DNA of 32,346 nt, taken from assembly GCA_947167135.1 (NCBI GenBank), contig CAMVGV010000031.1:1-32346 (forward strand), written 5' to 3'. Within the stretch, counting starts at the first letter, position 1. Every line of letters starts with the position of its first letter. Below are positions 1-32,346 of the stretch, piece after piece. Source of the DNA: an uncultured Lachnospiraceae bacterium. GTDB taxonomy: Bacteria > Bacillota > Clostridia > Lachnospirales > Lachnospiraceae. The notes beneath the pieces were generated by a model, which saw only the letters and a list, made by a program, of their open reading frames with translations, searched no databases and had not been told where the DNA came from. A program made the translations under genes and the position numbers.

Positions 1-414
1 GAGCAGCTGCAGGGGAGCGGAATCAGTATCAGCATAGCTACCAAGTCCGATCTGGCCCCTATTTTTCCCGGAATCACAGACCCAATTGAAATCATCGAAC
101 AGGCGAAAAAACAGTGCAACCTCGTCTGGCTGGAGAACCTGAACCTTCGCGGTGACTACAGAGTACGCATTCTGGAGTGGATCCATGAACATCATCCGGA
201 GCTGGATGATCTTTACCATGAGATATACAGCAAAAAGAGCCGCGCGTACTGGACTGAGCTTGATCAGAAGATGAGGGAGTATACCGCCAGGGAGTCCATG
301 CCATATATGCGTGACGATGATCAGCATCGTTCGGAATTTGGAGATCCTCCTGTTGTGGTGAATTATTTTTATCATGAAGAAGTGAAAAAATCGGCGAAGA
401 AAAAGCAGAATTGA
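1..414 (+). CDS. Radical SAM (SPL-like) protein, C-terminal part
   Basis: The open frame enters from the left edge and stops at 412-414, so only the last 137 residues are visible. They resemble the C-terminal half of spore-photoproduct-lyase-like radical SAM proteins: a FPGITDP segment, then NLVWLENLNLRGDYR, a helical HEHHPELDDLYHEIY stretch and a conserved-looking PPVVVNYFYHEE tail before a lysine-rich end. The CxxxCxxC cluster motif would lie upstream of the window. From memory, this tail matches one member of the paired radical SAM proteins found on mobile DNA in Firmicutes (the mobile pair families); that assignment is tentative. The DUF5131 gene starts 24 bases downstream on the same strand, so the two are probably co-transcribed. 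The substrate is unknown. Confidence 0.7.
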   Translation, partial: EQLQGSGISISIATKSDLAPIFPGITDPIEIIEQAKKQCNLVWLENLNLRGDYRVRILEWIHEHHPELDDLYHEIYSKKSRAYWTELDQKMREYTARESMPYMRDDDQHRSEFGDPPVVVNYFYHEEVKKSAKKKQN

Positions 415-438
415 TTTGAGAAAGTGAGGTGACCTCCA

Positions 439-1314
439 TTGCACGATATATGGAACCCGTGGCATGGCTGCAGAAAGTGCAGTGAGGGCTGCCGGAACTG
501 CTACATGTATTATCTGGATTCTCTGAGAGATAAGGACGGATCTGAAATATACAGGACAAAAGCAGGGTTTAAATATCCGCTTTCCAAATACCGTGACGGA
601 ACATTTAAGGTGAAAAGCGGAGAAATGATCCGGGTTTGTATGACTTCAGATTTCTTTCTGGAAGAAGCAGATCCCTGGCGCGATGAAGCCTGGCAGATTA
701 TACGTCAAAGATCTGATGTGAAGTTCTTTCTGCTGACAAAACGGCCGGAACGCGTGGCAGACCATCTTCCGTGGAACTGGGGTGATGGCTGGGAAAACGT
801 AATGTTTAATGTTACCTGTGAGAATCAGAAGAGAGCTGATGAACGGATCCCGATCCTGCTGGATCTGCCGTTTAAGCACAAAGGGATCATGTGTGCTCCC
901 TATATCGGTCCGGTGAGCATTAGAAAATATCTCCCTGCGGGTCAGATCGAACAGGTTCTTTGTGACGGAGAAAACTACGGAGGTGCCCGCCCGTGTCATT
1001 ATGAATGGGTAAAGTCGCTGAGGGATGAGTGCGCAGAGTATGATGTGACGTTTGTATTTTGCGGCACCGGACGGAGATTTGTGAAGGACGGAAAGCTTTA
1101 TAAGCTGGAAGGAAGCATTCAGAGTGAGCAGGCGTACAAATCAGGGCTCAGCCTTGAAGGGAGGCAGGTGGAATGGCGCCTTACCGATGAATGGGGATAT
1201 CCCCTTGAGGAGGAAAAACTGTACAAACCGTATTTTGGAGAACACTGCAAAAATTGTGGAATGAGGCTTACTTGCAATGGATGCAGCAGATGTGGAAAGT
1301 GCGGAAGAAATTGA
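439..1314 (+). CDS. DUF5131 (phage Gp37/Gp68-like) family protein
   Basis: A 291-aa protein with the family hallmark at its N-terminus: WNPWHGCRKCSEGCRNCYMY, a cysteine pattern thought to bind an iron-sulfur cluster as in SPL-like radical SAM enzymes. It continues with VCMTSDFF, FFLLTKRPERV and FNVTCENQKRADERIPILL, typical of the family. The last 25 residues carry six cysteines (HCKNCGMRL, CNGCSRCGKCG), which look like an extra metal-binding tail. The start is TTG at 439, chosen because GAGGTG lies just upstream and the hallmark motif begins at residue 4. The biochemical role of DUF5131 is not established. Following a radical SAM gene, it probably belongs to the same small cargo unit. A hairpin-rich region follows. 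Confidence 0.8.
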   Translation: MHDIWNPWHGCRKCSEGCRNCYMYYLDSLRDKDGSEIYRTKAGFKYPLSKYRDGTFKVKSGEMIRVCMTSDFFLEEADPWRDEAWQIIRQRSDVKFFLLTKRPERVADHLPWNWGDGWENVMFNVTCENQKRADERIPILLDLPFKHKGIMCAPYIGPVSIRKYLPAGQIEQVLCDGENYGGARPCHYEWVKSLRDECAEYDVTFVFCGTGRRFVKDGKLYKLEGSIQSEQAYKSGLSLEGRQVEWRLTDEWGYPLEEEKLYKPYFGEHCKNCGMRLTCNGCSRCGKCGRN

Positions 1315-1329
1315 GATTATATAAAATAT

Positions 1330-1370
1330 TCAAGATAACCCACCACCTTTAGGTGGTGGGAATATCTTGA
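1330..1370. repeat. Long hairpin after the DUF5131 gene
   Basis: The arms TCAAGATA and CCCACCACC pair with GGTGGTGGG and TATCTTGA around a TTTA loop: 17 pairs with one small internal bulge. No T-run follows, so it is not a simple terminator. The CCCACCACC-TTTA-GGTGGTGGG core resembles the subterminal palindromes of IS200/IS605-type elements, but no tnpA or tnpB is in the window, so this is a resemblance only. Confidence 0.6.
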
Positions 1371-1373
1371 TTT

Positions 1374-1486
1374 CGGGTGCGGGGTTATAAGCCCCGTACC
1401 CGGAGAGCTGCGTCAGCAGCGATTTTATAACGAGCAAAAAGCGAAGCGTTTGCGAGTTTAACACTGAATCACGAATCGTTATCGTG
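1374..1486. repeat. Chain of four short hairpins
   Basis: Four inverted repeats follow each other: 1374-1402 (CGGGT.CGGGG with CCCCG.ACCCG), 1407-1420 (GCTGC-GTCA-GCAGC), 1434-1453 (GCAAA..GC-GAA-GC.TTTGC) and about 1471-1487 (CACGA with TCGTG). The third is framed by ATAACGAG and GAGT, and this frame recurs in the MITE at 27515-27549. The decamer ACTGAATCAC at 1463-1472 recurs at 27329-27338. The stretch is probably a remnant of, or relative to, the same repeat family. No coding sequence is seen in it. Confidence 0.5.
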
Positions 1487-1530
1487 CCTGCGGGCATTGG
1501 GAAAAAACCTGATGTCCGCAGGCTTTTTTT
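1487..1530 (+). terminator. Rho-independent terminator
   Basis: CCTGCGGGCAT pairs with ATGTCCGCAGG (11 pairs, one G-T) and is followed by CTTTTTTT. It ends any transcript coming from the radical SAM/DUF5131 genes or the hairpin chain, and separates them from the 53-aa ORF. Confidence 0.8.
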
Positions 1531-1592
1531 CCTGAAAGTCAGAAAATTGGCGGGGAAATTTCCTTTGAACAGTAGAAGGAGGTGCCTGATGC

Positions 1593-1754
1593 ATGGAAGG
1601 TTATGTTCTGGTTGACAACGGCCGCCTGACGGAGAAAGAAGCGAGGCTGAACAAGGAGCAGTGCGCGGATTTTCTGGCGCGTATGATCCGGAAATACGTC
1701 CCGGAGATTCTGGCGGAGCTAAAAGAAAAGGATGCAAAGGAATCCGGGGAATGA
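1593..1754 (+). CDS. Small hypothetical protein, 53 aa
   Basis: ATG at 1593 has a very good ribosome site (AGAAGGAGGTG, 1574-1584). The frame reads MEGYVLVDNGRLTEKEAR onward and is helix-rich and charged: KEQCADFLARMIRKYVPEILAELKEKD. It ends at 1754, nine bases before a terminator hairpin, so it looks like a complete monocistronic mini-gene. I do not recognise the family. It lies between mobile-type cargo and gene debris, which suggests it belongs to an integrated element. A nearby ATG at 1589 reaches a stop after eight codons and is not the start. Confidence 0.55.
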   Translation: MEGYVLVDNGRLTEKEARLNKEQCADFLARMIRKYVPEILAELKEKDAKESGE

Positions 1755-1762
1755 ATAAGAGG

Positions 1763-1796
1763 CTGTCGGTGGCTTTTGAGCTGTCGGCAGTTTTTT
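1763..1796 (+). terminator. Terminator after the 53-aa ORF
   Basis: CTGTCGGTGGCT pairs with AGCTGTCGGCAG around a TTTG loop. All twelve positions pair in RNA, four of them as G-U, and TTTTTT follows. Its position straight after the stop codon supports the ORF being real. Confidence 0.65.
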
Positions 1797-1992
1797 CCAT
1801 ACAAAGCGCACAAATAAAAAACATATCATCTCGTGCAATTCAGATGTGGGTGATGGAAATGAATGAAAGCAAGATATCGATTGATATGATGAGAACGGTT
1901 CCGCAAGGGACTGTTCTGAGTAGTTACAATAATTATTCTATAACCTCATTCCTCCGGTTCTTGGGGGGACAGCATTACTTAGGAGGAAGACA

Positions 1993-2103
1993 ATGGATAT
2001 CAACATTTTGCTTATGTTACAATCTTTTCGTGAAGGGAAAAGAGCCATTTTAGAGAGGTTCCCGGATCCATTGCGGCTGGTATTGTGGATGGGTGCGGAA
2101 TGA
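1993..2103 (+). pseudogene. N-terminal remnant of a PAP2-type phosphatase gene
   Basis: A strong ribosome site (AGGAGGAAGA) precedes ATG 1993. The 36-residue product begins MDINILLMLQSFREGKRAIL, which resembles, from memory, the start of clostridial membrane PAP2/undecaprenyl-diphosphatase-like proteins. The similarity ends after about 25 residues and the frame stops at 2103, before any membrane segment or phosphatase motif. I read it as the 5-prime stub of a truncated gene. The rest of 1797-2217 holds no other gene I can support. Confidence 0.4.
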
Positions 2104-2217
2104 TCTCAGCCGATACAATGCCATTTGTTTTATTTTGATGGACATATGATGATCTACACCATAAAATACTTTTAGGGATGTATATCGGGGACGGAAGTAT
2201 TTTTGGGAAATCATAGT

Positions 2218-2647
2218 ATGAAAAAGACGTTCATTATCGTCATAAACGTGATCATTATGTCTGCCATACTGATCTTTGTTGTTCTTTACTCCGGATTTAC
2301 CAGCCGGGATTCCTACCGGCGGCAGATAGAGCACTTCGTAAACACCACGGTTACCATGGAGCAGGTGACGGAAAATTATATGGAGGGCGAGCAGCGGGTC
2401 TGTGATGTCTCCTATGAATGCGATCATAGGTCTGACGGCCATTGCAGGGAAGAATCCCGGAGATGTGGAGTCGACAAAGGAAAGCCTCAGGAAGATCAGT
2501 CTTGCCAGCAATCATCTGCTGACTCTTATCAACGACATTCTGGACATCTCAAAGGTAGAGAGCGGAAAACTGAAGCTGAGTCCCCTGACATTCTCGGGAA
2601 CAGGCTTGAAGCGTATTATTGAAAGGAGCGGCAAAGATAAATCATGA
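2218..2647 (+). pseudogene. Histidine kinase remnant with internal deletion and frameshift
   Basis: The first frame opens at ATG 2218 with a signal-anchor (MKKTFIIVINVIIMSAILIF), then a short extracytoplasmic piece ending GEQRVCDV near 2410. Without a break, a second frame (+1 relative to the first) continues from 2414 with PMNAIIGLTAIAG and SNHLLTLINDILDISKVESGK, which is the HisKA dimerisation helix pair of hybrid sensor kinases. Between them the expected sensor region and the SH-[DE]-IRT half of the H-box, including the phosphoryl-accepting histidine, are missing. One out-of-frame deletion explains both. The ATPase domain is also absent: after KLKLSPLTF only 17 residues follow. The stop overlaps the next ATG (ATGA, 2644-2647), suggesting the original kinase was coupled to the binding-protein gene. 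Confidence 0.7.
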
Positions 2648-3945
2648 AAAAGACAATGTGTATACTACTAACGGCTCTCCTGGTTTTGGGACTTGCCGCA
2701 TGCGGACAGGCGAAGCAGGAAGCGGGGGCAGAGCAGGAAGAAGGCTTTAAGCCGTCGCTGGATACTTCCATAAGCTGCCATATCAATGTCGCCGGAGGCT
2801 ACGACAACTTTGAGGCGCTGGAGGCAGAATTTGACCGCTTCAACGAATATTATCCCAATGTGGAGCTGATGTTCACGAAGATTGATGACTATAACAATAT
2901 GATCGGTACGGTTCTTAACGGAAACGATGCTCCCGATATATATGTCAATTACTCCTGGATGTATGGCCGGGATCAGTACAAACCGGCCATAGACCATGCC
3001 GAGGATCTTTCGGATCCTGCACTGGGACTGGATCTTAGCTGTATAAGAAGCAATATCATATTGAATACGGAGGACGGCAGCCTTCCAATGGTTCCGGTTT
3101 TCGCAAACACCTATGGCATGCTGGTGAACAACGATCTGTTTGAAAAAGAAGGTCTCAGCATTCCAACGACATATAAGGAGCTGGTCAATGTGTGCGCTGC
3201 GTTCCGTGAAAAAGGTTATGAAAGCCCGATGATGGGTTTCTGCAGGGAGGAGACAACATCGATTTTCACTTTGACGGCTTATCCGTATTTCTGCGAAACT
3301 GTGGCGGATGATGCCGGGGCTGTAAAAAAACTGAACACCCTTGATCCTAAGGCCGGAGAGTACATGCGGCCAACGCTTGAAAAGATCACGCAATTTTTAA
3401 GTGACGGCTGTGTGGATCCGGATGCCTGTGCTGAGATTGAAAACAACTATGACGCCGTGATCCTACGGTTTTTTGAGGGTGACGTACCAATGATGACCGG
3501 ATCCGGAGATACGGTATCAGGGACGGAGAAACGGGAGAGCCGGTCTGAAGCATTCATTGCCGCCCCGTTTTCATATACCTTTGTCCCGATTCCCATGTCG
3601 GATGACGGTACGAGCTTCCTTGATATGTCGAATCTGCAGTTCTCTGTAAACAAAGAAAGCCGGAATCTTAATATGACAAACGAATTTATGAGATTTTTGA
3701 TCAGGCCGGATGAGCTTAACAGTATGGCTGAGATAAAGGGACTGATGTCGCCGGTAAAAGACCCGTCCTTTAACAGCATATATGCTGCGTTCGGAGCTAT
3801 ACCGGAATCCCGGATAGTGTCGCCGGAGGAGATCGGTTTGACAGATGATGCCGTCATACAGATGAGACAGGCTGCATTCGGGGTCGGAACCGGAGCAATG
3901 ACCATAGATGAGGCGGTTGCCGCCTATGGCAGCTATACGCAGTAA
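2644..3945 (+). CDS. Extracellular solute-binding lipoprotein
   Basis: A 433-aa family-1-type solute-binding protein. The N-terminus is a lipoprotein signal (MKKTMCILLTALLVLGLAAC, lipobox LAAC with Cys20), so it should be anchored on the outer face of the membrane. The mature protein has the usual two-lobe pattern: FEALEAEFDRFNEYYPNVEL near the start, NDAPDIYVNYSWM, then YGMLVNNDLFEKEGLSIPTTYKEL, typical of sugar- or peptide-binding ABC proteins. No permease or ATPase is nearby. The gene overlaps by 4 bases the broken histidine kinase, so it may have supplied ligand to that sensor rather than to a transporter. The ligand cannot be predicted. A GAAAGGAGC site lies about 15 bases before the ATG, rather far for a ribosome site. 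Confidence 0.8.
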   Translation: MKKTMCILLTALLVLGLAACGQAKQEAGAEQEEGFKPSLDTSISCHINVAGGYDNFEALEAEFDRFNEYYPNVELMFTKIDDYNNMIGTVLNGNDAPDIYVNYSWMYGRDQYKPAIDHAEDLSDPALGLDLSCIRSNIILNTEDGSLPMVPVFANTYGMLVNNDLFEKEGLSIPTTYKELVNVCAAFREKGYESPMMGFCREETTSIFTLTAYPYFCETVADDAGAVKKLNTLDPKAGEYMRPTLEKITQFLSDGCVDPDACAEIENNYDAVILRFFEGDVPMMTGSGDTVSGTEKRESRSEAFIAAPFSYTFVPIPMSDDGTSFLDMSNLQFSVNKESRNLNMTNEFMRFLIRPDELNSMAEIKGLMSPVKDPSFNSIYAAFGAIPESRIVSPEEIGLTDDAVIQMRQAAFGVGTGAMTIDEAVAAYGSYTQ

Positions 3946-4005
3946 TGTACCATTGGAGAAAAGAGAGTGTTTCCCGTAGCCGGAATACAGGCAGAAAGGC
4001 AGGAT

Positions 4006-4491
4006 ATGGCTGACACAAGGATCGTTCAATTTCCGGAAAATACAGTGATCATCAGGGAGGGAGAAGTTAACGACAGCATATATAAGATAATCAAAGGGCA
4101 TGCGGAGGTCTATGTGGGATTCGGTACAGACAATGAGACCCTGATAAGCATTATCGGTAAGCAGGCCTGTTTCGGCGAATTCGGGCTCCTCCTTAATGAG
4201 CCGTCTATCTGCACAGTGAGAGCATATTCCGAGTTGTATGCACTCAGGATAACAGAAGAGGATATGGGAACCTTCGTTATGGAAAATAACGGAAATGTCA
4301 TTGGCATTATGCGGAATATGGCAAAGACTATGATGGTGATGCGAAGACAGATAGAGATGCTGATAAAGGAGATAGAATCGGGGAAGAAGCCGGATGAAAA
4401 GAAACTGGCTGATGCAAGAAGGGCTATGAGGGCATACGGGATGTACCGCAGCATCCAGGAAGCTTCCGCTGCTATCACCCCTCATCACTGA
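4006..4491 (+). CDS. Cyclic nucleotide-binding domain protein
   Basis: A 161-aa cytoplasmic protein made of one Crp/Fnr-type cyclic-nucleotide-binding beta-barrel: FPENTVIIREGEVNDSIYKIIKGHAEVY, then ACFGEFGLLLNEPSICTVRAYSELYALRI, where GEFGLLL and the following RA occupy the phosphate-binding cassette positions. A long helix (GIMRNMAKTMMVMRRQIEML) follows. There is no helix-turn-helix, so it is a sensor or regulatory subunit rather than a transcription factor. I chose ATG 4006 because homologous domains begin shortly before the FPENT strand. GTG 3967, with GGAG eight bases upstream, would add 13 residues and cannot be excluded. It lies 60 bases after the binding-protein gene and is probably in its operon. 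Confidence 0.75.
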   Translation: MADTRIVQFPENTVIIREGEVNDSIYKIIKGHAEVYVGFGTDNETLISIIGKQACFGEFGLLLNEPSICTVRAYSELYALRITEEDMGTFVMENNGNVIGIMRNMAKTMMVMRRQIEMLIKEIESGKKPDEKKLADARRAMRAYGMYRSIQEASAAITPHH

Positions 4492-4595
4492 CTATCAATA
4501 GCAAATATGCAGTAATTTTGGTAAAAGGGAACGAAAGATGGAGAGCTGGGAGCTTTCAATACATCCTCTCAATATAATGAAGGAGAATTGCTCAG

Positions 4596-4775
4596 ATGAA
4601 AGTAATATCACTTCCAATTCTTGATATGAAGCTTGACAGAGCGCATTTCTCCGACGACTATCTGTCACAGCACATTCACGAGCTCTATGATTACAGCATC
4701 AAGCTCTCGCAGTACGGTGCACTGAAAGAAAAATACCCGGATTCTTTACGAATCTTCCCCTGCATACACAGATGA
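4596..4775 (+). CDS. Small ORF, probably the 5-prime part of a frameshifted gene
   Basis: ATG 4596 has a good site (AAGGAGAA). The 59-aa product begins MKVISLPILDMKLDRAHFSD and is acidic and helical up to LKEKYPDS, then ends abruptly. Its stop overlaps the ATG of the next ORF (ATGA at 4772-4775). Two readings are possible: two coupled small genes, or one gene of about 135 residues broken by a frameshift near 4740-4770. I favour the second, because the downstream ORF has no ribosome site and its frame stays open upstream of its ATG. I do not recognise the family. Confidence 0.4.
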   Translation: MKVISLPILDMKLDRAHFSDDYLSQHIHELYDYSIKLSQYGALKEKYPDSLRIFPCIHR

Positions 4776-5002
4776 AGCTGGAGACCTTCGCCGAGACCGG
4801 ACCCGCATTAACGGAGCTTCTCACGAAGCATATGGATCTTCACGGTATCGTGATCGAGGATATTGATACAGAGAAAACCATTGCGGAGCTTGAAAAAAAG
4901 ATAGACCGCAACACCGAGATGAAGGAGCTGTTTGCACCTGAGATCGCTGTTGTGATGGAGGAGGTCAGGAAATTCCTTTTTGTGGATACATTCAGGATCT
5001 AA
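4772..5002 (+). CDS. Small ORF, probably the 3-prime part of the same broken gene
   Basis: A 76-aa frame, MKLETFAETGPALTELLTKH followed by acidic helical sequence ending KFLFVDTFRI. There is no ribosome site of its own, and the frame is open upstream of the ATG, as expected for a fragment of the preceding gene. Its stop overlaps by three bases the stop of the convergent channel gene. The family is not recognised; the composition suggests a soluble, all-helical protein. Confidence 0.4.
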   Translation: MKLETFAETGPALTELLTKHMDLHGIVIEDIDTEKTIAELEKKIDRNTEMKELFAPEIAVVMEEVRKFLFVDTFRI

Positions 5003-6873
5003 TCTACCGCGATCACCACAAAAGCATCCTGCTCTTCAAAAAGTACCTCGGATGATTTTGGCGGATTAGTGACGATTTCCATAGCTCCTGTATTTTTATC
5101 GGTCTTTCTGTATCCTATAAGGACTTCTCCCTGTCTGGCTGCGGCTTCACAGGCTGTGTAAATGTCGGTCTTTTCACCTGTCTTTATATAGCAGCCGGCA
5201 GGGCGGACATAGATCTCTGAGCCTTCCTCACGGAGAAGCTCCTCAAAGATCGATTTCAATTTTCTTTCCTGGCAGATCTGTGTGACAATGAGGCTCGTGA
5301 TGTTGCTGCTTATTACGAAATCATTGACTTCGGCGATCTCCGCAAGCTCCTGGTTTTCAGTTTTCAGCATTTCGCTGGTTACGGTCATCCTGTAGCCCTT
5401 TGCCTCGGAAAGATATTTGAGCTGCAGTAATACAAGCAGGATCTTCGCATCCTTCTGTTCTACTGCCTCATCATCCATGCCCTCTTCATTATCGGCAAGT
5501 ACAAGGATGGTATTATTCTCCTTCAGAAGTGATTCAAGTCCGCTGCGGCTGTAGATATCACATTCAACAACTTCAACTGTAATATTCTCAAGCTCTATAT
5601 TCTCTATCTCTTCCCTGCAGAGAGCCTGGCTTTCGGGAAGGGCTACGGTCATCCTGGAGCCGGGGGCAACATAATTATCCTCTTCCTCAAGGATATGCTT
5701 TATCTTACTGCTGTAACCAAGGATCAGCATATCATTTTTCTCCGGAGGATCTTTTCTGAACTCTTTATTGATATGCTCTTCATTTACCGCGTGGGGAGTA
5801 TCATCCATGTGGCTTTCTCCGTCATCTTCGGCAAAGAGGATCAGTTTATCGCCCTTTTCGGCCTTAATATCACGTTCGGGATTCAGAAGTATCTCCCCAT
5901 TCGCTTTTTCAAATCCGATGACCGTGGATAACGGGAAAAGACGGTTAAGCTCAGAGATAGTCCTGCCGGCTGCTTCGGGATGCTCTTCGATATAGAATTC
6001 GCTTCCGTCTGCATCGAATATGTCCGAGTAAACCCGGGAAAGTCCGGCATTACGGCCGGTATGGGCAATGATCCTGCTCATTATGTCATTAAAGCTCAGG
6101 ATCTCGGCATAGCCTTCACCGGCAACCTCAGCTGCTTCCTTATTCTCTTCATCACGGATAACTGCCGTGATATATGCCTTGTCATTATGGTATTCCTTCA
6201 AGAGCTTTGTGACGGCAAGAATGGATTTCAGTGTCCGTGCATCATTATCCGCGTTTATTATGACACTCTTACAGGTATCAAAAGAGCAGACCTTTAAGTC
6301 ATTTACATCTGAAATATTACCGCAGCGGCAGATGATCCGGGTTGTTTTCGTATCGGGAAAGCGGTCATTGATCCTGTCATCCATAACGTCTTTGTCTTCT
6401 TTGTCGTCCATGATCACGAGAGCTTCCCTTTTATGGTTGGCATTACATTCGATAAGCTCTGACACTATCGTGAAAAGGCCGCCGTCGGTTCCGAGGATGA
6501 TCACATGCCCTTCCTCGACAACCACGGATTTGCCCTTGCGGAGTTCCTGTATTTTCTCGTCAATGGCATTGCATATGATACCTGTCAGGGTAGAGAAAAT
6601 GAAAATACCGAGGAAGGTCACAAAGAGCATCCCGAAAACAAAGGGAAGATCTGTCAGTTCATCTCCGCAGACTGTGCCGGGATCCAGAACATGGATAAGG
6701 CTGAGCCAGAGACCCTGTCCTATGCCGGGGCCGTTACTGCCTCCTGCGATCGCGATTATGATACCCATAATGATCACGGCTCCAAAGGAGGCAATGGTCA
6801 GAAGCTTTATCAGGGCTGCGGTTCCCTTTGACATCTGGTTATCAAACCAGTATGTGAATTTGTTTTTTTTCAT
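4999..6873 (-). CDS. CASTOR/POLLUX-type ion channel with RCK domains
   Basis: A 624-aa membrane channel related to the plant CASTOR/POLLUX family. TM segments lie at about 24-43 and 76-101 and flank a pore loop with the family-type LDPGTVCGD motif (about 63-71). A Rossmann-like RCK/TrkA-N region starts at about 122 (GHVIILGTDGGLFTIVSEL) and a second near 380 (NDMLILGYSSKI), so the cytoplasmic part is a tandem RCK gating module that would bind a cation or nucleotide. Such channels pass K+ or Ca2+; the ion cannot be told here. ATG 6873 is preceded by GGAAAGGAC. An extended -10 lies about 60 bases upstream. The gene is divergent from the Gfo/Idh/MocA oxidoreductase gene and stands alone. Confidence 0.85.
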   Translation of the reverse strand: MKKNKFTYWFDNQMSKGTAALIKLLTIASFGAVIIMGIIIAIAGGSNGPGIGQGLWLSLIHVLDPGTVCGDELTDLPFVFGMLFVTFLGIFIFSTLTGIICNAIDEKIQELRKGKSVVVEEGHVIILGTDGGLFTIVSELIECNANHKREALVIMDDKEDKDVMDDRINDRFPDTKTTRIICRCGNISDVNDLKVCSFDTCKSVIINADNDARTLKSILAVTKLLKEYHNDKAYITAVIRDEENKEAAEVAGEGYAEILSFNDIMSRIIAHTGRNAGLSRVYSDIFDADGSEFYIEEHPEAAGRTISELNRLFPLSTVIGFEKANGEILLNPERDIKAEKGDKLILFAEDDGESHMDDTPHAVNEEHINKEFRKDPPEKNDMLILGYSSKIKHILEEEDNYVAPGSRMTVALPESQALCREEIENIELENITVEVVECDIYSRSGLESLLKENNTILVLADNEEGMDDEAVEQKDAKILLVLLQLKYLSEAKGYRMTVTSEMLKTENQELAEIAEVNDFVISSNITSLIVTQICQERKLKSIFEELLREEGSEIYVRPAGCYIKTGEKTDIYTACEAAARQGEVLIGYRKTDKNTGAMEIVTNPPKSSEVLFEEQDAFVVIAVD

Positions 6874-6930
6874 TGATGTATGTCCTTTCCGGATCAGTTA
6901 AATTTATTTTTTGGGCGCTTTAATCATGTC

Positions 6931-6939
6931 ATTATACCA
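6931..6939 (-). promoter_or_regulatory. Extended -10 promoter for the channel gene
   Basis: On the minus strand the sequence reads TGGTATAAT, a TGn-extended consensus -10, about 60 bases before the channel ATG. No convincing -35 is seen. Confidence 0.5.
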
Positions 6940-6962
6940 CAGTAATGCATTTTTCCCAGCCC

Positions 6963-6991
6963 TTGATTTTGCCGCGGAAAAAACGGATAAT
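6963..6991 (+). promoter_or_regulatory. Sigma-A promoter for the oxidoreductase
   Basis: TTGATT (6963-6968), a 17-base spacer and GATAAT (6986-6991) precede ATG 7049. The leader contains an inverted repeat AATGTCC/GGACATT (6998-7004 and 7025-7031) ending just before the GAAAGGAGC ribosome site. Confidence 0.6.
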
Positions 6992-7048
6992 TTAAAAAAT
7001 GTCCGAGGGGAGCTATCAGAAAAAGGACATTGATGAAAGGAGCGGGAA

Positions 7049-8026
7049 ATGAGAGTCGGTATTTTGGGAGCAGGCGGAATAGCCGTGGAAATGGCGAAGA
7101 CAATAGCGGGCTTAGACGATGTGGAGGCTTATGCCGTTGCATCAAGAGATAGTGATAAAGCCGGAGCCTTTGCAGCTAAATGGGGATTTGAAAAAGCATA
7201 CGGATCATATGAGGATATGCTTTCGGACGACAGGGTGGATCTCGTATATATTGCGGTTCCCCACTCCCATCATCACAAATGGACAATAGAAGCCCTGAAT
7301 GCCGGGAGGAACGTTCTCTGCGAAAAAGCTTTTGCCGCAAATACGGCACAGGCAGAGGAGATGATAAAAAAGGCGGAGGAGAAAAAGCTGCTTCTTACGG
7401 AAGCTATCTGGACCAGATATATGCCTTCGAGAAAGATCATTAAAGATCTTGTGGACTCGGGAGAGATCGGGAAGGTAGTCACGGTGGCATCCAATCTCGG
7501 CTACAGGATAGACATGAATGAACGTATGGTAAAGCCGGAGCTGGCAGGAGGCTGTCTTCTGGATCTTACGGTATATACACTTAATTTCTCAAGCATGATC
7601 CTCGGTGATGATATAAAGAGGATAGAGGCAGTCATGGTACCTACGGAAACCGGAGTCGACGGACAGGATACGGTAATGCTGGAATACCGTAACGGAGTGA
7701 TGGCCAGCATGTTTACCACCATGTATGCTCTGACGGACCGCAGCGGGCTTATATGCGGGACAGACGGCTTTATCAATGTCCGGAATATCAATAATCCTGA
7801 GCGTATAACGGTTTATGAGCCTGACAGGACGGAGTACAGAATAAGGAAGGATATTGAGGTTCCGGAGCAGATCACGGGATATGAATATGAGGTGCTCGCG
7901 TGCAAAAGGGCGCTTGAGAACGGCAGCATAGAATGTGAAGAGATGCCGCACAGCGAAACGATCACCATTATGAAGCAGATGGATGAAATAAGGAAACAGT
8001 TTGGCATAGTATTTCCTTTTGAATAG
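7049..8026 (+). CDS. Gfo/Idh/MocA family oxidoreductase
   Basis: A 325-aa NAD(P)-dependent dehydrogenase-type protein. It opens with the Rossmann motif GILGAGGIA (residues 4-12), has the YIAVPHSHHHKWTIEALNAGRNVLCEK segment typical of the family, and ends with the two-layer C-terminal domain. The usual EKP motif reads EKA here, so the lysine is kept but the proline is not. These enzymes oxidise or reduce sugars, inositols or dihydrodiols; the substrate cannot be read from sequence. GAAAGGAGC precedes the ATG and a sigma-A promoter lies 60-85 bases upstream. The gene stands alone, converging within six bases on the TRAP permease gene. Confidence 0.85.
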   Translation: MRVGILGAGGIAVEMAKTIAGLDDVEAYAVASRDSDKAGAFAAKWGFEKAYGSYEDMLSDDRVDLVYIAVPHSHHHKWTIEALNAGRNVLCEKAFAANTAQAEEMIKKAEEKKLLLTEAIWTRYMPSRKIIKDLVDSGEIGKVVTVASNLGYRIDMNERMVKPELAGGCLLDLTVYTLNFSSMILGDDIKRIEAVMVPTETGVDGQDTVMLEYRNGVMASMFTTMYALTDRSGLICGTDGFINVRNINNPERITVYEPDRTEYRIRKDIEVPEQITGYEYEVLACKRALENGSIECEEMPHSETITIMKQMDEIRKQFGIVFPFE

Positions 8027-8032
8027 AGGAGG

Positions 8033-10084
8033 TCATCCGGCTGCTCCGGGAGCTGTTTTCTTCTTTGCAAGCTGCAGAACCACTCCTGCCGCGATCAAAC
8101 CAAGACCCAGTGCGTCCGTTAGGGTTCCGGGGAAGACCATTAAAATGCCGCCGGCGATCAGTAGTATGCGGTCAATGAATCCCATATTGGTGAGGAGATA
8201 TCCTTCCAGCGCCGATGCTATACCGACTATGCCGACAAGAGAGGTGGCATATATTACCACTACGTTAAGTGCGGTGGTATCGATAAGCAGCATTTCCGGG
8301 CTGAAACAGAATACATACGGGATCAGGAAGGCAGCGATCGCCATTTTTGTCGCATTGAAGGCTGTCCGCATAGGATTGGATCTCGCTATGGCACTCCCGG
8401 CATAGGCTGCAAGAGCCACGGGAGGAGTGATATCAGCGACTATACCGAAGTAGAAAACGAAAAAGTGTGCCGCAAGTATCGGAACACCCATACGCGTCAG
8501 GATAGGTGCACAGGTCGCTGCCATGATACAGTAGGTGGCTGTTGTGGGGACACCCATACCGAGAATGATGCAGCACAGCATAGTAAGAAAGAGCGCGATA
8601 AACAGCTTATCTCCGGCCACTGCCACAATGGCATTTATCATTTCATTGGCAAGTCCGGTCATGGTGATCGTTCCTGAGATCACTCCGGCTACTCCGCAGG
8701 CCGCGCCAACGGTGATAGTTCCCTTTCCTCCGGCTTCCAGTGCTTCCAGGAATTTCTTCAGTGTAAAGCAGTTTGCCGTCTCATCTTTATTTCCCAGAAA
8801 TGTCTCAAATAATGCTCCGCCGTCTCCTTTATTTTTTAGCGAAAGATAAGCTTCCCTGTAGCTTCCGCTCAGGATGCCGTCCACTATGCCGGCAAGCATC
8901 GCTACGACAATGGACAGAGCTGCTGCCCTCTGCATGGTCATCATATTGTTTGAGACCCAGATGACGAGAAGGATAAGTGGTGAGAGAAGATAGATTTTTT
9001 TCAGAAGCTTTGTAAACTTAGGAAGATTTTCTGCAGGGATACCGGAGAGCCCGTATTTTTTCGCTTCAAGATGAACAGCTATGAAAATACCGGTGAAATA
9101 CAATGCGGCCGGGAATATGGCTCTCACAAGTATATCGGAGTACGGAACGCCTATGATATCAGACATAAGGAAGGCTGCAGCACCCATTATCGGAGGCATG
9201 ATCTGTCCTCCGGTGGACGCGGCCGCTTCAACGGCTCCCGCAAATTCAGATTTATAGCCGGTCTCCTTCATCATCGGTATCGTAACCGAACCGGTGGTAA
9301 CGGTATTTCCCACGGAGGAGCCGCTGACCATTCCGCAAAGAGCGGAGGAGATAACGGCCACCTTTGCAGGTCCGCCTGCGAAACGGCCGGCAATACAGTT
9401 TGCTATATTGATGAAGAGCTCCGAAATACCGGTGCGTTCCAGAAAGGCACCAAAGATAATGAAGACGACTATGTATTTCGAGCATACGTTTATGGGCGTT
9501 GACAGTATCCCCGTTTTATCGTAAAACAGATTCCGTACAAGATAGCGGAGTCTTCCCGCAAAGGAAGGATTTGTCAGACCGTAGCATAGTGCATAGATTA
9601 TGAAAAACAGGGCAACGATCAGGATGGGCCAGCCGACGCTTCGCCGGGTGACTTCCAGAAGAGCGGCTATACCGACCACGGCTATGATGATCTGATAGGG
9701 TTCAAATCTCGTTCCCTGCTGAATGATCTGTTCCGCATTAAAGGTGTAGTACAGAAAAGCCCCGGTTCCAAGGATCATAGCTATAACATCATACCAGGGT
9801 ATGTGATTTTCCCTGTGATTGTTCTTTTCCGCGGGATAGTACAAAAACCCCATGAGCACGATGATACCCATAAAGGATGTCAGACGGATCTCTTCAAGAA
9901 AGGTTGAAAAAAGTGTTACCCAGATACAGAACAGCGAAAAACCTATAAGAAGGGCTTTTACCAGTATGGCCGGCTTTCCTGTCCAGATACGGACATTGGA
10001 TTCCCGGTCATATTTTTTCATGACCGCCTCAAAATCCTCCTGATCCAGCTCGTATTTCTTCTTTTCATCGATATGGTCACTCAT
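8033..10084 (-). CDS. TRAP transporter fused permease (DctQM type)
   Basis: A 683-aa polytopic membrane protein in which the small (4-TM) and large (12-TM) TRAP permease subunits are one chain. About 50 cytosolic residues come first, then four hydrophobic segments, then the DctM-like core with GAFLERTGISELFI, GGPAKVAVISSALCGMVSGSSVGN and EAAASTGGQIMPPIMGAAAF, which are hallmarks of TAXI-type fused permeases. It imports a solute, usually a carboxylate, with an ion gradient. ATG 10084 has AAGGAGAG upstream and starts 13 bases after the stop of the TAXI binding-protein gene, so the two are one operon and one transporter. Confidence 0.93.
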   Translation of the reverse strand: MSDHIDEKKKYELDQEDFEAVMKKYDRESNVRIWTGKPAILVKALLIGFSLFCIWVTLFSTFLEEIRLTSFMGIIVLMGFLYYPAEKNNHRENHIPWYDVIAMILGTGAFLYYTFNAEQIIQQGTRFEPYQIIIAVVGIAALLEVTRRSVGWPILIVALFFIIYALCYGLTNPSFAGRLRYLVRNLFYDKTGILSTPINVCSKYIVVFIIFGAFLERTGISELFINIANCIAGRFAGGPAKVAVISSALCGMVSGSSVGNTVTTGSVTIPMMKETGYKSEFAGAVEAAASTGGQIMPPIMGAAAFLMSDIIGVPYSDILVRAIFPAALYFTGIFIAVHLEAKKYGLSGIPAENLPKFTKLLKKIYLLSPLILLVIWVSNNMMTMQRAAALSIVVAMLAGIVDGILSGSYREAYLSLKNKGDGGALFETFLGNKDETANCFTLKKFLEALEAGGKGTITVGAACGVAGVISGTITMTGLANEMINAIVAVAGDKLFIALFLTMLCCIILGMGVPTTATYCIMAATCAPILTRMGVPILAAHFFVFYFGIVADITPPVALAAYAGSAIARSNPMRTAFNATKMAIAAFLIPYVFCFSPEMLLIDTTALNVVVIYATSLVGIVGIASALEGYLLTNMGFIDRILLIAGGILMVFPGTLTDALGLGLIAAGVVLQLAKKKTAPGAAG

Positions 10085-10097
10085 AAACTCTCCTTAT

Positions 10098-11099
10098 TTA
10101 TTCCTGTGTTTCAACATTGATGCCGTGCTCTGCGTAATATCTGGCGGCTCCGGTGTGGAAGGGAACGGTTATCCCGGATGTGGCATTTTCAACCGAAAGC
10201 TCTTCGCCCTTGGCGTTCTCTTTTTCGATCTCCTCCGAATGGTCAAAGACAGCAGCCGTGAGGCTGTATACGACATCTTCATCAAGATCGGCATCAACTA
10301 CAAGGGTTGCCTTGATGGTTATGGTATCAATCTTCTCATCCTGACCGGGATAGGTTCCGGCAGGTATCTCTATTGGTGCGTAGAAGGGACTGCTCCCCAT
10401 GATCCGGTCACGAAGCTCCCCGTCAATCGGGATCAGGAAAACACCGTTTGTGGTGGCAAGCTCCGTGATAGCGGATGTGGGAGCGCCGGCCACGATAAAG
10501 GCCGCGTCGATCTGTCCGTCCTTCAGTGCTTCCTTACTGTCGTCAAAGCTCTGATACTGGGGATTGATGTCGTCGACCGAAAGCCCCGCTCCATCCAGAA
10601 CATCTATTGCATTGAAGTACACACCGGAACCGGGGGCACCGATGGAAACACTTTTTCCCTTCAGATCGCTTACGGATCTGATATCTTTTTTCATTGTAAT
10701 GAGCTGTACCGTCTCGGCATACAATGCCCCGAGCACACGGAAATCCCTGCAGGGACCGTCGGTCTCAAAGGATCTGCTGCCATCCCAGGCATAATTCATT
10801 ACATCCGACTGGGTAAAACCGATCTGATAATCGCCGTCCCCTATACTCTGGATATTGGCCTTTGATGCAGCTGTGGAAACCGCGGTAACACTGTAATCCG
10901 TGTAATTCTTCATATACTGGGCGAGGACTCCGCCAAAGGCATAATATGTTCCGGAGGTTCCGCCTGTTCCCATCATCATGCGCTGTGAACCGCATCCGGA
11001 GAGGATGATCAGAAAAGCGGCAATAAGCAGACAGCAGACTTTCCGCCCCGATCGTTTATTTTGGGTCTGTTTAATGCTTTTTTTCCTCCGTAAAACCAT
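10098..11099 (-). CDS. TAXI family TRAP solute-binding lipoprotein
   Basis: A 333-aa binding protein. A basic N-terminus leads to a lipoprotein signal (CCLLIAAFLIILSGC), so it should be membrane-tethered outside the cell. The mature start GTGGTSGTYYAFGGVLAQYM is the signature of TAXI-TRAP receptors. Later segments (GDYQIGFTQSDVMNYA, KGKSVSIGAPGSGVYFNAIDVL, GQIDAAFIVAGAPTSAI) fit the same family. It delivers its ligand, probably a dicarboxylate, glutamate-like compound or similar organic acid, to the fused permease downstream. The ribosome site GAAGGAGG lies inside the last codons of the preceding kinase-like gene, four bases away, implying tight coupling. Confidence 0.93.
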   Translation of the reverse strand: MVLRRKKSIKQTQNKRSGRKVCCLLIAAFLIILSGCGSQRMMMGTGGTSGTYYAFGGVLAQYMKNYTDYSVTAVSTAASKANIQSIGDGDYQIGFTQSDVMNYAWDGSRSFETDGPCRDFRVLGALYAETVQLITMKKDIRSVSDLKGKSVSIGAPGSGVYFNAIDVLDGAGLSVDDINPQYQSFDDSKEALKDGQIDAAFIVAGAPTSAITELATTNGVFLIPIDGELRDRIMGSSPFYAPIEIPAGTYPGQDEKIDTITIKATLVVDADLDEDVVYSLTAAVFDHSEEIEKENAKGEELSVENATSGITVPFHTGAARYYAEHGINVETQE

Positions 11100-11103
11100 C
11101 CGT

Positions 11104-11706
11104 TCAATCCTCCTTCAATAATGCAAGAACCATATCAGCACAGGATGCGATACTTATCTTTCCCGTATCGAAGCAGAATGTATAATTTGCCGCATCGGAG
11201 ATATCACATCCCGTATACTGTTTATAAAAAGTCCTGCGCTGGCTGTCACGCTTTTCAATAAATTTTTCTGCCTGTACCGTACCTTTTTCCGGAAGCTCTT
11301 CTGCGCGCCGGAGCCTTATTTTAAGAGGAGCATGCAGGTAGATGCTTATGCAGTCTATCCCTGATCCGGCAAGTATCCTGTCTGCGCATCGTCCAACTAT
11401 GATGCACGGTTCAGCAGCAAGCTTCAGGATAAGCTTTTTTTCAGCTTCAAAGATCGCATCATGGGAACTCATATAAGAGACGGTGGTATTAAACAGATCC
11501 CTGATCACCTTGGAGGACCTGCTTAGCTCTTCACCCTCACGCTCAACATCCTCTTCATCAAATCCGCTTTCTTCAACGGTCTTTGATACAAAATCTCTGT
11601 CATAATAAGGTATTCCGAGTTTTTCCGACAAAATGGCCGCAAGACTCCTTCCTCCTGCTCCATATTCCCTGTTTATTGTAATAACCGGTATTCTATTCTC
11701 CTTCAT
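11104..11706 (-). CDS. Cytidylate kinase-like family protein
   Basis: A 200-aa protein of the cytidylate-kinase-like P-loop family. It opens with ITINREYGAGGRSLAAILSEKLG, the degenerate Walker A of this family, followed by IPYYDRDF, CIIVGRCADRIL and LKIRLRRAEEL, the last typical of the nucleoside-monophosphate-kinase LID region. It is not the housekeeping Cmk, which has a cleaner GPxGSGKST loop, so the substrate is uncertain. GGAGGGGG precedes ATG 11706. It is the first gene of the TAXI-TRAP operon and may act on the imported compound or regulate the transporter; that link is inferred from the four-base spacing. Confidence 0.85.
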   Translation of the reverse strand: MKENRIPVITINREYGAGGRSLAAILSEKLGIPYYDRDFVSKTVEESGFDEEDVEREGEELSRSSKVIRDLFNTTVSYMSSHDAIFEAEKKLILKLAAEPCIIVGRCADRILAGSGIDCISIYLHAPLKIRLRRAEELPEKGTVQAEKFIEKRDSQRRTFYKQYTGCDISDAANYTFCFDTGKISIASCADMVLALLKED

Positions 11707-11789
11707 AGACTGCCCCCTCCGTGTATGAATGTACTGTATAATATTAACAGCTATTTACTAATATTGGAAGTGTATATAGGGCTTAAAAA

Positions 11790-11798
11790 TGTTATAAT
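11790..11798 (+). promoter_or_regulatory. Extended -10 promoter for the HD-GYP gene
   Basis: TGTTATAAT is a TGn-extended consensus -10. A weak TTGGAA lies too far upstream (23 bases) to be a normal -35. The start point would be near 11805, giving a leader of about 54 bases that includes GAAGGAGAGG before ATG 11859. Confidence 0.55.
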
Positions 11799-11858
11799 AC
11801 CAGGCAGGGACTGTAGATACTGATCCGGATGAAATGAAGGAGAGGAAGGGATTTTTTA

Positions 11859-14099
11859 ATGAAGCTGTTCGGATCCCTGAAAAAAAGGTTAAAAGGCTAC
11901 GTATATGATGACACTGTCGACATCAAGGACAGATGCTTCATCATGTTCTCAATCTTTGCCCTGACAGCACTTTTCGCTGCGATCCCCTGCGGACTCATAA
12001 TGCATGAGCCCTTATATGCGACGCTCTCGACTCTGGTCGGTCTGGTTCTTTTTTCCGCATATGTTGCCTATGCTTTTTTGAACAATAAAATAGAACAGGC
12101 AAAGAATGTTATCTCCGTAGTTGTTGTATTTATCTTTCTTCCGGTAATGTTTTTCACAAACGGAGGGGTGTACGGGGGAGCTCCCGTATGGCTGCTCCTC
12201 GGGACGATCTATATTGCTCTCATATTGGAGGGCCGCAGGAAAAAGGTCTTGCTTTTTCTAAACTCCATGATAATCGTCGCCTGCTGGATCATCGGATATT
12301 TCTGTCCTCAGCTCGTAACTGAGTATACCAGAGGCGGAAACTTTTTTGACAGCATTGCGGCAATGATCATTGTGGGATCCATAATCTATTCACTGATCAC
12401 TTTCCAGCTGAGTCTTTTCAGAAAGGATGAACAGAATAAGAATCTGAGGCGGCTGTTTGAACAGACGTCTACGGCTCTTGTAAATGCCATAGACGCAAAG
12501 GATGAATATACCCATGGACATTCCTCCCGGGTGGCGGAATACTCCAGAAAAATAGCCGAGATGTACGGGAAATCGCCGGCAGAATGTGATGAGATATACT
12601 ATATCGCTCTGCTTCATGATGTGGGAAAGATCGGTATTTCCGAGAGGATAATCAATAAAGACGGGAAGCTGACGGATGACGAGTATGAGGAAATAAAGAA
12701 GCATCCTGTATTCGGAGCACAGATCCTTCGTGTGATAACAGAGTATCCCGATCTCTACATCGGTGCGCGCTTTCATCATGAACGCTACGACGGAAAGGGA
12801 TATCCCGAGGGACTTAAGGGAGAGGATATTCCAGAGGTTGCCAGGATAATATCGGTTGCGGATGCATATGACGCCATGACATCGAAAAGAAGCTACCGTG
12901 ATACGATTCCGCAACAGCTTGTAAGAGAGGAGATAGTAAAGGGTGCGGGAACACAGTTCGATCCTAAGTTTGCGAAGATCATGCAGCACCTTATCGACTA
13001 CGATACCGAATATGATCTTAAGGAAAAGACCGGTCTTGCCGAGCTCAGGGGGAAAAACGAGATAAGCTCCGAAACCTGCTTTGACGAGATCTCTGAGGGT
13101 ATCCTTGTGGGACCGGACCCGCTCATAAAGACCATACGTCTGAAATGCGAGGCAATAAACCGTTCAAAGGGCTCATTCTTCGGACAGATAGTTTTATTTG
13201 ACTCACTTGACGGCAGATATCATTCCTCCCGGCGTATGATAAAGAGCCTGAATTACTTTGAATATGCGGTGATACGTTTCGATGGACAGTACGAAAGCTA
13301 CGGTTCGAGAAAGATAGAGATCAGCAGGAAAAAGAGGGATAATACCTCCGGCACCCAAAGGACTGACTCTGGCATCCCGTATGAGATAGAGGCTGTGCGT
13401 GTGAAGGATCACCTGCTTATAAATATCGTTGATCCCGACAGGGAGATAAGCATTACTGTCGCACTTCCGGACAGCGCAAGATATTCGTATATTGGACTGA
13501 CAGGGGAGAACTGTCATCTATTTGACGTCAGCATTTCGACCTCAGAGGATCCTGTTCCGGAGGACTATATTCCGAGGATCGCAGAGGAGATAAGCTATAT
13601 CAGTGGACCCGAGGGAGACCTTCCGAATATCCAGATAGACGGATACCGGAGGGCGGCGACCAGGGGAGTTCCATTGAAAGACGGTATGGAGATCAGCTTC
13701 CATACAATGAGTCTTCCCACAGCAAGGCTGGTATGGCATACTGCCTATGTGGATATTTTTTATTCTCCGGACAGAATGCCGGAGGGAGAAGGCTATAAGG
13801 AGTATGCTTTCATCAGACTGGACGGGGAAAACTGGGAGGCCGAGGAGCTTGCGGACAATAAGACCATCGTTAACCGCAATGACGATTTCGACGGCTGGGA
13901 CAGCTGGAAGGAAGCTAATAAAAAGGGGTTTGACTGCACTGTTCGTTTCCGGGTGGAGGGAAATAAGATCATCACTACCACACAGAATCAGGGGATTTCC
14001 CTGCGTAATACTACTACGATTCTGGTGGAGCCTCCCGAGCTTTTCGTTTCACTCACGGGAGATCAGTGTGCCATTACAAATATCAGGATAAAGGACTGA
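11859..14099 (+). CDS. Membrane HD-GYP protein, predicted c-di-GMP phosphodiesterase
   Basis: A 746-aa protein in three parts. Residues about 25-190 hold roughly six TM helices, probably a sensor. Residues about 200-390 are a full HD-GYP domain: HGHSSRVAEYSRKIAEMYG, LLHDVGKIGI (HD near 252-253), HHERYDGKGYPEGLKG (GYP near 314-316) and ADAYDAMTSKRSYR, so metal and substrate residues are present and hydrolysis of c-di-GMP is expected. Residues about 400-746 are beta-rich and appear to be two related domains, each ending in a similar block (GLTGENCHLFDVSI near 544, SLTGDQCAITNIRI near 731). The symporter gene follows after 27 bases, so the two are probably co-transcribed. Confidence 0.9.
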   Translation: MKLFGSLKKRLKGYVYDDTVDIKDRCFIMFSIFALTALFAAIPCGLIMHEPLYATLSTLVGLVLFSAYVAYAFLNNKIEQAKNVISVVVVFIFLPVMFFTNGGVYGGAPVWLLLGTIYIALILEGRRKKVLLFLNSMIIVACWIIGYFCPQLVTEYTRGGNFFDSIAAMIIVGSIIYSLITFQLSLFRKDEQNKNLRRLFEQTSTALVNAIDAKDEYTHGHSSRVAEYSRKIAEMYGKSPAECDEIYYIALLHDVGKIGISERIINKDGKLTDDEYEEIKKHPVFGAQILRVITEYPDLYIGARFHHERYDGKGYPEGLKGEDIPEVARIISVADAYDAMTSKRSYRDTIPQQLVREEIVKGAGTQFDPKFAKIMQHLIDYDTEYDLKEKTGLAELRGKNEISSETCFDEISEGILVGPDPLIKTIRLKCEAINRSKGSFFGQIVLFDSLDGRYHSSRRMIKSLNYFEYAVIRFDGQYESYGSRKIEISRKKRDNTSGTQRTDSGIPYEIEAVRVKDHLLINIVDPDREISITVALPDSARYSYIGLTGENCHLFDVSISTSEDPVPEDYIPRIAEEISYISGPEGDLPNIQIDGYRRAATRGVPLKDGMEISFHTMSLPTARLVWHTAYVDIFYSPDRMPEGEGYKEYAFIRLDGENWEAEELADNKTIVNRNDDFDGWDSWKEANKKGFDCTVRFRVEGNKIITTTQNQGISLRNTTTILVEPPELFVSLTGDQCAITNIRIKD

Positions 14100-14126
14100 A
14101 AAAAGAGAGAAAAAGGAGAGAATGGT

Positions 14127-15359
14127 ATGAAAGAATTTCTAAAGAATTACTGGTTTTTACTGACAATGCTTGTGGGTATTGTAGCGGGATGCATCACCGG
14201 CGCGGTCTGGCCCGGTGCAACGGCTCTGGAACCACTGGGGACTGTATTTATCAATCTTATGTTCTGTGTTGTGGTTCCAATGGTATTTTTCTCCATATCA
14301 TCGGCCATAGCAAATATGCCGGGAGTAAAAAGAGCGGGTAAGCTTCTTTTTACCACGGTTGTTACCTTCTTCGCCACGGCTTTGATAGCGAGTCTGATCA
14401 TGTATGCCGTTGTACGCATCTTTCCCGTGTTTACAATGCAGCCGGAATACGAGGCTGCGGATCCGGAGACACTGGGACTTGCGGACCTCATTGTGAATTT
14501 CTTTACAAAGCCTGACTTTGCAGAGCTCTTAAGCCGCCGGGCAATACTTCCTCTTATCATAGCTGCCATTCTCTTTGGCTTCGGAGTACAGCTGTCAGGC
14601 GGACCCGAGACAAAGACTGCAGGTATGCTTAAGGATGTTACAGACTGCATATTAAAGACTGTAAAGATCATAACCTACTATGCCCCCATAGGCTTCTTCG
14701 GATTCTTCGCCAGTCTCGTGGCTACCCACGGAAGTGATTTTATGACGAATTATGCCAGGGCGATCATAACCTACTATGTTGTGAGTATCCTGTATATGAT
14801 CGTTTTCTTCCCGATCTACGCCCGTTTCGGCGGCGGAAAGGGGGCGGTCGGAGTCATGCTTAAGCATATTTTCAAGCCGGCAGCGGTTTCCTTTGGTACC
14901 TGCTCCTCCGTTGCAACGATACCTACCAACCTGGAGGAGGCAGATGAAACGGGGATCTCAAGGGAGGTAAGTGAGATAGTGATCCCCATGGGCGCCACGA
15001 TGCATATGGACGGAAGTGCCATGAGCGCCATCATCAAGGTGGCCTTCCTTTTCGGAATGTTTGGAATGCCCTTTGATTCGGGCCGTGCCGTACTTGCCAT
15101 AGTGATAGCTGTATTTTCATCGGTAGCGATGAGCGGTATCCCCGGAGGCGGAGGCACGGGAGAATTGGTGCTCTGCTCACTTTTCTTCCCGTCCCAGATA
15201 TCGGTGGCGTTTCCAATCGCACTTGCCATAGGAGATCTGGTCGATCCTCCGGCAACAATGGTCAATGCGGCCGGCGACTATGTGGCCACCTTTATAGTTT
15301 CGAGATTCGCAGAGGGAAAGGACTGGCTGAGTAAACGGAATGCAGGGGTAAAAAAATAA
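14127..15359 (+). CDS. Dicarboxylate/amino acid:cation symporter (DAACS)
   Basis: A 410-aa transporter of the glutamate/dicarboxylate symporter fold. The diagnostic pieces are present in order: CVVVPMVFFSISSAI, then the re-entrant loop with FGTCSSVATIPTNLEEA (a serine-rich HP1-like tip), IPMGATMHMDGSAM for TM7, and GIPGGGGTGELVLCSLFF for HP2, followed by GDLVDPPATMVNAAGD for TM8. It should import a C4-dicarboxylate, glutamate/aspartate or a small neutral amino acid with Na+ or H+. AAGGAGAG stands before ATG 14127. It is 27 bases downstream of the HD-GYP gene. No clear terminator follows. Confidence 0.9.
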   Translation: MKEFLKNYWFLLTMLVGIVAGCITGAVWPGATALEPLGTVFINLMFCVVVPMVFFSISSAIANMPGVKRAGKLLFTTVVTFFATALIASLIMYAVVRIFPVFTMQPEYEAADPETLGLADLIVNFFTKPDFAELLSRRAILPLIIAAILFGFGVQLSGGPETKTAGMLKDVTDCILKTVKIITYYAPIGFFGFFASLVATHGSDFMTNYARAIITYYVVSILYMIVFFPIYARFGGGKGAVGVMLKHIFKPAAVSFGTCSSVATIPTNLEEADETGISREVSEIVIPMGATMHMDGSAMSAIIKVAFLFGMFGMPFDSGRAVLAIVIAVFSSVAMSGIPGGGGTGELVLCSLFFPSQISVAFPIALAIGDLVDPPATMVNAAGDYVATFIVSRFAEGKDWLSKRNAGVKK

Positions 15360-15434
15360 GGGAAACTGATGCCCGGGCAGATATTGTCCGACCGAAAACT
15401 GCCATAATGCTTTTTCCTTCGTATTATATATTGA

Positions 15435-15457
15435 GAGCGGGAAAAAGGCTCCCGCTC
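15435..15457 (+). promoter_or_regulatory. Hairpin in the leader of the 71-aa peptide gene
   Basis: GAGCGGGA and TCCCGCTC form a perfect 8-bp stem with a seven-base loop. It lies just after an AT-rich TATTATATATT stretch that could serve as a -10, so it may cap the 5-prime end of the mRNA. No T-run follows, which argues against a terminator for the symporter gene. Confidence 0.45.
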
Positions 15458-15502
15458 ACCGCTTGTAAATGACGAGAGATCACAGGGAATAAAGGAGACG
15501 AT

Positions 15503-15718
15503 ATGGAAAAAAAGAATCTGAATGCACTTGATGATGACAGTCTTGAAGCAGTAGCCGGAGGAATGGAGGTTGGTGAGGATCCCGGTGATGACTTCACCGG
15601 AGAAACCATGCCCTTCTGCTGTACATCCTGCGGTACCGTGATCTGGATAAAGCCGGGACAGAAAGATATAGAGTGTACAAATCCGAAATGCAAGAAAAAA
15701 TACCATATTGACGGATGA
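15503..15718 (+). CDS. 71-aa peptide with double-glycine-type leader and zinc-ribbon-like core
   Basis: A short protein with two visible parts. Residues 1-20, MEKKNLNALDDDSLEAVAGG, match the pattern of double-glycine leader peptides used by bacteriocin and RiPP precursors (acidic helix, L-x-x-V-x-GG). The rest is acidic and then carries five cysteines: FCCTSCGTVIW and ECTNPKCKKKYHIDG, a zinc-ribbon-like spacing. AAAGGAG precedes ATG 15503. No C39 peptidase, ABC exporter or modifying enzyme is encoded in this window, so maturation, if any, must use distant genes. Alternatively it is a plain small zinc-ribbon protein whose N-terminus resembles a leader by chance. Function unknown. Confidence 0.7.
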   Translation: MEKKNLNALDDDSLEAVAGGMEVGEDPGDDFTGETMPFCCTSCGTVIWIKPGQKDIECTNPKCKKKYHIDG

Positions 15719-15755
15719 TCTACACTAACAGCACCAAAAACAAGGCTCCGGATAA

Positions 15756-15785
15756 TTGACAGAGAAAAACGGAAAACAGTATAAT
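15756..15785 (+). promoter_or_regulatory. Consensus sigma-A promoter for the chemotaxis receptor
   Basis: TTGACA (15756-15761), an 18-base spacer and TATAAT (15780-15785): both hexamers are perfect. The predicted start point is near 15792-15793, exactly where a palindrome begins. Confidence 0.8.
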
Positions 15786-15792
15786 AATCGAG

Positions 15793-15806
15793 GTTAGACG
15801 TCTAAC
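15793..15806. promoter_or_regulatory. 14-bp perfect palindrome at the start point (putative operator)
   Basis: GTTAGACGTCTAAC is a perfect dyad covering about +1 to +14 of the strong receptor promoter, a classic repressor position. The binding protein is unknown and no regulator gene adjoins it. Confidence 0.55.
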
Positions 15807-15816
15807 AAAGCGGAGG

Positions 15817-15857
15817 TCCGGCCATTCCGAAAGGAATCACCGGATCTTCTTATTTTT
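15817..15857 (+). promoter_or_regulatory. Leader hairpin with T-rich tail upstream of the receptor
   Basis: TCCGG and ATTCC pair with GGAAT and CCGGA around a GAAA tetraloop, with a CC/CA internal loop. TCTTCTTATTTTT follows. It could be an attenuator-type terminator or an mRNA-stabilising stem; it does not resemble any riboswitch I know. Confidence 0.45.
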
Positions 15858-15881
15858 ACAGAGACGGAGGGCAGGTAATCT

Positions 15882-17897
15882 ATGAAGACCAAAAAAAGAA
15901 AATCTCTGAAAAAAACGTTACTCAGCAAGATCATACTCTATGTGGCGATCATTATCGTCATCATCACCCAGATCAGCATCAAGCTGGCTGCCGATAATAT
16001 AGAGTCCCTTACAGCTAATATCCTTGCAAAGGAGTCTGCTGCCTTTGCCAGTGAGATAGAGAGCTGGTGGAGTGATATCCGTGAAAGAGTAGGCCAGACA
16101 GCCGATGTTATGAGGAATACGCCGGAGCTCTCATATGATGATGCGCTGGCAATGCTCCTTAAGCTTACCGAGCTTGACCAGGATTCACAGGATATATATA
16201 TTGCTTACGGAGATACAGGAAAGTTTCTGGACGGATCGGGCTGGATTCCCGATGAAAGCTTTGTATTCACGGACAGACCCTGGTATACGGGTGCTATGCA
16301 GCAAAAAGGTGAGTTGTATTCATCGGAGCCCTACGTGGATGCATCCACCGGAAAGACCTGCCTTGCCTGCTCCGTTATGATCAGGGACGGTGTTGTTCTT
16401 TCCAGTGATATAAATTTTGATATGGTAGCGGAAAAGGTTGCGGGGTTCTCCTCTGTTTCGCCTGAGGCCAAATTCTACATAATAAATAAAGACAGTAAGG
16501 ATGTGCTTTTGAGCAATGTGAGTGATGTTGCGGGAGAAAATATTTCTACAGCATCCGAGCCTTTGCTGCAGGGTATTGCTACCGTGTTTGATTCTCTTAA
16601 TAAGAGCAGCAATGCCGGAGGAGAAAAGGTTGTTACCGTAAATACAACCGTCGGCTCGCAGATGATTACGGCTACGGATATTGATGGCACCTCATGGGCG
16701 GTTGTCAGCGCGGTTCCTTCATCCATCCTCAGCAGCAGTATAATAAGGGTTATGATAATAACCTTTGCCAGTGCCTTAGTGCTGTTGATCCTTCTTTCGC
16801 TCCTGATCTATTTCATAATAAGCAGGGCGATCAATCCTGTTACCACTATCACGGATCGCATTACCGATATCAGTAAGGGAGACTTCACCGTAAAGATCGT
16901 GCCCGAGGGCAATAATGAGATAACCACGCTGGCTGAAAGCCTGAATGATTATATAGAGAAGATGAGGTCAACTCTCAACAGTCTGTCAAGTATTTCGGGG
17001 CAGATGACCAGCCGTGCCGGCGAATGCTTTGATATTTCACACACTCTGTCGGATGCAAACAGCAATCAGGGTGAATCCATCGAGAAGCTTAACTCCACGC
17101 TTAACGATATGAATTCATCCATTGAGGATATCGCGACGTCGGCAACAGAGCTTGCTTCCACGTCAAGCCAGCTTTCACAGAATGCCAAAGAGGTCATGGA
17201 TCTTTGCAGGGAGACACTGGATGCCTCCACCAAGGGCAGGGATGAGATGGCAGGAATGACAAGGAATGTGGGCACTCTTAATGAGACGATAAATGAGCTT
17301 ACCTCACTCATCAGGGAGACGGCAAAGACAGTTGAAGAGATCACGGGTATCACGGATACGATAAATGCGATCTCCAACCAGACCAACCTCCTGTCCCTCA
17401 ATGCCTCCATCGAGGCAGCAAGAGCCGGGGAGATGGGCAAGGGCTTTGCTGTCGTTGCCACGGAGGTCGGAACACTGGCCAGTCAGTCATCCGAGGCTAC
17501 GGAGAATATACGTAAGCTTGTGGAGGGAATTACCACAAACATCTCGGATATCAATACCAAGGCGGAGATATGTGCGAAGGATATGGAAGCCTGTCTTAGT
17601 GCCGTATCCGGGGCAAATGAATCATTTGAAACGATCTACGGGGATGTGGCCAAGGCTACTGACGGTATAAGCACCATTGCGGAAGGCATCGACAAGATAA
17701 ATGATGTGGCTTCCAATAATGCCGCCACTACCGAGGAGCAGGCTGCAAATATCAATGAGGTTCTGGATCTCAGCAGTATGATCGTATCCGAAAGCAACAA
17801 GCTCCGCACAGAGACAGAAAACATCACGAGTATCTCTGAGAACCTGAACCAGTATTCCGATGAGATAAATTCGGATCTTTCGCAGTATACAGTATAG
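15882..17897 (+). CDS. Methyl-accepting chemotaxis protein
   Basis: A 671-aa transmembrane chemoreceptor. TM1 is about residues 13-34 and TM2 about 285-311. Between them is an extracytoplasmic Cache-type sensor with the FTDRPWYTGAMQQKGELYSSEPYVD block typical of dCache amino-acid or organic-acid receptors. A HAMP domain follows (AINPVTTITDRITDISKGDF), then a long coiled-coil signalling domain whose hairpin tip reads NQTNLLSLNASIEAARAGEMGKGFAVVATEVGTLA; the usual RxLA is GTLA here. It should signal through CheW/CheA to the flagellar motor. GACGGAGGGCAG precedes ATG 15882. Transcription comes from a perfect-consensus promoter with a palindrome at the start point, and a terminator follows, so it is monocistronic. 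Confidence 0.93.
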   Translation: MKTKKRKSLKKTLLSKIILYVAIIIVIITQISIKLAADNIESLTANILAKESAAFASEIESWWSDIRERVGQTADVMRNTPELSYDDALAMLLKLTELDQDSQDIYIAYGDTGKFLDGSGWIPDESFVFTDRPWYTGAMQQKGELYSSEPYVDASTGKTCLACSVMIRDGVVLSSDINFDMVAEKVAGFSSVSPEAKFYIINKDSKDVLLSNVSDVAGENISTASEPLLQGIATVFDSLNKSSNAGGEKVVTVNTTVGSQMITATDIDGTSWAVVSAVPSSILSSSIIRVMIITFASALVLLILLSLLIYFIISRAINPVTTITDRITDISKGDFTVKIVPEGNNEITTLAESLNDYIEKMRSTLNSLSSISGQMTSRAGECFDISHTLSDANSNQGESIEKLNSTLNDMNSSIEDIATSATELASTSSQLSQNAKEVMDLCRETLDASTKGRDEMAGMTRNVGTLNETINELTSLIRETAKTVEEITGITDTINAISNQTNLLSLNASIEAARAGEMGKGFAVVATEVGTLASQSSEATENIRKLVEGITTNISDINTKAEICAKDMEACLSAVSGANESFETIYGDVAKATDGISTIAEGIDKINDVASNNAATTEEQAANINEVLDLSSMIVSESNKLRTETENITSISENLNQYSDEINSDLSQYTV

Positions 17898-17932
17898 GAA
17901 CTGTTAGTTTTTGAATTGAATACTGTCTGGGG

Positions 17933-17965
17933 GCGGTTCCGGATGACGTTCGGAGCCGCTTCTTT
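17933..17965 (+). terminator. Terminator after the chemotaxis receptor
   Basis: GCGGTTCCG pairs with CGGAGCCGC (nine pairs, one G-T) around a nine-base loop and is followed by TTCTTT. Confidence 0.7.
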
Positions 17966-18065
17966 AATATAGCAGGGCCGGCGGGAATCATTGTAAAGAT
18001 ATGTTAATGTCATGAAAAGGCCTTTTTTTATCTGACAGGATAACGGATAGTGACGGAGAATATAA

Positions 18066-19586
18066 ATGAATCTTACGATTACGGAAAGCTTATCGGTGAT
18101 GACGGTTTTATTGCAGGGGATCTTAAGCTTCTTTTCCCCCTGTGTCCTGCCGCTTCTGCCGCTGTACATAGGATATCTCTCCGGCGGAACCGGGGAAGGG
18201 TCTTTTGACAATGGTGTGGTCTTCAGCAGGAAGACGACGGTGATCAATACCTTATGCTTTGTGGCGGGTGTGGGTTTTTCCTTCTTTTTGCTGGGTCTCG
18301 GGATGAGAACAGTAGGAAGGTTCTTCGCCGGAAAGGAGCTGCTTTTTGCAAGGGCAGGCGGGATAATCGTGATCCTTTTCGGACTGTATCAGCTGGGCGT
18401 ATTCGGCAGACCGGCCTTTCTTATGAAGGAGAAGAGGCTTCCTGTCAGCTTTGATAAAATGGCAATGTCCCCGGTTACAGCGTTGATAATGGGCTTCGTT
18501 TTCAGCTTTGCCTGGACTCCATGCGTTGGACCGACATTGTCGGGAGTCCTGCTTATGGCAGCCTCGGAGACGGAAAGCCTTGCGGGATTTCTATTGATAG
18601 GCGTATACACTCTGGGGTTTTCCATCCCATTCCTTCTAACCGGGATCTTTACCACAGCTGTATTAAATTTCTTTAGCAGCCACAGGAATATAGTAAGACA
18701 TACCGTGAAGCTAAGCGGGATCCTACTGATATTTATGGGTATTCTGATGATAACGGGCCGGATGAACGGTATCACGGGATATCTGTCACAGATCCTCCCC
18801 GCAACGGAAAGTACTGCAGAGATAACGGCAGAAAACACTTCAGAGGCGGCGGCCGGGAGTGTGGAAAGCACTGCAGAGATAACGGCAGAAAACGCTTCAG
18901 AGGCGGCGGCCGGGAGTGTGGAAAGCACTGCAGAGATAACGGCAGAAAACGCTTCAGAGGCGGCGGCCGGGAGTGTGGAAAGTACTGCAGAGATAACGGC
19001 AGAAAACGCTTCAGAGGCGGCGGATGAAAATACGGAGGGCACTGAGGAGGAACTTACGGAAGAGGAGGAAAGTACTGAGGATCCGGCATACGGAGAGGAA
19101 GAAGAGCTTCCGGAAGATGAGGACGAAAGCGGAGAAGAAACGGATCTCTTTCCGGCACCAGACTTTACCCTGAAGGATCAGTATGGTGCTACGCATTCTC
19201 TTTCAGACTACAGGGGAAAGGTCGTTTTCCTGAATTTCTGGGCTACCTGGTGTCCGCCCTGCCGGGCGGAAATGCCGGACATCCAGGCGATTTACGAGGA
19301 AACGAAGGACTCCCGGGATCCGGAGCCTGTGATTCTCGGCGTCGCTTTTCCCGGAAGCGGAAGAGAAACGGATGAAGAAGGTATACGGGAGTTTATGGAA
19401 GAAAACGGATATACCTATCCGGTACTTATGGATACGGAAAGATCGCTGGAGCTTCCGTATTATGTCATGAGTTATCCGACAACGTATATGATCGACCGAA
19501 ACGGAAATATATTTGGCTACATAAACGGGATGATGACAAGGGATATGATGGAGGAAGCCATCAGACAGACACAGGAAGCTCAATAG
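18066..19586 (+). CDS. CcdA-thioredoxin (TlpA-like) fusion protein
   Basis: A 506-aa redox protein. Residues 1 to about 245 are a CcdA/DsbD-like membrane domain with about six helices and its two redox cysteines in FFSPCVLPLLPLYIGYLSGG and FAWTPCVGPTLSGVL. Residues 248 to about 319 are four near-identical 19-residue repeats, then an acidic low-complexity linker to about 360. Residues 365-506 form a TlpA/ResA-like thioredoxin domain with FWATWCPPCRAEMP (Cys396 and Cys399) and the cis-proline in SYPTTYMI. Electrons from cytoplasmic thioredoxin should cross via CcdA to the tethered outer thioredoxin, which then reduces extracytoplasmic disulfides or sulfoxides. No cytochrome c or methionine sulfoxide reductase gene is nearby, so the target is unknown. 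A GGAG site lies before ATG 18066. Confidence 0.9.
   Translation: MNLTITESLSVMTVLLQGILSFFSPCVLPLLPLYIGYLSGGTGEGSFDNGVVFSRKTTVINTLCFVAGVGFSFFLLGLGMRTVGRFFAGKELLFARAGGIIVILFGLYQLGVFGRPAFLMKEKRLPVSFDKMAMSPVTALIMGFVFSFAWTPCVGPTLSGVLLMAASETESLAGFLLIGVYTLGFSIPFLLTGIFTTAVLNFFSSHRNIVRHTVKLSGILLIFMGILMITGRMNGITGYLSQILPATESTAEITAENTSEAAAGSVESTAEITAENASEAAAGSVESTAEITAENASEAAAGSVESTAEITAENASEAADENTEGTEEELTEEEESTEDPAYGEEEELPEDEDESGEETDLFPAPDFTLKDQYGATHSLSDYRGKVVFLNFWATWCPPCRAEMPDIQAIYEETKDSRDPEPVILGVAFPGSGRETDEEGIREFMEENGYTYPVLMDTERSLELPYYVMSYPTTYMIDRNGNIFGYINGMMTRDMMEEAIRQTQEAQ
18807..19022 (+). repeat. 57-bp tandem repeat inside the CcdA-thioredoxin gene
   Basis: Copies start at 18807, 18864, 18921 and 18978; the last is 45 bases long. 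Each full copy encodes ESTAEITAENASEAAAGSV. Copies 2 and 3 are identical in DNA, copy 1 differs at two bases and copy 4 at one base over its shared length. This implies recent expansion by slippage or unequal recombination, so copy number probably varies between strains. The period is a multiple of three, which keeps the frame. Confidence 0.95.
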
Positions 19587-19745
19587 CAGTTAGCTGATGC
19601 GGCTTTTACGCTGGCAGGATTTCTGATGGGAGGTACCGTGGGAGTCGGAACCGCTATTTCAGTGATACTTGTCGGTCCTGTTGCAGGGGTGTTCCTTCCG
19701 ATGAATGCTAAAATGGTGGAAAGCATTATAAGAAAGATAAAATGA
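19587..19745 (+). pseudogene. C-terminal fragment of a YczE/YitT-like membrane protein
   Basis: Directly after the stop of the thioredoxin fusion and in the same frame, 52 codons read LADAAFTLAGFLMGGTVGVG, then a hydrophobic segment and MVESIIRKIK before a stop at 19743-19745. There is no start codon or ribosome site at its beginning. The sequence resembles, from memory, the last helix and tail of YczE/YitT-type integral membrane proteins. It is most simply the 3-prime stub of a deleted gene. Being in frame, readthrough of the TAG at 19584 would append it to the fusion protein, but nothing supports this. Confidence 0.45.
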
Positions 19746-19776
19746 TACAATACTGGCGCTTCTAATGATTTAGAGG

Positions 19777-19782
19777 TATAAT
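19777..19782 (+). promoter_or_regulatory. Putative -10 for the STAS-led operon
   Basis: TATAAT lies about 60 bases before ATG 19841 without a clear -35. A small hairpin GTCAT-TATT-ATGAC follows in the leader. Confidence 0.4.
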
Positions 19783-19840
19783 CAAGTCTGTATAGTCATT
19801 ATTATGACAGAAAATCAGGGAAACCCATTAAGGAGCCGTA

Positions 19841-20140
19841 ATGAAAATAGAAGCGGTGGAGGAAGGAAACAGCCTCAGACTAGACATTGAAGGAAAAATA
19901 GATACCCTTACCAGCAGGGAATTTCAGGATACAGTTTTAAATTCTTTTCGTAAATATTCGGATGTCACCGTAAATATGGAGGGGGTGCCTTACGTGTCAA
20001 GCGCGGGACTCCGGGTCTTTCTTATAGGACAGAAGACTGCTGCCTCAAAGGGAGGAAGCTTTTCTATCTTAAATGTGGATCAGAGCGTGATGGATGTTTT
20101 TAAGGCTACGGGTTTTGATAAGGTGCTGGATATACAATAG
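19841..20140 (+). CDS. STAS domain protein (anti-sigma factor antagonist-like)
   Basis: A 99-aa single STAS domain: LRLDIEGKIDTLTSREFQDTV, then VTVNMEGVPYVSSAGLRVFLIGQ and LNVDQSVMDVFKATGFDKVL. The VSSAGLR block (Ser53/Ser54) is where SpoIIAA/RsbV-type proteins are phosphorylated by an anti-sigma kinase. Such a protein works by partner switching with a RsbW/SpoIIAB-like kinase and a PP2C phosphatase. Neither is encoded here, so the partners must lie elsewhere. AAGGAGCCG precedes ATG 19841. The aldo/keto reductase gene follows after 45 bases, so it heads a probable operon. Confidence 0.88.
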   Translation: MKIEAVEEGNSLRLDIEGKIDTLTSREFQDTVLNSFRKYSDVTVNMEGVPYVSSAGLRVFLIGQKTAASKGGSFSILNVDQSVMDVFKATGFDKVLDIQ

Positions 20141-20185
20141 GGTACCGGGATCTGTCAGCACCGGGGCTTCGAAAGGAGAAGGGTA

Positions 20186-21040
20186 TTGAAGGATGTAGTT
20201 TTAAATAACGGGGTATCGATACCCTGTATCGGTTTCGGCACTTATAAAGCCACGACAGAGAATGGCTACAGTATCATATTGAATGCCATAAACGCGGGAT
20301 ACAGACATCTGGATACCGCTGCCCTCTATGAAAATGAAGAGGAAGTGGGCAGGGCGGTCCGGGAAAGCGGGATACCCCGTGAACAGTTCTTTATCACATC
20401 AAAGCTTAACCGTAATTTTCTTGGTTACGATAATACCAAAAGGGAATTCGAAAAATCCATAAATAAACTGGGAACAGATTATCTTGACCTGTACCTTATA
20501 CATTGGCCGAGACCGGATTACGGGACGGACGGTTTTGATGACTGGAAGGAGCTTGACAGGGAGAGCTGGAGGGCAATGGAAGAGCTTATGAAGGCCGGAA
20601 GGATCCGTGCTATCGGAGTGAGCAATTTCCTTCCCCATCACCTGGATAATCTCCTTCAGACCGCGGAGATCGTTCCGGCAGTTAATCAGCTGGAGCTGCA
20701 CCCGGGATATCTGCAGAAGGAAACCGTAGATTACTGCCGGGAAAAGAATATAGCGATCGAGGCCTGGAGTCCTATGGGACGGGCAAGAGTCCTTAAGGAT
20801 CTGCTTTTATCCGGGCTCGCCGCCAAATACGGTGTGTCCACAGCCCGTCTCTGCCTTTCTTTCTGTCTGCAGAGCGGCTTCATCATTCTGCCGAAGAGTA
20901 CCCATATTGACAGGATGAAGGAAAACCTGAATGCCGAAGATACGGTCATCTCCAAAGAGGATATGGACAGGATATGCTCTATGCCGGAAACGGGCTGGAG
21001 CGGGGAGCATCCGGACAGGGAGACGGTTAAGCCCCGGTAG
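20186..21040 (+). CDS. Aldo/keto reductase
   Basis: A 284-aa NADPH-dependent carbonyl reductase of the (beta/alpha)8 fold. The family blocks are all present: IPCIGFGTYKA, YRHLDTAALYENEEEVGRAV with the catalytic Asp and Tyr, FFITSKL with the catalytic Lys, DLYLIHWPRP with the His, IRAIGVSNF, and ILPKSTHIDRMKENL for cofactor phosphate binding. It reduces aldehydes, glyoxals or keto-sugars; the natural substrate is unknown. The start is TTG 20186, chosen because GAAAGGAGAAGGG stands just upstream and the first beta strand begins within ten residues. The gene lies between the STAS and GGDEF genes on the same strand. Confidence 0.92.
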   Translation: MKDVVLNNGVSIPCIGFGTYKATTENGYSIILNAINAGYRHLDTAALYENEEEVGRAVRESGIPREQFFITSKLNRNFLGYDNTKREFEKSINKLGTDYLDLYLIHWPRPDYGTDGFDDWKELDRESWRAMEELMKAGRIRAIGVSNFLPHHLDNLLQTAEIVPAVNQLELHPGYLQKETVDYCREKNIAIEAWSPMGRARVLKDLLLSGLAAKYGVSTARLCLSFCLQSGFIILPKSTHIDRMKENLNAEDTVISKEDMDRICSMPETGWSGEHPDRETVKPR

Positions 21041-21095
21041 GAAGAGAGCCCGGGGATCAGTAGGAAAGACCCGTAAATCCGGAGGAACAGACTCC

Positions 21096-22553
21096 ATGAA
21101 TAAAGAGAAGTTTATTTCCCTTAGAGTAAAAATATCCCTTGGTGTCATACTTATATGTTTTCTGATAGGGATGCTGGCTATCTATTCCGTTTTCACCATA
21201 GCATCAAATATCATTGACAAGGAGTACAGTGATAAGGCAGAGCAGCTCTCGGAGGCTGTGGTAAACACCTTGGATACCGGAGATGTACGCGAGCTGACCG
21301 ATGCGGTAATGGATGTGTACAGCAGTGTTGATGAGGTCGTTCCGAGTACCGAGTGGGGGTCTGACGCCTGGAATGAGTATATGTCCAATTATGAGGGCAT
21401 AGAAGAGCTTCCGGTGTTCAAAAAGCTTATCGCTCATTTTCAAAAATATCAGGACATATTCCATGTTGACTGTATATATCTGATGGTCTACAGAAAGTCG
21501 GTAGTCCACGCCATCTATATTGCGGACGGGGCTTATGAGGATGCCTGTCCTACGGGTGTCGTGGATTCCTTTGAGGACGGGGTCTGGCCGGATGAAAACG
21601 ATCCGGTGATCCGCGCCACCATTACAAATGAGGATGTGTACGGCTGGCTGGCTACAGCAGCTTATCCTGTTATGGAGGACGGAGAGGTCATATCACACAT
21701 TTGCGTGGATATTTCCATGAATGACATAAAGGCAAAGGAGCAGGGCTATGTGGTGACGGCTACAATTGTCATGCTTGCTCTCACCTTGATTGTCCTTTTA
21801 TTATCCATTCTCTATTTCAACCGGAATGTTATCGAGCCGGTGAGGAACCTGTCTGAAACTGCGAAAAACTACTGCTCCGAAAACAACGATGTGGTGCATC
21901 ATGCCTTTGAGAAGCTTCAGATCAATACAAATGATGAGATCGCGGAGCTGCTTTATTCCATGAAGCAGATGGAAACAGATATGAACACAAACATCACTTC
22001 CCTGATCGATACCAAGGTCGTACTGAAGCAGACGGAGGAAAAAGCGAATACCATGCAGGCCCTGGCGGTAAAGGATTCGCTTACGGGTGTCAGGAATAAG
22101 ACCGCGTATGATTATGAGGTCACAATTCTGGAGAAGGATCTTTCCGACGGCTTTAATGAGTTTGGTCTGGCAATGATAGACCTGAACTTCTTAAAGAGGA
22201 CAAACGATACCTACGGGCATGAAAAGGGTAATATTTCCATCAGAAGGCTCTGTATGCTGGTCTGTGAGGTATTTGAGCATTCTCCGGTGTTCCGTATAGG
22301 CGGGGACGAATTTATCGTAATACTGAAGTTCCGGGATTACCGGAATGTTGACAGGCTTATTGATGATTTTAATGCCCGCCTGGAGGCGGTTCAGAAGGAC
22401 GATACGTTAAAGCCCTGGGAGCAGATTTCCGCAGCGATAGGTTACGCTAAATTTGATAAAACCGTGGACCATACTGTGGATGATGTGTTCAAAAAAGCGG
22501 ACCAGGCAATGTATGAAAGAAAAAAGGCCATGAAGGCCAGGCGGACGGATTGA
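21096..22553 (+). CDS. Membrane-bound diguanylate cyclase (GGDEF)
   Basis: A 485-aa protein that makes c-di-GMP from two GTP. TM1 is about residues 12-36 and TM2 about 221-245; between them lies an extracytoplasmic Cache-like sensor of about 185 residues. A HAMP-like segment and a coiled coil lead to the GGDEF domain: VKDSLTGVRNKTAY, MIDLNFLKRTNDTYGHEKGN with metal and GTP residues, and an intact FRIGGDEF motif at 399-406. The inhibitory I-site (RxxD nine residues before GGDEF) reads FEHS, so product feedback of the usual kind is not expected. ATG 21096 follows GGAGG; the longer open frame to 20931 would overlap the reductase and is not used. Nine bases separate it from the kinase gene. Confidence 0.92.
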   Translation: MNKEKFISLRVKISLGVILICFLIGMLAIYSVFTIASNIIDKEYSDKAEQLSEAVVNTLDTGDVRELTDAVMDVYSSVDEVVPSTEWGSDAWNEYMSNYEGIEELPVFKKLIAHFQKYQDIFHVDCIYLMVYRKSVVHAIYIADGAYEDACPTGVVDSFEDGVWPDENDPVIRATITNEDVYGWLATAAYPVMEDGEVISHICVDISMNDIKAKEQGYVVTATIVMLALTLIVLLLSILYFNRNVIEPVRNLSETAKNYCSENNDVVHHAFEKLQINTNDEIAELLYSMKQMETDMNTNITSLIDTKVVLKQTEEKANTMQALAVKDSLTGVRNKTAYDYEVTILEKDLSDGFNEFGLAMIDLNFLKRTNDTYGHEKGNISIRRLCMLVCEVFEHSPVFRIGGDEFIVILKFRDYRNVDRLIDDFNARLEAVQKDDTLKPWEQISAAIGYAKFDKTVDHTVDDVFKKADQAMYERKKAMKARRTD

Positions 22554-22562
22554 GGAGTATCT

Positions 22563-23681
22563 ATGAAAAAGGTTATTGTCGCGGGACATATCTGTCTTGA
22601 TATTACACCGGCTTTTCCGGAAGCCGGGAAGAAATCAATATCTGAGATTTTTCTGCCCGGAAAGCTCATAGAGACTAAGGGAGTCTCTGTATCCACCGGA
22701 GGAGCCGTGGCGAATACGGGACTCGCTCTGAAGTTTTTCGGCGCGGATGTCAGGCTTATGGGAAAGGTCGGGAATGACGAATTCGGAGAGATGATATGCA
22801 ATATCCTCCGGCGTTACGATGCCGGACAGGATATGATACTCGCCGAGAATGAGACCTCGTCTTATTCAGTGGTCATTGCTCTTCCGGGAATAGACAGGAT
22901 ATTTCTCCATTGCCCCGGAACGAATAATACCTTCATATCCTCGGACATTCCGGATGAGCTTCTTTCCGAGGCAACCCTGATGCATTTCGGATACCCTCCC
23001 ATTATGAGAGGAATGTATGAGAAGGACGGACAGGAATCAGTCAGTCTTTTTGAGAAAGCAAGGAACAGGGGCTGTGCCACATCACTGGATCTGGCAGCGG
23101 TGGATCCCGGTTCCGAAGCGGGAAAGGCTGACTGGGGAAAGATAATCCGGAGGCTCGTCCCCTTAACGGACTTTTTCGTGCCCAGCGCAGAGGAGCTTTG
23201 CTATATGATAGACAGGGAGCGCTTCGAAACCTGGCAGAAAAGGGCAGAGGGAAGGGATATAACCGAGATCCTGGATCCGGACAGGGATATAAGGCCGCTT
23301 GCGGATATGTGTATGGATATGGGCTGCAGGATACTCTTATTGAAATGCGGGGCAGCGGGATTGTATTACAGAACGGGCAGTGCCGCCGTTCTTTCCGATA
23401 TCCCCGAAAGACTCGGACTTGATATAAATGCCTGGGCAGATAAGGAGGGTTTTGAAGAATCATATGAGCCCGACAGGATACTGTCCGGAACCGGAGCGGG
23501 AGATACCTGTATTGCGGCCTTTCTTATGTCAATGCTTGAGGGTGATGCTCCTTATGAGTGTATCAGACTGGCCGCAGCCACCGGTGCCTGCTGTGTATCG
23601 GCCTATGATGCACTGTCGGGACTGAAGCCCCTTAATGAACTCAGGGACAGGATAAAAAAAGGATGGAAAAAACGGGTTTGA
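22563..23681 (+). CDS. PfkB family carbohydrate kinase
   Basis: A 372-aa sugar kinase of the ribokinase/PfkB fold. It begins VIVAGHICLDITP, has the sugar-binding STGGAVANTGLALKFFGADVRLMGKVGNDEFG block (PfkB signature 1), FFVPSAEELCYM, and the catalytic LSGTGAGDTCIAAFLMSML (signature 2), where the Asp of GAGDT is the base. It phosphorylates a sugar or sugar phosphate with ATP. The length exceeds the usual 310-330 residues because of an insertion around RFETWQKRAEGRDITEILD. The aldolase gene follows after 24 bases, which suggests the kinase makes the ketose bisphosphate that the aldolase splits. Which sugar is unknown. Confidence 0.9.
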   Translation: MKKVIVAGHICLDITPAFPEAGKKSISEIFLPGKLIETKGVSVSTGGAVANTGLALKFFGADVRLMGKVGNDEFGEMICNILRRYDAGQDMILAENETSSYSVVIALPGIDRIFLHCPGTNNTFISSDIPDELLSEATLMHFGYPPIMRGMYEKDGQESVSLFEKARNRGCATSLDLAAVDPGSEAGKADWGKIIRRLVPLTDFFVPSAEELCYMIDRERFETWQKRAEGRDITEILDPDRDIRPLADMCMDMGCRILLLKCGAAGLYYRTGSAAVLSDIPERLGLDINAWADKEGFEESYEPDRILSGTGAGDTCIAAFLMSMLEGDAPYECIRLAAATGACCVSAYDALSGLKPLNELRDRIKKGWKKRV

Positions 23682-23705
23682 TGAACCCCTTAGGAGGAAA
23701 AATCT

Positions 23706-24551
23706 ATGCTGGTAAATATGGGTCAGATGCTCAAAAAGGCAAAGGAGGGAAAATACGGAGTCGGTTTTTTCAATGCCGTAAACATTGAGATGGCGCGCGC
23801 CGTCATAGAGACGGCGGAAGAGATGCAGGCTCCGGTCATAGTGGGAACCGCAGAAATACTGCTTCCGTTTATGGATATGAAAAAGGTGGCGGGATATCTC
23901 ATATCAATGGCAAGGGAAGCCTCCGTCCCCGTGTGCGTGCATTATGACCACGGGCTTACATTTGAGAAATGTATGGAAGCACTACGTCTGGGCTTCACTT
24001 CCATTATGTATGACTGTTCGACCACAGGATATGAGGAAAATCTTCAGAAGGTCAGGGAAATGGTGAATATCTGCCATGCCATGGGTGTGACCGTGGAGGG
24101 AGAGCTGGGACATGTGGGTGATAATTCCGGCAGCGGAAAGCTCGAAAATCCGGCCGATTATTATACCGATCCCGGCCTTGCCGGAGAATTCGTCGCTGAG
24201 ACAAAGGTGGATGCCCTTGCCGTTGCGGTGGGAAATGCCCATGGAGACTATGCATTTCCTCCAAAGCTTGATTTTGACCGTATAACGGCAATATCCGAAA
24301 AAACCGGGATACCGCTGGTTCTTCATGGAGGCTCCGGACTTTCGGACAGTGATTTTCAGACTGCGGTAAAGCTGGGTATCAGTAAGATCAATATTTTTAC
24401 CGATATCGACAAGGCAGGAAAGGCCGGTATCGAAAAGGGTCTTAAAGAAGGGGCGGTATCCCTTACAGGGCTTATGTCCTATGAGACAGAGGCAATGAAG
24501 GAAGTGGTAAGGAAAAAAATCACTCTCTTCGGAAGCGGGAATAAGGCCTGA
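23706..24551 (+). CDS. Class II (zinc) fructose/tagatose-bisphosphate-type aldolase
   Basis: A 281-aa ketose-bisphosphate aldolase. Recognisable blocks are GVGFFNAVNIEMARAVIETAE, VCVHYDHGLTFEKCMEAL (zinc and catalytic HYDH), MYDCSTTGYEENL, VEGELGHVG, VAVGNAHGDY with a zinc histidine, and LVLHGGSGLSDSDF with the phosphate-binding and zinc-ligand GG. It cleaves a ketose 1,6-bisphosphate, or a related ketose 1-phosphate, to DHAP and an aldehyde. With the PfkB kinase upstream it forms a two-step phosphorylation-cleavage module. The upstream aldo/keto reductase could act on the aldehyde product, but that is inference. AGGAGGAAAA precedes the ATG. The last gene of the operon; a new promoter starts five bases after its stop. 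Confidence 0.92.
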   Translation: MLVNMGQMLKKAKEGKYGVGFFNAVNIEMARAVIETAEEMQAPVIVGTAEILLPFMDMKKVAGYLISMAREASVPVCVHYDHGLTFEKCMEALRLGFTSIMYDCSTTGYEENLQKVREMVNICHAMGVTVEGELGHVGDNSGSGKLENPADYYTDPGLAGEFVAETKVDALAVAVGNAHGDYAFPPKLDFDRITAISEKTGIPLVLHGGSGLSDSDFQTAVKLGISKINIFTDIDKAGKAGIEKGLKEGAVSLTGLMSYETEAMKEVVRKKITLFGSGNKA

Positions 24552-24555
24552 ACTG

Positions 24556-24584
24556 TTTACAAAACCGAACATATGTTCTATAAT
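24556..24584 (+). promoter_or_regulatory. Sigma-A promoter with overlapping LexA (SOS) box
   Basis: TTTACA (24556-24561), a 17-base spacer and TATAAT (24579-24584) form a strong promoter. The spacer contains CGAACATATGTTC followed by T (24566-24579), 13 of 14 positions of the Firmicute LexA box CGAACnnnnGTTCG, with a 12-bp perfect dyad. Bound LexA would block RNA polymerase, so the genes downstream should be induced by DNA damage. Confidence 0.8.
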
Positions 24585-24686
24585 ACCCCTGCGAGATGTG
24601 GGAGGGAGCGTGGGAACACGAAGTGCGGAACGCTCCGGATATCGGGTTTTGACCCTGACATCATCATATGTATGGGGGTAGTACAC

Positions 24687-24974
24687 ATGAAGAAGGAGCC
24701 GAAGCCGGTTGATGTGATATGCCAGCACTCCAGGGACGGGACGACCATCCCGATGAAGATCAGGGTGATGGATGATGACGGACAGCTGCAGTCGTATGCC
24801 ATCAAGGGCTTTAAGGATCTGTCACATTCGGGAAGCAGGGAAATGCCGGACGGTATGTTTGTCAACAACAGCACCCTCGTATTTGAATGCTTTATCAGTG
24901 ATTTCGGGAGACGGCGTCTGATAAGGCTGTATCATGAACAGAACGAAGAGGTGTGGAAGATGACGGTGATATGA
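24687..24974 (+). CDS. Conserved-looking hypothetical protein behind a LexA box
   Basis: A 95-aa soluble protein, MKKEPKPVDVICQHSRDGTT onward, rich in beta strands (IPMKIRVMDDDGQLQSYAIKGFKDL, FECFISDFGRRRLIRLYHE). I do not know the family. The start ATG 24687 is used because the predicted transcription start is near 24591, so the upstream in-frame ATG at 24573 lies inside the promoter; TGGGGGT precedes 24687. The 5-prime leader is about 96 bases. The YitT gene begins ten bases after its stop. The LexA box suggests a role in the SOS response, for example beside an error-prone polymerase or a cell-division inhibitor, but no sequence feature proves this. Confidence 0.75.
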   Translation: MKKEPKPVDVICQHSRDGTTIPMKIRVMDDDGQLQSYAIKGFKDLSHSGSREMPDGMFVNNSTLVFECFISDFGRRRLIRLYHEQNEEVWKMTVI

Positions 24975-24984
24975 AGGTGTATTC

Positions 24985-25872
24985 GTGTTTGGTGTAAAGC
25001 GCGGAGATGAGATAAATGTTGCCAGAAAAAACATGGCGCTGCGTCTTTTGGTGATAGCAGCGGCATCTTTTTTGATGGGCGTCAATATCAATACCTTTGT
25101 CCATACGGGCGGACTGCTGCCCGGAGGAGCCAGCGGGCTTACGCTTCTTATCCAGGAGATATTCAAAAAGTATTTAGGACTGAGTGTACCATATACGCTT
25201 ATAAACATTTCAATAAATGCCATTCCGATATACATCGGCTTCAAGTATATCGGGAAAAGGTTTACCATGCTGTCCTGCGTCGTGATCGTCCTTACAGGTG
25301 TGCTGGCGGATGTGCTCCCGGGATATGTTCTGACACAGGATATCCTTCTCATCACCATATTCGGAGGGCTGATAAACGGCTTTGCCATCAGCCTTTGCCT
25401 TTTAATGGATGCAACCAGCGGCGGTACGGATTTTATCGCGATATTTCTTTCGGAAAAAAGAGGGGTGGACTCCTTTAACGTGGTTCTTGGCATAAATGCC
25501 TGCATTCTTTTTACCGGAGGTATCCTTTTCGGCTGGGACAAGGCTCTGTATTCCATTGTCTTTCAGTTCGTATCCACTACCACAGTCAGGGGATTGTACC
25601 GGAAATACCAGCAGGCCACCTTGTTCATAGTCACGAACAGACCTGTGGAAATATGCAGGGAAATTTCCAGGGTCAGTAATCACGGAGCTACAATATTGGA
25701 GGGTGAAGGGTCGTTTGAGCACTGTGAGAGAAATGTTGTATACTCGGTGGTATCCGGCGCCGAATCCGGCAGGATCGTAAGGGCGGTCAAGGAAACCGAT
25801 CCGGAGGCCTTTGTGAATGTACTGAAAACCGAAAGGGTGATAGGCCGCTTCTATCAGCGCCCGACGGACTGA
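24985..25872 (+). CDS. YitT family membrane protein
   Basis: A 295-aa protein with about five TM helices (first near residues 17-40, INTFVHTGGLLPGGASGLTLLIQEI) typical of the YitT/DUF161 family, followed by a C-terminal soluble DUF2179 domain from about 205 (TLFIVTNRPVEICREISRV, GATILEGEGSFEHCERNVVYSVV, FVNVLKTERVIGRFY). The function of the family is not settled. The start is GTG 24985 with GAAGGTG a few bases upstream; the next ATG (codon 17) would place the start at the edge of the first helix. Only ten bases separate it from the upstream gene, so it probably shares the LexA-controlled promoter. Confidence 0.87.
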   Translation: MFGVKRGDEINVARKNMALRLLVIAAASFLMGVNINTFVHTGGLLPGGASGLTLLIQEIFKKYLGLSVPYTLINISINAIPIYIGFKYIGKRFTMLSCVVIVLTGVLADVLPGYVLTQDILLITIFGGLINGFAISLCLLMDATSGGTDFIAIFLSEKRGVDSFNVVLGINACILFTGGILFGWDKALYSIVFQFVSTTTVRGLYRKYQQATLFIVTNRPVEICREISRVSNHGATILEGEGSFEHCERNVVYSVVSGAESGRIVRAVKETDPEAFVNVLKTERVIGRFYQRPTD

Positions 25873-25893
25873 CGGAACCTATCAAAATCCGGA

Positions 25894-26391
25894 TCAAAGC
25901 CCGTTTTTCCGTATCTCACCGGCACGCTCTATTATCTTTTCCTTCCAGCTGTCATCCTCGGCATCCAGCTGATAGGTATTATATCCGTACTGTCTGCCCA
26001 TGGAACAGACTATGGATTCATCATCAATATGGAGTGAGATCCTGTACCGGTTCGGAAGCTTCTGCGGAAGTATCTCCTTCCTGTTGCGCTGGACCTCCTT
26101 CAAATGTCTGCTTCCGTTTACGATATCATCGAATTTCACACCGTAAAAAAAGAACAGCATTTTAATATACCGTATGCTGCGGAAGGAGGAGGTATAGATC
26201 CATACCTCATAGCCCATATCCTGGAGTCTGTTGATGAGCTCCGGAGTGCCGAGACGCAGCCTCTCCTTAAATATCCTGTTCAGGGGAAAGGGAAGCGCCG
26301 GTTCTGTCTTGTGGGTTTCCGGTGAAACGAAGAGCACCTCATCCAGATCAAATGAAACGCGCATTTTTCCGCTGTAAGTTTTTTCGCTCAT
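25894..26391 (-). CDS. HAD-like protein, paralog of the adjacent ParB-HAD protein
   Basis: A 165-aa HAD-superfamily protein. Motif I is SFDLDEVLF (Asp15, Asp17), motif II lies in VWIYTSS (Thr67) and motif IV is HIDDES (Asp123, Asp124), so the catalytic set of a small phosphatase is present. It aligns along its length with the C-terminal half of the upstream neighbour, for example FKERLRLGTPELI versus FKERLRLGIPALF and YEVWIYTSS versus YDIWVFSAD. The start ATG 26391 overlaps the neighbour's stop (ATGA), implying translational coupling; the longer frame to 26430 would run inside the neighbour. The substrate is unknown. It converges on the YitT gene. Confidence 0.7.
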   Translation of the reverse strand: MSEKTYSGKMRVSFDLDEVLFVSPETHKTEPALPFPLNRIFKERLRLGTPELINRLQDMGYEVWIYTSSFRSIRYIKMLFFFYGVKFDDIVNGSRHLKEVQRNRKEILPQKLPNRYRISLHIDDESIVCSMGRQYGYNTYQLDAEDDSWKEKIIERAGEIRKNGL

Positions 26392-27248
26392 TTCAGCTTT
26401 TCTACCACGGCAATGACCTCCTTTGACCATTCTCCGGAGGAGCCGCTTAATGGATACTCATTAAACTCTTTTGTACGGCTGAAGGTCTGTATCAGCATAT
26501 CCCGGTCTATATGAATGGTCTCGCCGTATTTCTTGGACACGAGGGTTTCAATCTCTTTTTTCTCCGCTGTTTTTTTCGCATTTTTTTTGCCGGTACCGGT
26601 TACAACTCCGTCAACCCGGGCATTGTATCTCTTAAAGAAGGACTGGAGGTAGTCGGTCGAATAATAGTCGGCAGAAAAGACCCAGATATCGTAGCCCTTT
26701 GTATTCAGGTAGTGAAAGAGCGCGGGTATGCCGAGCCGTAATCTTTCCTTGAAATAGAGCCCTGCCGGGAAGCCAAGTGCTTTTTCGGAAGCTTCATTTT
26801 CACGGGAGCAGAACACAACCTCGTCCAGATCGAAGGTCACTCTCTTTTCCTGGTCTGAGGCTGCCAGCATCTTCCTGATATCGTCTATGGTAGTGGGATT
26901 CACTATTTCCACAGGGATCTTTTTAATTCCGCATTTCAGGGCGGCAAGCCATCTGTGATGCCCGTTAAGAATAAGGTAACCGTCAGGATGCATTTTTTCC
27001 ACGGTGAGAGGCTCCATGGAGCCGGGGTCACGTCTGAAGCTGCTCTCATATTTGGAAACAATCGAAAAGGAAGGACCTACGGAAGGGATACAGAATTCAT
27101 CATCGGGGTTTGGATGGAGCTTTCCCGCCGGAACCTTTTTCACCAGCAGACGTTCAAGAAAACCGGCCTTTACGGATACGGCGATGCCCTCGTACTTCTT
27201 TACCTCTTCGTATATGAAATCCTCTTCCTTTGTCCGTGAAGCTGCCAT
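26388..27248 (-). CDS. ParB/Srx-like domain fused to a HAD-like domain
   Basis: A 286-aa two-domain protein. Residues about 35-120 look like a ParB/sulfiredoxin-fold domain: VPAGKLHPNP, then MEPLTVEKMHPDGYLILNGHHRW (motif GHHRW at 96-100) and LAALKCGIKKIPVEIV. In this fold the motif binds nucleotide, and relatives include ParB CTPases, sulfiredoxin and free-serine kinases (SerK/SbnI). Residues about 135-286 are HAD-like with TFDLDEVVF (Asp140, Asp142) and a weaker motif IV, HIDRDM. The start ATG 27248 has GGGGGTGGG upstream; the open frame to 27437 runs into the repeat element and is not used. Its -10 sits at the edge of the MITE. Function unknown. Confidence 0.7.
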   Translation of the reverse strand: MAASRTKEEDFIYEEVKKYEGIAVSVKAGFLERLLVKKVPAGKLHPNPDDEFCIPSVGPSFSIVSKYESSFRRDPGSMEPLTVEKMHPDGYLILNGHHRWLAALKCGIKKIPVEIVNPTTIDDIRKMLAASDQEKRVTFDLDEVVFCSRENEASEKALGFPAGLYFKERLRLGIPALFHYLNTKGYDIWVFSADYYSTDYLQSFFKRYNARVDGVVTGTGKKNAKKTAEKKEIETLVSKKYGETIHIDRDMLIQTFSRTKEFNEYPLSGSSGEWSKEVIAVVEKLK

Positions 27249-27300
27249 TATACCCACCCCCTTCAGGAAAACAGAATTGCAAAAACCTTTAAGTAATGAA

Positions 27301-27309
27301 ATTATACCA
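27301..27309 (-). promoter_or_regulatory. Extended -10 promoter for the HAD gene pair
   Basis: On the minus strand the sequence reads TGGTATAAT, about 53 bases before ATG 27248. It overlaps the left 7-bp flanking repeat of the MITE, so the -35 region of this promoter is MITE sequence. Confidence 0.55.
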
Positions 27310-27390
27310 TGATTCGGACGCCAAAAGTACTGAATCACTGTTTTGATACAACGAATTGCTCCGTTGCTTTCAGCAACTCTCGCAATAACG

Positions 27391-27448
27391 GGGCATTGCC
27401 GCGCATGGCGCGTCAAAACATGCCCGAAAACGTCCACTGGACGTTTTT
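27391..27448. repeat. Hairpin module copy A in the MITE
   Basis: Stem 1: GGGCAT/ATGCCC (27391-27396 and 27420-27425) enclosing TTG.CGCGC/GCGCG.CAA. Stem 2: AAAACGTCC-ACT-GGACGTTTT (27427-27447), with A- and T-runs on both sides, so it could act as a bidirectional terminator. Confidence 0.8.
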
Positions 27449-27576
27449 CCTACAAAACTCGCAATCCGCTAATTTATACTCAGTAACGTAAATAACTGCC
27501 AGTATCAAAACGGTATAACGAGCAAACGCAGTTAATTGCGTTTGCGAGTATACTACGTAAATTGCTACTTGCGACG

Positions 27577-27635
27577 GGGCACTGATGCGCTCAGCGCATC
27601 AAAGCGTGCCCGAAAAATGTCCACTGGACATTTTT
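27577..27635. repeat. Hairpin module copy B in the MITE
   Basis: Stem 1: GGGCAC/GTGCCC enclosing TGATGCGC-TCA-GCGCATCA, all perfect. Stem 2: AAAAATGTCC-ACT-GGACATTTTT, ten perfect pairs. Relative to copy A the stems change on both sides together (T-A to C-G, C-G to T-A), so pairing is kept while sequence drifts. Confidence 0.8.
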
Positions 27636-27788
27636 CCATGTTGTTTGACGCCCAAAGTCAAATGGCTTTTTGAACAAGTTCAAACGCCATTTAGACTTTT
27701 GGCGTTTGTATCATACCATTTTTTTCTGTAAACTGCCATTGAGGTGATTAAGAAGCGAATTTCTATGTATTATTTCTGTTTCTCAGTG

Positions 27789-27794
27789 TATAAT
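27789..27794 (+). promoter_or_regulatory. -10 box placing the start point at the kinase ATG
   Basis: TATAAT ends seven bases before ATG 27801. The expected start point is the A of the ATG itself or within a base or two, leaving no room for a ribosome site. The -35 region is weak. Confidence 0.45.
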
Positions 27795-27800
27795 GGATAG

Positions 27801-30356
27801 ATGGTCAGGATAATCGGAACGGAAACTCTGCTTCATATTTCATTCAGTCTGGCGGCACTGGTCTTCAGTGTGGTTCTTTATATTCTTGTCTGTGCCCTGG
27901 GAAGCGGTCAGCAGCATAAGAACCTGAAGTTCAGAACCTTTGCCGTTACCATCGTTATAGGCAATTCCCTAAGTATCCTTGACAATATTTTCAGAGATGC
28001 GGGTATATATCCGACTCCTTACTGGATACAGCTCAGTCTCCTGCTTCTGGTGTATCTTGCAAATATCCTTTTGACTTATTATATGGCCCTCTATATGGAG
28101 GGTTTTTTCGGGGAATTCAAGCTGAGAAAGCTTTTCTTTAAGATCAATACATGCATTGTTGTTTCCGGCGTCGCGTTGACCGTATTCGTATTTTTCAGGC
28201 AGCTTTGTATGTTTGACGGAGAAATGATACTGTCGACCGTATCGGTCTTTGACAGGTTGATCTTAGGTTACGTGTATGAGCTGTACTATCTTTTATATTC
28301 GATAACATTGTTCATCATATTCAACGGGAGGATAAGCCCGCGTGCAAGGATGACATCGGTCGCGGCATTTTTGGTCGCCATAGGTGCCGTTCTGTTCGAG
28401 AGCCTTAACACTCTGGGATTGGGAAGCGGTATACTGTACAATTATTTCGGAGCGGTTCTGGCTCTCTATATTTTCTATATCGGCGTGGAAACACCGGATT
28501 ACAGGAACCTTTTGAAGTCCCTTACGGATCTGGATATGGCAAGACGTGCGGCAGATGAAGCCAACCATTCAAAGTCGGATTTCCTTGCAAATATGTCTCA
28601 TGAGATACGGACGCCGATCAATGCGATCCTCGGAATGAATGAGATGATATCCAGGGAGGCTGAGGATGACACTATACTCACCTATTCCGAAAACATTGAA
28701 AATGCGGGAAAAACACTTCTGGGACTTGTCAATGATATTCTTGATTTTTCAAAAATAGAGGCAGGAAAGATAGAGATACTGCCTGCGGATTATGATCTTT
28801 CCGTATGCTTAAATGACCTTGTAAATATGATAGCAGACCGTGCGGAGAAAAAGGGTCTCCTTTTAAATCTGGATTTTGACAGGAGACTGCCGAGATTTCT
28901 GAGGGGCGATGAAGTACGGGTAAAGCAGGTCATAACGAATATTCTGACCAATGCCGTAAAGTATACGGAAAAGGGCAGTGTCTCCTTCAGCATCGGCTTT
29001 GAAAAAACAGAGCGTCCTGACAGCGTCCTTTTGAACGTATCAATAAGTGATACCGGAATAGGGATAAAGAGTGAGGATCTTCCGAAGCTTTTTTCCGAAT
29101 TTGAGCGTATAGAGGAAAAGAGAAACCGGAATATAGAGGGTACCGGCCTCGGAATGAGTATTACGAAAAGGCTTCTGGAGCTTATGGGCTCCACCTTAGA
29201 GGTTGAAAGTGAATACGGTAAAGGTTCCAACTTCCATTTCTCCCTGGAACAGAAGGTCGTTTCCTGGGGAGAGCTCGGAGACTATGAAGCAACGTACCGG
29301 GATCATCATGCGGCCCACAAAAAATACAGGGTAAGATTCTCGGCGCCGGAAGCCAGTGTGCTGGTTGTTGATGACAATCATATGAATCTTATGGTGTTTA
29401 AGAGCCTTATCAAGAAAACAGGGATAAAGGTTGACACAGCCGAAAGCGGGGATGTGGGTCTTGAACTTGCTGCAGAGAAAAAATATGATGTGATCTTCCT
29501 CGACCATATGATGCCGAAGAAGGACGGAATAGAGACTTTGAGGGAACTGAGACAGGACAGGGAAGGACCGAATAATCATACGCCGGTTGTCTGCCTAACC
29601 GCAAATGCCATATCGGGGGCAAGGGAGCAGTATATGGAGGAAGGGTTTGAGGATTATCTTTCAAAGCCCATTGATTCGGAAGAGCTTGAGAACATGCTCT
29701 TAGATCTTATCAGTAAGGAAAAGATAAAAAGTACCGCGGAAACAGAGGAACAGCAGGACTTACTTCCGAGGGAGCTTTCCCTTCTTTCCGGCTTTCAGGT
29801 GGATATCAAAGAGGGAATAAAAAACGGAGGGGGCATTGAGGAGTATTTATCTGTTCTCGATACCTTTTCGGAGACCCTGGATTCCAGGATAGATGAGCTG
29901 GAGCGGTTTTATGATGAAGGAGATACGAAGGAGTATACGATAAGGGTTCATGCGCTAAAAAGTTCCCTTAGGATAATCGGTGCAAAGGAAAGGGGAGAAA
30001 GGGCACAGCTTCTGGAGAACGCGGGAAAGGCCGGCGATATGGCCTTTATCCGGGAGCATCACGCCGGCTTTATAAGGGAGGTTCTCAAGCTTAGGGAGCC
30101 GCTTTCCGGGATTTATAAAATGAACAGGAAGGGCAGCGCTGAAGCGCCGGAGGCCGGTACGGACTTTCTAAAGGAAATTTACGGAAAGATAAGAACAGCC
30201 GCCGGGGAATACGATACAGAGAAGCTTGATGAAATCTTTGAAACAATGAAAGGGTACTCACTTCCCTTAAGTGAGGAAGAGCGCTTTAATAAAATAAAGA
30301 ACGCGTACGGACAGCTGGATTACGAATTGATACTTTCCACCCTTGACGAAGGCTGA
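27801..30356 (+). CDS. Hybrid sensor histidine kinase with REC and HPt domains
   Basis: An 851-aa phosphorelay protein. Residues about 10-235 hold roughly seven TM helices, a membrane sensor. HisKA follows with FLANMSHEIRTPINAILGMNE (His267), then an HATPase domain with ILTNAVKYTEKG (N box), ISDTGIGIKSEDLPKLFSEFERIE (G1/F) and GTGLGMSITKRLLELMG (G2). A receiver domain starts near 512 (VLVVDDNHMN, phospho-acceptor Asp568 in IFLDHMMP, later VCLTANA and YLSKPI). A C-terminal HPt domain has His717 in VHALKSSLRIIG. So it can autophosphorylate and pass phosphate to a separate response regulator, not encoded here. The codon before ATG 27801 is an in-frame stop, so the start cannot lie further upstream, yet no ribosome site is seen. 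Confidence 0.92.
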   Translation: MVRIIGTETLLHISFSLAALVFSVVLYILVCALGSGQQHKNLKFRTFAVTIVIGNSLSILDNIFRDAGIYPTPYWIQLSLLLLVYLANILLTYYMALYMEGFFGEFKLRKLFFKINTCIVVSGVALTVFVFFRQLCMFDGEMILSTVSVFDRLILGYVYELYYLLYSITLFIIFNGRISPRARMTSVAAFLVAIGAVLFESLNTLGLGSGILYNYFGAVLALYIFYIGVETPDYRNLLKSLTDLDMARRAADEANHSKSDFLANMSHEIRTPINAILGMNEMISREAEDDTILTYSENIENAGKTLLGLVNDILDFSKIEAGKIEILPADYDLSVCLNDLVNMIADRAEKKGLLLNLDFDRRLPRFLRGDEVRVKQVITNILTNAVKYTEKGSVSFSIGFEKTERPDSVLLNVSISDTGIGIKSEDLPKLFSEFERIEEKRNRNIEGTGLGMSITKRLLELMGSTLEVESEYGKGSNFHFSLEQKVVSWGELGDYEATYRDHHAAHKKYRVRFSAPEASVLVVDDNHMNLMVFKSLIKKTGIKVDTAESGDVGLELAAEKKYDVIFLDHMMPKKDGIETLRELRQDREGPNNHTPVVCLTANAISGAREQYMEEGFEDYLSKPIDSEELENMLLDLISKEKIKSTAETEEQQDLLPRELSLLSGFQVDIKEGIKNGGGIEEYLSVLDTFSETLDSRIDELERFYDEGDTKEYTIRVHALKSSLRIIGAKERGERAQLLENAGKAGDMAFIREHHAGFIREVLKLREPLSGIYKMNRKGSAEAPEAGTDFLKEIYGKIRTAAGEYDTEKLDEIFETMKGYSLPLSEEERFNKIKNAYGQLDYELILSTLDEG

Positions 30357-30410
30357 TACGGCATGATATCCCCGGTACAGCGTTCATCCTGCCCGCTGTG
30401 ACGTTTGTTC

Positions 30411-30439
30411 TTGCATAAGGTCGGGAAATGGTATATAGT
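30411..30439 (+). promoter_or_regulatory. Putative promoter for nifSU
   Basis: TTGCAT (30411-30416), a 17-base spacer and TATAGT (30434-30439) stand upstream of a structured leader of about 135 bases before nifS. Confidence 0.4.
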
Positions 30440-30472
30440 TATCGCGGTTAAATAAATCAAACTCATATATAT

Positions 30473-30517
30473 AGTAAGCGAAAGGCAACTATAGCGAAAT
30501 AATTTCTTTTGCTTACT
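30473..30517 (+). promoter_or_regulatory. Inverted repeats in the nifS leader
   Basis: AGTAAGC.AAAG pairs with CTTT.GCTTACT (30473-30517, 11 pairs around one mismatch), followed by CTGTA-AA-TACAG, and by CCGGAAC-GTCAG-GTTCCGG at 30535-30553 just before the ribosome site. They could be a regulator site or mRNA structure. I could not match them to the IscR, CymR or T-box patterns. Confidence 0.45.
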
Positions 30518-30581
30518 GTAAATACAGATATTGACCGGAACGTCAGGTTCCGGCCCACAGAAAGGAGTGTCATAAGAGCTT

Positions 30582-31769
30582 ATGAAGATATATGCGGATA
30601 ACGCTGCCACGACCAGGGTCAGTAAAACCGCTCTGGATGCCATGATCCCTGCCTTTACGGAGATGTACGGCAATCCGTCGAGCCTTTACAGCCTGGGACA
30701 GGAAGCAAAGGAGGCGATCGAAAACGCAAGGGAGGAGATCGCAGGTATGATAGGGGCGGAGCCCCGGGAGATCATTTTCACCTCGGGCGGAAGCGAGGCG
30801 GATAATCACGCCATCAGGTCAGCAGCGGAGCTTGGGAAAAAGAACGGAAAGTGCCATATCATTTCCTCGGCTTTTGAACACCATGCCGTGCTGCATACCC
30901 TTAAGAGACTGGAAAAAGAGGGCTTTGAGGTAACCCTTCTGGATGTACATGAAAACGGCATAGTGGACCCTAAGGAGCTTAAGGAGGCCATACGGCCTGA
31001 TACCTGCCTTGTCACGGTGATGCGTGCCAATAATGAGATAGGAACCCTGCAGCCCATTCGTGAGATTGGAGAGATATGCAGGAATAAGGGCATTCTTTTC
31101 CACACGGATGCTGTTCAGGCTGTGGGCCATGTTCCAATAAACGTGAAGACTGATAATATCGATATGATGTCTGCTTCGGCACATAAGTTCCATGGTCCGA
31201 AGGGCATCGGCTTCCTGTATGCATCAAAAAAGGTCAGGCTTTTGAACCTTATCGAGGGAGGCGCCCAGGAAAACGGCCGCAGGGCGGGTACGGAGAATGT
31301 TCCCGAGATCCTGGGTATGGCTGCAGCACTTAAAGAAGCGGTTTCCAATATGGAAGAGAATTCGAAGGTGATGTGTGAGGCAAGGGACAGGCTGATCGAG
31401 GGCTTAAGCGAGATCCCCCACTCCGCTCTTAACGGGGACAGGGAAAAGCGGCTCCCCGGAAATGTGAATTTCTGCTTTGAGGGCATAGAGGGCGAATCGC
31501 TGCTTCTCCTTCTCGACGATAAGGGAATAGCGGCTTCCTCGGGAAGCGCCTGTACCTCCGGGTCTCTTGATCCGAGCCATGTACTCCTCGCCATAGGCAG
31601 GGTACATGATGTGGCGCATGGATCCTTAAGGCTCAGTATCGGAGAGGATATCACCAAAGAGGAGACAGAATATATCATAAAATCCGTTAAAGAGGTTGTG
31701 GAATACCTGAGGAGCTTTTCACCCGTGTGGAGAGACCTGACCACGGGGAAGAAGCAGTTTATCTTATAG
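30582..31769 (+). CDS. nifS: Cysteine desulfurase NifS/IscS family
   Basis: A 395-aa PLP enzyme that takes sulfur from cysteine, giving alanine and an enzyme persulfide, for Fe-S clusters and thio-modified tRNA. Diagnostic parts: [11 protein letters not shown] at the start, [24 protein letters not shown], the PLP lysine in [10 protein letters not shown] (Lys202), [14 protein letters not shown], and the persulfide cysteine in [17 protein letters not shown] (Cys324) on the longer flexible loop of group I enzymes. AAAGGAGTG precedes ATG 30582. The scaffold gene follows after 17 bases. The linked nifS-nifU pair is the usual clostridial arrangement, often preceded by an Rrf2-type regulator, which is absent here. 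Confidence 0.95.
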
Positions 31770-31786
31770 AAAGGAGCATAAACATT

Positions 31787-32164
31787 ATGGCTTTATATAG
31801 CGACAAGGTTATGGAACACTTCAGAAACCCCAGAAATGTGGGTGTCATAGAGGATGCTGACGGAGTAGGAGAGGTAGGAAACGCGAAATGCGGGGACATC
31901 ATGAAGATGTACCTGAAGATCGATAATGACATAATAACGGATGTCAAATTCGAAACCTTCGGCTGCGGCAGTGCCATCGCATCAAGCTCAATGGCTACGG
32001 AGCTTATCAAGGGAAAGCCTGTGAGTGAAGCTATGGAGCTTACAAACAAGGCGGTTGCCGAGGCTCTGGACGGTCTTCCAGATTACAAGATGCATTGCTC
32101 GGTTCTTGCGGAGGAGGCTATACAGTCGGCGCTGGATGACTATCATAAGAGGAGCGGGAAGTAA
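31787..32164 (+). CDS. nifU: Iron-sulfur scaffold NifU/IscU-like protein
   Basis: A 125-aa IscU-fold scaffold on which clusters are built with sulfur from the neighbouring desulfurase. The N-terminus YSDKVMEHFRNPRNVGVIEDADG and the three ligand cysteines are conserved: GNAKCGD (Cys35), TFGCGSAIASSS (Cys60) and MHCSVLAEEAI (Cys104). The Asp after Cys35 is the residue that tunes cluster release. The C-terminal Nfu and central ferredoxin domains of nitrogen-fixer NifU are absent, as in the short clostridial form. GAAAGGAG precedes ATG 31787; the longer open frame to 31727 would overlap nifS. The next gene often found here, mnmA, is not seen in the 180 bases that remain. Confidence 0.95.
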   Translation: MALYSDKVMEHFRNPRNVGVIEDADGVGEVGNAKCGDIMKMYLKIDNDIITDVKFETFGCGSAIASSSMATELIKGKPVSEAMELTNKAVAEALDGLPDYKMHCSVLAEEAIQSALDDYHKRSGK

Positions 32165-32180
32165 CGGTAACAGTCTATCA

Positions 32181-32256
32181 TTGTCATTCTGAGCGAAGCG
32201 AAGAATCCTTCACAGTTTATGAGAAGATTCTTTGGGCTGCGCCCTCAGAATGACAA
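32181..32256. repeat. Dispersed palindromic repeat (GTCATTCTGAGCGAAGCGAAG type)
   Basis: TTGTCATTCTGAG and CTCAGAATGACAA are perfect 13-bp inverted arms 76 bp end to end. Inside, AGAATC and GATTCT pair again. One arm carries GCGAAGC and the other GGGC-TGC-GCCC (on the plus strand), each able to fold into a mini-hairpin. I recall this motif, with the same two arm variants, as an interspersed repeat in many unrelated bacteria, so it is probably a REP-like or MITE-type element. Confidence 0.75.
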
Positions 32257-32294
32257 GCTTGGAGGTAATTACTACTGTCAAGCTTGGAGGTAAT
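32254..32294 (+). repeat. Two direct repeats after the palindrome
   Basis: CAAGCTTGGAGGTAAT occurs at 32254-32269 and again at 32279-32294, a 25-bp period. The first copy overlaps the end of the palindromic repeat. Nothing else is recognisable up to the window end. Confidence 0.7.
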
Positions 32295-32346
32295 AGTAAT
32301 TACGCATCCCCCTCAATAATCTTATAGAATCAGCATCCGACAATGG

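Follow-up and report, generated by a model that had tools for sequence, protein, structure and literature searches.

Genomic context and organization of the element

The stretch of DNA analyzed here, referred to as the window, comprises the 32,346 nucleotides of contig C31 in the draft genome (2.9 Mb in 119 contigs) of an uncultured Lachnospiraceae bacterium. A 402-bp mobile element occupies positions 27311..27712, with its RNA sense on the minus strand, and lies between two divergent genes. On its left is a minus-strand gene pair formed by the gene at 26388-27248, whose product shows a ParB_N profile match just below the cut-off, and the gene at 25894-26430, with HAD-type profile matches below the cut-offs. 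The closest named relatives of the 26388-27248 product belong to Lachnospiraceae RUG14895 (97% at the amino acid level) and AD3010 (91%), and its start was taken as the ATG at 27248, which is kept in the relatives at loci L091 and L092. On the right, a hybrid histidine kinase gene is encoded on the plus strand (27801-30356).

The element is flanked by two copies of the 7-bp target-site duplication ATACCAT (27304..27310 and 27713..27719), both read from the sequence; the left copy corresponds to the single ATATCAT of an empty site described below (L226). End comparison placed the 18-bp terminal inverted repeats at 27311..27328 (plus strand, GATTCGGACGCCAAAAGT), on the side of the RNA 3' tail, and at 27695..27712 (minus strand, GATACAAACGCCAAAAGT), coinciding with the RNA 5' end. 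The two repeats match at 15 of 18 positions. When the region 27100-27900 was shuffled 1000 times with its dinucleotides preserved, the best inverted repeat beside an exact 7-bp direct repeat reached 13 of 18, and did so once. No ORF of at least 80 amino acids lies wholly within the element; a GTG-started frame of the neighboring minus-strand gene enters it, up to position 27437. The initial annotation, which described this block (27304-27719) as a complete-looking miniature inverted-repeat transposable element (MITE) enclosing no gene, was exact in its ends, its ATACCAT flanks and its length, and the delimitation is further backed by related copies and by the empty site in the genome G011.

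The same annotation had placed the left duplication inside the promoter of the gene pair, and indeed positions 27304-27306 are shared with a TATAAT read directly at 27301..27306 on the minus strand. An extended -10 is readable both with the element (TGn-TATAAT in the window) and without it (TGn-TATACT in G011), so the effect of the element on the expression of its neighbors may, judging from these sequences, be small. A TATGAT that spans the junction of element and right duplication (27710..27715, minus strand) reads into the RNA, but it is a consensus match within chance, being the one promoter-like site found in a scan where 1.5 were expected.

Sister copies and inserts

With the window element as query, 70 matching pieces were found in its own genome, and with the 205-bp core copy of contig C22 the number was 43. 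Contigs C22, C3, C4 and C76 carry uninterrupted, near-complete copies, and C95, C87 and C7 larger ones. Further copies with different 7-bp flanks, which had been proposed as a check on the MITE, were thus sought and found: the duplications read ATCAAAT in C22 and C3, ATAATAT in C4, ATTACCT/ATTACAT in C76, ATATTAT in C95, AAACAAT in C87 and ATATAAT in C7, and the prevailing target form is ATNNNAT.

Comparison with the 205-bp core revealed three inserts in the window copy, all given here on the plus strand, which the initial annotation had overlooked together with the RNA content described below. Insert 1 (27387..27449) is a dispersed double-hairpin repeat of about 63 bp (ACGGGGCA...GTCCACTGGAC...) with copies elsewhere. 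Insert 2 (27477..27550) consists of 74 bp, TACTCAG...GCGAGTA, placed between two TA dinucleotides, and has imperfect inverted ends with 25-nt arms that are 80% complementary. Insert 3 (27573..27638) is a second copy of the hairpin repeat and is also present in C87, C7 and C95. The copy in C95 has the second hairpin repeat only, those in C87 and C7 have the TA-flanked insert as well, and the window copy has all three. Since the copies differ in insert load, movement went on after the interruption.

Among the loci of the own genome that were read, the hairpin repeat (CGGGGCACTG...GTGCCCGAAAAATGTCCACTGGACATTTTTCC) was seen at 21 places outside the element copies, where it often adjoins CATCCTGAGCGAAGCGAAGGATC repeats (L012, L025-L043). 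At both sites in the window it replaces one to three bases of the core and makes no duplication. Another locus (L024, from contig C72 in G000) holds at 183-254 a near-perfect 72-bp palindrome with the right transposon end closing both arms, located between a TATAAT and an apparent gene start and lacking a clean duplication.

Clostridiales-1 RNA in the element body

The initial annotation did not recognise the family of the element. Its ends and its MITE nature were real, yet the body could be named after all, as it belongs to the Rfam family Clostridiales-1 (RF01699). By BLAST mapping of the core, the interrupted RNA body of the window (27344..27713, minus strand) corresponds to positions 36-204 in the 205-bp copy that has no inserts. 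The window copy itself gave one weak minus-strand match to RF01699 (27344-27507), which at 21.7 bits stays below the cut-off of 48, because the inserts break the RNA. The copies of C22, C3, C4 and C76, in contrast, cover the whole 166-position model with 112.8-120 bits. In the own genome 20 of the 25 RF01699 matches are above the cut-off; such matches were found in 41 of 48 genomes of the genus and in 30 of 196 genomes sampled from the order, and in none of 14 control genomes.

The core folds on the RNA strand with -79.9 kcal/mol (z -7.9) and the opposite strand folds equally well (z -10.7), so that folding energy cannot identify the strand. Covariation was analyzed in 35 diverse copies. Double-sided changes occurred in 26 of the 28 internal pairs, a set that excludes the outer helix meeting the transposon ends. 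In the internal helices 93.6% of the cells were paired, against 70.8% after shuffling and at most 44.7% with slid partners, and their covariation score was 0.607 against 0.198 for the shuffled alignments; the tested structure had been predicted from the same alignment, which gives it an advantage over its slid versions from the outset. Further pair types, one of five covariation measures, stayed at chance level (52 against 48.7, with 64 of 500 shuffles as high). These comparisons support the Clostridiales-1 cargo as a base-paired RNA. As the covarying pairs exclude the outer helix at the transposon ends, they are most simply read as the mark of a real RNA.

Boundaries of the RNA and of the transposon

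The relation between RNA and transposon ends was studied in 119 RNA copies from 31 genomes, of which 76 are from eight genomes of the same genus and 43 from other genera; they were hand-picked from the best-scoring rows, so the fractions given here are not population estimates. An exact duplication of at least 7 bp beside matching ends was found in 39 of the 76 same-genus copies, whereas in 200 rounds in which right sides were exchanged among the copies the average was 1.4 and never more than 4 were counted. Twelve of the 43 copies from other genera also had a duplication, all of them in G143, G070 and G240. In the widest search, 53 of the 119 copies lay inside elements bounded by ends and duplications. 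Nucleotide 2 of the RNA model was the left transposon end in 49 of these 53, and the right end was located 15-34 nt past the RNA, again in 49, while in two copies it was the RNA end itself. The copies fall into three or more subfamilies that differ in their ends and share the type of duplication, and at L058 and L060 a member of one subfamily sits, with duplications, inside the end of another.

Empty sites and reuse of targets

The flanks of twelve copies were joined, and eight of the joins were searched in 48 genomes, those of C3, C7a, C47 and C42 being left out because of other repeats in their flanks. An empty orthologue was found in the genus for six of the eight sites, the window site included. 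The C22 site is empty in G003 (293 of 300 positions identical), and so is the C95 site, with a single-base difference in the target word. The C4 and C87 sites correspond to single-copy targets in G037 and G003, and the C20 site, whose two duplication copies differ by one base, is empty in G037, G003 and G011, where the sequence around the target is slightly changed. For the C2 join, flank matches without an aligned junction were obtained in the 48 genomes, and for C7b no match spanned the junction.

An empty site had also been named as a check for the window itself, and the search for one succeeded in contig C132 of G011, from the same genus, which bears a single ATATCAT, one base off ATACCAT. 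The identity of 183 out of 260 aligned positions makes G011 a fairly distant relative. With several copies bearing their own duplications and with empty sites at hand, the identification as a MITE stands.

In G037 a short remnant belonging to another subfamily (L224) sits at the window site, and in G011 the ATAATAT word of the C4 site is taken by a member of a different subfamily, inserted in the opposite orientation (L225). Two tested target words are thus occupied by other subfamilies, which indicates that targets are reused. It is less likely that the G037 remnant represents an ancestral element later exchanged for the window copy.

RNA-less derivatives and the search for a transposase

Some derivatives lack the RNA core. 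G034 contains a 112-bp derivative of this kind, with 16 right-part and seven left-part pieces listed; it was read whole at two loci, with the duplication ATCAAAT at L230 and no clean fit at L229. In G240, a 47-bp element has the duplication ATTGATAT (L303). As these RNA-less forms have multiplied, the ends seem to be enough for movement.

We looked for a full-length insertion sequence (IS) with the 18-bp ends, as the initial annotation had suggested, by scanning G000, G024, G240, G001 (a bare count of 206 places) and G143 for the end pattern, and none was found in the places searched. An autonomous partner was absent from all end-pattern places of G024 and G240, from the best 100 of 144 places in G000, which include all those with no or one mismatch, and from the part of the 97 places in G143 that was read; nor was a transposase gene with these ends seen at the places that show the end pattern in two nearly closed genomes. 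Reading outward from single ends led only to further miniature derivatives or ordinary genes.

A derivative of the IS256 family was rejected because Transposase_mut (PF00872) matched in only two of eight carrier genomes (G024 and G031) and was absent from the carriers G000, G003, G001, G004, G240 and G143. An origin from an IS6/IS240-type element was likewise discarded, as DDE_Tnp_IS240 (PF13610) matched in two of 13 carrier genomes, in one of them below the cut-off.

G024 contains a 1.86-kb IS (L305, L307 and L309) with a 487-amino acid frame matching PF13610, PF03050 and rve_3. Its ends are GGTAGTGTCAAA and GATAGTGTCAAA, and the two copies with listed ends show 8-bp duplications. The resemblance of these ends to those of the G240 elements is loose only.

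Among viral contigs, one end pattern occurred at 15 loci, and at none of them was there a partner end that matched well and also came with a duplication; the window-type end had no match. A plasmid search gave no match either.

Copies without duplication and alternative explanations

No duplication was detected in 66 of the 119 copies by the widest search (68 by a narrow one), and some of the RNA family may therefore be old or have another way of spreading. It has a little less than an even chance, in our estimate, that the wider family leads two lives, an old RNA fixed after genes and, among some members of f1, the family of the window, a later capture by a transposon, a view that is compatible with the MITE explanation. 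In its favor, the duplication-bearing copies come from 11 genomes and all belong to f1, whereas those without duplication come from 29 genomes and several families. An upstream same-sense frame ends between -10 and +5 nt from the RNA start in 29 of the 68 copies without duplication against seven of the 51 with it. This points the same way, but the rule behind it (80 open codons) is crude. An RNA starting with TGA can itself end the frame, and many copies of both kinds start with TGA. The copies, moreover, were taken non-randomly from the best-scoring rows and some are near-identical, and duplications decay in old insertions, so that apparently fixed copies may just be old. The distribution suggests that the copies without duplication could be a sedentary form placed after genes.

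Ordinary recombination might also have duplicated a multi-copy non-coding RNA gene, the inverted ends being merely the outer helix (P1) of the RNA. The 5' strand of P1 does coincide with one transposon end, and P1 pairing persists in the 68 copies without duplication, where 458 of 476 P1 positions pair (null mean 272) in spite of 43 different 5' strands. However, this leaves unexplained the exact 7-bp duplications that vary by copy, the empty sites in which the target word stands once, the second end usually 15-34 nt past the RNA, and the spread of derivatives with the same ends and no RNA core. We hold this explanation to be very improbable, and a simple duplication of an RNA gene was rejected on account of the target duplications and empty sites. 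The strong folding of both strands would suit movement through a folded single strand in the style of REP or IS200/IS605 elements, to which the faintest of probabilities is given in view of the 7-8 bp duplications and matching inverted ends. REP and IS200/IS605-type systems are not known to make target duplications, and single-strand transposition was rejected in view of the duplications and empty sites.

Proposed origin and role of the element

The block in the window is very probably a MITE with Clostridiales-1 RNA as cargo, moved in trans, and broken in its present copy. This is a joint judgment on the MITE with its ends and targets, which are seen in the copies themselves, and on the transposase and the arrival after the split from G011, which we infer. 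The element is a non-autonomous DNA transposon whose 18-bp ends have the form GATnCnnACGCCAAAAGT and which duplicates 7-8 bp at its targets, AT-rich words that mostly read ATNNNAT; a putative end-recognising transposase would act on it in trans. The cargo is the Clostridiales-1 RNA, the 5' end of which doubles as one transposon end, and on its 3' side a short tail holding the second end is usually added. The window copy would have arrived after the split from G011, to judge from the empty site. Its lineage apparently gained a hairpin repeat and then the TA-flanked insert, and the window copy one more hairpin repeat, so that its RNA is broken.

An intact, transcribed RNA would serve as a structured untranslated region acting in cis, and by analogy with BOX, RUP and other bacterial MITEs it probably does so when co-transcribed. 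At the window site, with a broken copy placed between divergent genes, little RNA function is expected. There the element is probably a nearly neutral passenger, which would split the promoter region while the extended -10 is kept. More tentatively, and rather against our expectation, RNA and transposon could form one evolved unit in which the outer helix is the transposon end, the RNA pays its way by stabilising or insulating transcripts, end specificity and RNA helix change jointly, and the copies at stop codons have been domesticated as 3' untranslated regions.

The host is a relative of rumen Lachnospiraceae, and the mobile element would help to explain the spread of Clostridiales-1 in this group. 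If many RF01699 copies are transposon cargo, their copy number, their patchy spread and part of the covariation of the outer helix would be accounted for, and a function should be sought among mobile elements and in untranslated regions. The case also shows that an RNA family discovered through covariation can be a mobile unit, and the combined test of duplication and empty site is applicable to orphan Rfam families.

Comparison with known systems

MITEs are by definition short and devoid of genes. Those of bacteria are described as having inverted ends and stably folding transcripts and as lying between direct repeats at AT-rich intergenic targets (PMC10969869), and the present element agrees with this description, as far as the consulted part of that source goes, in its inverted ends, its direct repeats at AT-rich targets and its strong fold; it is also short and lacks a gene. 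Unlike MITEs in general, its core belongs to a covarying RNA family that had been described independently and occurs without such ends too. In QMITE2 of Coxiella burnetii the direct repeats measure 7-9 bp, the core 113-145 bp and the ends 23-29 bp, and small RNAs have been reported from QMITE1 and QMITE2 (PMC10969869). Compared by description only, QMITE2 resembles our element in duplication length but its ends are longer (23-29 against 18 bp), and the consulted passages of that paper on both QMITEs make no mention of Rfam. In Streptococcus pneumoniae, BOX, RUP and SPRITE are small, strong-folding repeats, BOX being modular, that are co-transcribed as operon extensions and are thought to be mobile parasitic elements according to the consulted part of PMC3049150. 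They belong to a different host and were again compared by description; unlike BOX modules, the inserts of the window element are separate dispersed repeats.

In the 2010 table of Weinberg et al. (PMC2864571), Clostridiales-1 is listed for Clostridiales and the human gut as probably an RNA ('y') and not cis-regulatory ('n'). The sister copies match the full model of that family, and whereas its line in the table is silent on mobility, many copies here are bounded by ends and duplications. None of the literature matches listed ties RF01699 to transposons or MITEs, in a search that covered subscription papers only in small part, and no function for RF01699 was met among the matches listed. An RNA family as the cargo of a MITE may be new, although the matches listed are weak evidence for this.

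Clostridiales-1 sequences were also seen in other settings. At L234 (G000, contig C7, 34300-35300), two near-identical Clostridiales-1 RNAs stand in tandem directly after an apparent tRNA 3' end, with no duplication or transposon ends recognised by eye. Three human faecal scaffolds labelled 'Bacteriophage sp.' (L107, L108 and L109, in H1-H3), unannotated, bear a partial match to the RNA part of the core.
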